Assembly (NCBI GenBank): GCA_001704575.1
Contig: MCAW01000001.1
Location: forward strand, 78,008 to 142,007
DNA: 64,000 nt
Reading direction: 5' to 3'
Origin: Methylophilales bacterium LSUCC0135
Lineage (GTDB): Bacteria; Pseudomonadota; Gammaproteobacteria; Burkholderiales; Methylophilaceae
Within the stretch, counting starts at the first letter, position 1; each line of letters opens with the position of its first letter. Position numbers and translations under genes: made by a program. Positions 1 through 64,000 of the stretch are shown here, piece by piece. The notes under the pieces are model-generated. The model did no database searches. It saw only the letters and a list, made by a program, of their open reading frames with translations, and was not told the DNA's origin.

Positions 1-483
1 CGCGTCGGTACGCGCCATGATGACGAAGTCCGGATCCGTTTTTGCATCCACCGCAGCCTTGATGCGATCGACCATCTCCGCCTGACTGACGATCGCCTTG
101 TTCGGGCGGTGGCCGCAGCGTTTGGCTTGCACCTGATCTTCGATATGCACGGCCGCTGCGCCGGCTTTGATTACGCTTCTGATGCTGCGCGCGATATTGA
201 AAGCGCCGCCGAAGCCGGTATCGATATCGACCAGCAATGGGACCTCAGTCACGTCGGTAATTCTGCGCACATCCACCAGCACGTCTTCCAGTGTCGAGAT
301 GCCCAGATCCGGCATGCCCAGAGAACCTGCCGCCACACCGCCGCCGGACAGATAGAGGGCTTTGTAGCCGGTCTGTGTGGCGAGCAGGGCATGGTAGGCA
401 TTGATGGCGCCGATGATTTGCAGCGGTTTTTCAGCCGCGATAGCGGCACGGAAACGCGCGCCGGCAGAGTCAAGTTTGGTCAT
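1..483 (-). CDS. prpB: Methylisocitrate lyase PrpB (partial, 3' end beyond window)
   Basis: Splits 2-methylisocitrate into pyruvate and succinate, the last step of the methylcitrate cycle for propionyl-CoA. The ATG is the reverse complement of 481-483 and the frame stays open to base 1, giving 161 residues (family about 295). Visible family marks are [13 protein letters not shown] (44-56), the metal-binding DIDTGFGG (87-94) and the active-site loop KRCGHRPNK (121-129, catalytic Cys123). KRCGHR is the PrpB form; isocitrate lyase has KKCGH. It starts 5 bases after the stop of the CitE-type gene upstream, so it is the fourth gene of a tight operon. prpC is probably outside the window (inference). 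Confidence 0.93.
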
Positions 484-488
484 GATGG

Positions 489-1475
489 TCAGCTAAAGAA
501 AGATGAAATGGCTTGTTCGGGAATGGCAACACCGGTCAGCCTGGCTTTTTGCAGCACTTCCCAGAAGTAACGATAGGTGGCCCGGTCGTGCAGTTCACCG
601 GCATACTGGATCGGCCCCCAGTCTGCAGCTTGCGCCGCAAGCAGAATGTTGGCCGCGTCCGTCACCTCGTCATAGTTCGGTTTCATGGCGTCGACAATGG
701 CCTGGATCTGGGTCGGGTAGATGCTCCACATGCGCAAAAAGCCGAATTCGTTTCTGGCACGGCTGGCATCGCTCATCGTGGTTTCAACATTTTTCAGATC
801 CAGAGTGACGTTGTGTGCCGGAATCACGCCATTGGCGAGCGCCGCCGCCACGACTTCGGTCTTGGCGCGCGCCAGCAGCCTGTGCTCAAACTGGCCCGGG
901 CTGCGCATGGCGCTGGCGGGAATCGCGCCATGGTGCGCGCTGACAAAGTCCATCAGGCCGAAATCCAGTACCTGCAGCCAGGGCAGGGCGGCAATCTCGT
1001 GCACCTGTCTCAGTGCACCATGCGTTTCGATCAGGATGTGCACCGGAATTTCTCGTTTGATCCCATGAAAGGCCGCCATTTTTTGAATATAGGCAATCAT
1101 CTCACCGGCCTGACTGATGTCGGTGCACTTGGGGATGGTGATGTAGCTCAGCAGTTGGCCGGCGCCGCCAACCAGAATGTCGATATCCTGCTTCCAGGCG
1201 GGATGCGTGTAGTCATGAATGCGGGCGCCGGCCATGCGGTGTTTGTTCGCTTCCGAGTTGAGCACGCGCACGATCATTTCAGCGTGTTCGCGTTCCTGGC
1301 CCGAGGCAGCGCCGTCCTCGCAATCGCAGGTGATGTCAAAGACCGGGCCGATCGTGTCCTGTAGCGACAGCGCCTTGAGGATCAGCTTTTCACTGCCGGC
1401 AAAGTGTTCGCAGGCGGGTATCAGCGGAAAAGGTTTTTCGCCTTCAAAAAGGGCTTGATTGGGATGAACAGCCAT
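489..1475 (-). CDS. CitE-type CoA-ester lyase A (malyl-/methylmalyl-CoA lyase-like)
   Basis: HpcH/HpaI aldolase-fold lyase of 328 residues. Family active-site elements are visible: acidic CDCEDG (50-55), the CoA/carboxylate Arg in ARIHDY (Arg85), metal ligand Glu150 in LIETHG and metal ligand Asp176 in GLMDF. Enzymes of this group cleave or form malyl-CoA, beta-methylmalyl-CoA or citramalyl-CoA. It directly abuts the mesaconyl-CoA hydratase gene, whose product beta-methylmalyl-CoA would be cleaved to glyoxylate and propionyl-CoA, so a methylmalyl-CoA lyase role is the best guess. Substrate is inference; the fold and catalytic residues are seen. Confidence 0.8.
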
Positions 1476-2552
1476 TTACTGGTTTCCTTTGCGTGGCATT
1501 AATACGGTGTAATCAAGATCCAGCACCACATTGGGGTGGTAGTTGCCGGCAGGCCGGATCTCGGTAATTTCAGCGGGCGTGGCATTTTTGATGCCGACCA
1601 TGCGCAGCCTCAGTGCACCGGCATCATTTCGCTTTGGCAGCTCCCAGCGATCAAGCACTTCGGTGAAGCTGTAAATGGTGTCACCGGCAAAACAGGGGTT
1701 TGCGTGCGTACCGGCATTGATCGCCAGAATGGCCAATGCATTTTCCAGCCCTTCGTAACTCAGGCTGCGGCAGGCGGAAATGACAATGCCGCCATAAACC
1801 AGACGTGTGCCGAAAGCGGATGATTTCATCATGTGCTGATCGAAATGCAGGCGCGCATTGTTCTGGTAAAGCCGCGTGGCAAGGCTGTGATCGCTGTCGT
1901 TGATGGTCATGCCGGAAGGGTGGTTGATGCGCTCACCCGCCTGATAGTCTTCCCAGTAGTATTGGCCTCCAGTGGACTGTGCCTCAAAGCCCTGCGCCGA
2001 CAACTCGGCCGGGATGCTCAAGTTGTCTGCGGCAACATGGGTCGGCAGTTCCGGAATGACCGTTTCAGGGGCTGGCGCCTGCTGATCCTTTTTGTGCAAC
2101 ATGACCCAGCGCACCCAGGTCAATACCGCCTGCTGGTTTTGATTCAGCGTGGTCGAGCGAACATACACCACGCCGCTCTTGCCGTTGCTGTTTTGTTTGA
2201 GGCCGATGACGGTGCTTGAAGTGGTCAAGGTGTCACCAATGAATACCGGCAGCAGAAAGCGCACATCGGCGTAACCAAGGTTCGCAACCGCGTTGACCGA
2301 TATGTCCGGCACGGTTTTGCCAAAGGCGATATGAAAGGCCAGCAAGTCGTCGACAGGCGAGCCGGCATAACCGAGGGCGTGCGCAAACGGCTCGCTGCAA
2401 TGCAGGGGGTTGCGCGCGCCGGTCAGCGCAATATATAGCGCGGCATCGCCTGCCGTCACAGTGCGCGGCGTGGCGTGCTGAATCACTTCGCCGAGCCTGA
2501 AGTGTTCGAAATAGCGTCCGCTATTGATCTTGCCTGAAGTGATGGTCGTCAT
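1476..2552 (-). CDS. mch: Mesaconyl-CoA hydratase (beta-methylmalyl-CoA dehydratase), double-hotdog MaoC family
   Basis: Interconverts mesaconyl-C1-CoA and beta-methylmalyl-CoA, a step of the ethylmalonyl-CoA pathway and of the 3-hydroxypropionate bi-cycle. The 358-residue length and two consecutive hotdog halves fit Mch. Segments I recognise from Rhodobacter/Chloroflexus Mch are HATPRTVTAGD (26-36), FGKTVPDIS (78-86), NLGYA, YQNNARLHF and the C-terminal LDLDYTVLMPR. Stop and start codons abut those of both flanking CitE-type genes, so the three are almost certainly co-translated. A generic enoyl-CoA hydratase 2 is less likely because of the length and these motifs. Confidence 0.85.
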   Translation of the reverse strand: MTTITSGKINSGRYFEHFRLGEVIQHATPRTVTAGDAALYIALTGARNPLHCSEPFAHALGYAGSPVDDLLAFHIAFGKTVPDISVNAVANLGYADVRFLLPVFIGDTLTTSSTVIGLKQNSNGKSGVVYVRSTTLNQNQQAVLTWVRWVMLHKKDQQAPAPETVIPELPTHVAADNLSIPAELSAQGFEAQSTGGQYYWEDYQAGERINHPSGMTINDSDHSLATRLYQNNARLHFDQHMMKSSAFGTRLVYGGIVISACRSLSYEGLENALAILAINAGTHANPCFAGDTIYSFTEVLDRWELPKRNDAGALRLRMVGIKNATPAEITEIRPAGNYHPNVVLDLDYTVLMPRKGNQ

Positions 2553-3434
2553 TTAAATGAGCTCTTCTTCCAGCGCCATGATGGCTTCGTGTAATTTGAT
2601 CAGTCGTTGTGCAGCGTTGATGTGATGGTTCTCCACCAGCTTGTCGTTGACAACAACCGTGCCGCGTCCTGCGTCGTTTGCTTCTTTCAGTGCCTTGATA
2701 ATGAGCTTTGCATTGGCAACTTCGGCTGCCTTGGGCGTGTAGGCATCATTGCAATAGGCAATCTGTGCGGGATGCACCAGTGATTTGCCGTCCATGCCCA
2801 TGTCGCGGCCTAGCCGGCATGCATACTCAAAGGAATGCATGTTCTTGAAATCGCTGGTGATACCGTCTATCACGCCCCTGCCATAAGCGCGCGCCGCCAG
2901 AATCACCATTGACAGCGAGGTGAGGATGGCAGAGCGTTCATGCGTGACATGGGCATGCATCTGCGATATCAGGTCCGAGGTGGCCATTACCATGCAATTG
3001 ACGCGATTGGATGCGGCCGCGATCTCTTTTGAATTCAATACTGCAATCGGGCTTTCGATCATCAGCATCATGGGCATGTGGCTGCCGCCGGCCTCATCCA
3101 GATATTGCTGGGCCTTCAGCACATCGTCGCGCGATTCGATATTGGGGAACAGAATCGCATCGGCACCGATATTGGCCACCGCCTTGATGTCGTCCAGTCC
3201 CCATTCGGAATCCAGATTGTTGACGCGCACGACGACTTCGCGTTTGCCGTAGCCGCCTTCCTTGACCGACTGCACCACATTGGCCCTGGACTCTTCCTTG
3301 GCGGCAACAAGAATCGGGTCGCCCAAATCGAGAATGACCGAATCGGCGGCGAGGGTGCGTGCGCGATCCAGATAGTGTTTGTTGCAGCCCGGTACATAAA
3401 GCATGGATCGTCTGGGGCGGATGTGATGTTCCAT
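2553..3434 (-). CDS. CitE-type CoA-ester lyase/thioesterase B
   Basis: First gene of the minus-strand operon, 293 residues, close to the length of citramalyl-CoA lyase or malyl-CoA thioesterase (Mcl2) types. Seen: N-terminal RRSMLYVPGC, Arg70, metal ligand Glu127 in MIESP, Asp154 in TSDL and a C-terminal HPAQI segment. The usual DLED acidic motif reads DLGD (36-39), so one conserved Glu is replaced by Gly. Candidate reactions are citramalyl-CoA cleavage to acetyl-CoA + pyruvate, or malyl-CoA hydrolysis to malate; the sequence does not decide. The promoter should lie in the 175-base gap shared with divergent gntR. Confidence 0.75.
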   Translation of the reverse strand: MEHHIRPRRSMLYVPGCNKHYLDRARTLAADSVILDLGDPILVAAKEESRANVVQSVKEGGYGKREVVVRVNNLDSEWGLDDIKAVANIGADAILFPNIESRDDVLKAQQYLDEAGGSHMPMMLMIESPIAVLNSKEIAAASNRVNCMVMATSDLISQMHAHVTHERSAILTSLSMVILAARAYGRGVIDGITSDFKNMHSFEYACRLGRDMGMDGKSLVHPAQIAYCNDAYTPKAAEVANAKLIIKALKEANDAGRGTVVVNDKLVENHHINAAQRLIKLHEAIMALEEELI

Positions 3435-3494
3435 AGCGAATTACTTCAGTAATGATCTTGAATCGATTATATAGACGGCTTTCTTTTAGTGTCA

Positions 3495-3520
3495 ACATAA
3501 ATCTTATGTCTTATATAAGA
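3495..3520. promoter_or_regulatory. Overlapping palindromes in the divergent gntR/CitE gap (candidate operators)
   Basis: The AT-rich gap 3435-3609 contains ACATAA-N3-TTATGT at 3495-3509 and the perfect palindrome TCTTATATAAGA at 3509-3520. An outer AGTGT/ACACT pair lies at 3488-3531. A GntR/HutC regulator is encoded immediately to the right, so these are the natural candidates for its binding sites controlling both operons. Binding is inferred. Confidence 0.5.
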
Positions 3521-3609
3521 TATAAAACACTAGACTATTTTTTTATGCCATGTTATAAATTCTCAACGGCTGTTTTTGCGGTTTGTAAAAGCAGAATCGA
3601 ATTTGATGG

Positions 3610-4356
3610 ATGTCTGAAAAAATGGATAAACAACTGGTTTCTCCGAGCTACCGGCCTTTATATGAGCAGATCAAGGTGATGATTACGCAGAGCCTGATCG
3701 CCGGCGAATGGCGCCCCGGAGAAGCAATCCCGAGTGAATTTGAACTGGCTGCGCGATACAAGGTGAGCCAGGGGACGGTGCGCAAGGCTATTGATAGTCT
3801 GTCTGCCGAAAACATTCTGATACGCCGTCAGGGCAAGGGCACCTTTGTTGCCACCCACAATGCCGATGTGATCAAGCTGCGGTTCTTGCGCCTGACCTCG
3901 GTGACCGGTCAGAAAGAGTTGTTGCAGAATCAATTCATCTCCTGTGAAAAAGGCAAGGCCAATGCTTACATGGCCAAAACCCTGCAAATAAAAGCAGGTG
4001 CCTCAACGATTGAAATCAAACGCTTGTTGACCTTCTCCGGCAGACCGCTGATTTATGACCAGATCATCGTTCCTGCCGCGCCGTTCAAGGGTTTGAAGGG
4101 CGCAAAGGTGGAAGAGTGGAACGGTTCGATGTACAGCATGTACGAGTCGGTCTTTGGTGTGCGCATGATCCGTGCGGAAGAGCGCCTCAAGGCGGTTGGC
4201 GCAGATCGCGAAACGGCGAACGCTTTAGGTTTGAAAGAGGGATTCCCCTTGCTAAGTGTGGAGCGGGTTTCCTTTACTTATGGTGACAAGCCGATGGAAT
4301 GGCGCCTGGGTTTGTGTCTCACTGATGATCACCACTATCTCAGTGAATTGGAGTAG
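3610..4356 (+). CDS. GntR-family (HutC/UTRA) transcriptional regulator
   Basis: 248 residues: an N-terminal winged helix (about 14-78; IPSEFELAARYKVSQGTVRKA holds the recognition helix) and a C-terminal UTRA effector domain (about 95-245). HutC-type regulators usually sense a small metabolite of the pathway they control. It sits between the divergent CitE-mch-prpB operon and the malic enzyme-sdh-fum-acnB operon, so it likely controls one or both. The start could be 3610 or the second ATG at 3622; no strong ribosome binding site decides. Confidence 0.88.
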   Translation: MSEKMDKQLVSPSYRPLYEQIKVMITQSLIAGEWRPGEAIPSEFELAARYKVSQGTVRKAIDSLSAENILIRRQGKGTFVATHNADVIKLRFLRLTSVTGQKELLQNQFISCEKGKANAYMAKTLQIKAGASTIEIKRLLTFSGRPLIYDQIIVPAAPFKGLKGAKVEEWNGSMYSMYESVFGVRMIRAEERLKAVGADRETANALGLKEGFPLLSVERVSFTYGDKPMEWRLGLCLTDDHHYLSELE

Positions 4357-4409
4357 TGATGCAGAACCCAGGCTCGGAAACGCATGATCAATGTGATCGG
4401 AAATGACAA

Positions 4410-5600
4410 ATGGATGATTTGAAAAAACGCGCGCTCGATTATCACCAGTTCCCGGTGCCCGGCAAACTCAGTGTGGAGTCGTCGAAGCCTTGCGCGACAC
4501 AGGATGATCTCTCACTGGCCTACACGCCGGGCGTTGCCGAGCCGGTGCGTGAAATTCATGCGGATCCGGCTACGGCTTATCAATATACGAATAAGGGTAA
4601 TCTGGTTGCTGTGATTACAGACGGTACGGCCGTGCTGGGTTTGGGCAATATGGGGGCACTCGCCAGCAAGCCGGTGATGGAAGGCAAGGCGGTGTTGTTC
4701 AAGCGCTTTGCCGGTATTGATGTGTTCGATATTGAAGTCAATGCGAAGACGCCAGATGAATTTATTGAAACTGTGGTGAATATCGCGCCAACCTTTGGCG
4801 GCATCAATCTTGAGGATATTGCGGCACCACATTGCTTTTATATTGAAAACGAATTAAAAAATCTTCTGGACATTCCGGTTTTTCACGACGATCAGCACGG
4901 TACGGCAGTCATCGTTGCGGCAGCATTGCTCAATGCGCTGGAGATTCAGTCCAAGTCTTTGCCAAGGGCAAAAATCGTCTTTCTGGGCGCAGGTGCTGCC
5001 GGTTGTTCATGTGCCAAACTGCTCAAGCTGATGGGCGCCACGGATATCACCATGGTGGACAAGAGCGGGGTGATTGATACGGATCGTGCAGATCTGCATG
5101 ACAATAACCGTGAGCTGGCGGTCGCACCCTCTGCCGTGAAAACCATCGATGCTGCAATGGAAGGTGCCGATGTCTTTATCGGAGTTTCGGCCAAAAATGC
5201 CCTGAACAGCGATCTGATCAGAAAGATGGCGAAGAATCCGGTGATATTTGCACTGGCCAATCCCGATCCGGAAGTGCTGCCAAGCGTGGCACATGCCATA
5301 CGCGATGATATTGTCATGGCCACCGGACGCAGCGACTTTCCCAACCAGGTCAACAATGCGCTGTGCTTTCCCTATCTGTTCCGCGGCGCGCTGGATGCAA
5401 AGGCAAAACAGATCACGGAAAAGATGAAAGTGGCGGCTGCGCACGCACTCAGTGCACTGGCGCGCGAACCAGTGCCGCAAGCGGTTCTGCAAGCCTACAA
5501 CCTGCGGTCTTTGCAGTTCGGCAAGGATTACATCATTCCCAAACCTTTTGATCCGCGCTTGCTTGAGCGGGTTTCCAAAGCAGTTGCCGGGGCAGCCTGA
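4410..5600 (+). CDS. Malic enzyme, short form (oxaloacetate-decarboxylating)
   Basis: Oxidatively decarboxylates malate to pyruvate with NAD(P). At 396 residues it has the malic domain and NAD-binding domain but lacks the C-terminal phosphotransacetylase domain of MaeB. Seen: catalytic YTP (38-40), metal-binding NLEDI (133-137), DDQHGT (160-165) and the Rossmann motif GAGAAG (193-198). It is 53 bases after gntR and only 2 bases before sdhC, taking the place that malate dehydrogenase often occupies next to sdh in betaproteobacteria. Cofactor preference cannot be read with confidence. Confidence 0.9.
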   Translation: MDDLKKRALDYHQFPVPGKLSVESSKPCATQDDLSLAYTPGVAEPVREIHADPATAYQYTNKGNLVAVITDGTAVLGLGNMGALASKPVMEGKAVLFKRFAGIDVFDIEVNAKTPDEFIETVVNIAPTFGGINLEDIAAPHCFYIENELKNLLDIPVFHDDQHGTAVIVAAALLNALEIQSKSLPRAKIVFLGAGAAGCSCAKLLKLMGATDITMVDKSGVIDTDRADLHDNNRELAVAPSAVKTIDAAMEGADVFIGVSAKNALNSDLIRKMAKNPVIFALANPDPEVLPSVAHAIRDDIVMATGRSDFPNQVNNALCFPYLFRGALDAKAKQITEKMKVAAAHALSALAREPVPQAVLQAYNLRSLQFGKDYIIPKPFDPRLLERVSKAVAGAA

Positions 5601-5602
5601 TC

Positions 5603-5989
5603 ATGCCGTCAACACAACAGCGCAGACGGCCGAAGAATCTGAATCTGTTCACGATTCGTCTGCCGGTGAATGCCATCATTTCCATCATGCACCGCATGAG
5701 CGGCATGGTGCTGTTTTTAATCCTGCCCGCCATGCTCTGGGCATTGCATCAATCCGTGGCGAGCGAAATCAGCTATCTGGCGCTGGCCGGGTTGCTCAAT
5801 CATTGGCTGCCGAAAACAGTCCTGGTGGTCCTGTCCTGGGCCTTTTTCCACCACTTCTATGCAGGCTTGCGCCACCTGGCAATGGATGTGCACTGGATGA
5901 AAAGTTTGCCCAAGGCTCGATTCTCAAGCCGTCTGGTGTTGTGCCTGGATGTGCTGTCGGTCACGCTGTTGGCCGCCATGATCTGGTGA
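5603..5989 (+). CDS. sdhC: Succinate dehydrogenase cytochrome b556 subunit SdhC
   Basis: 128-residue membrane anchor with three hydrophobic helices. HRMSGMVLFL near residues 31-40 is the family quinone-side signature, and FFHHFYAGLRHLAMD contains the haem-region histidines. It binds haem b and ubiquinone with SdhD and anchors SdhAB to the cytoplasmic membrane. The start follows the malic enzyme stop by two bases, so translation is probably coupled. Confidence 0.93.
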   Translation: MPSTQQRRRPKNLNLFTIRLPVNAIISIMHRMSGMVLFLILPAMLWALHQSVASEISYLALAGLLNHWLPKTVLVVLSWAFFHHFYAGLRHLAMDVHWMKSLPKARFSSRLVLCLDVLSVTLLAAMIW

Positions 5990-6002
5990 GGATGCTGCCA
6001 TC

Positions 6003-6350
6003 ATGATGATCGAACTTCTAACAAAAAAATATCCGGGCATGCGCCTTTGGCTGGCGCAGCGCTTGTCTGCAGTAGTGATGGCGGTTTATCTGCTGGTATT
6101 TGCCTTGCTGCTGATCGTAAAACAGCCGGCAGGTTATGAGGCCTGGATGAACCTGATGTCGCCATGGTGGTGGCGTCTGTTCACCCTGCTGTTTTTTGTC
6201 AGTCTGGTAATGCATGCCTGGCTTGGTATCCGTGATGTGTTCAAGGATTACATTTTTAACCCCGGATTGCGTGCAATTTTTCAGCTGCTTGTTGATGTGT
6301 TGCTGATGATTTATCTGGGTTGGACCATCGTAATTTTATGGAGTATGTAA
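6003..6350 (+). CDS. sdhD: Succinate dehydrogenase membrane anchor subunit SdhD
   Basis: 115 residues, three membrane helices (about 16-38, 55-80, 88-112). [18 protein letters not shown] carries the conserved His and Arg-Asp pair of SdhD. Tandem ATG codons at 6003 and 6006 both work; 13 bases separate it from sdhC. Forms the anchor of complex II with SdhC. Confidence 0.92.
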
Positions 6351-6360
6351 GGTTGTGACT

Positions 6361-8115
6361 ATGCAAAAACATCAATTCGATGCAGTCGTGGTTGGTGGCG
6401 GCGGGGCCGGCCTACGAGCTGCGTTGCAGCTGGCCGAAGCCGGGGTGAAAGTCGCGGTGCTGTCCAAGGTTTTTCCAACCCGCTCGCATACCGTTGCCGC
6501 ACAGGGCGGCATCGCGGCCGCGCTCGGTAATGTGTCAGGCGACAACTGGCTTTGGCACATGTACGACACCATCAAGGGCTCTGACTACCTTGGCGATCAG
6601 GATGCCATCGAGTTCATGTGTAAAAACGCTGCCAAGGCGATTATCGAGCTTGAGCATTTCGGCATGCCGTTTGACCGGCTGGAAAACGGCAGGATATTTC
6701 AGCGGCCATTCGGCGGCATGACGCAGAATTACGGCGAAAAACCGATTTCGCGTACCTGTGCCGTGGCTGACAGAACCGGCCACGCCATGCTGCATACCTT
6801 GTATCAGCGCAATATTCGCGCCAATACACAGTTCTTTGTCGAGTGGTTTGCACTGGATCTGATCCGCGATACGGAAGGTGACGTGCTCGGTGTGATAGCG
6901 CTCGAAATCGAAACCGGCGATATCCATGTGCTGCAGGCGAAAGCCACCTTGCTTGCGACCGGCGGCGCAGGGCGTATTTTTCAGGCTAGCACCAATGCCT
7001 TCATCAACACCGGCGACGGTCTCGGCATGGTCGCGCGCGCCGGTCTGCCTCTGCAGGACATGGAGTTCTGGCAGTTTCACCCGACCGGCGTGTTGCATGC
7101 CGGCGTTCTGATTACCGAAGGTGTACGTGGCGAGGGCGGTTATCTGGTCAACGCCGATGGAGAACGCTTTATGGAGTGTTATGCGCCCAATGCCAAGGAT
7201 CTGGCCAGCCGGGATGTGGTTTCGCGTGCCATTGCGACAGAAATCAAGGAAGGCCGCGGCGTCGGCAAGCACAAGGATGCGGTATACCTCAAGTTGGATC
7301 ATCTGGGCGAGGAGCTGATCAGCAAGCGTTTGCCAGGTATTCGTGAAATTGCCAAAACCTTTGCCAATGCCGACCCGATTCAGGATCCGATTCCGGTCGT
7401 GCCTACCGCACATTACATGATGGGCGGCATTCCTACCAATCTGGACGGTCAGGTGGTGGAATACCGTAACGATGTCGAGAACAAGGTCAACGGCTTGTAT
7501 GCGGTAGGCGAGTGTGCTTGCGTTTCGGTGCATGGTGCGAATCGTCTGGGTTCCAACTCGCTGTTGGATCTGGTGGTGTTCGGCAAGGCGGCCGGCGACA
7601 AAATGGTGAGCGACATCAGGGCGGCAGGTACGCACAAAGCACTACCGGCGGATGCTGCAGACATGACGCTGGCCCGCATTGCCCGGCTCGATCATCAAAC
7701 TGCCGGCGAGAGCGTGACCGAGGTGGGCGCCGCCATGCGCCAGTCCATGCAGCGTCATTGCGGCGTGTTCAGGTTTCCCGAGTTGCTTGAAGAGGGCGTC
7801 GGCACTATCGACGCGATTGCACAGCGCGCACAACATCTTCAGATCAAGGATAAAAGCAAGGTGTTCAACACGGCAAGAGTGGAAGCCCTCGAACTCGATA
7901 ACCTGATTGAAGTGGCCTGTGCCACCATGCATGCCGCCAATAACCGCAAGGAAAGTCGCGGAGCACATGCGCGTGAGGATCATGCCGGACGAGACGATGA
8001 AAACTGGCTCAGTCACTCGCTCTACTACAAAAACGGGCATCGGCTGGTTTACAAGCCGGTTCGCTTGCAGCCGCTGACGGTTGAATCATTTGCTCCCAAA
8101 GCCAGAACTTATTGA
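6361..8115 (+). CDS. sdhA: Succinate dehydrogenase flavoprotein subunit SdhA
   Basis: Catalytic subunit oxidising succinate to fumarate. The N-terminal GGGGAG FAD-binding loop (12-17) is followed by [13 protein letters not shown], where His43 is the site of covalent FAD. Later FWQFHPTGV and RGEGG segments form the dicarboxylate site. I chose ATG 6361 because AAGG at 6349-6352 sits 8 bases before it; a GTG at 6355 is too close. Length 584 residues is normal for the family. Confidence 0.96.
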
Positions 8116-8122
8116 GGTGATC

Positions 8123-8863
8123 ATGAAATTCTCCATATACAGATTCGATCCCGATCAAGACAAAAAGCCTTACATGCAGGACTATGAAGTCGAACTGCAG
8201 GAAGGCGACCAGATGCTGCTCGATGCGCTGATCCGCATCAAGGCGCAGGACGACACCTTGTCGTTACGTAAATCCTGCCGGGAAGGCGTGTGCGGCAGCG
8301 ATGCGATGAACATCAACGGCAAGAACGGTCTGGCCTGCATCACCAAACTGCAGGATCTGGAAGAGCCGGTGATATTGCGGCCGATGCCGGGCCTGCCGGT
8401 GATACGCGACCTCGTCGTCGACATGACGCAGTTCTTCGAGCACTACAATTCAGTCAAGCCCTATCTGGTCAACAATGATCCGCCGCCGGAGACCGAGCGC
8501 CTGCAAAGCCCGGAAGACCGCGCCAAGCTAGATGGCTTGTATGAATGCATCATGTGCGGCGCCTGCACGACGGCGTGCCCAAGTTTCTGGTGGAACCCCG
8601 ACAAGTTCGTCGGGCCGTCGGGGCTGATGGCGGCTTACCGGTTCATTGTCGATTCGCGTGATAAGGCGGAGGCTGAGCGGCTGGAGAATCTGGAGGACCC
8701 CTATCGCTTGTATCGTTGCCACAACATCATGAACTGTGTCGATGTCTGCCCGAAAAAGCTCAATCCGAATGAGGCCATCGCCAGGATCAAGGACCTCAAA
8801 ATTCTGCGCGCCAAAGAGAAGAAAACCAGAAAAACCATTCCAATTACGTCTGCACAGGGGTGA
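8123..8863 (+). CDS. sdhB: Succinate dehydrogenase iron-sulfur subunit SdhB
   Basis: 246 residues carrying the three Fe-S clusters of complex II: the 2Fe-2S ligands in CREGVCGSDA, the 4Fe-4S set in CIMCGACTTACPSFW, and the last set in CHNIMNCVDVCPK. Electrons pass from SdhA FAD to quinone. ATG 8123 is preceded by GAGGTG overlapping the sdhA stop, which decides against the longer upstream frame. In-cluster Asp (GSDA) instead of Cys is the usual alternative ligand. Confidence 0.96.
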   Translation: MKFSIYRFDPDQDKKPYMQDYEVELQEGDQMLLDALIRIKAQDDTLSLRKSCREGVCGSDAMNINGKNGLACITKLQDLEEPVILRPMPGLPVIRDLVVDMTQFFEHYNSVKPYLVNNDPPPETERLQSPEDRAKLDGLYECIMCGACTTACPSFWWNPDKFVGPSGLMAAYRFIVDSRDKAEAERLENLEDPYRLYRCHNIMNCVDVCPKKLNPNEAIARIKDLKILRAKEKKTRKTIPITSAQG

Positions 8864-8866
8864 TCC

Positions 8867-9166
8867 ATGTTGAATGCCGAAAATCTGAGAGATGCGGAAC
8901 AAAGGCGCTTTGCCTGGCGTTGCAGAAGGGGGTTGCTGGAGCTGGATATCGTATTGCAGCAATTTGTCAGCAGCCGCTTCAACCAGCTCAACATGCTTGA
9001 ACTGCAGGTGTTCGATGACATGCTCGCGTTGCCGGATAACGAGTTCTGGGAATTGATCAATGCGTCAAAACCGCTGAAAAAAAGCAGCCTGCCGGAGACG
9101 GAGGCTACCAACCACATACTTGCCATGCTGAGAGCCGTGCGGCTCAATCACCCGGAGGCCCAATAA
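8867..9166 (+). CDS. sdhE: FAD assembly factor SdhE
   Basis: 99 residues. The family RGxxE motif is seen as RGLLELD (21-27). SdhE attaches FAD covalently to SdhA. It lies directly behind sdhB, as in many betaproteobacteria, where the next gene is usually citrate synthase; here it is a CitE-type lyase instead. Confidence 0.92.
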   Translation: MLNAENLRDAEQRRFAWRCRRGLLELDIVLQQFVSSRFNQLNMLELQVFDDMLALPDNEFWELINASKPLKKSSLPETEATNHILAMLRAVRLNHPEAQ

Positions 9167-9167
9167 C

Positions 9168-10298
9168 ATGATGATGCATATAGGCGAAGAGCCGGTCAGT
9201 CTTGATGCCAGCGCGCTCGGCGACTGCTGGCCGGGCATTCAGTTGTACTATCCGCCGGTCAAATATGCACCCAGCCTGGGTATATATGAAGACATGGCGC
9301 AGGCCTCGGCCCGCATGCAGAAACACGCACATTTGACGCAGGCGCATACGCTGATTTTTGACCTTGAGGACGGTTGCCGGCAGAAGGAAATGAGCCGCGA
9401 TCTGTTGCGTCAGGAGCTGCCTGAGCTGCGCAAGGTGAATCAGCAGGTGACGATCGCAATCCGTGCCAACTCGTTCCGTACCGATGAATACGAGCTCGAT
9501 ATGGCGCTGGTGCGGGATATGGGTGAATACATCGATGTCGTCATGCTGGCAAAGGCGGGCGAGGCATACGGGGCCGCAGAGGTGCGCGACCTGTCCAGTT
9601 TTCTGTTGAGCGTCAACCCGGATATCACCATCCAGCCGATTATCGAGCACCCGAAATCGCTGAAGATTGCGCCCGATCTGATGCAGTACAACACGGTAAA
9701 ACACGTGGTGTTCGGCATTCATGACTTCTCCAAGGCGATGGGCATTCATATCACGCCGGAAAACTGGATCGAAGAATTGCAGTTTTACATGAACCAGCTG
9801 ATGTTCGAGGCTCGCATCGCCGGCAAGGGCGTGATCGGGGGCGTGGAAACGCTGATCGGCAGCAGCGCGATGCCCGAGAAATTCGTGGAGCCGCATGATG
9901 TGCGGCGCTGGCTCGATCTGCATGGCGACAATGAATCGCGCGTGGTGTACAAGCATGCCTGCAAGGAGGCTGCCATGGGGTTGACCGGCAAGCAGGTGAT
10001 TCACCCCGGCCATATTCATCTTTGCAAAACCGCATATACGCCATCACCGACAGAAGTGGCACAGAAAGTGAGCATTCTCAAGGCTGCCATTGAAGCCGAT
10101 GCCCTGCTCGGCGGTGCCATCAAGTTTGAGGGCGAAATGCTGGATCCGCCGATGTTCGGCAAAGCGTTGCAGACCCTGCTCAGGGCGCATGCCCTGCGCG
10201 CCTTGACACCTGACGATATGGCATTTGCGCTGCATGTGCTGCAACTGTTGCCGGCACAGATCATCCGTCAAAACTGGCCTTATGGAGTGCTCTTATGA
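9168..10298 (+). CDS. CitE-type CoA-ester lyase C
   Basis: Third HpcH/HpaI-fold lyase of the locus and the longest (376 residues). All family acidic and basic residues are present: FDLEDG (64-69), Arg99, metal ligand Glu160 in IIEHP and Asp186 in GIHDFS, then HPGHI near the C-terminal swap segment. It overlaps the acyl-CoA ligase start by 4 bases (ATGA), linking it to CoA activation of an acid. Plausible activities are citramalyl-CoA lyase or malyl-CoA lyase; which one is inference. It differs clearly from copies A and B, so the three are paralogues and not a recent duplication. Confidence 0.8.
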   Translation: MMMHIGEEPVSLDASALGDCWPGIQLYYPPVKYAPSLGIYEDMAQASARMQKHAHLTQAHTLIFDLEDGCRQKEMSRDLLRQELPELRKVNQQVTIAIRANSFRTDEYELDMALVRDMGEYIDVVMLAKAGEAYGAAEVRDLSSFLLSVNPDITIQPIIEHPKSLKIAPDLMQYNTVKHVVFGIHDFSKAMGIHITPENWIEELQFYMNQLMFEARIAGKGVIGGVETLIGSSAMPEKFVEPHDVRRWLDLHGDNESRVVYKHACKEAAMGLTGKQVIHPGHIHLCKTAYTPSPTEVAQKVSILKAAIEADALLGGAIKFEGEMLDPPMFGKALQTLLRAHALRALTPDDMAFALHVLQLLPAQIIRQNWPYGVLL

Positions 10299-11923
10299 TG
10301 TTCACAGATTTTCCGCAATGGGAATGGCAGGTGCCCGAATATTTCAATATCGGCGCTGCCTGCACCGACCGCCATCTGGCTACTGAGTGCAAGGACAATA
10401 TCGCCATGATTGTTGAAGATGATGTGCTCGGCACATCATCCATCACGTTCAGTGAACTGGCGGAAAAAACAGACCGGTTTGCTGCAGTGCTGCATGAACT
10501 CGGCGTCAAGCCCGGTGATCGCGTATTGATTCGCCTGCCCAACAGTCTCGATTACCCGATCGCGTTTCTGGGCGCCATGAAAATGGGGGCGATTTCGGTA
10601 CCGACGTCCACCTTGCTGACAGCGGAGGAAGTCGCCTACCTGGCCAAGGATTCCGGTGCCGTCGTGCTGGTGACCGATGCCGCTGCCTGGTATGGCATGG
10701 CTGATGCCATTACTGAAACCCCGGCGTTGCGGCACATCCTGCTGTCTCAGGCCGCTGAAATCCGGACGCATAAGTGCTTCAATGTGATCGATCTGGCATC
10801 TGCATTAGACGCGGCAGATGCAGACAGCATCGCGCATCAAACCAAAGCCGAAGACCCCGCCTACCTGGTCTATACCTCAGGCACGACCGGTTACCCGAAA
10901 GGGGTACTGCACGCACATCGCGCGCTGCTCGGCCGTCAGCCTGCCTCGCGGTACTGGTTCAATTACAGTGTTCAGGTGCAGGACCGCATCATGCATTCCG
11001 GCAAGTTCAACTGGACCTATGTGCTTGGTACCGGCCTGATGGATCCGCTCTATCTGGGCAAAACCGTCATCGTGCACGAGGGCAAAAATGATGCGCAGAA
11101 ATGGCTGGATCTGATTCAGAAGCATGCGGCGACCATTTTTATCGGCGTGCCGACCATCTACCGCCAGATACTGCAGAAGACTACGATTACCGGTGAACAG
11201 CTGCCCAGCATGCGCCACTTCATGAGTGCGGGCGAACATTTGTCGGATGAAGTGCTGACCCAATGGCAGACGCGTTTCGGCCTCAATATTTACGAGGCGG
11301 TCGGCATGAGCGAATTCTCCTATTACCTGTCGCAAAGCATTTACCGGCCCATTCGTCCTGGTTCTGCCGGCTTCCCGCAGCCGGGCCATGACATCCGGCT
11401 GATGGACCCAGAAACGATGGCGCCGGTTGCTGTCGGCGAGGAGGGCATGATCTGCGTGCCGGATACCGACCCGGGCCTGTTCCTGCGTTACTGGAACCTG
11501 GATGAGGAAACCAGAAAATACAAGCATGACGGCTATTTCTTCACCGGCGATTACGCCAAATACGATGCCGATGGCTATATCTGGTTCCTCGGCCGCAAGG
11601 ATGACATCATCAAAAGCTTCGGTTATCGCGTTTCACCCTATGAGATTGAGCGCGTGTACAAGGGTCATCCGGACATTGCCGACTGTGCTGCCGTGGGCGA
11701 GGAGATCGAGAAAGACAAACTGCTGGTGGTCGCTTATGTCATTCTGAAACCGGAGGCCAAAACCACGGCGGATGAACTGCTGCAATTCGGCAAACAGCAT
11801 CTGGCTGCCTATAAATGCCCCAAGACGGTGTATCTGGCGCATGATTTTCCAAGAACCAAGAATGGAAAAATCCTGCGTAAGGACATCAATTCCACGATTG
11901 CAACCGCGAAGTCTTCAAGATGA
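10295..11923 (+). CDS. AMP-forming acyl-CoA ligase (benzoate-CoA ligase-like subfamily)
   Basis: 542-residue ANL-superfamily enzyme: P-loop YTSGTTGYPKG (193-203), acid-binding region around YEAVGMSE, hinge FTGDYAKYDADGYIWFLGRKDD, and catalytic Lys in PRTKNGKILRK near the C-terminus. The family makes acyl-adenylate then acyl-CoA. Resemblance is to the benzoate/short-acyl CoA ligase group, but the neighbours (CitE-type lyase before, class I fumarase after, each with 4-base overlaps) suggest a C4/C5 dicarboxylate such as citramalate, mesaconate or malate. Substrate unproven. Confidence 0.82.
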   Translation: MMFTDFPQWEWQVPEYFNIGAACTDRHLATECKDNIAMIVEDDVLGTSSITFSELAEKTDRFAAVLHELGVKPGDRVLIRLPNSLDYPIAFLGAMKMGAISVPTSTLLTAEEVAYLAKDSGAVVLVTDAAAWYGMADAITETPALRHILLSQAAEIRTHKCFNVIDLASALDAADADSIAHQTKAEDPAYLVYTSGTTGYPKGVLHAHRALLGRQPASRYWFNYSVQVQDRIMHSGKFNWTYVLGTGLMDPLYLGKTVIVHEGKNDAQKWLDLIQKHAATIFIGVPTIYRQILQKTTITGEQLPSMRHFMSAGEHLSDEVLTQWQTRFGLNIYEAVGMSEFSYYLSQSIYRPIRPGSAGFPQPGHDIRLMDPETMAPVAVGEEGMICVPDTDPGLFLRYWNLDEETRKYKHDGYFFTGDYAKYDADGYIWFLGRKDDIIKSFGYRVSPYEIERVYKGHPDIADCAAVGEEIEKDKLLVVAYVILKPEAKTTADELLQFGKQHLAAYKCPKTVYLAHDFPRTKNGKILRKDINSTIATAKSSR

Positions 11924-13449
11924 CTGTGATTCGGCAGGAAGATTTTATCGGGAGTATTGCCGATGCCCTGCAATACATCTCTTACTACCATCCGCTTGAT
12001 TACATTCAAGCTCTGGGGGATGCCTATGCACGCGAGGAATCGCCAGCCGCAAGGGATGCGATCGCGCAGATACTGACCAATTCACGCCTGTGCGCCGAAG
12101 GCAAGCGCCCGCTGTGTCAGGATACCGGCATCGTCATCGCGTTTCTCAAGGTCGGCATGAATGTGCGTTTCGACACCGCCATGTCGCTTGAGGACATGGT
12201 GAACGAGGGTGTCAGGCGTGCCTATCTGTTGCCGGAAAACAAATTGCGCGCCTCCATCATCACCGATCCCGCCGGCAAACGCAGTAATACCAGAGACAAC
12301 ACCCCGGCGATCGTGCATGTGACGCTGGTGCCCGGCGACAAGGTGGAAGTCAGCATTGGCGCCAAGGGTGGCGGCAGCGAGAACAAGGCAAAACTGGCCA
12401 TGCTCAACCCGAACGACAGTATTGTCGACTGGGTGCTGGAGGTGGTGCCGGAAATGGGCGCCGGTTGGTGCCCTCCAGGCATGCTGGGGATCGGTATCGG
12501 CGGCAGCGCCGAAAAAGCCATGTTGCTGGCGAAGGAATCCTTGATGGCGCCGAACGACATGCATGCATTAAAGGCGCGCGGCGCGCATAACCGGCTGGAA
12601 GAGTTGCGGCTGGAGATATACGAAAAGGTCAACGCATTGGGAATCGGAGCGCAGGGCATGGGTGGGCTGACGACCGTGCTGGACGTCAAGATTCTCGATT
12701 ACCCGACGCACGCAGCGAGCCTTCCGGTTGCCATTATTCCCAACTGCGCAGCGACCCGCCACGTGCATTTTGAGCTGGATGGCAGTGGCCCTGCAGTGCT
12801 GGTCCCACCTGATCTGGAAGACTGGCCCCAAGTAGACTGGTCGCCGGCTGCAGATGCATTGCGGGTGGATCTGAATCATATCAACCATGAACAGATAGCA
12901 TCATGGCGGCCGGGACAGACCCTGCTGCTCAGCGGAAAAATGCTGACCGGTCGCGATGCCGCGCATAAACGGGTAGCCAACATGCTGCAAAAAGGTGAAC
13001 CGCTGCCGGTGGATTTCACTGACCGCTTCATCTATTACGTCGGGCCGGTAGACCCGGTGGGCAGTGAGGTGGTCGGGCCAGCTGGTCCGACAACGGCGAC
13101 GCGCATGGATGACTTTACCGAAATGATGCTGGCAGAGACCGGTCTGCTCGGCATGATCGGCAAGGCAGAGCGCGGCGACAAGGCGATTGAAGCCATTGCC
13201 CGGCATCAGTCGGTATATCTCACCGCTGTCGGCGGCGCGGCCTATCTCGTCAGTCAGGCCATCAAAAAGGCCGAAGTGCTGGCCTTTGCAGACCTGGGCA
13301 TGGAAGCGATTTATGAATTCACGGTCAAGGACATGCCGGTCACCGTGGCGGTCGATGCGCGCGGCCAATCCATCCACAAGACGGGACCTGCGGAATGGCG
13401 GGTGAAGATCGCGCAGCGAAAGTCCGTGCAGGAAAAGCCGCTGCCTTGA
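11920..13449 (+). CDS. Class I (Fe-S) fumarate hydratase, possible mesaconase
   Basis: 509 residues, alpha and beta domains fused as in FumA/FumB. RPLCQDTG (63-70) holds the first cluster Cys66; GGGSENKAKL and WCPPGMLGIGIGGSAEKA contain further conserved ligand/substrate residues; the beta domain carries YYVGPVDPVG and AGPTTATRMD. It interconverts fumarate and malate; class I enzymes are known also to hydrate mesaconate to citramalate (E. coli FumA/B/D, Burkholderia). It overlaps the ligase stop by 4 bases, which favours a dual fumarase/mesaconase role here. Confidence 0.9.
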   Translation: MTVIRQEDFIGSIADALQYISYYHPLDYIQALGDAYAREESPAARDAIAQILTNSRLCAEGKRPLCQDTGIVIAFLKVGMNVRFDTAMSLEDMVNEGVRRAYLLPENKLRASIITDPAGKRSNTRDNTPAIVHVTLVPGDKVEVSIGAKGGGSENKAKLAMLNPNDSIVDWVLEVVPEMGAGWCPPGMLGIGIGGSAEKAMLLAKESLMAPNDMHALKARGAHNRLEELRLEIYEKVNALGIGAQGMGGLTTVLDVKILDYPTHAASLPVAIIPNCAATRHVHFELDGSGPAVLVPPDLEDWPQVDWSPAADALRVDLNHINHEQIASWRPGQTLLLSGKMLTGRDAAHKRVANMLQKGEPLPVDFTDRFIYYVGPVDPVGSEVVGPAGPTTATRMDDFTEMMLAETGLLGMIGKAERGDKAIEAIARHQSVYLTAVGGAAYLVSQAIKKAEVLAFADLGMEAIYEFTVKDMPVTVAVDARGQSIHKTGPAEWRVKIAQRKSVQEKPLP

Positions 13450-13539
13450 ATGATGGTCGACATCCGCTGATTTCCTGACAAGGCTATTGATGCCCCTGTT
13501 CAACACCATTTTTTATTTGATTGGAACGTCCACACCATC

Positions 13540-16131
13540 ATGTTAAAAGACTACGCAACGCATGTGCAGGAACGCGCCCAACAGAATCTGCCGCCATTGC
13601 CGCTCTCGGCAGAGCAGGTGGCTGAGTTGGTTGAATTGATCAAGCAGCCGCCTGCCGGTGAGGAAAAAACACTGCTGGATTTGCTCGAAAACCGCATTCC
13701 GGCAGGTGTCGATCAGGCCGCTTATGTCAAGGCGGCATTCCTCACCGATATTGCCCATCAGAAAGTTGAATGTGCACTGATTTCACCGGTCCATGCGATC
13801 AAGCTGCTCGGCACCATGCTCGGCGGCTACAACGTGCAGTCGCTGGTCAGCCTGCTTGACGGTGAACTGGCTGAACATGCAGTGCAGGCGCTGTCGCATA
13901 CCACACTCATGTTTGACGCCTTTCACGATGTCGAAGAGAAAATGAAAGCGGGCAACCCGCATGCGAGAAAACTCGTGGAATCCTGGGCGGCAGGCGAATG
14001 GTTTACCGGTGCGTCAAGACTGGCCGATGAAATCAAACTCGTGGTGTTCAAGGTGGATGGTGAAACCAATACCGATGATCTGAGCCCGGCGCAGGAAGCC
14101 TGGAGTCGCCCGGACATTCCCCTGCATGCCAAGGCCATGCTGGTCAATAAAATGCCGGAAGGCCTGAAAACGATCGAATCGCTCAAACAGCAAGGTCTGC
14201 CGCTGGCGTATGTGGGCGATGTGGTCGGCACCGGCTCATCGCGCAAATCCGCCGTCAACTCCGTGCAGTGGTATATGGGCGAGGACATTCCGCATATTCC
14301 CAACAAGCGTACCGGCGGTGTGATTCTGGGCAGCAAGATCGCGCCGATTTTTTTCAATACGGCAGAAGATTCCGGTGCTTTGCCGATTCAGTGTGATGTT
14401 TCAAACATGCAGATGGGCGATGTGATCACCATCAAGCCATACGCAGGCCAGATTCTGAATGACCAGGGCGAGGTCATTTCGACCTTTGAACTCGCGCCAA
14501 CCACCATGCCGGACGAGGTCCGTGCCGGCGGCCGTATCCCGCTGATTATCGGTCGCGGCTTGACCAGCAAGGCCCGCAAGGCACTGGCTTTGCCGCCATC
14601 CGGCTTGTTCATTCAGGCCGTCGCGCCAAAAGATAGTGGCAAGGGTTACACGCTGGCGCAGAAAATGGTCGGCCGTGCTTGTGGCCTGCCGGAAGGCACC
14701 GGTGTTCGCCCCGGCACGTATTGCGAACCCAAAGCGACCACGGTTGGCTCGCAGGACACCACGGGCGGCATGACCCGTGAGGAACTGAAAGAATTGGCCT
14801 GTCTGGGTTTCAGCGCCGATCTGGTCATGCAGAGCTTTTGCCATACCGCAGCCTACCCGAAACCGGTCGATATCAAATTGCAGCACACCTTGCCTGAATT
14901 CATGAACAGCCGCGGTGGTGTCAGCCTGAAACCCGGCGACGGCGTGATTCATTCCTGGCTCAACCGCATGGTGCTGCCCGATACGGTCGGCACCGGCGGT
15001 GACTCGCATACGCGCTTCCCGATCGGCATTTCATTTCCTGCCGGTTCCGGCCTGGTGGCGTTTGCTGCGGCGATGGGGGTGATGCCGCTCGATATGCCTG
15101 AATCGGTCCTGGTACGCTTCAAGGGCAATATGCAGCCAGGGATTACCCTGCGCGATCTGGTCAATGCCATTCCCTATGCCGCGCTTCAGGAAGGTAGTCT
15201 GACGGTTGGCAAGCAGGGCAAGAAGAATGTGTTCAACGGCCGCATTCTGGAGATTGAAGGGCTGCCGGATTTGAAGGTGGAACAGGCGTTCGAATTTGCC
15301 GATGCCTCTGCCGAACGTTCAGCCAATGGCTGTACGGTGAAGCTGAATAAAGCACCGGTGATCGAGTTTCTGCAATCCAACATCGTGCTGATGCAGAACA
15401 TGATCGATAGCGGTTATCAGGATGCCCGCACCCTGCAGCGCCGTATCGACGCCATGCAAGCCTGGCTGGCACAGCCGGAACTGCTTGAGGCCGATGCCGA
15501 TGCTGAATACGCGCATGTGATCGAGATTGATCTGGATCAGATCAAGGAGCCGCTGGTAGCGTGTCCGAACGATCCGGATAAAGTCAAATTGTTATCCGAG
15601 GTGGCAGGAGATCGCATCAATGAAGTGTTTATCGGCAGCTGCATGACCAATATCGGCCACTACCGTGCCGCAGCCAAAGTGCTGGAAGGGGCGGGCAGCA
15701 TTCCAACCCGTTTGTGGGTAGCTCCCCCAACCCGCATGGATGAGGCGCAACTGCGCGAAGAGGGCGTCTATGCCGTATTCGGTGTGGCCGGTGCCCGCAC
15801 TGAAGTGCCGGGCTGTTCGCTCTGCATGGGCAATCAGGCGCGCGTGGCGGAAGGCGCCACCGTGTTTTCGACCAGCACCCGTAATTTTGATAACCGCATG
15901 GGCAAGGATGCGCGTGTTTATCTGGGTTCGGCTGAGCTGTCGGCAGTGTGCGCCAAATTGGGCCGTATGCCGACGCATGCTGAATATCTGCAAACTCTGG
16001 GCGACAAGCTGGCCAATACTGCAGAGATATACAAATATCTCAATTTTGACCGTATGCCAGAGTATCAGACTGCTCAGGAGGGTGTGCGCAGCCATAAAAA
16101 AATTGTTCCGATTGCGGCGCAGCAGATTTGA
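13540..16131 (+). CDS. acnB: Aconitate hydratase B / 2-methylisocitrate dehydratase
   Basis: 863 residues, the AcnB arrangement: N-terminal HEAT-like domain (1-160), swivel domain with NTDDLSPA and [12 protein letters not shown], then the cluster domain with [19 protein letters not shown] and GCSLCMGN supplying cluster Cys residues. Converts citrate to isocitrate and, in methylcitrate cycles, hydrates 2-methyl-cis-aconitate to methylisocitrate, the PrpB substrate encoded at the other end of this locus. It follows fumarase by 90 bases. Confidence 0.96.
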
Positions 16132-16146
16132 ATCTGCAGACGGGTG

Positions 16147-16172
16147 GGTGAGTTCTACTCCCGCCGGTTTTA
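16147..16172. terminator. Weak hairpin between convergent acnB and prmB
   Basis: GGTGGG at about 16144-16149 can pair with CCCGCC before a TTTT run. The stem is short with one G-T pair, so this is only a possible acnB terminator. Confidence 0.3.
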
Positions 16173-17075
16173 TCGGGCGATGTATTGCTCCAGCTGTTCT
16201 TTGGTCAGCAGAAAGACAAATTCATCGCCGGATTCCACTTCAAGCCAGGTGAACGGCACGTTCGGATAAGCATTCATAAGCGCATCGCGATTGTGGCCGA
16301 TCTCGACGACGAGCAGGCCGTTTTCGTTCAGATGATTTGCCGCCTCGCGCAACAGCGTATGCGTGTGATCCAGCCCGGCCTCGCCGCTGCCGAGCGCCAG
16401 TTGCGGTTCGTTGCGGTACTCGTGCGGCAGCTGGGCCATCGACGGCGCATCGACATAGGGCGGGTTACTGATGATCAAATCGTAGCGCTTGCCTGAGAGC
16501 GCTGCGAACATGTCGGATTCCACCGCCGTGATACGGTCCTGCAGCCCGTAGTTCGAGATGTTGATGTTGCAGACGGCGATGGCGTCCGGGGAAATGTCCA
16601 CCACATCGATAGTGGCGTCGGGAAACGCATGCGCCAGCAAAACGCCGAGACAACCGCTACCGGTACAGATATCGGCGGCGCTTTCGATCATTTCCGCATA
16701 ATCCACCCACGGACTGAGACCGTTCTCCAGCAATTCGGCAATGAATGAGCGGGGCACGATGACGCGCTCGTCCACATAGAATTTGAAACCCTGGAGCCAG
16801 GCTTCGCGCAACAGGTAAGCAGTCGGTATGTGTTCCGTGACGCGGCGTTCGATCAGATGGGCGAGATGCTTGCGCTCGGCCTCGGTCATGCGCGCGTCAA
16901 GAAAATTCTCCAGCGTATCCAGCGGCAGATGCAGGCTGCCCATCACCAGCCAGACCGCTTCGTCATAGGCATTATCGGTGCCGTGACCGAAGAAAATATC
17001 GGATGCCTCGAAACGGCTCACGCAATAGCGTAACCAGTCGCGGATGGTGTGAAGCTCGGTATGGATGTTGGTCAT
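16170..17075 (-). CDS. prmB: 50S ribosomal protein L3 glutamine methyltransferase PrmB
   Basis: 301-residue SAM-dependent methyltransferase. The SAM loop is TGSGCLGVLLAHAFPDA and the catalytic NPPYVDAPSM motif marks N5-glutamine methyltransferases; GHGTDNAYDEAVWLV near the N-terminus separates PrmB from the release-factor enzyme PrmC. The frame is open 51 codons further upstream, but that stretch encodes the ACAGAG repeat and part of dapE, so ATG 17075 is chosen. Convergent with acnB. Confidence 0.9.
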   Translation of the reverse strand: MTNIHTELHTIRDWLRYCVSRFEASDIFFGHGTDNAYDEAVWLVMGSLHLPLDTLENFLDARMTEAERKHLAHLIERRVTEHIPTAYLLREAWLQGFKFYVDERVIVPRSFIAELLENGLSPWVDYAEMIESAADICTGSGCLGVLLAHAFPDATIDVVDISPDAIAVCNINISNYGLQDRITAVESDMFAALSGKRYDLIISNPPYVDAPSMAQLPHEYRNEPQLALGSGEAGLDHTHTLLREAANHLNENGLLVVEIGHNRDALMNAYPNVPFTWLEVESGDEFVFLLTKEQLEQYIAR

Positions 17076-17134
17076 TCTTGAATTCTGGCAATTATGGCAA
17101 ATGGAAGTAGTGAGTCTGCCATTATGCTTTGTGC

Positions 17135-17152
17135 GCTCTGTGTCCTCTGTGG

Positions 17153-17154
<2 letters not shown>
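17135..17154 (-). repeat. ACAGAG-family dispersed repeat copy overlapping the dapE stop
   Basis: CTCTGTGTCCTCTGTGG is the inverse form of the repeat seen at 44324-44350. Its end overlaps the first bases of the dapE stop codon (17153-17155). Confidence 0.65.
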
Positions 17155-18295
<1,141 letters not shown>

Positions 18296-18640
18296 TCAGA
18301 GCAGCTTTCCATAAGTGGTTTCATCGAAGCCGAGGCAAAACACCCGGCCGTCCCTGACCAGCACCGGCCGTTTGATGACCGAGCTTTTATCCATCATGAG
18401 CCGGATCGCCGTTGCGTTGTCGGCGACAGCAGCTTTGCTTGCTTCATCGAGATTTCGCCAGGTCATGCCGGCACGGTTGACCAGCTTTTCCCATGGGAAT
18501 TGCGTCAGCCAGTTTTCCAGCGTGGCGGCATCAATGCCCTGTTTCTTGAAGTCGTGAAATTCGTAAGCCACGCCATGACTTTCCAGCCAGCTTCTGGCTT
18601 TTTTAACCGTAGTGCAATTGGGGATGCCGTAAAGTTTCAA
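18296..18640 (-). CDS. ArsC/Spx-like reductase (YffB type)
   Basis: 114-residue thioredoxin-fold protein with NCTTVKKARSWLE at 8-20 (Cys9) and the ArsC-family Arg in KRPVLVRDGR. It directly abuts dapE, a pairing common in proteobacteria, where the family is called YffB. Function is unknown; arsenate reduction has not been supported for this group. Confidence 0.85.
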   Translation of the reverse strand: MKLYGIPNCTTVKKARSWLESHGVAYEFHDFKKQGIDAATLENWLTQFPWEKLVNRAGMTWRNLDEASKAAVADNATAIRLMMDKSSVIKRPVLVRDGRVFCLGFDETTYGKLL

Positions 18641-18680
18641 GGCGTGTCTCCGAATTTAAAAGGTCTGAAAAATTCCTGAA

Positions 18681-18799
18681 TTTAAGCCAGGCGAGCGCAG
18701 ATAAGACGCGAAGGTCAGCGCGCAACGACGAGACAGTACATACAGTACGGCGAGGAGTCGCGCAGCGCAACCGACAACGTATTATCAAGCGCAGTAGGC

Positions 18800-18804
<5 letters not shown>
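18681..18804. repeat. About 124-bp intergenic element bounded by TTTAAGCC/GGCTTAAA
   Basis: Between dapD and the ArsC-like gene lies a GC-rich segment with terminal inverted octamers at 18681-18688 and 18797-18804. Inside are CAGTACATACAGTAC and several GCGCG motifs. The right end overlaps the dapD stop codon. It looks like a non-coding dispersed element, but I find no second copy in this window. Confidence 0.45.
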
Positions 18805-19627
<823 letters not shown>

Positions 19628-19762
19628 GGTGCTTTCCCGGATAATTACAATAAAACCGCTATTTTACCCGTAAAGTCGGTCTGCCCGAAACCGCAGCCTG
19701 CGGCAGGGCCGGCCCGCAGGCCGCCATCGCTTCAGCCTGACGGGCGCCGGCGCGGACGTGAC

Positions 19763-20584
19763 TTATTTTTTTGCGGCCTGATAGAGCGGCATCACCGAGG
19801 GAATCATGGTTTTCAGGTCGGCGATGCGGTTTTCGCTGGCGGGGTGTGTGCTGAGGAACTCCGGCGGTGTGCTGCCGCCTTGCTGCCCCATTTTCTGCCA
19901 TAGCGTGACTGCGGCGTTGGGGTTCTAACCGGCGCGAGCGGCCAGTTCCAGCCCCATGCGGTCGGCTTCGCGCTCCTGCTCGCGGCTGTTGGGCAGCGCG
20001 AAGAATAATGTCGAACCCAAGGCTGCCGCCTGCACGCCGACGGTAGCGGCATTCTGGTTTTTCGAGGCGCCTGCCAGTACCGCGAGACCGACCAGGCCGG
20101 CCTGCTGGGCGTAAGCAATCGACATGCGTTCGCGGCCATGCTCGCGCAGGGCATGGGCAATTTCGTGGCCGATGACGGCAGCAAGTTCGTCGTCTGTGGC
20201 TTTCAGTTTGTCGATCAGTCCGCTGAATACCATGATCTTGCCGCCGGGCATGCAGTAGGCGTTGACCTGGTCATTCTGCTCGACATTGACTTCCCATTTC
20301 CACTGTAATGCGTCCTGGCGGAAATGGCCGGTTTGCCGGATCAGTTTCTGCGAAATGTTGCGCACCCGCGTGATTTGTGCGGCATTGGTATTCAAGGTTT
20401 TTTTCTCGCTGGCTTCTTTCAGTGTGGCGAGGTAGCTCTCGGTCGACATGGCGACGACCTGTTGCTCGGAGAGCATCATGAACTGCTTGCGCTCGACGCC
20501 GGAAACGCTGGGGTTGGTCGTGGTGGCGCAGCCGGAGAGCAGGGTGGCGGCGAGAATGAAACCGGTGAGGCTGGATTTTTTCAT
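19763..20584 (-). pseudogene. M48 lipoprotein peptidase interrupted by in-frame TAG
   Basis: Starts as an M48 metallopeptidase with a lipobox (LSGC, Cys19), zinc motif HEIAH (140-144) and third ligand Glu206 in EREADRM. At 19925-19927 codon 220 is TAG. Beyond it the same frame continues without another stop for 53 sensible family residues (NPNAAVTLWQKMG, LSTHPASENRI) to TAA at 19763-19765. A Tyr codon at that position (ARAGYNP) is usual, so one base change, TAC/TAT to TAG, explains it. The catalytic residues are kept, so the 219-residue product could be partly active. Sequencing error is possible. Confidence 0.85.
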
Positions 20585-20668
20585 GATAAGCGTCCTTGAG
20601 ATCGTACTCTGTGCTATAGAAATTATAACGATAGGACCGCGAATTGTGCGTTCGATTCCGCCGGCGAT

Positions 20669-22429
20669 ATGATAATCTCGTTGATCAAACCTTATTTACA
20701 AGTGTGCATGATGAGCTTGCGTTTCCGACTGAATCTGTTGATTACCATTGTGATGCTGATATTCATGGCAGCGGTGGCTTATGTGATGATCAAGGGATTG
20801 CGAACATCGACGCAGGAAGGGGTCGAGGCGGCGACCCGCGTGACCGTGCAGTTACTCGATACCGTCATTATCAGTTCGGAACAGAACCCGGCCTGGGGTT
20901 ACACCCATGTCGTCATGCAACGATTCCTTGAGCATTTGAAACATGTTCGAGGCACGCGTATTTCGCTTTATGACATGCAGGGCAACCTGATTTACCGGTC
21001 GCCGCCTTCCGCTTACCGTGCCGGCGTCAACCCGCCGCAATGGTTTGTTGATGTGCTCGATCCCAAAGAGGTGTCGGTTGAGCGCGACTTTCATTTCGGC
21101 AGGCTGGTGGTCGATCCGGCGCCGATCGGGTCCATACGCGAAGCCTGGGTAAATATGCTTGGTCTGTTCTGGGTCGGCATCGTTTTCTTCATTCTGCTCA
21201 ACGTGATGGTCTACTGGATGCTGGGGCGCTGGTTGAAGCCGTTGCAACCGATGCTGCAGGCCATGAACAGAATGGAACAGGGCGACCTCGGCACCAGGCT
21301 GCCAGATTTTGACCTGCCCGAATTTGCCAGAATTGCACAAAACTTTAATCGCATGGGGGAATCGCTGCAGAGCAGTACCGAAGAAAACCGTCGTCTGGCG
21401 CTGATCGTCAAACAGACGGCAGATGCCATCATGATTCATGATCTGAACGGCAATATCTCGTTCTGGAACCCTGCCGCGCAACGCATGTTTGGTTACGGGC
21501 CGGAGGATATCATCGGCAAATCGGTTGCGCTGTTGACGCCGGTCGAGCAGAAGGCCGATCTGGAGGAAAATCTGCGCGAGATTACCGCCGGCCGCATGAT
21601 CGACAATCATGAATCGCAGCGGCGCACCCGCGATGGCCGTATCATCGATGTCTCGATTTCAGCCGCACCGCTGGTCGATCCTGTGAGCGGTGAAGTGATC
21701 GGCGACATCTGCAGCATGCGCGACATTACCGAGCGCAAGCAGGCCGAGGAAGCGGAAAAACAGCTGGAGGAGAACCGTCAGCTGACTCACCTGATCCAGC
21801 GCCACATCGAGGATGAGCGTCGCAGTCTGGCGCGCGAACTGCACGACGAGCTGGGCCAGTACGTCACCGCCATTAAAACCTTTGCGGTGGGGATCGCCAA
21901 CAAGGCCGAAGAGAAAATGCCGGATGTTGCTTCCAATGCGCAGACCATCGTCTCGGCCGCCAATCATATCTATGACGGCATGCACAATATCATCCGTCAG
22001 TTGCGTCCCGGCTCGCTCGACAATCTAGGCCTTTCTGAGACCTTGCGCGACATGGTGGATAACTACCAGAAACATCATCCCGAGCTCAAAATGAACTTGA
22101 GCATCCATGGCGACGTCAATAGTTTCGGCGAGTCGGTCAATATCAATGTGTACCGTGTAATTCAGGAATCGGTCAATAATGCCCTGAAGCACGCCAACGC
22201 CAGCTGGATCGACATCCGGCTGGAAGTGACAGAAACGGGAGAACTGCAATTGACTATCAAGGATAACGGCAAGGGCATGGATTTCTGCAAGGTAGATCAA
22301 ACCCGCCATTTCGGTCTGCTTGGCATGCGCGAACGTGCGCAGGCCTTGCAAGGTACCTTCAATATCGATTCGGCGCCGGATGACGGCACCACCATCCGTA
22401 TCAACATTCCGAAAGGCGGCAAGTCATGA
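20669..22429 (+). CDS. Sensor histidine kinase, LapD/MoxY-type sensor with HAMP-PAS-HisKA_3
   Basis: 586 residues: first membrane helix (about 20-42), periplasmic LapD/MoxY_N-type domain (45-150), second helix (about 155-180), HAMP (182-235), PAS (240-350; FWNPAAQRMFGYGPEDIIGKS), dimerisation domain with phospho-acceptor His392 in ARELHDELGQ, and an ATPase domain with HYNR-like NALKHANA and DNGKGMD. It overlaps the regulator gene by 4 bases. Start could also be 20708 or 20711. The signal sensed is unknown. Confidence 0.9.
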   Translation: MIISLIKPYLQVCMMSLRFRLNLLITIVMLIFMAAVAYVMIKGLRTSTQEGVEAATRVTVQLLDTVIISSEQNPAWGYTHVVMQRFLEHLKHVRGTRISLYDMQGNLIYRSPPSAYRAGVNPPQWFVDVLDPKEVSVERDFHFGRLVVDPAPIGSIREAWVNMLGLFWVGIVFFILLNVMVYWMLGRWLKPLQPMLQAMNRMEQGDLGTRLPDFDLPEFARIAQNFNRMGESLQSSTEENRRLALIVKQTADAIMIHDLNGNISFWNPAAQRMFGYGPEDIIGKSVALLTPVEQKADLEENLREITAGRMIDNHESQRRTRDGRIIDVSISAAPLVDPVSGEVIGDICSMRDITERKQAEEAEKQLEENRQLTHLIQRHIEDERRSLARELHDELGQYVTAIKTFAVGIANKAEEKMPDVASNAQTIVSAANHIYDGMHNIIRQLRPGSLDNLGLSETLRDMVDNYQKHHPELKMNLSIHGDVNSFGESVNINVYRVIQESVNNALKHANASWIDIRLEVTETGELQLTIKDNGKGMDFCKVDQTRHFGLLGMRERAQALQGTFNIDSAPDDGTTIRINIPKGGKS

Positions 22430-23064
22430 GTCAGGTCAATGTGCTGCTGGTGGATGACCATGCTGTCGTCCGCATGGGTTTCAGAATGCTGCTCGAATCG
22501 GCTTCCGATATCAAAGTGGTGGGCGAGGCGGAGAGCGGCGAGCAGGCCGTCAAGCTTTACATGGAGCTGCACCCCGATGTGGTGGTGATGGATATCACCA
22601 TGCCCGGTATCGGCGGCCTGGAGGCGATCGAGCGCATCATGGCGAAGGAAAATCATGCGCGCATTCTGGTGCTCAGCGCCCATGAGGATTCGGTACACCC
22701 CAAGCGCGTATTGAATGCCGGCGCCATGGGCTATCTGACCAAGCGCAGCGCGGCCGAGGAATTGATCAAGGCGATCAGGACGGTTGCCGGCGGCAAACGT
22801 TACCTGGAGGCCAGTGTGGCCCAGCAGATGGCAATCCAGCAGCTATCCGGCGAGCAGAACCCGGTCGACGTGCTGTCCGACCGCGAATTCGAGGTTTTCA
22901 TGGCGCTGGCAAAAGGCAAAACCACCAACGACATTGCCGAAACCTTGTGTCTTTCACCAAGAACGGTCGGCACCCATCTTTACAACATCAAGCAAAAGCT
23001 GAATGCCAACAATTCCGCCGAGATCGCACTGATTGCGATGCGTTCCGGTCTGATCGATCCTTGA
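22426..23064 (+). CDS. NarL/LuxR-family response regulator
   Basis: 212 residues. Receiver domain with phospho-acceptor Asp56 in VVMDITMPG and a C-terminal LuxR helix-turn-helix (NDIAETLCLSPRTVGTHLYNI). The ATGA overlap with the kinase gene marks it as the cognate partner. Target genes are not evident from the neighbours. Confidence 0.93.
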   Translation: MSQVNVLLVDDHAVVRMGFRMLLESASDIKVVGEAESGEQAVKLYMELHPDVVVMDITMPGIGGLEAIERIMAKENHARILVLSAHEDSVHPKRVLNAGAMGYLTKRSAAEELIKAIRTVAGGKRYLEASVAQQMAIQQLSGEQNPVDVLSDREFEVFMALAKGKTTNDIAETLCLSPRTVGTHLYNIKQKLNANNSAEIALIAMRSGLIDP

Positions 23065-23085
23065 AGCCAGGCTCCGGAGATAGTC

Positions 23086-23113
23086 AAAAAGCCGGTCATC
23101 CGACCGGCTTTTT
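23086..23113. terminator. Bidirectional rho-independent terminator
   Basis: AAAAAGCCGGTC-ATCC-GACCGGCTTTTT: an eight-pair GC stem flanked by A5 and T5, between the convergent response regulator and EamA genes. Confidence 0.88.
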
Positions 23114-23147
23114 ACTATGCTGCAGTTTATAACTGCAATCATTGGGA

Positions 23148-24014
23148 TTACCTTGGTGATGCTCGAACGCTGATGATGCCGCCCAGCACAATCAGCGCAA
23201 CCGCCAGCCAACGGTCTACAGACAGCGTCTCGCCCCAGAGCAGGATGCCGAACAGACTGGCGATCACCACGGTCGTGTAGGCGAGACTGCCCACTACCAA
23301 ATGGTTGCCGGTACGATAGGCGCGGGTCATGGCGAATTGGGCAATGGTGGCTGATGCGCCGAGGCCCAGCAGCAGCGGCAGGTCTGTCCACGACACCGGG
23401 TTGAAATGATGTACCAGCATCCAGAAGCCGGCGCCGATGGTGCAGACCAGCGTGAAATAGAATACGGTGCGCCAGTCCGGCTCGCCGGCACGTGCCAATT
23501 GGGTAACATGCACGTAGACGATGCCGGCCGTCAGTCCGGACAGCAAACCTATCGTGCCTGCCAGCAGTTCATCGCCGTTGAGGCTGGGTTTCAGCAGCAG
23601 CACCACGCCGACAAAGCCCAGTGCAATAGCGAGAATCAGTAACTTGCGTGGTTTTTCGTGCAGCATGAACGGTGCGAAGGTGGCCATGAACAGTGGTGAC
23701 GTATAGTTGAGCGTGACTGCAGTGGCGAGGGGCAGGGCATTGATGGCGTAAAAAAACATCACCAGCGAGACAAAACCGAGAATGGATCGCGTCATCTGCT
23801 TGCCCAGCACCGGTGTGCGCAGCTGCAGATTTTGTCTTCTCGCTAGCACGAAAATGAACAGCAGCCCGAAGAACGAGCGGTAGAACACCAGTTCGGCGCT
23901 ACTGAAAGTCTGGCCGCCGATTTTGACAAGCGCGCCCATGATGGCGAAGAAAAAGGCAGCCACCAACATCCACAGGCTGCCCGGTCTGTTGATGGTGAAT
24001 CGCGCAGGTATCAA
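23148..24014 (-). CDS. EamA/DMT-family transporter
   Basis: About 288 residues with ten hydrophobic segments in two EamA repeats (first around MLVAAFFFAIMGALVKIGG, second around AGTIGLLSGLTAGIVYVHV). Drug/metabolite transporters of this type export or import small molecules; the substrate is not readable. The TTG at 24014 overlaps the Rieske gene stop as TTGA; ATG 23969 just before the first helix is the alternative. The downstream end faces the terminator at 23086. Confidence 0.8.
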   Translation of the reverse strand: MIPARFTINRPGSLWMLVAAFFFAIMGALVKIGGQTFSSAELVFYRSFFGLLFIFVLARRQNLQLRTPVLGKQMTRSILGFVSLVMFFYAINALPLATAVTLNYTSPLFMATFAPFMLHEKPRKLLILAIALGFVGVVLLLKPSLNGDELLAGTIGLLSGLTAGIVYVHVTQLARAGEPDWRTVFYFTLVCTIGAGFWMLVHHFNPVSWTDLPLLLGLGASATIAQFAMTRAYRTGNHLVVGSLAYTTVVIASLFGILLWGETLSVDRWLAVALIVLGGIISVRASPR

Positions 24015-25147
24015 GATTGGCCGCTTGCCAGATGCGGTTCGAGCTGGCGGCGCAGCCACTGATGGAAGTGCTCCATGCCGGTTTCCATCGGGTGCTGGTA
24101 AGGGCCGCGTTCATCCAGCCCCTGGTTGAACAGAGCGGCGCGGCCTTTCTGCATGCGCTCGCAGATTTCCTTGTCCTCAACGGCGGTTTCGTTGTAGGCC
24201 GCCTGATGCGCCTTGACGAAGGCTTCCTCGAACAATGCGATATCTTCGGGATAATAAAACTCGACAACGTTGGTGCAGGCATCGACACCGCGCGGAATGA
24301 TATGGGAGACGACCAGCACATTCGGATACCACTCGATCATCAGGAAGGGATAATACACCAGCCAGATCGCGCCGAACCTGGGCAGGCGGTCGTGATTGTA
24401 GTTGAGCACCTGTTCCTGCCATTGCCTGTAGATGGCGGAACCGGGTTTTTGCAACGCCTGCTTGATGCCGACGGTCTGCACGCTGTACCAGTCGCCGAAT
24501 TCCCAGTGCAGGTTGTCGCAATCAACGAAGCGATCAAGCCCCGGATGAAATGGGCCGACGTGGTAGTCCTCAAGATAGACCTCGATAAAAGTTTTCCAGT
24601 TGAAGTTGTATTCTTCGATCATCACGCGATTGAGCAGATAACCGCTGAAGTCGAAATCCTGCTTGCAGCCCAGCCTGGCGAGGTCTTTGGCGATATCGCG
24701 CTTGCTGTCGAACAGCAAGCCCTGCCAGTTTTGCAGCGTGGTCTGATCCAGATGCAGGCACGGATTCTGCTCGAAATGCGGAGCGCCGATCAGTTCGCCC
24801 TCCAGGTTGTAGGTCCAGCGGTGCAGGGGGCAGACGATATGGCGGGTGTTGCCGCGGCCGTTCAGCATGATGGCCTGGCGGTGGCGGCAGATGTTGCTGA
24901 CCAGTTCGATACGGTTGTCATTATTGACCAGTACCTTGGCCTCGTTCATCCACTCGATGGCATGGAAATCCCCGGGATTACTTACCATCAACTGGTGACC
25001 GATATATTGCGGCGAAGCGGGGAACAGTAATTTCTGTTCAAGTGTGTAAATATCGCGGTCGATGTACCAGGATACCGGCAGTTGCGAACGGTATTCCGAA
25101 GCGGCGGCCTCGAAAGAGGCGAATGTGGTGGAATTGAGCTCGGACAT
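24011..25147 (-). CDS. Rieske-type non-haem iron oxygenase alpha subunit
   Basis: 378 residues. N-terminal Rieske 2Fe-2S site Cys87-X-His89-X16-Cys106-X2-His109 (CRHR, CPLHRW). Catalytic domain mononuclear-iron segment NWKTFIEVYLEDYHVGPFHPG gives the bridging Asp and two His. The family hydroxylates aromatic or quaternary-amine substrates. No reductase or beta subunit is nearby, so it must use a shared electron donor. It is coupled to an EamA transporter, suggesting transport of the same compound or its product (inference). Confidence 0.85.
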   Translation of the reverse strand: MSELNSTTFASFEAAASEYRSQLPVSWYIDRDIYTLEQKLLFPASPQYIGHQLMVSNPGDFHAIEWMNEAKVLVNNDNRIELVSNICRHRQAIMLNGRGNTRHIVCPLHRWTYNLEGELIGAPHFEQNPCLHLDQTTLQNWQGLLFDSKRDIAKDLARLGCKQDFDFSGYLLNRVMIEEYNFNWKTFIEVYLEDYHVGPFHPGLDRFVDCDNLHWEFGDWYSVQTVGIKQALQKPGSAIYRQWQEQVLNYNHDRLPRFGAIWLVYYPFLMIEWYPNVLVVSHIIPRGVDACTNVVEFYYPEDIALFEEAFVKAHQAAYNETAVEDKEICERMQKGRAALFNQGLDERGPYQHPMETGMEHFHQWLRRQLEPHLASGQS

Positions 25148-25392
25148 GGCGTTTACTTGTGTGATGATTAAACGATGGTCGGATACTTATATGATGCTTT
25201 CCGGATCCGACACCAGTTTTCAGCGAGCCGTCAATTCTGCCCCAAAGTCCGCTTTTAATAAACCATTTTCGGCGCCATATCGCCAGCCGCAAGCCGTTAA
25301 GGATTTCGCCGGAAGCCGCTGCAATTGTTGATTAATCGGCGGTTTTAAGCTACCCTCGGGTATGCTGAAATGTAGCCAAAATTTCCCGGGCC
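25148..25392. other. Intergenic region upstream of the Rieske gene
   Basis: About 245 bases without a convincing reading frame on either strand. It must hold the promoters of the divergent Rieske gene and the sORF-puuD pair. I see no strong palindrome. Confidence 0.5.
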
Positions 25393-25446
25393 ATGAATTT
25401 CAGCTGATGCACGGATTTCACCAGAGGCATGAATTTCACCAGAGGA
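25393..25446 (+). repeat. Three tandem 18-bp repeats ending in the sORF ribosome binding site
   Basis: Units at 25393-25410, 25411-25428 and 25429-25446 share GATTTCA/GAATTTCA plus CCAGAGG. The last unit's CAGAGGAG forms the Shine-Dalgarno of the sORF at 25457; the second unit carries a spare CCAGAGG. Confidence 0.7.
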
Positions 25447-25456
25447 GAATAAGCCC

Positions 25457-25561
25457 ATGAAAAACCCACTTGATTCGATCACCGGAACGATAGTTTCCGG
25501 CCTCGTTCTGACCCTGGTTTTATACCTGTTTCTAAAAAACTTCATTCTGGCGGGGGTGTAA
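25457..25561 (+). CDS. 34-residue single-span membrane protein (sORF)
   Basis: ATG 25457 with AGAGGAG 10 bases upstream; encodes MKNPLDSITG followed by one hydrophobic helix (about 11-32) and stops at 25559-25561, one base before the next gene's ATG at 25563. Spacing, ribosome binding site and composition support a real gene. Small helices like this often are accessory subunits of membrane haem proteins (as CydX or CcoQ are); that role is inference. No named family recognised. Confidence 0.65.
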   Translation: MKNPLDSITGTIVSGLVLTLVLYLFLKNFILAGV

Positions 25562-25562
25562 C

Positions 25563-26057
25563 ATGGATATCATGCTCGACGGGATTTTTCGCTGGCTGCA
25601 TATCGTTGCCGGTGTGACATGGATTGGTCTGCTCTATTATTTCAACCTGGTGCAGGTGCCGGCCATGAAAGAGGCCACGGCCGATGGTACGGCTGCCGGT
25701 ATTTCCAAACACGTGGCGCCGCGTGCGCTACTGTGGTTTCGTTGGGCTGCCCTGGTCACCTGGTTCGCCGGCGCTGCGTTGCTGGGCCCCAACTTTACCC
25801 ACGCATTCGCGCTTGAGCCTGCCTATGCCGGTATCGGAATCGGTGCATGGCTCGGTACCATCATGTTGTTCAACGTATGGGTGCTGATCTGGCCTAATCA
25901 GAAAAAGATTCTGGGTCTGGTCGCAGCGACCGATGAAGCAAAGGCCAAAGCCCGACGTGTGGCGTTCCTGGCATCGCGAACCAACACCATGCTGTCGATT
26001 CCCATGTTGTTTTTCATGGCGAACGGCTTGACGCACAAGGCTGCCATCGGCCTGTAA
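25563..26057 (+). CDS. PuuD-like (urate oxidase N-terminal type) membrane protein
   Basis: 164 residues, four hydrophobic spans: WLHIVAGVTWIGLLYYFN (11-28), RWAALVTWFAGAALLG, GAWLGTIMLFNVWVLIW and a last one at the C-terminus. The pattern matches the membrane domain found N-terminal in PuuD proteins, but the cytochrome c part is absent. Conserved His residues (His13 in the first span, others in SKHV and LTHK) could bind haem, which I infer. A perfect-stem terminator follows, so the sORF and this gene form a two-gene unit. Confidence 0.75.
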   Translation: MDIMLDGIFRWLHIVAGVTWIGLLYYFNLVQVPAMKEATADGTAAGISKHVAPRALLWFRWAALVTWFAGAALLGPNFTHAFALEPAYAGIGIGAWLGTIMLFNVWVLIWPNQKKILGLVAATDEAKAKARRVAFLASRTNTMLSIPMLFFMANGLTHKAAIGL

Positions 26058-26077
26058 GCATTTTGATCCATGCTTTG

Positions 26078-26115
26078 AAACGGCGGCAGCAGCCGCCGTT
26101 TGCATTTTAATTTTT
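26078..26115 (+). terminator. Rho-independent terminator after the PuuD-like gene
   Basis: Perfect ten-pair stem AAACGGCGGC (26078-26087), loop AGCA, GCCGCCGTTT (26092-26101), then a T-rich tail to 26115. It ends 16 bases before the argD start. Confidence 0.8.
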
Positions 26116-26130
26116 AGAGTCAAGAAGAAC

Positions 26131-27312
26131 ATGTCAGAACATTTGATGAACACTTATGGCCGTCAGCCCGTCACTTTCGTCAGGGGTGAAGGTGCCTGGC
26201 TTTGGGACGACAAGGGTGAAAAATACCTCGACGCCTTGTCCGGGGTCGCTGTCAACGGGCTCGGCCATGCCCATCCGGCGCTGGTGCGTGCCATCTCGGA
26301 GCAGGCGGCGAAGCTGATTCACGTCTCCAATATTTATCAGATTGCCGAGCAAGCGCGTCTGGCAGACAAGCTGGCCGAAATCTCCGGCATGGACAAGGTG
26401 TTCTTCTGCAATTCCGGCTGCGAGGCCAATGAAGCCGCGATCAAGCTGGCGCGTCTTTATGGTCACAACAAGGGCATTGAGAGCCCGGAGATCATCGTCA
26501 TGGAACGTGCTTTTCACGGTCGTACCATGGCAACGCTTTCTGCCACCGGCAACCGCAAGGCACAGGCAGGTTTCGAGCCCCTGGTCAGCGGTTTCATCCG
26601 TGTGCCGTTCGATGACCTCGAGGCTGTCCGCCAGGTCGCATCGCGTAACCAGAACGTAGTCGCCATTCTGGTCGAGCCGGTGCAGGGTGAGGGTGGCATC
26701 AACGTGCCGAACGACGTCAAATGCTATCTGCAGGGCTTGCGCCAGATTTGCGATGCGCACGGCTGGCTGCTGATTCTGGATGAAGTGCAGAGCGGTATCG
26801 GTCGTACCGGTACCTGGTTTGCTTTCCAGCACACCGAAGTCATGCCCGATGTAATGACGCTGGCCAAGGGACTAGGTTCCGGCGTGCCGATTGGGGCCTG
26901 TGTCGCCAGGGGTGCGGCAGCCGATGTATTTACCTATGGCAAGCACGGTTCTACGTTTGGCGGCAATCCGCTCGCTAGTGTCGCGGGCCTGACCACGCTT
27001 GAAGTTATTGCCCATGACAAGTTGCGCGAAAATGCCGAAAACATGGGTAACCAAATCTGCGATCTGTTCAGAAGCGAGCTGGCCGGCCTGAGCGGCGTCA
27101 GCAACATACGCAATGCCGGTCTCATGATAGGTGTCGAGCTTGACCGCCCGTGCGGCGATCTGGTCAGGCAGGCGCTGGAGCAGAATCTGTTGATCAATGT
27201 GACGGCGGATAATGTCATCAGACTGTTGCCACCTTTGGTCATTCAACAAAACGAGGCAAGCCGTATCGTCGAGATACTGGCGCCACTGATCAGGAAGTTT
27301 CTTGGCGCCTGA
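26131..27312 (+). CDS. argD: Acetylornithine aminotransferase ArgD
   Basis: 393-residue class III PLP aminotransferase. FCNSGCEANEAAIKLAR binds the cofactor phosphate, LILDEVQSGIGRTG holds the PLP-contacting Asp, and LAKGLGSGVPIGA has the Schiff-base Lys. Makes N-acetylornithine in arginine synthesis and can also act in lysine synthesis (DapC). It heads an argD-argF-argG run. Confidence 0.93.
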   Translation: MSEHLMNTYGRQPVTFVRGEGAWLWDDKGEKYLDALSGVAVNGLGHAHPALVRAISEQAAKLIHVSNIYQIAEQARLADKLAEISGMDKVFFCNSGCEANEAAIKLARLYGHNKGIESPEIIVMERAFHGRTMATLSATGNRKAQAGFEPLVSGFIRVPFDDLEAVRQVASRNQNVVAILVEPVQGEGGINVPNDVKCYLQGLRQICDAHGWLLILDEVQSGIGRTGTWFAFQHTEVMPDVMTLAKGLGSGVPIGACVARGAAADVFTYGKHGSTFGGNPLASVAGLTTLEVIAHDKLRENAENMGNQICDLFRSELAGLSGVSNIRNAGLMIGVELDRPCGDLVRQALEQNLLINVTADNVIRLLPPLVIQQNEASRIVEILAPLIRKFLGA

Positions 27313-27345
27313 CCCCGCGACCTCCAACCGACAGCAGTGAAACTT

Positions 27346-28260
27346 ATGGCAATCAAACACTTTTTACAATTCAACGATCTGACCGCGGATGAGCTCAATC
27401 ACATCTTCGAGCGCACCCGCTGGATCAAGACACAGTTCAAGAATTATCAGCAGTACTGGCCGCTGGTCGACCGCACGCTGGTGATGATTTTTGAAAAAGC
27501 CAGTACGCGCACCCGTCTTTCCTTCGAAGCGGGTATGCAGCAGCTGGGCGGTTCGGCCATCTACCTCAATACGCGCGATTCCCAGCTGGGGCGCGGTGAG
27601 CCGGTTGAAGATGCGGCGCAGGTGATTTCGCGCATGAGCGACATCGTCATGATCCGCACCTATGAGCAGGAAATTATCGAGCGTTTCGCGGCCAATTCCC
27701 GCGTTCCGGTGATCAATGGCCTTACCAATGAATATCACCCGTGCCAGATACTGGCCGACATCTTCACCTTCATCGAGCATCGCGGCTCAATCAAGGGCAA
27801 GACCGTCGCCTGGATCGGCGATTCCAACAACGTTTGCAATACCTGGTTGCAGGCTGCGGAAGTACTGGATTTCAACGTGCACGTCTCCACACCGCCGGGC
27901 TATGAAGTCGAGCAGGAACGCGCAGGACTATACGGCCACGCCCATTACGAGGAATTTGCTGACCCGATGGAAGCCGTGCGCGGCGCCGATCTGGTCACGA
28001 CCGACGTATGGACATCGATGGGTTTTGAAGCCGAAAACGAAGAACGCATGCGCGACTTTGCCGATTGGCAGGTGGATGCCGACATGATGAAAATCGCCGC
28101 CAAAGACGCGCTTTTCATGCACTGCCTGCCGGCTCACCGCGGCGAAGAAGTCGCTGCGGAAGTCATAGACGGCCCTCAAAGTGTGGTGTGGGATGAGGCG
28201 GAGAACAGATTGCATACGCAAAAAGCGCTGTTGGAATATTTGTTGTTGGGGAAGGTTTGA
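27346..28260 (+). CDS. argF: Ornithine carbamoyltransferase ArgF
   Basis: 304 residues. Carbamoyl-phosphate motif STRTR, ornithine-loop HPCQ and the catalytic HCLPAHRG are all present. Converts ornithine and carbamoyl phosphate to citrulline, the ArgG substrate. A GTG at 27337 would add three residues; ATG 27346 matches the family N-terminus MAIKHFLQF. A repeat hairpin separates it from argG. Confidence 0.95.
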   Translation: MAIKHFLQFNDLTADELNHIFERTRWIKTQFKNYQQYWPLVDRTLVMIFEKASTRTRLSFEAGMQQLGGSAIYLNTRDSQLGRGEPVEDAAQVISRMSDIVMIRTYEQEIIERFAANSRVPVINGLTNEYHPCQILADIFTFIEHRGSIKGKTVAWIGDSNNVCNTWLQAAEVLDFNVHVSTPPGYEVEQERAGLYGHAHYEEFADPMEAVRGADLVTTDVWTSMGFEAENEERMRDFADWQVDADMMKIAAKDALFMHCLPAHRGEEVAAEVIDGPQSVVWDEAENRLHTQKALLEYLLLGKV

Positions 28261-28268
28261 ATCTTGAA

Positions 28269-28325
28269 CCACGGAGCACACAGATACCACAGAGTTAGTC
28301 TTTGTGTTCTCAGTGAACTCCGTGG
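28269..28325. repeat. ACAGAG-family repeat forming a hairpin between argF and argG
   Basis: CCACGGAG (28269-28276) is inverted as CTCCGTGG (28318-28325), with degenerate ACAGAG and CTGTG-like motifs inside. Same family as the copies near 17135, 44324 and 46450. In an argFG transcript it would fold into a hairpin. Confidence 0.65.
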
Positions 28326-28349
28326 TGGAAATTGTCTTTAGGAAAAATA

Positions 28350-29579
28350 ATGAGTGAAATCAAAAAAGTCGTGCTGGCCTATTCCGGTGGCCTGGATACC
28401 TCGGTCATTCTGAAATGGCTGCAGGATACCTACCAATGCGAAGTGGTCACTTTTACCGCTGATATCGGTCAGGGTGAGGAGCTGGAACCGGCGCGCGCCA
28501 AGGCGCTGAAATTCGGCATCAAGCCCGAGCAGATTTACATTGATGATTTGCGCGAGGAGTTCGTGCGTGACTTCGTGTTTCCGATGTTTCGTGCCAATAC
28601 CGTTTACGAAGGCGAATACCTGCTTGGCACTTCGATTGCCCGTCCGCTGATTGCCAAGCGTCTGATCGAGATTGCCAAAGAAACCGGTGCCGATGCGATT
28701 TCGCACGGTGCGACCGGCAAGGGTAACGATCAGGTGCGTTTCGAGCTGGGTGCCTATGCGCTCAATCCGAACATCAAGGTGATTGCACCCTGGCGCGAGT
28801 GGGACCTGTTATCGCGCGAGAAGCTGCTCGCTTATGCCGAGACGCATGGCATTCCGGTTGAAATGAAGCACAAGCAGGGCGGCTCGCCTTATTCCATGGA
28901 TGCCAATCTGCTGCATATTTCCTACGAAGGCCGCCATCTGGAAGACCCGGCTGCCGAAGCTGAAGAAGACATGTGGCGCTGGACGGTGAGTCCGGAGAAA
29001 GCGCCTGATGCGGCCGAATATCTTGATATCGAATACGCCAACGGTGATCCGGTGGCGCTCAATGGCAAGAAGATGGCTGCGCATGAATTGCTGGCCGAGT
29101 TGAACAGACTGGGTGGCAAGCACGGCATCGGGCGCCTCGATCTGGTCGAAAACCGTTACGTCGGCATGAAGTCGCGCGGTTGTTACGAGACTCCCGGCGG
29201 CACCATCATGCTGAAGGCGCACCGCGCCATCGAATCGCTGACGCTGGACCGCGAAGTTGCGCATTTGAAAGACGATTTGATGCCGCGCTACGCCAGCCTG
29301 ATCTACAACGGCTACTGGTGGAGTCCGGAGCGCATTGCCTTGCAAACGCTGATCGACCATACACAGAAGACGGTCAACGGCTTCGTACGCGTCAAGCTGT
29401 ACAAGGGCAACGTGATCATCGTCGGCCGTGACAGCAAGACAGATTCCCTGTTCGACCCGACCATCGCCACTTTCGAGGACGATGCCGGTGCGTACGACCA
29501 CAAGGATGCCGGTGGTTTCATCAAGCTCAATGCCTTGCGCATGCGCATTGCCGCCAATCTGGACAAGCGCCGCCGCTAA
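28350..29579 (+). CDS. argG: Argininosuccinate synthase ArgG
   Basis: 409 residues. PP-loop [15 protein letters not shown] at 9-23 binds ATP; later [15 protein letters not shown] binds citrulline/aspartate. Joins citrulline and aspartate. ATG 28350 has AGGA about 7 bases upstream and gives the family N-terminus [18 protein letters not shown]; an upstream TTG at 28332 is rejected. Confidence 0.97.
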
Positions 29580-29603
29580 AACTGCATCACAGGTAAAGCC
29601 ATG

Positions 29604-29631
29604 AAAAAAGCGGCATGCGTGCCGCTTTTTT
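29604..29631. terminator. Bidirectional terminator between argG and tpx
   Basis: AAAAAAGCGGCA-TGCG-TGCCGCTTTTTT, a perfect twelve-pair hairpin serving convergent argG and tpx. Confidence 0.92.
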
Positions 29632-29652
29632 CATTTTGCCTGCCGCGCCGGT

Positions 29653-30156
29653 TTACTTGAGTGCAGTCAGGGCAGCTTCGTAGTCTGGTTCGTTGGCGAT
29701 TTCGCCGACCAGTTCGCTGTGCAGAACCTTGTTGTTTTCATCCAGTACGACCACTGCGCGGGCAGTGAGGCCGGCCAGACTGCTGTCAACGATCTCTACG
29801 CCGTAATCCCGCGCGAATTTGGCGGTGTTGCGGAAAGTGGAAAGGGTGACGACGTTTTCGATACCTTCGGCACCGCAGAAACGGCTTTGTGCGAACGGCA
29901 GGTCGGCTGAAACACAGAGCACGACGGTGTTGTTGAGGCCGCCCGCACGCTGGTTGAAAGTGCGTACCGAAGTTGCGCAGGTTGGCGTGTCGATGCTGGG
30001 GAAAATGTTCAGTACCTTGCGCTTGCCGGCAAAATCGGCCAGCGACAGCAGGTTGCGCTTGGCATCGGCCAGCTGGAAATCCGGCGCAGTCTGGCCGGTT
30101 GCGGGCAGGTTGCCGCCTATGGTAACGGGATTGCCCTTGAGGGTGACAGTAGCCAT
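29653..30156 (-). CDS. tpx: Thiol peroxidase Tpx
   Basis: 167-residue atypical 2-Cys peroxiredoxin. Peroxidatic Cys60 lies in [13 protein letters not shown] and the resolving Cys94 in RFCGAEG, spacing as in E. coli Tpx. Reduces peroxides at the expense of thioredoxin. Own promoter presumably in the gap shared with dnaE. Confidence 0.95.
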
Positions 30157-30326
30157 TTTTAACTCCTTGCTGAAATAGTTGAGAGATTATCTCAAGTTTG
30201 AACGAAATTAATCTAATTGTGTTGATCTTGTTGGTTTGGTCTTGTGCAAACAGGTTCCCGAGAGCATCAAATTACCTGCCAGTCAACCGGGACTGACGTG
30301 CTGCTAATCGGGTAAAATTATATCGT

Positions 30327-33300
30327 ATGCAACAGCCTTCATTCATTCACCTGCGCTGCCACAGCGAATATTCAATCGTCGACGGCACCGTCCGCATCGA
30401 TGACTATGTCGATCGTGCAAAAGCCGACCGCATGCCGGCGCTGGCGCTGACCGACCTCAGCAATCTGTTCGGTGCCATCAAATTCTACAAAGCGGCCCGC
30501 TCCAGCGGCATCAAGGCGCTCATAGGCTGCGACCTGTGGCTGGAGAATGAAAGCAACCGCGATCAGCCTTACCGTTTTCTGCTCTTGTGCCAGTCGCACG
30601 CGGGTTATCTGAGCCTGTGCAGTTTGCTGACGCGCGCCTATCTGCACAACCAGCATCGGGGCCGGCCTGAAATAAAACGTGCCTGGCTGGCGGAATCCGG
30701 CACCGAAGGGCTGATCATGCTCTCCGGCGCGATGGCGGGGGATGTCGGTCAGGCCTTGCTGCAGTCCAATCTGACCCTGGCACGCAAGCTGGCGGCGCAA
30801 TGGGCGCAATTGTTTCCCGGTCGTTTTTACCTGGAACTGCAACGCGCCGGGCAGCCGCAGCAGGAAATTTATATTTCCCGTGCCATTGCCCTGGCAGCAG
30901 AGCTGTCGTTACCGGTCGTTGCCACGCATCCGGTGCAGTTCATCGATGCCGATGGCTTCAAGGCGCATGAAGCGCGCGTCTGCATTTCCCAGGGCTATGT
31001 GCTGGCCGACAAACGCCGCCCGCAGCATTTCACCCCGGAGCAGTATTTCAAAACGCAGGCAGACATGGCGGCGCTGTTTGCCGATATCCCCAGCGCCTTC
31101 GCTAACAGCGTGGAGATCGCCAAACGTTGCAATCTGAGCCTGACACTGGGCAAGAACTATCTGCCACAATTCCCCACGCCCAACGGCGAAAGTCTGGAAG
31201 ACTATTTGATGGCGCAGTCGCGCGCGGGGCTGGCGAAGCGGCTCGAAATGCTTTACCCGGATAGCACCCAGCGTGCGGTAAAGGAGCCGGAATATCAGGC
31301 ACGGCTCGAATTTGAAGTGGGCGTCATCGTGCAGATGGGTTTCCCCGGTTATTTTCTGATCGTTGCCGATTTTATTAACTGGGCCAAAAACAACGGCGTG
31401 CCGGTCGGTCCCGGACGCGGTTCGGGTGCCGGTTCGGTAGTGGCTTACAGTCTCGGTATCACCGATCTTGATCCCTTGCGCTACAACCTGCTGTTCGAGC
31501 GCTTTCTCAATCCCGAGCGTGTTTCCATGCCGGACTTCGATATCGACTTCTGTCAGGAAGGCCGTGATCGCGTCATCGATTACGTCAAGCACAAATACGG
31601 GCTCGATGCGGTCTCGCAGATCGCCACCTTCGGTACCATGGCCGCCAAAGCCGTCATCCGCGATGTCGGTCGCGTGCTCGATCTGCCGTTCAATTTCGTC
31701 GACGGTATCGCCAAGCTGATTCCCAATGAACTCGGCATCACGCTGCCGCAGGCGCTGGAGAAAGAGCCGCAGCTGAAAGAGCGCTATGAACAGGAGGAAG
31801 AGGTCAAGGAGCTGATGACGCTGGCGCTCAGCCTGGAAGGCTTGACCCGTAACGTCGGCATGCATGCCGGCGGCGTGCTGATTTCGCCCGGCAAGATCTC
31901 CGATTTTTCGCCGGTTTATTGCCAGCCCGGCGGCGAGAGCCTGGTGAGCCAGTACGACAAGGACGATGTTGAAGCAGTTGGGCTGGTCAAGTTCGACTTT
32001 CTCGGCCTGCGCACGCTGACCATTCTCGATATGGCGCTGCACAACGCCAACCGTCAGCGTGCCAGCCAGGAATTGCAGCCGCTTGCGTTCGAATCGCTGC
32101 CGCTAGACGACAAACCGACCTTCAGCCTGCTCAAGGCCGCCAATACCACAGCCGTGTTCCAGCTCGAATCGCGCGGCATGAAGGATATGTTGCGGCAGGC
32201 CAAGCCCGATTGTTTCGAGGACATCATTGCCCTCGTTGCGCTCTACCGCCCCGGCCCGATGGACCTGATCCCCGATTTCTGCCGGCGCAAACACGGCCTG
32301 CAACTCGTCGATTACCCGCATCCGGCGACCGAGCCGGTGCTGAAGGAAACCTACGGCATTATGGTGTATCAGGAGCAGGTGATGCAGATTGCGCAGGTGG
32401 TGGCCGGTTACAGCCTGGGCGGCGCCGATTTGCTGCGGCGGGCCATGGGCAAGAAGAAAAAGGAGGAAATGGACGCCCAGCGTTCCATTTTCGTCGAAGG
32501 CGCGGTCAAGAACGGCACACCGGCGCGTCAGGCCGAGGATGTCTTCAACCTGATGGAGAAGTTTGCCAGCTACGGTTTCAACAAATCGCACGCGGCAGCC
32601 TATGCGCTGGTGGCTTATCACACCGCTTACCTGAAGATGCATTACCCGGCCGCTTTTCTTGCCGCCACCATGTCGGCCGACATGAACAACACCGACAGCG
32701 TCCATATCTTTTATGACGACTGCGCGCCGAACGGCATCGAAGTGTTGCCGCCGGATATCAACCAGAGCGATTTCCGCTTTCAGCCGGTCAACGACAAGCA
32801 GATTCTTTACGGCCTCGGCGCCATCAAGGGTACCGGTATGGCGGCGATCGAAGTCATTCTGGCGGCGCGCCGGCAGGATGGCCCGTTCAAGGATCTGTTC
32901 GATTTTTGCGCGCGGCTCGATTTGCGCAAGGTCAATCGCCGCGTGATCGAATCGCTGATCCGTGCCGGTGCCTTTGACAAACTGGAACCCAACCGCGCTG
33001 CGTTGCTGGCCGGTGTCAGCCTCGCCATCAGCGCGGCAGAGCAAAGCGGTGCGGCCAGCGGCCAGAACAGCCTGTTCGGGGAGATCTCGGACAGTGCGGC
33101 CCATGTGTTGCCGCAAGTGGAAGCGTGGAACGATGCCGAACGCCTGCAACAGGAAAAGACCGCCCTCGGTTTCTATTTGAGCGGCCATCCCTACCTCGGC
33201 TACCAGCAGGAACTGGCGCCATTCGTGCGCGGCAATCTGGCCAGTCTTAGCCCGCAGGAGCAGCCGCAGTTGCTGGCCGGCGTCGTTACCGGCATCCGCA

Positions 33301-33776
33301 TGCGCATGACCAGTCGCGGCAAGATGGCGATTGTCACGCTTGACGATACCAGCGCGCGTATCGAGATCGTCGTCGGCAACGAGTTGTTGAACCAGCACGC
33401 CAACCTGATCAGGGAAGACATGCTGCTGATTGTCGAGGGCCGTGTCAGCAACGACGATTTCAGCGGAGGTATCCGCGTCAATGCGCGCAAGCTTTACGAT
33501 CTGCCTTCAGCGCGCAGCGCGCATGCCAGCCTGCTGAAAATCTCCTGCAACGGTCAGGCGGATGCAGGCCGGCTGAAGGAGATGCTGACGCCTTATTGCC
33601 GCCGCGACAGCGGCGAGGAACGCAGGGGCTGTGCGGTCAAGGTCGAATACCATAACCACGGTGCCCGTGTCGAACTGATGCTGGGCGATGCCTGGCGCGT
33701 CGAGCTGCATGATGAGCTGCTTGCCGGGCTGCGCCGCTGGTTGAGCGAAGACAATGTCAGGGTGCTCTACAATTAG
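30327..33776 (+). CDS. dnaE: DNA polymerase III alpha subunit DnaE
   Basis: 1149 residues, the standard DnaE length. N-terminal PHP domain (FIHLRCHSEYSIVDG), palm with PDFDIDFCQEGRDRVIDYV supplying catalytic Asp residues, GRGSGAGSVVAYSLGITDLDP, the helix-hairpin-helix/tau-binding region and a C-terminal OB fold (GVVTGIRMRMTSRGKMAIVTL). Replicative polymerase. In many proteobacteria it also precedes accA. Confidence 0.97.
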   Translation: MQQPSFIHLRCHSEYSIVDGTVRIDDYVDRAKADRMPALALTDLSNLFGAIKFYKAARSSGIKALIGCDLWLENESNRDQPYRFLLLCQSHAGYLSLCSLLTRAYLHNQHRGRPEIKRAWLAESGTEGLIMLSGAMAGDVGQALLQSNLTLARKLAAQWAQLFPGRFYLELQRAGQPQQEIYISRAIALAAELSLPVVATHPVQFIDADGFKAHEARVCISQGYVLADKRRPQHFTPEQYFKTQADMAALFADIPSAFANSVEIAKRCNLSLTLGKNYLPQFPTPNGESLEDYLMAQSRAGLAKRLEMLYPDSTQRAVKEPEYQARLEFEVGVIVQMGFPGYFLIVADFINWAKNNGVPVGPGRGSGAGSVVAYSLGITDLDPLRYNLLFERFLNPERVSMPDFDIDFCQEGRDRVIDYVKHKYGLDAVSQIATFGTMAAKAVIRDVGRVLDLPFNFVDGIAKLIPNELGITLPQALEKEPQLKERYEQEEEVKELMTLALSLEGLTRNVGMHAGGVLISPGKISDFSPVYCQPGGESLVSQYDKDDVEAVGLVKFDFLGLRTLTILDMALHNANRQRASQELQPLAFESLPLDDKPTFSLLKAANTTAVFQLESRGMKDMLRQAKPDCFEDIIALVALYRPGPMDLIPDFCRRKHGLQLVDYPHPATEPVLKETYGIMVYQEQVMQIAQVVAGYSLGGADLLRRAMGKKKKEEMDAQRSIFVEGAVKNGTPARQAEDVFNLMEKFASYGFNKSHAAAYALVAYHTAYLKMHYPAAFLAATMSADMNNTDSVHIFYDDCAPNGIEVLPPDINQSDFRFQPVNDKQILYGLGAIKGTGMAAIEVILAARRQDGPFKDLFDFCARLDLRKVNRRVIESLIRAGAFDKLEPNRAALLAGVSLAISAAEQSGAASGQNSLFGEISDSAAHVLPQVEAWNDAERLQQEKTALGFYLSGHPYLGYQQELAPFVRGNLASLSPQEQPQLLAGVVTGIRMRMTSRGKMAIVTLDDTSARIEIVVGNELLNQHANLIREDMLLIVEGRVSNDDFSGGIRVNARKLYDLPSARSAHASLLKISCNGQADAGRLKEMLTPYCRRDSGEERRGCAVKVEYHNHGARVELMLGDAWRVELHDELLAGLRRWLSEDNVRVLYN

Positions 33777-33907
33777 CGCGGCGATGGATTGCGGCCGACG
33801 CGCGCATCTGCGTGCAAGATTTGCTGTAATCGTGCCGTGCTGCGATGAAATATCCCGGCCAGCCACAATCCACTATAATTCACGTCATCAGCACTGAAGG
33901 TATCCCT

Positions 33908-34876
33908 ATGAAAACCAGCTTTCTGGAATTTGAACAACCGATCGCCGAACTTGAGGCGAAAATCGAAGAGTTGCGCTACATGCAGGAAGACTCAGCCGTC
34001 GACATTTCGGAGGAGATCAAGCGCCTGCAGCAAAAAAACCAGTCCATGACCAAGGACATCTACAACAAGCTGACGGCATGGCAGATTTCGCAGGTGGCCC
34101 GTCACCCGCAGCGCCCCTATACCCTGGATTACATACAGGGACTGTTCACCGATTTCGAAGAGCTGCACGGCGACCGCGCATATGCCGATGATCCGGCGAT
34201 TGTCGGCGGTATGGCGCGCTTCGAGGGTCAGCCGGTGATGGTGATTGGTCATCAGAAGGGCCGCGACGTCAAGGAGCGGCAATACCGCAATTTCGGTATG
34301 CCGCGCCCCGAGGGCTATCGCAAGGCGCTGCGCCTTTACCGTCTGGCAGAGAAATTCGGCCTGCCGATTATTACCCTGATCGACACCCCGGGTGCTTATC
34401 CCGGCATCGGCGCAGAAGAGCGCGGCCAGTCGGAGGCGATTGCGCGCAACCTTTACGTGATGGCCGAACTGAAAACCCCCATCATCGGCGTCATTATCGG
34501 CGAGGGTGGTTCCGGTGGCGCGCTGGCGCTGGGTGTGGTCGATCATCTGATGATGTTGCAGTACGCGACCTATTCCGTGATCTCGCCCGAAGGCTGTGCC
34601 TCGATTCTGTGGAAGAGTGCCGAGCAGGCCTCCGTTGCGGCCGAAACGCTGGCAATCACCTCCTCGCGCCTGAAGACCATGGGCCTGATCGACCGTGTGG
34701 TGGCCGAGCCCATGGGCGGCGCCCATCGCGACCCCGCGCAGATGATGCAGACTTTGCGCCGTGCGCTCGTCGATGAGCTGGCAAGGCTGCAGTCAAAGCC
34801 GGTTCCCGGTCTGCTTGAAGCCCGTATCTACAAGCTCATGAGTTACGGCAAATTCAAGGAAACCGCGGTCAAGTAG
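33908..34876 (+). CDS. accA: Acetyl-CoA carboxylase carboxyltransferase subunit alpha
   Basis: 322 residues. Crotonase-like carboxyltransferase fold with [36 protein letters not shown] and the oxyanion segment [13 protein letters not shown]. Transfers CO2 from carboxybiotin to acetyl-CoA with AccD. GAAGG at 33896-33900 sets ATG 33908 and excludes the 21-codon upstream extension. Confidence 0.96.
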
Positions 34877-34906
34877 TCTGCTGATCGCGTCAGACGGGAT
34901 TCTGCT

Positions 34907-36322
34907 TTGTCTGATCGGCATCGTTCATCCTCGAAGCGGGTGGCGGCAACGCACCCGCCTTCTTCCCCGGCCTGCCAGCTCGCTTCTCTGCTGGCCGCCA
35001 ATCTATGCAATATTGCCGCTCCCGGCCGCAAGCTGACGCTGGCCTTCAGCGGCGGGCTCGATTCGCGCGTGCTGCTGCAGTTGCTGGTAGCGTTGCGCTC
35101 ATCCTCCGGCTTCGAGTTGCATGCCATGCACGTGCATCACGGTCTCAGCCCGAATGCCGATGCATGGGCGGAATTCTGCCGCAACACCTGCCAGCGCCTC
35201 GATGTGCCGTTAACGGTCGAGCGTGTCGAAGTGTGGCGCGAAAGCGGCCTCGGCCTTGAGGCTGCTGCCCGCCAAGCGCGTTATGCAGCCTTGTTCTCTG
35301 CGCAAACCGATTTCATCGTGTTGGCGCATCATCAGGACGATCAGGCCGAAACCCTGCTGCTGCAACTGTTGCGCGGTTCCGGCGTCAAGGGCCTGGCGGC
35401 GATGGCAGCCGAGGACGATCTGCGCCGTATCGTGCGGCCTTTGCTTGAGGTGCCGCAGGATGCGCTGCGTCAGTACGCCATTGCCAACAAGCTCGAATGG
35501 ATCGAGGACGAAAGCAACGAGGATACCCGCTACGATCGCAACTATCTGCGCCATGAAGTGCTGCCGGTGATCGAGCGCCGGTTCAAGCGGGCAAGCAAGT
35601 TGCTGGCAAGAACTGCCGGACACATGGCCGAAGCCGCCTTGCTGCTGGATGAGCTGGCAGCCATCGATGCCGGTGTTGCACCCGGCCAGGCAGACGGGTT
35701 CGACCTCGACGAGGCACGGCAGCGGCTGACGCTGTCATCGCTGCGTGCCCTCAACCTGCCGCGCGCGCGCAACCTCTTGCGCTGGTGGCTGGCATTGAAC
35801 GGGCAGGAGATGCCGGGCGCCTCCCGCCTTGAAGACATGCTCAGGCAGCTGTTGGGCGCGCGCGCCGATGCAGTCATCAGCATCAAGGCCGGCAGCGATG
35901 CGACCCTGCGCCGTTACCGCGATGCGATCTATCTTGAGCGCCGCCATCATGACAAGCCGGTGTCGCTGCTCTGGAGCGGCCAGCCCGAGTTGCAGCTGCC
36001 TGACGGCAGCCGGCTGACCTTCGAGAAGCGCTCCGGGCTGGGGTTGGCGTGCGAGCGCCTCGGCGCGGATAAACTGCGCATTGCCAGCCGCGAGGGCGGC
36101 GAACGCTTCAAGCCGGATGCGAACAGGCCGACGCGCACGCTCAAGCATCTGTTGCAGGAAGCCGATATTCCGCCCTGGGAGCGCGACAGAATCCCCTTGG
36201 TCTATCTGGACGATGCGCTGGCGGTGGTGCCGGGAATCGGCGTAGCGGCTGATTTTCAGGCGCAGGCTGATGAACCCGGCCTGGTTATCGGCTGGCAGCC
36301 GGTATGGCGCGGGAGCCGCTGA
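34907..36322 (+). CDS. tilS: tRNA(Ile)-lysidine synthase TilS
   Basis: About 471 residues. PP-loop AFSGGLDSRVLLQ binds ATP; HHQDDQAETLLLQLLRGSGVKGL and NYLRHEVLP are family blocks; C-terminal TilS domains follow. Converts C34 of tRNA-Ile(CAU) to lysidine, essential for AUA decoding. The start is uncertain: TTG 34907 or GTG 34940, with no clear ATG before the PP-loop. Its last 38 bases overlap the convergent tesA coding end. Confidence 0.93.
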   Translation: MSDRHRSSSKRVAATHPPSSPACQLASLLAANLCNIAAPGRKLTLAFSGGLDSRVLLQLLVALRSSSGFELHAMHVHHGLSPNADAWAEFCRNTCQRLDVPLTVERVEVWRESGLGLEAAARQARYAALFSAQTDFIVLAHHQDDQAETLLLQLLRGSGVKGLAAMAAEDDLRRIVRPLLEVPQDALRQYAIANKLEWIEDESNEDTRYDRNYLRHEVLPVIERRFKRASKLLARTAGHMAEAALLLDELAAIDAGVAPGQADGFDLDEARQRLTLSSLRALNLPRARNLLRWWLALNGQEMPGASRLEDMLRQLLGARADAVISIKAGSDATLRRYRDAIYLERRHHDKPVSLLWSGQPELQLPDGSRLTFEKRSGLGLACERLGADKLRIASREGGERFKPDANRPTRTLKHLLQEADIPPWERDRIPLVYLDDALAVVPGIGVAADFQAQADEPGLVIGWQPVWRGSR

Positions 36323-36992
36323 CGGACTTTTTACCCTGGTCGCGCTGAATCAGCTTGAACTGCGGCGCCAGTGCGCGCCAGACATTTTCCAGCAGGATGG
36401 GTTGCGCGACCGCAGCCGGATGCAAACCGTCTTCCTGCATCAAATCCGCATTGCCGGCCACGCCTTCGAGCAGAAAAGGCACCAGCGCCAGTTGATACTG
36501 TTTTGCCAGCAGTTGGTAACTTTCCCTGAACTCCTGCGTGTAACGGGGGCCATAGTTGGGTGGAATCATGATGCCGAGCAGGGCGACCCTGGCGCCGGAT
36601 TGCAGGCTGGACTCGATCATCGCGCTCAAGTTCTGCCGCAGTTCCCTGACCGGCAGCCCGCGCAGACCGTCATTACCGCCGAGTTGCAGCAGCACCATAT
36701 CGGGCGTGTGTTGTGCCAGCAGCTGTTGCAGCCGGCTGCGTCCACCGCTGGTGGTTTCACCGCTGATGCTGGCATTGATGACGCGGTAAAGTCCGGGCTG
36801 CTGCTGGTCCAGCCGTTGCTGCATCAGTGCGACCCAGCCCTGTTCGCGCGGGATGCCGTAGGCGGCTGATAGACTGTCACCCAGCACCAGTATGGTCGAA
36901 TCCGCGCCGTCGGCCTGGGTGGCCGGACTTGCGGCAGCCAGCATGGCGATCAGCAGATATTTGAAAAACCGGAACCGGAAGACTTTGGACAT
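36285..36992 (-). CDS. tesA: Periplasmic SGNH esterase / acyl-CoA thioesterase I TesA
   Basis: 235 residues. Signal peptide (about 1-27), then SGNH blocks: LVLGDSLSAAYGI with catalytic Ser40, the Gly of ASISGET, LGGNDGLRG with Asn, and DGLHPA with Asp/His. Hydrolyses acyl thioesters and esters in the periplasm. The ATG overlaps the divergent ybbA ATG inside CATG, and the C-terminal extension runs into tilS. AAGG about 9 bases upstream lies within ybbA codons. Confidence 0.93.
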   Translation of the reverse strand: MSKVFRFRFFKYLLIAMLAAASPATQADGADSTILVLGDSLSAAYGIPREQGWVALMQQRLDQQQPGLYRVINASISGETTSGGRSRLQQLLAQHTPDMVLLQLGGNDGLRGLPVRELRQNLSAMIESSLQSGARVALLGIMIPPNYGPRYTQEFRESYQLLAKQYQLALVPFLLEGVAGNADLMQEDGLHPAAVAQPILLENVWRALAPQFKLIQRDQGKKSVSGSRAIPAASR

Positions 36993-37689
36993 GCAAAAAC
37001 CCTTGGCAGTTGAAGCGATAGCATTGAACAAACATGTTAGCAGCAGCGATGCACGGCTGACGATACTCGAACATCTGGACCTTGCCGTGCCGCACGGCGA
37101 GCGCCTTGCCATCGTCGGCCGCTCGGGCTCAGGAAAATCGACGCTGCTTGGCCTGCTCGCCGGTTTGGACAGCCCCAGCAGCGGAAAAGTGCTGGTGGAC
37201 GGTATCGAGATCAGCAGTCTCGATGAAGATGGGCGCGCTGCAGTTCGCGGCCGCAAGATGGGTTTTGTGTTTCAGTCTTTCCAGTTGCTGCCTTCGCTCA
37301 CCGCGCTTGAAAACGTCATACTGCCCCTGCAGCTCGCCGGCAACGCCGATGCGGAAGCGCTGGCGAAGGCGGCGCTGGAAAGGGTGGGCCTGAGCCAGCG
37401 TTTGAGTCATTACCCCAGGCAGCTCTCGGGCGGCGAGCAGCAGCGTGTTGCCATCGCCCGTGCACTGGCGCCGAAACCGGCGATCCTGTTTGCCGATGAA
37501 CCGACCGGCAACCTGGATGCGGCGACCGGGCAGCAGATCATCGAGCTTTTGTTCGGACTCAATGCCGAGGACGGCACCACCCTGATTCTGGTGACGCACG
37601 ACAACTCAATGGCCGCCGCTTGCCAGCGCCGCCTGCAACTCAATGCCGGCAGGCTGCATGAAATGCATGACGAAGGTGTTGCGGCATGA
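36991..37689 (+). CDS. ybbA: ABC transporter ATP-binding protein (YbbA/LolD-like)
   Basis: 232 residues. Walker A GRSGSGKST, signature LSGGEQQRV, Walker B ILFADEP and the H-loop VTHD. Pairs with the FtsX-family permease that overlaps its end by 4 bases. In E. coli, ybbA-ybbP is likewise divergent from tesA. GGAAG 9 bases upstream of ATG 36991 lies inside tesA. Confidence 0.92.
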   Translation: MQKPLAVEAIALNKHVSSSDARLTILEHLDLAVPHGERLAIVGRSGSGKSTLLGLLAGLDSPSSGKVLVDGIEISSLDEDGRAAVRGRKMGFVFQSFQLLPSLTALENVILPLQLAGNADAEALAKAALERVGLSQRLSHYPRQLSGGEQQRVAIARALAPKPAILFADEPTGNLDAATGQQIIELLFGLNAEDGTTLILVTHDNSMAAACQRRLQLNAGRLHEMHDEGVAA

Positions 37690-40187
37690 GGGCTTTCAGT
37701 CTTGCCTGGGGGCAACTGAAAAGCCACTGGGCTGCAGGCGATCTGCGGGTTCTGATGCTGGCGCTGGTGCTGGCGGTCACGGCGACGACCTCGGTCGGTT
37801 TTTTTACCGATCGCGTTGAAAGCGCGCTGGAACGGCAGGGCGCCATGCTGCTGGGTGGCGATCTACTGGTCTCGGGTGCCAAGCCATTGGCGGATGCATA
37901 CCGGCAGGAAGCCGAGCGCCGCCGGCTGGCGGCAACCGCGACCGTTGAGTTTCCCAGCATGGTGGTTCGAGGTGAGCGCAGCCAGTTGGCCGAGATCAAG
38001 GCGGTCGGCGCAGGTTTTCCGCTACGCGGCGAACTGGTGGTTTCCGGTCAGGTTGCGCTGGCCGGGGTGACGCCGGATGCACGGCCAGCCGCAGACATTC
38101 CCGCGCCGGGTACGGTTTGGGTTGAAGCCAGACTTGCCACGCTGCTCGACCTGCAGGTGGGCGACCAGGTAGGCGTCGGCGAGCGGGAAATGCCGGTCAG
38201 CGCGATTCTGGAGCGCGAAAATTCCCGTGGCGGCGACATGTTCAGCTTTGCGCCACGGTTGATGATGAACCTCGACGATGTGGCTTCTACCGGCCTGATT
38301 CAATACGGCAGCCGCGTGAAGTATCAGTTTCTGGTGGCGGGCGATGCTGCCGAAGTCGACCGCTATGCGGCTTGGGCAAAGGGTATTGCAGATACGGGAG
38401 AGCGGGTGCAGGACGTCAGCGATGCGCGGCCGGAAATTCGCAGCGCGCTGGAGAAAGCGCGCCAGTTCCTCGGGCTTTCCACCATGGTTGCGGTGATTCT
38501 GGCGATTGTCGCCATGTTTCTCGCCAGCCTGCCGCACGTGCAACGCAGCCTTGATACCTATGCCGTGATGCGTTGTTTCGGCGCCTCGAAGGCGCTGATC
38601 ATGAAAATACTGCTGTGGCAGACCTTCATGCTCGGCCTGATCGGCAGCCTGCTCGGGTGTCTGTTTGGCTATATGGCTCAGACCGGGTTGGCCGCGCTGG
38701 CGGGCAGCCTGTTTCTGGAACAGCTGCCGGCACCGGGCTGGTTGCCGCTGCTGAGCGGGTTGTCACTGGGATTGTTGACAATGATTGCCGTCATCTGGCC
38801 GCATCTCGCCAGCTTGCGCGATGTGCCGGCGATGCGGATTCTGCGCAGGGATATGGGCAACGCCAGCCGGGTCTGGAGCGGCTATCTGCCGCTGGCGCTG
38901 CTGATCGCAGCGATGATGTTCTGGCACGCCGGTAGCGTTCGCATGGGCGCTGCCACCTTGCTGGCATTTGCCGGATTACTGCTGCTGACCGGCCTGCTGG
39001 CGATGTTCGGCAATCAGCTGCTGCAACGGCTGCCGGTCAGCAAGGCCAGCGCCTGGAAGCTCGGCATGGCCGGTCTCAAGCGGCGCCCTCTGGTGGCGGT
39101 TGCCCAAGTGGCCGGTTTCAGTCTGGGGCTGATGGCGCTTATCCTGCTGGCGCTGGTGCGCGGCGACCTGTTGCAGAACTGGCAGGCATCACTGCCGGCG
39201 GATGCGCCCAACCGCTTCATCATCAATATCCAGCCGCATCAGATTGAAGGAGTGAAAGCGTTCTTTGCTGAAGCCGGCATTGCGGATGCCGAGGTGTTTC
39301 CGATGGTGCGCGGGCGGCTGGTGGCCGTCAACGGCGAGCCGCTGGATACCACCAAGTACGAGGACGAACGCGCGCGCCGTCTGGCCGAGCGCGAGTTCAA
39401 TCTCTCCTGGGCGGCCAACATGCAGGCCGACAACCAGATGCTGGAAGGGCGCTGGTGGACAGCGGCCGAACACGGCCAGCCCTTGCTGTCGCTGGAGCAG
39501 GATCTGTCGGAGACGCTGGGGCTGAAACTGGGCGACCGTTTGCGTTATGACATCGCCGGCAGCACGCTGGAGGTGACGGTGAGCAGCATCCGCAAAGTGG
39601 AGTGGGACACCATGCGGGCAAATTTTTTTGCCGTGATGCCGCCGGGCCTGCTGGAGGATTATCCGGCCAGCTACATCAGCAGCTTTCATTTACCGCTGGG
39701 CCGCGATCAGGCATTGAACAGGCTGGTGCAGGACTTCAGCAATCTGACCGTGATCGATGTCGCTGCGCTGATGGAACAGGTACGCGGCATCATGAATAGA
39801 ATGACCTATGCCATTCAATATGTGTTTCTGTTCAGCCTGCTGGCCGGCCTTGCCTTGCTGTATGCGGCGCTGGTGGCAAGTCGCGAAGAACGGCTGCGCG
39901 AAGCCATGCTGTTGCGCGTACTGGGGGCATCCAACCGTCAGATCGTATTGGCCGGCCTTGCCGAGTTTCTCTGCATCGGCATGATTGCAGCGCTGGTGGC
40001 TACGCTGGGGGCGAGTGCGCTGGCCTGGTATGTCAGCGTGCATCTGATCAATATCTCCTATCAGTTCAATCTGCCGCTGGCCTTGCTGGCTTTTGCCGCT
40101 GCCAGCCTGCTGGTCCCGTGTGCGGCCTGGCTCGGCATGCGTGGTTTTTTACGCCTGTCACCCCGAAAATTGTTGCAGAGCGTGTAA
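37686..40187 (+). CDS. ybbP: FtsX-family ABC permease (YbbP-like)
   Basis: 833 residues with the MacB/LolC-type plan doubled: an N-terminal helix, large periplasmic domain, three helices (about 260-385), a central pair (400-440), a second FtsX block with a periplasmic domain and a final trio of helices (690-830). Likely works with YbbA in lipid or lipoprotein/thioester-linked export; substrate unknown. Confidence 0.9.
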   Translation: MRAFSLAWGQLKSHWAAGDLRVLMLALVLAVTATTSVGFFTDRVESALERQGAMLLGGDLLVSGAKPLADAYRQEAERRRLAATATVEFPSMVVRGERSQLAEIKAVGAGFPLRGELVVSGQVALAGVTPDARPAADIPAPGTVWVEARLATLLDLQVGDQVGVGEREMPVSAILERENSRGGDMFSFAPRLMMNLDDVASTGLIQYGSRVKYQFLVAGDAAEVDRYAAWAKGIADTGERVQDVSDARPEIRSALEKARQFLGLSTMVAVILAIVAMFLASLPHVQRSLDTYAVMRCFGASKALIMKILLWQTFMLGLIGSLLGCLFGYMAQTGLAALAGSLFLEQLPAPGWLPLLSGLSLGLLTMIAVIWPHLASLRDVPAMRILRRDMGNASRVWSGYLPLALLIAAMMFWHAGSVRMGAATLLAFAGLLLLTGLLAMFGNQLLQRLPVSKASAWKLGMAGLKRRPLVAVAQVAGFSLGLMALILLALVRGDLLQNWQASLPADAPNRFIINIQPHQIEGVKAFFAEAGIADAEVFPMVRGRLVAVNGEPLDTTKYEDERARRLAEREFNLSWAANMQADNQMLEGRWWTAAEHGQPLLSLEQDLSETLGLKLGDRLRYDIAGSTLEVTVSSIRKVEWDTMRANFFAVMPPGLLEDYPASYISSFHLPLGRDQALNRLVQDFSNLTVIDVAALMEQVRGIMNRMTYAIQYVFLFSLLAGLALLYAALVASREERLREAMLLRVLGASNRQIVLAGLAEFLCIGMIAALVATLGASALAWYVSVHLINISYQFNLPLALLAFAAASLLVPCAAWLGMRGFLRLSPRKLLQSV

Positions 40188-40195
40188 CAAGTCTG

Positions 40196-40242
40196 GTTGT
40201 ATGCAACCATAGCAACCATTAAATTGGTTGTATACAACCACA
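40196..40242. promoter_or_regulatory. Two 16-bp palindromes upstream of the TonB receptor
   Basis: TGGTTGTATGCAACCA (40196-40211) and the perfect TGGTTGTATACAACCA (40227-40242), centres 31 bp apart (about three helical turns). The arrangement fits paired activator sites. TTGTATACAA also resembles sites of GntR/FCD regulators. Either reading is inference. Confidence 0.75.
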
Positions 40243-40325
40243 CGCTGCGGTTAAACTGTCGACCAGTTCATTTATCTGTGCGCCATCACGCTGATTATGT
40301 TCGATTTTTCATTTTTTTCATTCGC

Positions 40326-40341
40326 TGGCACAAAACTTGAT
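40326..40341 (+). promoter_or_regulatory. Possible sigma-54 promoter of the TonB receptor
   Basis: TGGCAC, five bases, TTGAT: the -24/-12 spacing of sigma-54 promoters, with A in place of the usual C in the -12 GC. ATG is 46 bases downstream and the paired palindromes lie about 90-125 bp upstream, the usual enhancer distance. The weak -12 keeps confidence low. Confidence 0.4.
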
Positions 40342-40386
40342 AGTCTTCCCGGGATTAACAATTAACCAATTATCCGGGGAGATTAC

Positions 40387-42846
40387 ATGCAGCACTCGCA
40401 TTCATTCCAACGCAAGCTTGTTTCCGCAGTGGTGGCCGGCCTGTTCGCAGCACCTGCCGCTTATGCCGAAGAGGCGGTCAAGACCGACAAGATTGAAGTT
40501 GTCAGCACCACACCGCTACCGGGTATCGGTCTACCGGCCAACAAGGTGCCCGGTAACATTCAGGCGGTCCAGTCCAAGGACGTCGAGGAGCAGGCAGGGG
40601 TGTCCCTCGCGGACTTCATGATGAATAACCTGCAGGGTGTGACCGTGACCGATATGGCCGGTAACCCTTATCAGCCTGAAATCAATTTCCGCGGTTATTC
40701 GGCTTCATCCCTGTTGGGTAACGCACAAGGGCTCTCCACTTATGTGGATGGCGTGCGTGTCAATGAACCGTTCGGTGATGTGACGCTGTGGGACAAGATT
40801 CCCAATTTTGCCATCGGTGGCATGCAGCTGGTTCCCGGATCCAATCCACTGTACGGTTTGAATACCCTTGGCGGTGCGGTTGCCATTCAGACCAAGAGCG
40901 GACGTGATTTCCAGGGTATCGGCATGGAATACGAGTTCGGTTCCTGGAGCCGTCAGCGCGCGCTGGTGGAAGCCGGCGGCGTATTCGGTGATGGCGCATG
41001 GGATTACTATGTTGGCTACCAGCATACGACAGAAGACGGCTGGCGCGATTATTCTCCTTCACACGTCAATCAGGCATTTGCCAAGCTCGGCTGGCAGGAT
41101 GAAGCCACCCGTCTGGAGCTGAGCTACATCGGCACCGACAATAACCTGACCGGCAACGGCTTCACGCCGGAAACCCTGTTGCGTGGCGATAATGAACAGA
41201 TTCACACGCGTCCCGATTTCACCAACAACTACTACCATCATCTGGCGCTGAACGGCAGCCACTGGATCAACGACGAGACCATGTTCTCCGGAAACGTCTA
41301 TTACCGCAAATCAAACCGCAAGACCTTGAACGGTGATTTGTATGAGGGGGATAATGAAAGCCTTGAGCCATACTCCATTAATGCTGAGGCCTTGGAAGAT
41401 CTTCTTGACGAGTTTTGTGAAGATGAAGGTGGGGAGATTGAATGTGTAGGCTCTGCATTGAACAGCAGCAAAACGAGTCAGGACAATTATGGTTTCACCG
41501 GACAGTTTACTTTTAATCAAGACCTCTGGGGCAAGGCCAATCAGTTTATTATCGGTGCTTCTTACGATTATTCTCTGATTCGTTTCAAACAGTTTGAGCA
41601 CATTAATCTTTTTAGTCTTGAGGATTATGAAGACTACGAGGATAGTCTTGAGACTGATGATCCTGTAGATCCGCCTGAAGCAGTCTTCGATCCAACAAGA
41701 AAACCCATCATGGAAGGTGAGGGTGTTCAAAACCAAAGACAGAATGTCGGTCTGACCGGCAAGCAGTACACGGCACGTCTGTTTGCTACAGATACCTTGT
41801 CGCTCAATGATCACTGGCACCTGACTGCCGGCGCAAGCTGGAACTTCACCCGTGTTGACAACACGGATACCTTGAATGGTCCTCCCATAGATGAAGATGA
41901 TGCAAGCCTGACCGCCAAGGACAGCTACACACGCCTGAACCCAATGGTGGGCATTACCCATACGCCAACGGAAAGCCAGACCTGGTATGCTTCCTACAGC
42001 GAATCCAGCCGTGCGCCGACCTCCATCGAGTTGGGTTGTTCCAACCCCAAGAATCCATGTCTGCTGCCTTCGGCCATGGCCGATGATCCTCCGCTCAATC
42101 AGGTGGTGGCGAAAACCTACGAGTTCGGCGGTCGAGGCAAGCTGACCGATTCGATGCGCTGGAATGCTGGTATTTACCAAGCGGTTAACCATGATGACAT
42201 TCAGTTCACTTCGGCTGGCGCATCAAATGGCGCTGGCTATTACAAGAATATCGGTCGCACCAAGCGTCAGGGTGTCGATCTGGGCTTGTCCGGCAATCTG
42301 GACAAGTTCCGCTGGAGCGCTTCATACAGCTACATTCGCGCGACCTATGACACCGATGTCGATTTCGTCAGCGCCTCACACTCTGAAGCGGATGGCTTTG
42401 GTACGATCACAGCTCAGAAGGGTGATTACCTGCCTGGCATTCCGAAACATCAGCTGAAGTTGCGCGGTCAGTATCAGGTGACGCCTGCCTGGGCGATCGG
42501 AGCCAATGTCATCGGCTATTCCGATCAGTACGTCATGGGTAACGAGAACAACAAGCATAACGGCAAGAGCTGTGACGGTGATGAATGCGCAGCAGGTAAC
42601 GGCAAGGTCAGCGGCTACTTCGTCATGAACCTCGACACCCAGTACAACTTCGGCAACGGCTGGAAAATGTTCGCCAAGGCGATCAATATTTTTGACCGCG
42701 ACTATTATGTCACCGGTCGTCTGGCTGAAACCCTGTTTTCCCCTGACGGTGAGTTCGGCGAAGAATCCAAAACCCTCGGTCTGATGCCTGGCGCACCCCG
42801 TGCAGGCTGGATCGGCGTGCGTTACGATTTCAATCCGAAGAAGTAA
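40387..42846 (+). CDS. TonB-dependent outer membrane receptor
   Basis: 819 residues. Signal peptide ends at about AYA (27); TDKIEVVSTT (about 34-43) resembles a TonB box. Plug domain about 45-165 (NFRGYSASSLLGNAQGLSTYVDG), then a beta-barrel ending in a C-terminal hydrophobic/aromatic strand (GWIGVRYDFNPKK). Two acidic insertions (about residues 317-357 and 413-440) are unusual. Substrate unknown. GGGGAG 6 bases upstream sets the start. The next gene is a sigma-54 activator. Confidence 0.92.
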   Translation: MQHSHSFQRKLVSAVVAGLFAAPAAYAEEAVKTDKIEVVSTTPLPGIGLPANKVPGNIQAVQSKDVEEQAGVSLADFMMNNLQGVTVTDMAGNPYQPEINFRGYSASSLLGNAQGLSTYVDGVRVNEPFGDVTLWDKIPNFAIGGMQLVPGSNPLYGLNTLGGAVAIQTKSGRDFQGIGMEYEFGSWSRQRALVEAGGVFGDGAWDYYVGYQHTTEDGWRDYSPSHVNQAFAKLGWQDEATRLELSYIGTDNNLTGNGFTPETLLRGDNEQIHTRPDFTNNYYHHLALNGSHWINDETMFSGNVYYRKSNRKTLNGDLYEGDNESLEPYSINAEALEDLLDEFCEDEGGEIECVGSALNSSKTSQDNYGFTGQFTFNQDLWGKANQFIIGASYDYSLIRFKQFEHINLFSLEDYEDYEDSLETDDPVDPPEAVFDPTRKPIMEGEGVQNQRQNVGLTGKQYTARLFATDTLSLNDHWHLTAGASWNFTRVDNTDTLNGPPIDEDDASLTAKDSYTRLNPMVGITHTPTESQTWYASYSESSRAPTSIELGCSNPKNPCLLPSAMADDPPLNQVVAKTYEFGGRGKLTDSMRWNAGIYQAVNHDDIQFTSAGASNGAGYYKNIGRTKRQGVDLGLSGNLDKFRWSASYSYIRATYDTDVDFVSASHSEADGFGTITAQKGDYLPGIPKHQLKLRGQYQVTPAWAIGANVIGYSDQYVMGNENNKHNGKSCDGDECAAGNGKVSGYFVMNLDTQYNFGNGWKMFAKAINIFDRDYYVTGRLAETLFSPDGEFGEESKTLGLMPGAPRAGWIGVRYDFNPKK

Positions 42847-42877
42847 GGTTGGCTGAAAGGACCTCTTATTTGACCCC

Positions 42878-44308
42878 ATGACGCAAGCAGAGCAATTGCA
42901 GTTGGCGGCAGCAATGCCGTCACTGACCGGAAACCGGTTGCGTATCCTGGTGGTTGAGGACGAGGCCCTTTTTGCCCGCGCTGTGGTCAAGCGCCTGAGC
43001 AAGGCCGGTTATAGCTGCGAACACGCAGAAACGCTGGAGGACGGGCGTGCAATACTGAAGCAGTTTGCGCCGGACATGGTGCTGCTTGATATGCGCTTGC
43101 CAGACGGCAGCGGTATGGACCTGCTGGCTGAACTGGTCGCCCGCGGAGTGACCGTGATTGTCATGACAGCATTCGGTGAGCTTAGCGACGCCGTCAACGC
43201 GATGAAGCAGGGCGCAACCGATTATCTGAAAAAACCGATAGACCTTGAAGAATTGCTGCTCGCCGTCGAAAAAACCGAGACAGCGGCAAAACTCAAGCAT
43301 CACCTCGATTACTCCCGTCAACGTAACGTGCACGAATCGCAAAGTGAAGGCATCGACCTGCTGGGCAATAGCCCCGTCATGCAGCAGGTACGCGAGCAGA
43401 TAGCCTGTGTTGCTGAACTCTCGCGACTCGAAACGGCAATACCGCCTACCGTGCTGATCAACGGTGAAACCGGCACCGGCAAGGATGTGGCGGCCAGAAT
43501 GCTGCATCTTTCCTGCATGAGCCGGGACAAGCCCTTCGTTCACGTCGATTGCGCTTCGCTACCGGCCGAGCTGATCGAAAGCGAGCTGTTCGGCCACGAA
43601 CGCGGCGCCTTCACCAGCGCGCAGAGCTCGCGTTGTGGACTGATCGAAGCGGCCGAGGACGGCACATTGTTTCTCGACGAGATCGGCGAACTGCCGCTTG
43701 CGCTGCAAGCCAAGCTGCTCAACGTGCTGGAGCGCAGAGTGGTCAGGCGGGTGGGCTCAACCAAAGAGCGGCCAGTCGCAGCACGCTTCATTGCTGCCAC
43801 CAACCGCGATCTGCAGCAGATGGTTCTGGAAGGCCGTTTCCGGCCGGATTTGTATTACCGTCTCAATGTGCTGCATGTCCTCATGCCGCCGTTGCGAGAA
43901 CGCGGCGATGACATAGTTCTGCTGGCGCGGCATTTCGCCAGCCAGACCGAGAAGCGCTACGGCTTGCCGTCACGGCAGTTTTCCCGCGATGCGCTTGAAC
44001 TGATGCGCGGTTACACATGGCCCGGCAACGTCCGCGAGCTCAAGCACCAGATCAGTCGTGCCGTCTTGCTCAGCCGTGGCGATCTGATCGGCGGGCATGA
44101 CCTCGCGATTGCGATTGAGCCGGCAATGTCACAGGTACGATTCGACAGCCAGGCCGCCGGCATCACGCTGGAAGAAGCGGAAAAACGCCTGATCGAAAAT
44201 GCACTGAAACAAGCCAATCACAATGTCTCCGAGGCCGCCCGGCTACTAGGTATTACACGCATGGCAATACGTTACAGAATGGAAAAACACGGAATCAAGG
44301 GCGTTTGA
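42878..44308 (+). CDS. Sigma-54-dependent response regulator (NtrC family)
   Basis: 476 residues: receiver (21-135) with Asp71 in LLDMRLPDG; AAA+ domain with Walker A GETGTGKD, the sigma-54 contact loop written GAFTSA where most have GAFTGA, and Walker B LFLDEIGELP; C-terminal Fis-type helix-turn-helix (SEAARLLGITRMAIRYRMEKHGI). Activates promoters with ATP when phosphorylated. No histidine kinase is adjacent. It likely acts on the TonB receptor operon just upstream (inference). Confidence 0.93.
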   Translation: MTQAEQLQLAAAMPSLTGNRLRILVVEDEALFARAVVKRLSKAGYSCEHAETLEDGRAILKQFAPDMVLLDMRLPDGSGMDLLAELVARGVTVIVMTAFGELSDAVNAMKQGATDYLKKPIDLEELLLAVEKTETAAKLKHHLDYSRQRNVHESQSEGIDLLGNSPVMQQVREQIACVAELSRLETAIPPTVLINGETGTGKDVAARMLHLSCMSRDKPFVHVDCASLPAELIESELFGHERGAFTSAQSSRCGLIEAAEDGTLFLDEIGELPLALQAKLLNVLERRVVRRVGSTKERPVAARFIAATNRDLQQMVLEGRFRPDLYYRLNVLHVLMPPLRERGDDIVLLARHFASQTEKRYGLPSRQFSRDALELMRGYTWPGNVRELKHQISRAVLLSRGDLIGGHDLAIAIEPAMSQVRFDSQAAGITLEEAEKRLIENALKQANHNVSEAARLLGITRMAIRYRMEKHGIKGV

Positions 44309-44323
44309 ATTGCTTAATTCAAG

Positions 44324-44683
44324 CCACAGAGGACACAGAGTTCACAGAGACATGGCAAAAGCCTCATTGCGTTAGCTTTATATCGTGCCGGACAGGCAGA
44401 AGTGGAACAGTTACATTGCCGATGACAGTAATGCCGGTAAGCTGTTGTTTTTCTCTGTAAACTCTGTGTCTAAAGAAGTTTTCTATGATTCAAGCCGCAA
44501 ATGCCAATTCGCGCCCTTCAGTATTTACGATTGAAGTTGGTTTGAACTGCCTGATTAAGCAAAAGAGTTTACATAGGGCATTACAAAAGCTGATTGGGTT
44601 GGCTTGATAACGTCACCGGGTAGGTGGAAGTGATCATGCCGGTAATCTGTTGTTTTTCTCTGTGAACTCTGTGTCCTCTGTGG
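44324..44683. repeat. ACAGAG repeat cluster with a duplicated about 120-bp unit
   Basis: A 27-base sequence at 44324-44350 (CCACAGAGGACACAGAG...) is exactly inverted at 44657-44683. A shortened inverse copy is at 44452-44470. Two related units, about 44341-44476 and 44569-44689, share a central CATGGCAAAAG/CATTACAAAAG start and ATGCCGGTAA plus CTGTTGTTTTTCTCTG end. The gap 44309-44774 contains no convincing gene. Confidence 0.8.
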
Positions 44684-44778
44684 CTAAAGTGTTTTCAGTG
44701 GCTTAACCCGCAAATGCTGTTACCCGTCCATCAGCCCCCGCATGATAAAATCTGCCTGAATTCAATCAGGAGCCATGC

Positions 44779-45984
44779 ATGAAAATCGGTACCCCTTTAA
44801 GCCCAAATGCTACTCGTGTGATGTTGCTGGGCAGTGGAGAGTTGGGCAAAGAGGTCATCATCGCCCTGCAGCGCCTCGGGGTCGAAGTCATCGCGGTGGA
44901 CCGCTATGCCAATGCGCCGGGCCATCAGGTCGCGCATCGCGCCCATGTCATCGACATGACCGACGATGTAGCCTTGCGTGCCTTGATTGCGGCAGAACAG
45001 CCGCATCTGATCGTGCCCGAGATCGAGGCGCTCAACACCGCCACGCTGGGTGATATCGAAGCGCAGGGCATCGCGCAGGTGATTCCCACCGTCAAGGCCG
45101 TACAGCTCACCATGAACCGCGAAGGCATACGCCGTCTGGCCGCGGAAACTTTAGGTTTGCCGACATCTCCCTATGCCTTTGCCGACAGTCTTGCAGCCTT
45201 GCAAAAAGCCATCGACAGCGGTATCGGCTACCCTTGTTTCATCAAACCGACCATGTCTTCCTCCGGCAAGGGGCAGTCGCGTATCACCGATGCCTCGGAA
45301 GTCGCCGCCGCATGGGATTACGCAGCCAGCGGTGGGCGGGTCAATCAGGGGGTGGTGATTGTCGAGGGCCAGATCGATTTTGATTACGAGATTACCTTGC
45401 TCACCGTGCGCGCGAAGAATGCCGCCGGCGACATTGAAACCCATTTCTGCGAGCCTATCGGCCATCTGCAACAAAAGGGCGACTATGTCGAAAGCTGGCA
45501 ACCGCAGCCGATGAACCCTCAGGCCTTGCTGCGCGCACAGCAGATCGCAAAATCCGTGACCGACAGTCTGGGCGGCCTCGGTTTGTTCGGGGTGGAGTTG
45601 TTCGTCAAGGGCGAACAGGTCTGGTTCTCAGAAGTGAGTCCGAGACCGCACGACACCGGCATGGTCACCATGGCGAGCCAGCGCTTCAGCGAGTTTGACC
45701 TGCACGCGCGCGCCATTCTCGGCTTGCCGGTCAACGTCAGCCTCAACCGACCGGCAGCCAGCGCGGTGATTTACGGTGGTGCCGATAGCCGTCAACTGGC
45801 CTATGAAAATATTGAGCAGGCACTGGCCGTGCCGGAATCAGACCTGCGACTTTTCGGCAAACCGGAGTCTTTCAGCCGCCGCCGCATGGGTGTTGCGCTT
45901 GCAGCAGGCAATGATGTCGAAGAGGCCCGCAGCCGTGCAAAACTGGCAGCCAGCCTGGTCAGGCCGGTAGTGGAACAGGCATAG
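44779..45984 (+). CDS. purT: Formate-dependent phosphoribosylglycinamide formyltransferase PurT
   Basis: 401-residue ATP-grasp enzyme: N-terminal [11 protein letters not shown], central ATP-binding region ([15 protein letters not shown]), and metal/substrate residues in [13 protein letters not shown]. Makes formyl-GAR from GAR, formate and ATP in purine synthesis. AGGAG 6 bases before ATG 44779 decides the start over the out-of-frame ATG 44775. Confidence 0.96.
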
Positions 45985-46009
45985 TGGAAGCCGTAGCGGA
46001 GTGAGCGCA

Positions 46010-46432
46010 GTGAGTACTACAGAGAGCCATGGAAATCAGGCTGAAAAACAGCCGGCCACTTTTTTTCAGATGCTGGGCGGGGCCGAAAAAATCAGGGACA
46101 TCGTCGAGCGTTTCTACGACATCATGGACAGCGACCCGCGTGCAGCCGGCATCCGTGCCATGCATGCGCAAGACCTCACCGAAGCGCGCGAGAAACTCTT
46201 CATGTTTCTCACCGGCTGGACCGGCGGCCCGCAACTCTACATCGAACGTTACGGCCACCCGCAATTGCGTGCAAGGCACTTGCCTTTTCCGGTGGATGAG
46301 TCAGCTCGCGACCAATGGATATATTGCATGATCAAGGCCATGCATGAGAACGGCGTGGAAGAACCGGTACTGACCCGGATCGCCAGCGTGCTGTACGAAC
46401 TGGCCGACTTTATGCGAAACCGGGCGGGGTAA
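46010..46432 (+). CDS. Group II truncated haemoglobin
   Basis: About 140 residues, two-over-two globin. GWTGGPQLY with the conserved Trp and the proximal-His stretch YGHPQLRARHLPF mark group II (GlbO type); RDQWIYCM follows. Binds haem; members handle O2, NO or peroxide. GGAG at 45998-46001 is 8 bases before GTG 46010, which I prefer over the in-frame GTG 46001. Follows purT by about 25 bases. Confidence 0.9.
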   Translation: MSTTESHGNQAEKQPATFFQMLGGAEKIRDIVERFYDIMDSDPRAAGIRAMHAQDLTEAREKLFMFLTGWTGGPQLYIERYGHPQLRARHLPFPVDESARDQWIYCMIKAMHENGVEEPVLTRIASVLYELADFMRNRAG

Positions 46433-46449
46433 ACCTGCAAGGCTATCAG

Positions 46450-46467
46450 CCACAGAGTTCACAGAGA
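46450..46467. repeat. ACAGAG-family repeat copy after the globin gene
   Basis: CCACAGAGTTCACAGAGA, missing the middle GGACACAGAG part of the 44324 copy. Confidence 0.65.
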
Positions 46468-46535
46468 AGAACAGGAATTTGCCAGAGGTGCCTCTTAGAT
46501 CCAATGTTTCCCTGCATTGGATTGGCAGTTCTCTA

Positions 46536-46566
46536 GGAAAAAAAGAGCCTCGATCAGGAGGCTCTT
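46536..46566 (-). terminator. Terminator of the RhlE operon
   Basis: Read on the minus strand: AAGAGCCTCCTGATCGAGGCTCTTTTTTT-like stem-loop followed by T residues (A-run at 46538-46544 on plus). It lies about 40 bases after the first rhlE stop. Confidence 0.85.
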
Positions 46567-46604
46567 GCTTCACGGTGCACTGTTAGGAACGCTTGTGTTT
46601 TCCT

Positions 46605-48026
46605 TCAGGAATCCTGACGTCTCAAGCCGCCAAGCAGTGCGGCGACCGGGGCTTTGGAGCGGCCGGAGGCGTGACGGTTGACAGGTGGTCTGACGGTTGC
46701 AGTGCCGGATGGTTCGTAGGGTTTGTCGAACCAGGGGTCGCTGCTTTTCTTTTTCGGCAGGCTCCGTGACGGTTGGCTGATCGATTCACCGCGTGTGCTA
46801 TTGCGATCTTCACGTTTTTCGCGCGGTTGTGCTTCACGGCCCGAGCGGCTGCCGGTAATGCCCGGCAACTTGTCGATCTGCCGTTTGATCAACTTTTCGA
46901 TCTCTGCCAGGTATTTTTCCTCTTCCGGCGATACCAGCGAAATAGCTGTTCCAGACGCGCCAGCGCGGCCGGTGCGGCCGATTCTGTGTACGTAATCTTC
47001 CGGTGCCGACGGTATTTCGTAGTTGATCACCATCGGCAACTGGTCGATATCGAGGCCACGCGCGGCGACATCGGTGGCGATCAGCACAGCTACCTTGCCC
47101 TGCTTGAAGGCATCCAGCGCTTCCATGCGTTCCTTCTGGCTTTTGTCACCGTGAATCGCATCGGCCAGCAGGCCTTCACGTTGCAGTTGTTTGGCCAGCC
47201 GGCTGGCGGTCAGCTTGGTTTTGGTAAAGACAATGACCTGGGAAGCGTCGCTGCCGCGCAGAATGTCGGTGAGTTGGGCGTGCTTGTTGGCTTGCTCGAC
47301 CAGATAGACTTTTTGCGTGACGTTTTCGGCAGTTGCGTTACTGCGTGCTACTTCGATCAGCGTCGGGTTGTGCAGGAAAGCCTCGGAAAGCTTCTTGATT
47401 TCATTGGAGAAGGTTGCCGAGAACATCAGGTTCTGACGCTGTTTTGGCAGCAGCGCCAGAATCCGTTTGAGGTCCGGCATGAAACCCATGTCCAGCATGC
47501 GGTCGGCTTCATCCAGAATCAGCATCTGCACCTGGCCCAGTTGCAGCGTGCGCTGCTCGACGTGGTCCAGCAGGCGGCCGGGAGTCGCTACCAGAATTTC
47601 CACGCCGCGCATCAGGCTCGGTGTTTGCGTTTTGATGTCGACACCGCCGAACACGACCAGCGAACGCAGATTGGTGTACTTGGCGTAGGCCTTCACACTT
47701 TCCTCGACCTGAATCGCCAGTTCACGCGTAGGCGTCAGAATCAGGGCGCGTATGGGATGCCGCGCCGGTGAGGCGCTGTTGCTGGCAAGCGGCAATATTT
47801 TTTGCAGCAGCGGCAATGCAAATGCTGCCGTCTTGCCGGTACCGGTTTGCGCTCCGGCCATCAGGTCGCCGCCGGCCAGGGCAAGCGGAATCGCCTGCGC
47901 CTGGATCGGCGTCGGTTTGGTATAGCCGGACTCACTTAGCGCCTTGAGTATTTCAGGCGCCAGTCCCAATGATTCGAACGTGGTCTGTGCTTGAGTCACT
48001 TCGTTCCCTGTAGTTGCCGTCATCAT
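46605..48026 (-). CDS. rhlE: DEAD-box RNA helicase, RhlE-like (copy 1)
   Basis: 473 residues. Q-motif/Walker A GAQTGTGKTAAF, PTRELA, DEAD box LDEADRMLDMGFMPD, SAT, and HRIGRTGRAG in the second RecA domain. Basic low-complexity C-terminal tail (about 375-473). Unwinds short RNA duplexes in ribosome or mRNA processing. Its start is immediately next to the stop of the second helicase gene, so it is the downstream gene of a two-gene operon. Confidence 0.92.
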   Translation of the reverse strand: MMTATTGNEVTQAQTTFESLGLAPEILKALSESGYTKPTPIQAQAIPLALAGGDLMAGAQTGTGKTAAFALPLLQKILPLASNSASPARHPIRALILTPTRELAIQVEESVKAYAKYTNLRSLVVFGGVDIKTQTPSLMRGVEILVATPGRLLDHVEQRTLQLGQVQMLILDEADRMLDMGFMPDLKRILALLPKQRQNLMFSATFSNEIKKLSEAFLHNPTLIEVARSNATAENVTQKVYLVEQANKHAQLTDILRGSDASQVIVFTKTKLTASRLAKQLQREGLLADAIHGDKSQKERMEALDAFKQGKVAVLIATDVAARGLDIDQLPMVINYEIPSAPEDYVHRIGRTGRAGASGTAISLVSPEEEKYLAEIEKLIKRQIDKLPGITGSRSGREAQPREKREDRNSTRGESISQPSRSLPKKKSSDPWFDKPYEPSGTATVRPPVNRHASGRSKAPVAALLGGLRRQDS

Positions 48027-49424
48027 TTATGCGAAGGTGCGCGGGCGTCGGGCGCCTTCGGTACGTTTCTTGTCGGAGAAGTTGCCACGGCCGGCATCCT
48101 GACGTTGGCCGTTACCGGCCGGCTTGCGGTCGCCGAAACCCTGACGTGGATGCGCGCTGCGGTTGTCGTCGCTGCGGAAACCGGAGGCGTTGCTGTTGCG
48201 GCCCTTGTAGCCGCCGCCGGGCTTCTTGCCGGAACGCGGGCGGTCGTTCGGACCATCGGTTCTCGGTGCCGGACGCTTGGGTTCAAAACCGGCGATCACG
48301 GTGGCTTCCATACGTTGGCCGGTGAACTGTTCGATCTTGCGCACCTGATAGCGGTCGGCGTGCGATGCGAACGAAACGGCGATACCGGTCTTGCCGGCGC
48401 GGCCGGTACGGCCGATACGGTGGACGTAATCCTCGGCGAATTTCGGCAGATCGTAGTTGATGACATGCGTGATGCCGGCAACGTCGATGCCGCGAGCTGC
48501 GACGTCAGTAGCGACCAGCACCCTGACATCGCCGTGGCGCAGTTTGGTCAGCGTGCGGTTGCGCGCGCCCTGGGTCATATCGCCATGCAAGGCAGCAGTC
48601 TTGTGGCCGGCAGCGTAGAGGTCTTCGGCCAGCAGGTCGGCGTGACGTTTGGTCGATGTGAAGACGATGGCCTGATTGACGTCGGCGTCGATCAGCAGAT
48701 GTTCCAGCAGCTTGTTCTTGTGGTTCATGTCGTCCACGAAGTGCAGGCGCTGCTCAATGTTGGCGTGTTTTTCCTTTTGTGCGGCAACCTGGATGGTCTT
48801 GGGGTTGCGCAGGATCTGACGCGCGATATTGCCGATGTTGCCGTCCAGCGTGGCCGAGAACAGCAATGTCTGGCGTTCGGCCGGCAGAGCGTTGCAGATG
48901 CGTTCGACATCGGGCATGAAACCCATGTCCAGCATGCGGTCGGCTTCGTCCAGAATCAGCATCTGCAGGCGCGACATGTCGATGCGGCCGCGTTCCATGT
49001 GGTCCAGCAGACGCCCGGGCGTGGCAACCAGAATATCCAGCGGTTGGCTCAGCAGCTTGTTCTGCAACGGGTAGGGCATGCCGCCGACAATGCTGACAGT
49101 GCGGGCGCGGATGAATTTGCCGTATTTGCGTGCAGCTTCGTTGACCTGAGCCGCCAGTTCGCGTGTCGGTGTCAGCACCAGAATCCGCGGGCCGCGGCTT
49201 CTGGATGGGTGTGGGGTTGCCAGCAGATTCAATGCGGGCAAGGTGAATGCGGCGGTTTTGCCGGTACCGGTCTGGGCCGAGGCCATCAGGTCGTGGCCGG
49301 CCAGGACTTCAGGAATCGCCTGCGCCTGGATCGGAGTTGGGGTCGCATAGCCGGCTTCTTCCAAAGCGCGGAGGATGGACGGATGCAAATTGAGCTGTTC
49401 AAAACTGGTGTTTTCTGATGACAC
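48027..49424 (-). CDS. DEAD-box RNA helicase, RhlE-like (copy 2)
   Basis: 465 residues with the same motif order as its neighbour: ASAQTGTGKTAAF, PTRELA, LDEADRMLDMGFMPD, SATLDG, HRIGRTGRAG. The Gly/Arg/Asn-rich tail (about 370-465; RSGKKPGGGYKGR) is an RNA-binding extension. The two are diverged tandem paralogues. A long leader precedes it (49425-49778 is shared with typA), as is common for cold-induced helicases (inference). Confidence 0.92.
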   Translation of the reverse strand: MSSENTSFEQLNLHPSILRALEEAGYATPTPIQAQAIPEVLAGHDLMASAQTGTGKTAAFTLPALNLLATPHPSRSRGPRILVLTPTRELAAQVNEAARKYGKFIRARTVSIVGGMPYPLQNKLLSQPLDILVATPGRLLDHMERGRIDMSRLQMLILDEADRMLDMGFMPDVERICNALPAERQTLLFSATLDGNIGNIARQILRNPKTIQVAAQKEKHANIEQRLHFVDDMNHKNKLLEHLLIDADVNQAIVFTSTKRHADLLAEDLYAAGHKTAALHGDMTQGARNRTLTKLRHGDVRVLVATDVAARGIDVAGITHVINYDLPKFAEDYVHRIGRTGRAGKTGIAVSFASHADRYQVRKIEQFTGQRMEATVIAGFEPKRPAPRTDGPNDRPRSGKKPGGGYKGRNSNASGFRSDDNRSAHPRQGFGDRKPAGNGQRQDAGRGNFSDKKRTEGARRPRTFA

Positions 49425-49778
49425 GAAGTATTCCCTTAAAAAAATGAATATCCAGCTGTTTCAAGGCTGAAAGGGCGCAGGCAAACGCATGGCTATTGCA
49501 GGCTCAAAACGAGCATGGCAACAAAAGCGCGTACCAAATGAATGTATTCAGTATTCTTACCGGCGCACGGGCATAGCCACTAACCGGTAACAAATACAAG
49601 AGAGCCGCAAAATGACATCGGGCTTCGAGAGGCTAGGGCGATGAATCATCGATCAGTGAAGATCGAATCTGCCGCGAAGTATACGCATTGATGCCGATTT
49701 GTCAAAGGATTTATCGAAATGTTTTAATTACTTATGTGTTAGAATCGCGCCCTTTCAATCAGGTTGGCCGCTACTCCC
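49425..49778. other. 354-base divergent gap between rhlE copy 2 and typA
   Basis: No convincing gene. A/T-rich right end includes TTGTCA (49698-49703) and a TTTAAT at 49722-49727 (18-base spacing), and TAGAAT at 49739-49744, possible typA promoter elements. The left part would be the leader of the helicase operon. Confidence 0.4.
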
Positions 49779-51587
49779 ATGTCCAGAAATCTACGAAATA
49801 TCGCCATTATTGCCCACGTTGACCACGGCAAGACCACCATGGTCGACAAGCTGTTGCAACAGGCGGGCACCTTTGCTTCTCACCAGGCTGTCGCCGAGCG
49901 CGTGATGGATTCCGGTGATATCGAAAAAGAGCGCGGCATCACCATTCTCGCCAAGAATACTGCGGTCAACTACGAAGGCACGCATATCAACATCGTCGAT
50001 ACACCGGGACACGCCGACTTCGGCGGTGAGGTGGAGCGCGTGCTGGGCATGGTCGATGGCGTCGTGCTGCTGGTGGATGCGGTTGAAGGCCCGATGCCGC
50101 AAACCCGTTTCGTCACCAAGAAGGCGCTGGCGCTTGGTTTGAAACCCATCGTCGTCATCAACAAGGTCGACCGCCCCGGTGCCCGTACCGACTGGGTCAT
50201 CAACCAGACCTTCGATCTGTTCGCCAACCTCGGTGCGACCGACGACCAGCTCGATTTTCCGGTCGTCTACGCCTCCGCGCTGAACGGCTTTGCCACACTG
50301 GACATGAATACGCCGTCCGAAACCATGCGTCCGCTGTTCGAGACCATTCTCAAGCACGTGGAGCCGCCGCAGGGTGACAGCAATGCGCCGTTGCAACTGC
50401 AGATTTCCGCACTGGATTACTCCACCTATACTGGCCGTCTTGGCGTCGGCCGCATCCGTAACGGCCGCATCAAGCCTGGTCAGGTTGTGGTTGTCATGAA
50501 TGGCGACCAGCAGACTGCACAAGGCCGCATCAACCAGGTGCTGGGCTTCAAGGGTCTGGAACGTGTGCCGGTGGAAGAGGCGGAAGCCGGTGACATCGTC
50601 ATTATTTCCGGCATCGAAGAAATCGGTATCGGCGTTACCATCGCCGACCGCGAAAATCCGGTTGGCCTGCCTGTCTTGGCGGTCGACGAGCCGACCTTGA
50701 CCATGGACTTCATGGTCAACACCTCGCCACTGGCCGGCACCGAAGGCAAATTCGTCACCAGCCGCCAGATTCGTGACCGCCTGACCAAGGAGTTGCTGGT
50801 CAACGTGGCGCTGCGTGTCGAAGATACGGCTGACGCCGACGTATTCCGCGTTTCCGGCCGCGGTGAGCTGCACCTGACCATCCTGCTGGAAAACATGCGC
50901 CGCGAAGGCTTCGAGATCGCTGTTGGCAAACCACGCGTGGTTTACAGAGAGATCAACGGCGAAAAATGCGAGCCTTATGAAATTCTCACTGTCGATCTGG
51001 AAGACGACTGCCAGGGCGCCGTCATGGAAGAACTGGGTCGCCGCCGCGGCGAACTGCAGAACATGGAGTCGGACGGCAATGGCCGTACCCGTCTCGAATA
51101 CAGGATTCCGGCACGCGGCCTGATCGGTTTCCAGAGCGAATTTCTCACCATGACGCGCGGCACCGGCCTGATGGCGCACATTTTTGATGAATATGCACCG
51201 GTCAAGGCCGATATGCCGGGCCGTCGCAACGGCGTGCTGATCTCTGCCGAGCAGGGCGAAGCCGTTGCTTATGCCTTGTGGAAATTGCAGGACCGTGGCC
51301 GCATGTTCTCCAGCCCGGGTGACCGCCTCTACGAAGGCATGATCATCGGTATCCACAGCCGTGATAACGACCTCGTCGTCAATCCGATCAAGGGCAAGCA
51401 GCTCACCAACGTGCGCGCTTCCGGCACCGATGAAGCCGTGCGTCTGGTTCCGCCGGTGCAGCTGACGCTGGAGTCTGCCGTTGAATTCATCGACGACGAC
51501 GAACTGGTGGAAATCACGCCGAAGAACATTCGCATCCGCAAACGTCACCTGCTCGAACACGAGCGCAAGCGCGCTGCAAAAGACTAA
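49779..51587 (+). CDS. typA: Ribosome-associated GTPase TypA/BipA
   Basis: 602 residues. P-loop AHVDHGKTT, switch region [20 protein letters not shown] and NKVDRPGAR define the translational GTPase; the BipA-specific C-terminal domain follows. Acts in 50S assembly under cold or stress. ATG 49779 gives the family start [18 protein letters not shown]; a TTG five codons upstream is rejected. Transcription ends at the hairpin at 51658. Confidence 0.96.
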
Positions 51588-51657
51588 AGGGTTTTCCAAA
51601 TAAAAACCCCCGGCAATCTCCCTGGTCGTTACGTTAATCTGTTGATGTTTTGATTGA

Positions 51658-51690
51658 AGGCCGCGTTCCTGTTAGGTTCGCGGCCTTTTT
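51658..51690 (+). terminator. Rho-independent terminator of typA
   Basis: AGGCCGCG, 13-base loop, CGCGGCCT and five T residues. Confidence 0.88.
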
Positions 51691-51781
51691 CTTTGAAGAA
51701 ATCTTCCTCAGGCCAGCCAAAACCGCTGTTGGTACAGTTATGGGCCGTGTCCATCCCCAGGCCGGTGATCGTGATCGAAGG

Positions 51782-51880
51782 TAACTTCAATAGACGATAT
51801 TGTTAAAATATTACTTATAAAAGATATATTGACAATATCATATATAGAAGATAACGTGGCAATATCTGTTATGAAGGATA
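51782..51880 (+). promoter_or_regulatory. hipBA promoter with four 27-bp-spaced operators
   Basis: 18-bp elements start at 51782 (TAAC-N10-GATA), 51809 (TATT-N10-GATA), 51836 (TATC-N10-GATA) and 51863 (TATC-N10-GATA), exactly 27 bp apart. TATC-N10-GATA has the geometry of the E. coli HipB operator TATCC-N8-GGATA, which also occurs four times. TTGACA at 51829-51834 is a perfect -35; site 3 fills the spacer and site 4 overlaps the AAGGA ribosome binding site of hipB. Confidence 0.85.
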
Positions 51881-51887
51881 TTAAACC

Positions 51888-52163
51888 ATGGACTACCCTC
51901 TCTTTTTCGCCTCCCAGCTTGGAAAGCACCTGCGCTCGTTGCGCAAGGCGCGCGGCTTGACGCAGACGCAGCTCGCAGAAAAACTTGGCGTCGTGCAATC
52001 GCGGGTCGCAGCCATTGAACGTAAGCCAGAGATGATGAGCGTGGCCGGCCTGTTCGAAGTATTAGCGGCCCTCGATGTTCAGGTCGTGTTGCGCGATTCG
52101 CGGCCAAGCCCGTTGCCTGCAGGCCTTGTAGCGCCCAACGCAGGCTCGAAGGGGGTCTGGTAA
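51888..52163 (+). CDS. hipB: HipB-like antitoxin
   Basis: 91 residues. XRE-type helix-turn-helix (about 9-68; LRKARGLTQTQLAEKLGVVQSRVAAIER) and a short tail. Represses the operon and holds HipA. AAGGA 9 bases before ATG 51888. Stop TAA shares a base with the hipA ATG (TAATG). Confidence 0.92.
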   Translation: MDYPLFFASQLGKHLRSLRKARGLTQTQLAEKLGVVQSRVAAIERKPEMMSVAGLFEVLAALDVQVVLRDSRPSPLPAGLVAPNAGSKGVW

Positions 52164-53494
52164 TGCCCGAGCTTTGGATCTGGATGAACGGTGAGTTTGT
52201 CGGCCGCTGGTACCGCGGCCGCACCGGGCACCACCGATTTGTCTATGAAGAGTCGTGGTTATCCTCATCAAGGACTCGCCCGCTCTCGCTGTCAATGCCC
52301 ATCGGCGCTGACCGGACCGTCGAGGGCGTCACGGTCAGCAACTTCTTTGACAATCTGCTACCAGATAGCGAAGCGATCAGGAAGCGGGTGGCTACCCGGT
52401 TCAAGACCGGATCGACCGAGCCTTTCTACTTGCTCCAGGCCATTGGTCGCGACTGCGTTGGCGCAATCCAGATTCTGCCCGCTGGCGCGCATCCAGAAGG
52501 CTTTGACCGTCTGGACTACGATGTGCTGAGCGATGCAGATGTCGAGCGCATCCTGCAAAGCACCCCGGCCGAGCCAGGGCTGGGCGCACGGGGCGATGGA
52601 GATGCGGACTTCCGCATCTCCATCGCTGGTGCCCAAGAGAAGACGGCCCTGTTGCTTATTGGGAAGCAATGGTGCCGCCCGAAGGGCGCCACGCCCACCA
52701 CACACATCCTGAAGCTGCCGCTTGGTCTTGTGGGGGGGCGGAAGCTGGACCTGAGTCATTCGGTAGAAAACGAGTGGCTCTGCGCCAAGATCTTGCGTGA
52801 GATGGGTTTTCCCGTCGCGCATTCCGAAATCGTTGAGTTCGGAACCCAGAAGGCCTTGGCGGTAGGGCGTTTCGACCGCGAGTTCGCGGGCAATGGGACC
52901 TGGATCGCGCGCCTGCCGCAGGAGGACTTCTGCCAGGTGGCGGGCGTGGCCCCGGGCCAGAAGTATGAAGCGGACGGCGGCCCTGGCATGGCGGTCATTC
53001 TGAGCGTACTGGCAAGCAGCCAGGCCCCGATCGAGGACACCATGGCTTTTCTGCGCGCACAACTGGCGTTCTGGCTCCTCGCGGCCATTGATGGGCACGC
53101 CAAAAACTTCTCAATCTTTATGCTACCCGGCGGCCAGTATCGCCTGACCCCGCTGTATGACGTCCTGTCGGCTTGGCCCGTTATCGGCTCTGGCGCGGGC
53201 AAGCTTCCCAAGCAGAAAGCCGGGTTGGCCATGGCCGTGCATTCGAAGAATGCGCACTACAAGCTTGACGAGATTCAGCCACGTCACTGGCAGCAACTCG
53301 CAATCAAGTGTAACGCACGAAACGCTTGGCCGGCCTTGGTGGATATGGTGCGTAGCGCAGTGGTGGCGACAGAACGGGCGCTGATGGAATTGCCGCCCGG
53401 GTTCCCAACGCAGATTGCCGATGCGATTCTCTCGGGCGTGTGCAAGCAGCAGACAAAATTCCTTCGCGCACTCGATGGCTCCAAGGTTGGTTAG
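52163..53494 (+). CDS. hipA: HipA serine/threonine kinase toxin
   Basis: 443 residues. The activation segment RISIAGAQEKTALL places Ser153 where E. coli HipA Ser150 is autophosphorylated. The couple_HipA N-terminal domain, HILKLP, VGRFDR, the catalytic AIDGHAKNFSIF (Asp) and metal-binding LYDVLSAWP follow. HipA phosphorylates glutamyl-tRNA synthetase, causing persistence. All key residues are present, so the toxin looks active. Sits as an island between typA and the M48 operon. Confidence 0.94.
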   Translation: MPELWIWMNGEFVGRWYRGRTGHHRFVYEESWLSSSRTRPLSLSMPIGADRTVEGVTVSNFFDNLLPDSEAIRKRVATRFKTGSTEPFYLLQAIGRDCVGAIQILPAGAHPEGFDRLDYDVLSDADVERILQSTPAEPGLGARGDGDADFRISIAGAQEKTALLLIGKQWCRPKGATPTTHILKLPLGLVGGRKLDLSHSVENEWLCAKILREMGFPVAHSEIVEFGTQKALAVGRFDREFAGNGTWIARLPQEDFCQVAGVAPGQKYEADGGPGMAVILSVLASSQAPIEDTMAFLRAQLAFWLLAAIDGHAKNFSIFMLPGGQYRLTPLYDVLSAWPVIGSGAGKLPKQKAGLAMAVHSKNAHYKLDEIQPRHWQQLAIKCNARNAWPALVDMVRSAVVATERALMELPPGFPTQIADAILSGVCKQQTKFLRALDGSKVG

Positions 53495-53537
53495 GAGCCT
53501 TTTGGGGTCAACTGCGTAGTCACGCCAGCGCCCAGAA

Positions 53538-53571
53538 AAAGACCCACAATCTGCAAGGCTTTGTGGGTCTT
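53538..53571. terminator. Bidirectional hairpin between hipA and the M48 gene
   Basis: AAGACCCACAA, about 10-base loop, TTGTGGGTCTT, with an A-run on the left, which is a T-run for the minus-strand M48 operon. Confidence 0.75.
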
Positions 53572-53656
53572 CCAGTTGTCGCCCCTAAGGGCTTGTCATC
53601 TACAGTTTAACGGAACGGTAAGGGCAATCTCCGGGTTTTAATTGCCGAAACATTTG

Positions 53657-54544
53657 TTATTTCAACTTATAAAAGCGCTCCGGCAGTGTTTTACCCGCAG
53701 CTGCGTTATCCAGCTTGTTGCCGATGGCATCGCCCAGTTTCGCCAGGCGTTCGTCCGGGTGCGGGTGGGTCTTGTACAGCAGGGTGAGGCCGCCTTCGCT
53801 GTTGCTGGTGGCGGAGATCGATTGCAATACTTCCGGCAAGCCGTAGCTATCGTAACCGGCACGCGTGGCGAGCACGACACCGTCGCGGTCGGCTTCGTAC
53901 TCGGCGTTCTTGTCGAGGCCGCGCGCCATGATTTCGGCGCCGTTGCCAATGACCATGTCCAGCTTCTGGTCGCCCTTGCTGACCTTCTCGCCGAGCAGTC
54001 CTGCGCCCATGCTGAGCAACTGCTGTTTCTGGATGACTTTCAGATGGTGCTTGCGGACGACATGACCGATCTCGTGTGCCAGTACGCCTGCCAGTTGGGC
54101 TTCGTTCTGCAGTTTTCGGTAGAGGCCTTTGGTCAGCACGATATAACCGCCGGGAGCGGCGAAAGCATTGATGGCTTCGCTTTCAATGACGCCGAAACGC
54201 CAGGGCAGATCGGCACGCTCACTCTGACTGGCGACCCAGCGGCCGACCTGGTTCACGTAATTCTGCAACGCCGCATCGTCAACCAGCGGCGCGGCACCGA
54301 GCAGGTTGCCGGTAATTTCGCGGCCCAGCTGTATTTCTTCTTCCTTCGAAGGGTTCTTCCAGTTGAAGGCCGGCGGTTTATTGCCGGTGGTCGACTCGTT
54401 CGCCGCTTGACCGGCAGGAAGATCGCTGCTGTCGATGCCGCCTTTTTCAGCGGCGTCCTTGACCAGGTCTTTCAAATTCAACGCCTGCGCGGGCAGGGCG
54501 ATGGCCAAGGCAGCCATCAGCATCAATATCCTTGTACGCATCAT
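53657..54544 (-). CDS. M48-family periplasmic metallopeptidase
   Basis: 295 residues. Signal peptide ending about AQA (21). Zinc site HEIGH (His157, Glu158, His161) and third ligand in YEADRDGV; AFAAPGGYIVLTKGL is typical of the BepA/LoiP group, which handle outer-membrane protein quality. It is the last of three coupled genes (CHASE2, SH3, M48; ATGA overlap with the SH3 gene). Intact, in contrast to the M48 pseudogene at 19763. Confidence 0.92.
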   Translation of the reverse strand: MMRTRILMLMAALAIALPAQALNLKDLVKDAAEKGGIDSSDLPAGQAANESTTGNKPPAFNWKNPSKEEEIQLGREITGNLLGAAPLVDDAALQNYVNQVGRWVASQSERADLPWRFGVIESEAINAFAAPGGYIVLTKGLYRKLQNEAQLAGVLAHEIGHVVRKHHLKVIQKQQLLSMGAGLLGEKVSKGDQKLDMVIGNGAEIMARGLDKNAEYEADRDGVVLATRAGYDSYGLPEVLQSISATSNSEGGLTLLYKTHPHPDERLAKLGDAIGNKLDNAAAGKTLPERFYKLK

Positions 54545-55053
54545 TTTGCTCCCTGTGGTGTAGGCAGATAGTTGAACTTGATGGCTTTCAGCCCGCCTGC
54601 GTCAGCAAACTGCTGGCCCTGGCTTGCGCTCAGGGTGTGCGATTCGAGTTTGCTGATTTGCGCTTCACTGAATTCGGCGCTTTTCAAGTCCTGTTCACTG
54701 AGGCCGCGCACGCCGGTGGTGGCAACCACCTGGCCGGTGCCGGCACGGCCGCTGGCAACGCTGAGTGCGCCGGAGGTCGAGCCGTTGGCTGTCGAGGTGC
54801 CGCGTTTGACCGAGAGCAGCCGAACCCAGCCGGTGCTTTTGGCGGTCTTGACCTTGAGCCAGGCACCCTGTTTGCCAAGAATCTGCACCTTCTCGTTCTT
54901 GACGAAGCTGCCGACGGTTTTGGCGTCGGCATAAGGTTCTGCGCGCAGGCTGTCGGCCTTGAGCGCGATGCCGGCTTCCGCTGCCAGGGACGCTGGCGCG
55001 GAAATCTGTAATGCGGCAAACAATAGCAGTGCTGCAGATAATGATTTAGCCAT
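54541..55053 (-). CDS. Secreted bacterial SH3-domain protein
   Basis: 170 residues. Signal peptide ends about LAA (25), then an SH3b-type domain (about 27-85; LRAEPYADAKTVGSFVKNEK, GWVRLLSVKRG), then a Ser/Gly-rich linker and a C-terminal helical stretch. SH3b domains bind peptidoglycan or peptides. The ATG at 55053 overlaps the CHASE2 gene stop as TAATG and its own stop overlaps the M48 start, so the three are translationally coupled. Function unknown. Confidence 0.85.
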   Translation of the reverse strand: MAKSLSAALLLFAALQISAPASLAAEAGIALKADSLRAEPYADAKTVGSFVKNEKVQILGKQGAWLKVKTAKSTGWVRLLSVKRGTSTANGSTSGALSVASGRAGTGQVVATTGVRGLSEQDLKSAEFSEAQISKLESHTLSASQGQQFADAGGLKAIKFNYLPTPQGAK

Positions 55054-56753
55054 TAATTGGGTTCTCCCGCTTCCGTGTGTTCGAGTTTGATGATGGATTG
55101 CGCGAACAGGGTGCGCCACTGGTTTGCTGCCGGTGATGCAGCCTGCAGCACGCCGTCATGCATGGTGTAACGCACCGAGGTCTCTGTCGGCAGGCCAAGG
55201 CTGCTGATGATTTCCGGCAACTGGCGGCCAAGCTGCTGTGCATCTGCATGGGCTTTTTCCGCGTAATCTTCTTTGGTTTCCGAATAGGTCCAGCTCACCA
55301 CAACCATATCGCCGAAAAGGCCCCAGATGCCACCTTGCGTACTCCTGAGTGTGTCGATATTGCTCGGTGTGCGGCTGGCGAGCTCGATTCTGCGTTTCAA
55401 TTTTTTGAGTATGGCATCACCCAAAGGTTCTTTGCTCTCGACCAGCACCGGCATGATCAGCACGTGCGTGCCAGCCGCATCGGCCTTGACGCCGAAAGCC
55501 AGCCAGCGCTGCAGGGCGCGGTCGGTGGCCAGCGCATAGATTTTCGCCACGCTGAAGTAGATGACGGCCCAGGTGATGGGGCCGGTGAAGTCGAAGTAGG
55601 CGTTGGTCAGGTTGATGGCAATGTAAGAAATTGCCAGCAAGCCGACCTGACTGAAGCTGAACAGTTTGATTAGTTTGTCGCGATCGACTCTGGTATAAAA
55701 GGCGGCTGCCGTCAGCCAGATCAGCATCAGGCTGACCAGCACATAAGGCGCCGCCCCGCGCCAGACTTTCATGGTGTCGCCGTGCTTGACGTTGTCGATG
55801 GCGGTGGCGAGGATTTCGACGCCGGGGTGGTTCTTCGCCATCGCTGTTGCCTTGAGGTCGAACAGGCTGGGCGCGGTTGAGCCGATGATGACGATCTTGC
55901 CGGTGAACTCATCCTGCGGCCGGGTTTTTTTCCGGCTGCTCATGTCGTGCATGACATCGCTGAAACTGGCGTATTGATAACTGAAGGGTTTGCCGCGCCA
56001 GTTGATCAGAAAGCGCTCGTCTTCCGGGGGCGCCAGGTCCAGGTTGGTTGCAACGGTCAGCGGCAGCGACGGGATGCGCCAACCGTAATCGTCGCGGTAG
56101 AGCCGGTATTCGCGCACGATGCCGTCGGGGTCAGGGTAAATGTTGTGGGTGCCTAGTCTGCCGGAGTCGATGGCAGCCTGAAAATGCGGCAATACCATGG
56201 CGATCGTCGCATCGGCAGACGCCTCAACGTAAGGCGCAGGCTTGATCGCCGGCACCATGGCGGCGGTGATCTCGCTGAGCGCATCGTATTCTTCCGGCAG
56301 CCGCAGGAAGGGGAAGAACGTGTTCCGGCTTTCGGCAATCACCTCGTTGAAATAGGCGTCGCTGTCGGGATTGTAGATATCGGCATCGCTGAACAGGATG
56401 TCGAACACCACGGCCTGCGGATTCTGAGCTTCGATGTTCTGCACGAATTCGCCGAACACCTGGCGTGGCCAGGGCCAGCGGCCGTATTCTTCAGCCATGG
56501 CAGCAAGACTGGCCTCGTTGATGTCGATGATGACGATGTCCTTGTCCGGCGGCTGTACCACCACGCGGCTACGCATCATGAAGTCAAAGGCCTTCTGCCG
56601 CATGTTTTCACCGACATGCAGCAGACTGGCATCGAGTAGCACGAACAGCGTCAGCAATGCCGCCAAATAAAGATAGAAATTATTCTGCAGGCGCCTTGTG
56701 ATGTTGGCCAGCCATTGGCCGATGAGAAATTTGAGTTTGGTCACATCGATCAT
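55053..56753 (-). CDS. CHASE2-domain membrane protein without recognised output domain
   Basis: 566 residues: one N-terminal membrane helix (about 24-46), extracytoplasmic CHASE2 domain (about 47-325; VVIIDINEASLAAMAEEYGRW, INWRGKPFSYQYAS, GKIVIIGSTAPSLFDLKAT), three helices (335-410), and a 150-residue cytoplasmic tail. CHASE2 sensors usually end in a kinase, cyclase or phosphatase; I see none of these motifs here. It leads the SH3-M48 operon. Confidence 0.85.
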   Translation of the reverse strand: MIDVTKLKFLIGQWLANITRRLQNNFYLYLAALLTLFVLLDASLLHVGENMRQKAFDFMMRSRVVVQPPDKDIVIIDINEASLAAMAEEYGRWPWPRQVFGEFVQNIEAQNPQAVVFDILFSDADIYNPDSDAYFNEVIAESRNTFFPFLRLPEEYDALSEITAAMVPAIKPAPYVEASADATIAMVLPHFQAAIDSGRLGTHNIYPDPDGIVREYRLYRDDYGWRIPSLPLTVATNLDLAPPEDERFLINWRGKPFSYQYASFSDVMHDMSSRKKTRPQDEFTGKIVIIGSTAPSLFDLKATAMAKNHPGVEILATAIDNVKHGDTMKVWRGAAPYVLVSLMLIWLTAAAFYTRVDRDKLIKLFSFSQVGLLAISYIAINLTNAYFDFTGPITWAVIYFSVAKIYALATDRALQRWLAFGVKADAAGTHVLIMPVLVESKEPLGDAILKKLKRRIELASRTPSNIDTLRSTQGGIWGLFGDMVVVSWTYSETKEDYAEKAHADAQQLGRQLPEIISSLGLPTETSVRYTMHDGVLQAASPAANQWRTLFAQSIIKLEHTEAGEPN

Positions 56754-56850
56754 CCATGCTTAAGGCGAGCTTCAAGTTTGGCACAAAACCGGCGTCGGAT
56801 AAAAGCATGAAGCGCCTCGGGCAGGTGCATGAGGTATAATTTGCAGCGAT

Positions 56851-58167
56851 ATGACAGATATGCTGATTCTTGTTTTGCTGCTTGCTGTTCTGCTGCTTTT
56901 GCTGTGGCAGATAGTGTCTTCGCTGCGCGCCAGAAACGCTGGCCAACAGCTTCTGGCGCAGCTGGAAGACAAGCACCGCCTGATGTTGATGGATATGCAT
57001 GACGGCCTCAACAAACTGGGCGATCGCCTGGTGGCGGCTTCGAATGAGCACAGCGAGCGGTTGCGCAATACTGTCGGACAGGAGCTGAATCAGACACGCG
57101 AGGCGATGCAGAAACTGCAGGTAAGCCAGACCGAGAATCTGGCCGCAACTCGGGAGACCATGCTGGAGAAAATGCATGTGACCCTTTCCGAGCAAGGCAA
57201 GGCCGAACAGATACTGATACAGAACACCATGGGCAACGCCACGCAGCTATTGGCGCAGCGCATCGAGAACCTTACCAAGGCGGTGGAGGAGCGCCTCGAG
57301 CAGATTAGCGGCAAGGTGACCGAGCGGCTCGATGAAGGCTTCAAGAAGACCAACGAAACCTTCATCAATGTCATGACCCATCTGACCAAGATCGACGAAG
57401 CGCAAAAGAAGATTGACGGCTTGGCGACCAACGTCGTCAGCCTGCAGGAGCTGCTGGGTGACAAGCGCTCGCGCGGTGCTTTCGGCGAAGTGCAGCTGGA
57501 GGGCCTGGTGCGCAATCTGCTGCCCGAAACTGCCTTCGAGTTTCAATATACCTTTGCCAACAAGATGCGCGCCGATTGCGTGCTCAAGCTGCCGGAGCCG
57601 ACCGGGCTGGTGGCGGTCGATTCGAAGTTTCCGCTGGAGAATTACGAAGGCATGTTTCTCGAAGGCAGCGAGCGCATCAGTCCTGCGGTTTTCAAGGCCG
57701 GCGTCAAAAAGCATGTGGATGACATTGCCGGCAAATACATCATCCCCGGCGTAACCAGCGACGGCGCGGTGATGTTCATTCCTGCCGAAGCAGTGTTTGC
57801 CGAGATTCATGCGCACCACCGCGATCTGGTCGATTATGCGCACAAGAAGCGCGTCTGGATTGTTTCGCCGACCACCCTGATGGCGGTGCTCAACACTGCG
57901 CGGGCGGTGCTGAAAGACACCGAAACGCGCAAGCAGGTGCACATCATCCAGGAAGAACTGTCCAAATTGGGCAAAGACTTTGCTTTGTTCGACACCCGCA
58001 TGAAGAAGCTGGCCGACCATATCCGCCAGGCGCACGAAGATGCCGAAAAGGTGCAGGTCAGCAGCCGCAAGATCAGCGGCCATTTTGCCCGCATCGAGCG
58101 CGTCGAGCTGGAAAATCCGGCTGCGGCGCCATTGCTCGACGATATTTCCGAGGAGAATGAAGAATGA
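56851..58167 (+). CDS. rmuC: DNA recombination protein RmuC homologue
   Basis: 438 residues. N-terminal membrane helix (4-22), long coiled coil (about 35-190), then the RmuC domain (GDKRSRGAFGEVQLEGL, DSKFPLENYEGM, WIVSPTTLMAVLNT). RmuC limits inversion between inverted repeats in E. coli. Overlaps the next small gene by ATGA. Confidence 0.94.
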   Translation: MTDMLILVLLLAVLLLLLWQIVSSLRARNAGQQLLAQLEDKHRLMLMDMHDGLNKLGDRLVAASNEHSERLRNTVGQELNQTREAMQKLQVSQTENLAATRETMLEKMHVTLSEQGKAEQILIQNTMGNATQLLAQRIENLTKAVEERLEQISGKVTERLDEGFKKTNETFINVMTHLTKIDEAQKKIDGLATNVVSLQELLGDKRSRGAFGEVQLEGLVRNLLPETAFEFQYTFANKMRADCVLKLPEPTGLVAVDSKFPLENYEGMFLEGSERISPAVFKAGVKKHVDDIAGKYIIPGVTSDGAVMFIPAEAVFAEIHAHHRDLVDYAHKKRVWIVSPTTLMAVLNTARAVLKDTETRKQVHIIQEELSKLGKDFALFDTRMKKLADHIRQAHEDAEKVQVSSRKISGHFARIERVELENPAAAPLLDDISEENEE

Positions 58168-58370
58168 ACGTGGAACTGGAAGACGGTAGCGAAGCCGGCT
58201 TGCTGATGCTGATTCAGCAATACGCAGGCAAGTTCGGCATTACCTTCAGTTCGAATCTGATGGACGACCCTGTCACCAGAAGCAGGCTTACCCGTCTGAT
58301 GGGTGAGGCCGTCATGGGCAGGCGCGGTGCTGTGACGGACGAGGATGTGCTGTCCAATGCAAACGATTAG
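58164..58370 (+). CDS. Small hypothetical protein between rmuC and moaD
   Basis: 68 residues, acidic, no membrane helix. Overlaps rmuC by 4 bases and moaD by 14, so its reading frame is constrained and likely real. MLIQQYAGKFGITFSSN and a short C-terminal helix are all that stand out. No family recognised. Confidence 0.65.
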   Translation: MNVELEDGSEAGLLMLIQQYAGKFGITFSSNLMDDPVTRSRLTRLMGEAVMGRRGAVTDEDVLSNAND

Positions 58371-58614
58371 GATTCTTTATTTCGCCAGATTGCGTGAATC
58401 TCTCGGTCTTTCCGGCGAGGAAATGCCGCTCGACCAGGCGCTCAGCGTGCAAGCGCTGATGGCGCTGCTGGCCGCTCGCGGCGGCCAGTGGCAGCAGGAG
58501 TTCGACGGTTGCCGCCCTCTGCGCGCGGCAGTGAACCAGACTCTGGTAGCCAACGGCAGCATGATTCACGCCGGCGATGAAGTCGCATTTTTTCCGCCGG
58601 TGACAGGGGGCTAG
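58357..58614 (+). CDS. moaD: Molybdopterin synthase small subunit MoaD
   Basis: 85-residue ubiquitin-fold protein ending in PPVTGG, the di-Gly tail that is thiocarboxylated to carry sulfur to MoaE. ATG 58357 gives the family start MQTIRILYFARLRE; the four-codon upstream extension is rejected. Its stop TAG overlaps the following GTG. Confidence 0.94.
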   Translation: MQTIRILYFARLRESLGLSGEEMPLDQALSVQALMALLAARGGQWQQEFDGCRPLRAAVNQTLVANGSMIHAGDEVAFFPPVTGG

Positions 58615-58616
58615 TG

Positions 58617-59072
58617 ATGGAAGTGCGCGTGCAGCATGAGGATTTTGACGCAGGCGCAGAGATTGCCCGCATGCGTCTCGCCCGCAGGGATACTGGTGCC
58701 GTTGCCTGTTTTATCGGCCAGGTGCGCGATCTGAACGAAGGCGATGAAGTCGCTTTGATGACGCTGGAACACTACCCCGGCATGACCGAAAAAGCGCTGC
58801 AGAATATCGCCGAAGAAGCCGGGCGGCGCTGGGATATACACGATGCCCTGGTGATACATCGTATCGGCGAGCTGAAGCCGGCAGAACAGATCGTACTGGT
58901 CATCGTGTCCGGCGCTCATCGCGGCGAGGCCTTTGCGGCCTGCGAGTTCATCATGGATTATCTGAAGACCGAGGCGCCATTCTGGAAAAAAGAGCAAACC
59001 GCCAGCGGCGAACGCTGGGTGGACGCCAAGGCCAGTGACGACAAGGCGCGCGATCGCTGGCATCAGTCCTAG
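58617..59072 (+). CDS. moaE: Molybdopterin synthase catalytic subunit MoaE
   Basis: 151 residues. GAVACFIGQVRD, LEHYPGMTEKAL, HRIGEL, SGAHRGEAFAACEFIMD and the Lys in APFWKKEQ are the MoaE active-site blocks. Converts precursor Z to molybdopterin with MoaD. ATG 58617 (MEVRVQ) is preferred to the GTG overlapping the moaD stop. Confidence 0.95.
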   Translation: MEVRVQHEDFDAGAEIARMRLARRDTGAVACFIGQVRDLNEGDEVALMTLEHYPGMTEKALQNIAEEAGRRWDIHDALVIHRIGELKPAEQIVLVIVSGAHRGEAFAACEFIMDYLKTEAPFWKKEQTASGERWVDAKASDDKARDRWHQS

Positions 59073-59133
59073 CCTGTTGGCAACACCCGGTATTATCAAC
59101 CATCATTATTCACACCATAGCCCGACATCCTGA

Positions 59134-61311
59134 ATGCTGAAAACACTGACCCCCGCGCAATTGACCCCCGCCATAGATGCTGAAGCGCTCGGATTTTCAA
59201 CCACTGCAGCGCTGGCTGGCCAGGCCGGACCGCATGCGGGCTGGATAGGCCAGACAGATGCTGAGGCAGCGGCACGCTTCGGCCTTGGCGTGCATCATCC
59301 GGGTTTTCACCTGATCGTGATCGGTGAGCCCGGTTGCGGCAGAACTTCGCTGATGCTGAAACTGATGTACGAATATGCTGCGAAACTGCCGGTACCGCGT
59401 GATCTAGTTTATCTGCACAATTTCGATAATCCCGACAAGCCGCTGGCCTTGCGTGTCGGCGCCGGTTCCGGTGCCAGGCTGCGGCAGTCGCTGGATCAGT
59501 TTGTGCGGCAGCTGGCGAGAAACATGCCCGCGATAACCGGCGATGCGGTGGCGGTCGAAGCCTTTCTCGAATTGCAGTTTGGCGCCATCAGGCAAGGATT
59601 GCAGATCGAAAATGGCGAGCTGAGAAAGCTGGAAGCCTACCTGATCAATATCAGGCAGGACATTTTCGACAATCTGGAAGTCTTTCAGCAGCCGGTCAAC
59701 ATCGCACAGGCGGCGTCATCGCTGGGCCTGTCTCAGCCAGGGGCTGGTGAACCGGGATTGAATCCAGACAACGAAGGCCTGCTGGAATCCTATCTGCTGC
59801 GTTTCAGGGCCAATCTGCTGGTCGATCACCGTCAGCAGATTGCCGCGCCGGTGATTTACGATGACGACCCCGGTTTTCAGAGTCTGTTCGGCTCCTTCGA
59901 GTCAGGCTCCGAGCAGGCCAGCAGTCTGCCTGAATTCATGCGCCTGCGTGCCGGAAACCTTTTGCGTGCCGATGGCGGCATGCTGATGCTGCATTTGCGC
60001 GACATTCTCAACGACCAGCAAAACGGTCCGCAGATTCTGGAAAAACTGCATCGCTTCCTGCGCAACGGCCGCGTGCAGATCGAGGAATCCGTTACCCATG
60101 CAGGCCATATTGCCAGCACGCATGCGGTTTCCGACCCGGTGCCGGTTCAGGTGCGTCTGGTGCTGATCGCCACGCGGGAAGAGTTCTACCGGTTGCAGGA
60201 CGAAGCGGAGGATTTCGTCCGCTTTTTCAACGCCAAAGTCGATTTTGCCGATGATTTCGAAGCCAATCCGGAAATCTACCGGGCACTGTCGGCCTATGTT
60301 GCCGGGCGTTGCGAGCATTTTTCATTGCCGCACCTGACTGCCGCAGCCATGGCTGTGTTGCTGCAGGCGATGCATAGAAAGGTCGAGGACCAGAAACGCG
60401 TCAGCAGCACGCTGGCCGAATTGCAACAGCTGCTGCTCGCGGCCGCCACCGAAGTTGCAACGCGACAGACGCAGCCGGGCAGCCAGCCGCTGATAGAAGC
60501 GTGCGACGTCAATGCGGCGATAGCGGCGCGCTACAGGCGTCATCGCAGCCCCGAGATGCAGTTGCTGCGTTCGATTGTCGATGGCGATTTGCTCATCCGC
60601 CTTGAAGGGCGGCAGACCGGCCAGATCAACGGCCTGACGCATATCGACCTCGGCGATGCCGGTTTCGGATCGCCGGTACGTATTTCGGCGCGCTGTCATG
60701 CGGGTGAAGAAGGCGTCATCAATATCGACCGCGAGGTGGAAATGACCGGCCCCAATCATGACAAGGGCTTGTTCATCCTGCAAAGTTGGTTGTCCGCGAG
60801 CTTTGCCAAACTGACGCCACTTTCGCTCAATGCTTCGCTGGTGTTCGAGCAGGAATATCATGGGGTCGAGGGCGACTCTGCCTCCTGCGCTGAGCTTTTC
60901 GCGTTGATCTCGGCCATTTCCGGCATTGCGCTACCGCAAGGCATCGCAGTCACCGGAGCGATGAACCAGCACGGCGAGGTGATGGCCATCGGCGGTGTCA
61001 ACGAGAAAATCGAAGGTTATTTCCGCGTGTGTCAGGCGGTCGGGCTGAACGGCGCGCAGGGCGTCATGATTCCCGAACGCAATGCCTCGCATCTGGTGCT
61101 CAACGACGAAGTTGTGGCTGCGGTGAAGGAAGGAAAGTTTCATATATACACCTTCGGGCATGTGCTTGAAGGTCTGACATTCCTGACCGGACTTCCCGCC
61201 GGTGAACCCGATGAGTCGAGTGACTATGCGCCTGACAGCGTCATGGGGCATGTGCATAAAGCGCTGCAGAATCTGCGCAAGATCCATGACAGCAACAAAC
61301 CGGATGAGTGA
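59134..61311 (+). CDS. Lon-like ATP-dependent protease (AAA_32 + Lon C-terminal)
   Basis: 725 residues. P-loop GEPGCGRT (64-71) has Arg70 where Lys is canonical. Coiled middle, then AAA+ core with GGMLMLHLRDIL. Lon serine-protease domain with catalytic Ser582 in EGDSAS and Lys625 in GGVNEKIEG, 43 residues apart as in Lon. Family: LonB/YcbZ group. Clear of neighbours; Hsp15 follows closely. Confidence 0.9.
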   Translation: MLKTLTPAQLTPAIDAEALGFSTTAALAGQAGPHAGWIGQTDAEAAARFGLGVHHPGFHLIVIGEPGCGRTSLMLKLMYEYAAKLPVPRDLVYLHNFDNPDKPLALRVGAGSGARLRQSLDQFVRQLARNMPAITGDAVAVEAFLELQFGAIRQGLQIENGELRKLEAYLINIRQDIFDNLEVFQQPVNIAQAASSLGLSQPGAGEPGLNPDNEGLLESYLLRFRANLLVDHRQQIAAPVIYDDDPGFQSLFGSFESGSEQASSLPEFMRLRAGNLLRADGGMLMLHLRDILNDQQNGPQILEKLHRFLRNGRVQIEESVTHAGHIASTHAVSDPVPVQVRLVLIATREEFYRLQDEAEDFVRFFNAKVDFADDFEANPEIYRALSAYVAGRCEHFSLPHLTAAAMAVLLQAMHRKVEDQKRVSSTLAELQQLLLAAATEVATRQTQPGSQPLIEACDVNAAIAARYRRHRSPEMQLLRSIVDGDLLIRLEGRQTGQINGLTHIDLGDAGFGSPVRISARCHAGEEGVINIDREVEMTGPNHDKGLFILQSWLSASFAKLTPLSLNASLVFEQEYHGVEGDSASCAELFALISAISGIALPQGIAVTGAMNQHGEVMAIGGVNEKIEGYFRVCQAVGLNGAQGVMIPERNASHLVLNDEVVAAVKEGKFHIYTFGHVLEGLTFLTGLPAGEPDESSDYAPDSVMGHVHKALQNLRKIHDSNKPDE

Positions 61312-61322
61312 GGCGACTGCCC

Positions 61323-61739
61323 ATGGCGACCAGGCAGAAAACGGATGAAAATAATGGTGGCGAAAAATGCCGGCTGGATAAATGGTTGTGGGCGGCACGT
61401 TTTTTCAAGACCCGCAGTCTCGCCGCCGAGGCGGTCGATAGCGGCAAGGTGCGGGTTGACAGCGATCGTGCCAAGCCGGCCAAGGAAGTCAAAATAGGTG
61501 CTTCGATTCATATCCGCACCAAGGATTTCGAGATCGAGGTGCGCGTGCGCGGACTTTCCAATCAGCGCAGAGGCGCACCCGAAGCGGTATTGCTTTACGA
61601 AGAAACGGAATCCAGCCGTGCAATGCGGGAAGAGGCGGCGGTTACACGCGAGAAGGATCACGCGCAGCGTGAGCGCGGCACGGGGCGCCCAACCAAGCGT
61701 CAGCGTCGTGAAATCAAGGGTTTCACGGAAAGTTGGTAA
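61323..61739 (+). CDS. hslR: Heat-shock RNA-binding protein Hsp15
   Basis: 138 residues. S4 domain (about 15-75; [27 protein letters not shown]) and a basic C-terminal tail. Hsp15 binds free 50S subunits carrying nascent chains. AGG about 9 bases before ATG 61323 favours it over GTG 61308, which overlaps the protease stop. Confidence 0.9.
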
Positions 61740-61762
61740 CAAGAAAAAACGGGGGAGATAAA

Positions 61763-62824
61763 TTGATTCTGGTCACCGGCGGTGCCGGTTTCATCGGCTC
61801 GAATTTTGTCATTGACTGGCTGACTCAAACCGATGAGCCGGTCGTCAACCTCGACAAGCTGACCTATGCCGGCAACCTGCAGAACCTTGCCAGCCTGCAG
61901 GACGACCCGCGTCATGTTTTTGTGCATGGCGACATCGGCGATCAGACACTGATCGCCTCGTTGCTGCAACAGCACCGACCCCGAGTGATTTTCAACTTCG
62001 CCGCCGAATCCCATGTGGACCGCTCCATCAGTGGACCGGATGCTTTCGTCGAGACCAATATCGTCGGCACGTTCAAGCTGCTCGAAGCGGCACGCGCTTA
62101 CTGGCAGGCATTGCCCGCTGCAGATCAAGCTGCATTCCGCTTTCTGCATGTCTCCACCGACGAAGTCTACGGCACCCTTGGGCCGCAGGATGCCCCCTTT
62201 ACAGAAACAACCGCATACACTCCTAACAGCCCCTATGCCGCATCCAAGGCCGCATCCGACCATCTGGTCAGAGCCTATCACCACACCTACGGCCTGCCGG
62301 TGCTCACCAGCAACTGCTCCAACAATTACGGCCCCTACCAGTTCCCGGAAAAACTCATTCCGCTGATGATCATCAATGCGCTGAACGGCAAACCACTGCC
62401 GGTATATGGTGACGGCATGCAAATCCGCGACTGGCTCTACGTCAAGGACCATTGCAATGCCATCCGGCAGGTACTTGCGCACGGCCGCAGCGGTGAAACC
62501 TACAACATCGGCGGCTGGAACGAAAAAGCCAATATCGACATCGTGCGTCTGATCTGCCAACTACTGGATGAGCAGCGACCCCGGCTGGACGGCAAAAGCT
62601 ACGCAGAACAGATCATGCATGTCGCAGACCGCCCCGGGCATGACAGACGCTATGCGATTGATGCTGGCAAGATCGAACGTGAACTTGGCTGGAAACCGCA
62701 GGAGACCTTTGAGACCGGCATACGCAAAACCGTGCTCTGGTATCTTGAAAATCCTGCTTGGGTAACACATGTGCAGTCCGGCGCATACCGCGACTGGCTG
62801 GACACGCATTACGGCAACTTATGA
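61763..62824 (+). CDS. rfbB: dTDP-glucose 4,6-dehydratase RfbB
   Basis: 353 residues. NAD-binding GGAGFIGSN, catalytic STDEVYG, and [12 protein letters not shown] with the Tyr-x3-Lys pair. First committed step to dTDP-rhamnose. Strong GGGGGAG at about 61750-61756 precedes TTG 61763 by 6-7 bases, so I take the TTG start ([10 protein letters not shown]) over the longer upstream frame. Stop TGA overlaps rfbD ATG. Confidence 0.95.
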
Positions 62825-63729
62825 GCGTTTCCAGAAAAATCCTTCTGTTCGGCAAGAACGGCCAGCTTGGCCGCGAATTGCAGCGTAGCCTGCAGCCGCT
62901 TGGACAAGTCATCGCGCTGGATGTCGACAGCTCTGAGCATGCGGCTGATTTCAGCAGACCGCAACAACTGGCCGAGACAGTGAGGGCAGTGCAGCCCGAC
63001 TGGATCATCAATGCGGCTGCCTATACTGCGGTCGACAAGGCTGAAGGCGAGCCCGAACTTGCGCATGCGATCAACGCGGAAGCGCCGGGCATACTGGCGG
63101 CAGAGGCGGAACGGTTGGGCGCATGGCTGCTGCATTACTCGACCGATTATGTATTTGACGGTAGCGGCGAGCGGCCATGGACGGAAACCGATGCGCCGGC
63201 GCCGCTCAACGTCTATGGCCGCACCAAACTGGAAGGCGAGCAACGGGTTGTGGCAGCCTGCAGCAGGTATCTGATTCTTAGAACCAGCTGGGTGTACGGC
63301 GCATACGGCAGCAATTTCGCCAGGACCATGCTGAACCTCGCGCAAACGCGAGAAACACTCGCTGTGGTCGATGACCAGATCGGTGCGCCTACCAGCGCCA
63401 TGTGGCTGGCAGATCTGACGGCAGCCTTGATACCGCTGCTTGAACGCCAGCCTGCACTTGCTGGCTTGTATCATGCCGTTGCTGCCGGTGAAACCAGCTG
63501 GCATGGCTATGCAAAATTTGTCATCGCACAGGCAAAATTGATGGGATGGCCGGTCAAGGTTGGGGATGCCGATATCCGCACTGTCAGTAGCAGCGAGTTT
63601 GCGGCTGGGGCAAGACGGCCGCTCAATTCCAGACTGGACACGACAAAATTGCGTGCAGCTTTCGGCATTGAACCGCCGGACTGGCGCACAGGGCTGACGG
63701 AAATGCTCAAAACCGGGGGGGGCTTTTTG
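62821..63729 (+). CDS. rfbD: dTDP-4-dehydrorhamnose reductase RfbD (no stop before rfbC)
   Basis: 303 codons. [17 protein letters not shown](P)-binding loop, [31 protein letters not shown] (Tyr-x3-Lys) and [10 protein letters not shown] are RfbD hallmarks. Reading continues without a stop through G8 (63715-63722) into the rfbC start at 63730 in the same frame. With seven Gs the frame would end at a TGA overlapping that ATG, the usual junction. So this is either a natural fusion or a one-base indel. Confidence 0.93.
63715..63722 (+). repeat. G8 homopolymer at the rfbD-rfbC junction
   Basis: Run of eight Gs directly before GCTTTTTGATG. One fewer G restores TGA overlapping the rfbC ATG. Long enough for slippage. 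Confidence 0.85.
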
Positions 63730-64000
63730 ATGCGTGTGACACCGACAGATATTCCAGAGGTTCTGATTCTTTCCCCCAATGTATTCAATGACAATCGTGG
63801 TTATTTTTGTGAAAGCTTCAATCAGCGAACTTTCAGGCAGCTGACCGGTATTGATGTGCGCTTCGTCCAGGAAAACTATTCTCACTCATCAAAAGCCGTG
63901 CTTCGAGGGCTTCATTATCAGATTGAACACGCACAGGGAAAATTAATAAGGGTGCTGCAGGGCAGGATATATGATGTGGCTCTGGATATCAGGCGGTATT
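63730..64000 (+). CDS. rfbC: dTDP-4-dehydrorhamnose 3,5-epimerase RfbC (partial, 3' end beyond window)
   Basis: First about 90 residues of the epimerase: MRVTPTDIPEVLILSPNVF, FCESFNQ, VQENYSHSSKAVLRGLHYQ and AQGKLIRVLQGRIYDVALDIRR. The usual length is about 180, so half is missing. In-frame with rfbD. Inverts C3 and C5 of the 4-keto sugar. rfbA is not seen between rfbD and rfbC. Confidence 0.93.
   Translation, partial: MRVTPTDIPEVLILSPNVFNDNRGYFCESFNQRTFRQLTGIDVRFVQENYSHSSKAVLRGLHYQIEHAQGKLIRVLQGRIYDVALDIRRY

Follow-up and report, generated by a model that had tools for sequence, protein, structure and literature searches.

Class III cyclases with a CHASE2 receptor are known from Sinorhizobium meliloti (CyaD1, CyaD2 and CyaK), where they are reported to sense a protein signal via the outer-membrane barrel NsrA (PMC13001267). 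In Burkholderia, the BiofilmReg operon encodes a CHASE2 receptor together with a peptidoglycan-binding-type (LysM-FecR) protein, and the 2016 paper describing it states, in the portion of its text used here, that the signals sensed by CHASE2 were not known (PMC5192318). The LapD/LapG system pairs a periplasmic protease with a receptor in the membrane whose cyclase domain is degenerate (PMC3032553). Finally, the metalloproteases BepA, LoiP and YcaL combine zinc-site motifs with HPX4R, an active-site plug motif proposed in the portion used here of a study of BepA to autoregulate the family (PMC7950410).

Here we describe a locus from Methylophilales bacterium LSUCC0135, found in the 64,000-nucleotide stretch of DNA that was analysed as a whole (the window), in which genes for a CHASE2 receptor, an SH3 protein and an M48 protease form a real and conserved operon. 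A description of such a cluster was not found in the titles and abstract openings of the open-licence PMC papers listed by literature searches. We consider it fairly probable that the operon encodes a receptor-protease module whose ancestor was a CHASE2 receptor cyclase, and in which the cyclase has become a pseudo-enzyme and an older SH3-M48 arm has been kept.

The CHASE2-SH3-M48 operon and its conservation

The features of the locus are as follows:

56753-55053, minus strand: CHASE2 receptor with a putative pseudo-cyclase C-terminus, 566 aa (PF05226, E 4.9e-51)
55053-54541, minus strand: SH3 protein (PF08239 SH3_3, 39.3 bits, cut-off 27)
54544-53657, minus strand: M48 metalloprotease, 295 aa (PF01435 Peptidase_M48, 108.5 bits, cut-off 20.3)
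53576-53532, minus strand: terminator-like hairpin with a U-run, 3' of the M48 gene (fold -18.3 kcal/mol, z -3.37)

The three genes are translationally coupled, as the initial annotation had held: the CHASE2 stop codon and the SH3 start codon overlap by one base (TAATG) and the SH3 stop codon and the M48 start codon by four (ATGA), both read directly from the sequence. The true SH3 start is the ATG at 55053, and the 192-aa open reading frame beginning with GTG is over-extended. The hairpin, which was matched in stability by none of 200 shuffles, probably marks the end of the operon together with its U-run. Because rmuC lies upstream in divergent orientation and a hipBA-like pair lies downstream in convergent orientation, the operon comprises CHASE2, SH3 and M48 only; a promoter scan returned no sites. 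The genome, of 2.1 Mb, has one CHASE2 gene.

The receptor is predicted to consist of a first transmembrane helix, a periplasmic CHASE2 domain (Pfam, residues 36-347), three further transmembrane helices and a cytoplasmic domain of cyclase-like fold. In the AlphaFold model (mean pLDDT 84.3) helices span residues 4-45, 334-353, 358-383 and 390-420, so that the CHASE2 domain, with one helix before it and three after it, lies between transmembrane segments, as in PF05226 receptors. Searched against the PDB, a profile of the CHASE2 family had a sole match, at E 0.94. The SH3 protein begins with a hydrophobic segment, followed by an SH3_3 domain of the bacterial type and a C-terminal tail whose conservation, including a TTGVRGLSE-like motif, is seen in an alignment of 13 relatives; its family found weak SH3 matches in the PDB (best E 0.014). 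The M48 protein carries the motifs HEIGH, EADRDG and HPHPDER, and HEXXH, the downstream E-x-D and HPX4R are intact both in it and in 75 of 75 relatives. It aligns with the protease domain of BepA (6sar/6ait) at E about 8e-27 up to residue 270 of 295, and Pfam gave no match in it to a TPR domain such as the one at the C-terminus of BepA. From their N-terminal hydrophobic segments, signal peptides are predicted for both the SH3 and the M48 protein, which would place them in the periplasm.

The nearest named relatives are from Methylophilaceae, and the 80 best also include Gallionellaceae, Sulfuricella, Nitrotoga and others. The initial annotation had asked for a survey of the triple and would have abandoned its proposal if the genes were rarely together elsewhere; in 77 of these 80 relatives the three genes stand in the same order and on the same strand, and in the other three the contig ends 672, 27 and 522 bases past CHASE2. 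The triple is thus a conserved unit, which excludes a chance grouping. Overlaps of one to four bases join CHASE2 to SH3 in 46 of 77 cases and SH3 to M48 in 53 of 72, counted from the nearest possible start codon of each gene, a choice that favours overlap. A window-type CHASE2 was found in 27 of 399 genomes sampled from the order, and the triple is adjacent in 24 of these. In the other three, all of one genus, the SH3-M48 pair lies elsewhere in the genome and is missing from the stretch fetched around CHASE2. In one of the 24 genomes (completeness 68%) the CHASE2 frame is broken, whereas those of SH3 and M48 are open.

The cytoplasmic domain of the receptor

The part of the receptor that follows the last transmembrane helix was modelled on its own:

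55053-55544, minus strand: cytoplasmic domain, residues 404-566 (core about 425-560), AlphaFold model of the domain alone

The statement of the initial annotation that the sensor lacks a recognised output domain holds for Pfam, which gave no convincing match in 58 of 58 C-termini of the family, and does not hold for the fold, as the cytoplasmic domain is predicted to be cyclase-like. The model of the domain (pLDDT 85.0, pTM 0.81) has the order strand-helix-strand-strand-helix-strand-strand-helix. Its structural matches in VIA-align are almost all GGDEF domains, class III cyclases and type III CRISPR complexes. With the full model, the GGDEF domain 3ezu was matched at Z 9.8 (126 residues, 3.1 A) and human soluble adenylyl cyclase 4usu at Z 9.4 (129 residues, 4.1 A); with the domain alone, GGDEF 4urq was matched at Z 10.4 (129 residues, 3.1 A) and adenylyl cyclase 5d0r at Z 9.7 (117 residues, 3.6 A). 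Adenylyl cyclases are matched at Z 8-9.7 over about 107-129 residues, a resemblance shared by GGDEF domains and Cas10-type palms. The scores of the GGDEF rows equal those of the cyclase rows or are slightly higher, and since rows within 1 Z tie, the fold does not separate kinship to GGDEF domains from kinship to class III cyclases. In Foldseek alone, SAM-AMP lyase, PII and eIF2-alpha chains rank above the cyclases, so that part of the cyclase likeness reflects a common ferredoxin-like arrangement. The predicted C-terminus can accordingly be said to resemble the class III adenylyl cyclase / GGDEF fold (Z 8-10).

Class III nucleotide cyclases have two metal-binding Asp residues. In the alignment of the 58 C-termini, the position of the first, on strand 1, is mainly P or L, with no Asp among the residues listed, and D482, at the position of the second, is kept in 33 of the 58, so the two-Asp pattern is absent from the family. 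PF00211 does not appear among the matches of the 58 members at E values up to 10. Together with the residue census, this rules out, as far as sequence can tell, an active class III cyclase overlooked by Pfam. An active GGDEF domain is likewise ruled out at the sequence level, as the motif GG[DE]EF is absent and most members have GxQxGxWxLF in the hairpin. The family has a signature of its own (G471, Q473, G475, W477, L479, F480, W488, D504, W546 and R547, with Ser at 471 in the window protein), and the hairpin of strands 2 and 3, residues 471-488, holds, in a plain ranking of columns by identity, eight of the 16 columns with at least 80% identity within residues 425-560. The alignment, which also served for AlphaFold, consists of the window sequence plus 51 and 6 rows from two sets; one partial sequence, rows removed at 85% identity (59 of 79 were kept) and eight rows removed by hand are omitted from it.

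Profile comparison gives a faint signal in the same direction. Against the sister cyclases, hhalign scored E 0.0041 (probability 8.3%), and against 21 cyclases E 0.018 (probability 2.6%), a score reached by one of 200 column shuffles, with 13.3 for the reversed profile versus 21.5. The register sets LFGDMVVVSW of the domain opposite FIGDAIMAFW of the sister cyclases, in the GDAIMAFW strand; in global mode there was no meaningful match to cyclases. The fold and these low-scoring profiles hint that the C-terminus may be homologous to class III cyclases.

In 12 hand-picked pairs, two of which gave no computable value, dN/dS of the C-terminus was 0.04-0.23; in 10 of the 10 computable pairs it exceeded the value for the remainder of the protein and was far below 1. 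These values rule out relaxed selection on the C-terminus, and its predicted fold together with this constraint rules out an output-less CHASE2 sensor. Judged by its sequence, the domain appears to be a constrained pseudo-enzyme under purifying selection rather than a decaying relic.

The receptor would then signal without a kinase or a cyclase, as the initial annotation had said of it; as regards cyclases of classes III and I, this extends to the whole genome, in which neither PF00211 nor PF01295 (class I adenylate cyclase) has a match. Two proteins with a cNMP-binding domain are present in the genome, which proves nothing about cAMP. Class I adenylate cyclase was absent from eight of eight genomes tested. 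The receptor could also regulate a genuine class III cyclase in trans, through dimerisation with it. Of the 26 genomes with a window-type receptor, 19 have one or more class III cyclases, and in five of the 26 a second SH3 gene adjoins a CHASE2-cyclase (with a confirmed M48 in three); the seven genomes that make up the 26, the window genome and six others, have no PF00211 match at all, which rules out regulation in trans as a general role and makes this explanation very improbable.

Ancestry of the receptor and spread of the SH3-M48 pair

Sister receptors of about 610-630 aa have a PF00211 cyclase in four of four tested (E 4e-28 or better), and most of them precede the same SH3-M48 pair. In a tree of 48 CHASE2 regions, from which six long, duplicate, truncated or broken sequences were omitted, the 28 cyclase-less rows, namely 26 of the window type, L160 and L051, form one clade with support 100/98.9. 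The chosen root, placed with outside CHASE2 proteins, lies among the cyclase-type receptors with weak support (64). The window-type C-terminus is matched by those of L160 and L193 across 117 aligned columns (E 0.015; probability 3%; score reached by none of 200 shuffles), which makes inheritance of one altered domain probable. Most simply, catalysis would have been lost once, after the receptor had acquired SH3-M48 as its partners. In a tree of the M48 proteins, which omits the same six loci and two more, 24 rows from cyclase-type and solo loci are split (97) from the M48 proteins of pseudo-cyclase loci; the latter are not strictly one clade (two changes, weak support).

The pair reaches beyond this lineage. 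Of 321 genomes from the class, 28 have the specific SH3 protein, as found with a profile of the SH3 domain and its conserved tail. M48 directly follows SH3 in all 27 class loci fetched, and also in eight of eight loci fetched from other hits in the phylum. Upstream of the pair, 14 of the 27 class loci have a CHASE2-cyclase, one (L160) has a CHASE2 with another C-terminus and 12 have no CHASE2 in the fetched stretch, one of which is cut by a contig end. Because of these 12 loci, SH3-M48 can be taken to work without an adjoining CHASE2. CHASE2 is present in 28 of 28 SH3-positive genomes, and in 177 of all 321 genomes (Fisher p 2e-8, kinship ignored). In many other Gammaproteobacteria, a CHASE2 with a recognisable class III cyclase adjoins the same pair; PF00211 scored above its cut-off in three such receptors, and further ones were recognised by a profile of such cyclase domains. 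In one locus the order is SH3, M48, CHASE2-cyclase, and in L051 the CHASE2 gene lies beside the pair on the opposite strand. One cyclase-type CHASE2 has no SH3-M48 within its 16-kb stretch, which counts against a strict unit.

No part of the cluster is as constant as the SH3-M48 pair. This constancy, the match of M48 to the protease domain of BepA and the faster evolution of the receptor C-terminus than of the rest in 10 of 10 computable pairs would all suit a unit for envelope quality control whose CHASE2 protein chiefly serves SH3 and M48 as an anchor or scaffold, with no C-terminal signalling. For a mere anchor, such a C-terminus, with its conservation across 58 sequences, its near-invariant residues and its dN/dS of 0.04-0.23, would be unnecessary, and we hold this explanation to be improbable.

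As the same pair flanks cyclase-bearing CHASE2, SH3-M48 did not arise to replace a lost output. This weakens the proposal of the initial annotation that the protease is the output: as SH3-M48 predates the loss of the cyclase, such a role is no more than possible. It also means that the same periplasmic partners serve CHASE2 receptors with a recognisable cyclase and with a pseudo-cyclase, and the two versions offer a natural comparison for what CHASE2 senses.

Signalling direction and comparison with known systems

An outline of how a module descended from a CHASE2 receptor cyclase may work is as follows: an inner-membrane receptor would expose its CHASE2 domain to the periplasm, and the proteins co-translated with it would be the SH3 protein, small and exported, and the M48 protease, which is probably latent and periplasmic. 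Relatives that have the cyclase would produce a cyclic nucleotide through the receptor, with SH3-M48 acting for it on the periplasmic side. In the window lineage, the cyclase domain would have lost its catalytic residues and remained folded and constrained, so that the receptor most likely signals by binding a nucleotide or a protein rather than by making cAMP. SH3-M48 most likely stands on the signal side: the SH3 protein may position the protease at the envelope or at the receptor, whose state would be set when an envelope substrate is processed.

Both signalling directions fit the anatomy of the operon. Signals may also run inside out, with the dead cyclase domain binding a cytoplasmic nucleotide or protein and, via CHASE2, gating or sequestering M48 as the output, much as in LapD/LapG. 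A cyclase fold without catalytic residues, whose conservation is concentrated in the former active-site hairpin (471-488), and an operon-encoded, predicted periplasmic protease with the HPX4R plug in 75 of 75 would suit such control, for which LapD, with its degenerate cyclase and phosphodiesterase domains, and the protease LapG provide a precedent (PMC3032553). However, SH3-M48 accompanies receptors with a recognisable cyclase and so predates the loss of the cyclase, the pair is found without a neighbouring CHASE2, and Pfam gave no HAMP or EAL match in the receptor. We therefore regard inside-out control as rather unlikely, and it is unlikely that the operon is a second, independently evolved inside-out circuit, in which an ex-cyclase receptor uses its catalytically dead domain to read a cytoplasmic nucleotide or protein and controls M48 through CHASE2 and an SH3 adaptor. 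A place for SH3-M48 on the signal side is favoured because the pair was already present with a recognisable cyclase. The cluster allows a test of whether M48 proteases act upstream or downstream of a transmembrane receptor.

Among known systems, the CHASE2-class III cyclases of S. meliloti share the CHASE2 receptor with the window operon, and the sister operons have PF00211 with the same SH3-M48 pair; the window protein differs in lacking both a PF00211 match and the residue pattern of cyclases. The words "SH3" and "protease" are absent from the searched main text of the S. meliloti paper (PMC13001267). The Burkholderia BiofilmReg operon has a histidine kinase output with a response regulator, and the portion of the paper used here mentions neither M48 nor SH3 (PMC5192318). 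The window M48, of 295 aa, is too short to include the TPR domain of BepA and adjoins an SH3 gene in the loci examined. The window receptor, in which Pfam gave no HAMP, GGDEF or EAL match, is not a member of the LapD family: here CHASE2 replaces the periplasmic domain of LapD, and the protease is an M48 metalloprotease.

Variant forms of the operon in relatives

The gene set of the CHASE2-SH3-M48 operon is also found in a permuted order: in locus L219 (genome G043; 3368-6698), the SH3 and M48 genes come first and a CHASE2 receptor with a recognisable class III cyclase domain follows, all on one strand. In L043 (G006; 4265-5994), the CHASE2 reading frame contains a frame break and one stop, while the SH3 and M48 frames are still open; the source genome is incomplete (68%), and the broken frame may be an assembly error. 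The triple whose receptor ends in a predicted cyclase-like fold lacking the catalytic motif is present in L218 (4264-7480) of G752, a genome from another class of the same phylum, possibly as a result of transfer.

Receptors with divergent C-termini

The CHASE2 receptors of L160 (G707) and L193 (G480) have divergent, non-cyclase C-termini, and in G480 the SH3-M48 pair is unlinked to the CHASE2 gene.

Genes flanking the operon

The following genes lie around the operon in the window:

46605-49424, minus strand, two adjoining DEAD-box-like helicase ORFs (Pfam scan of the second ORF only)
51888-53494, plus strand, HTH protein and HipA-like kinase, a hipBA-type pair (Pfam PF07804, PF13657)
59134-61308, plus strand, LonB/LonC-like AAA protease (Pfam PF13654, PF20437, PF05362)

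The hipBA-type pair is convergent to the operon, just past its end. Similar helicase ORFs, and typA-like ones, are located close to the triple in L032, a locus from a relative.
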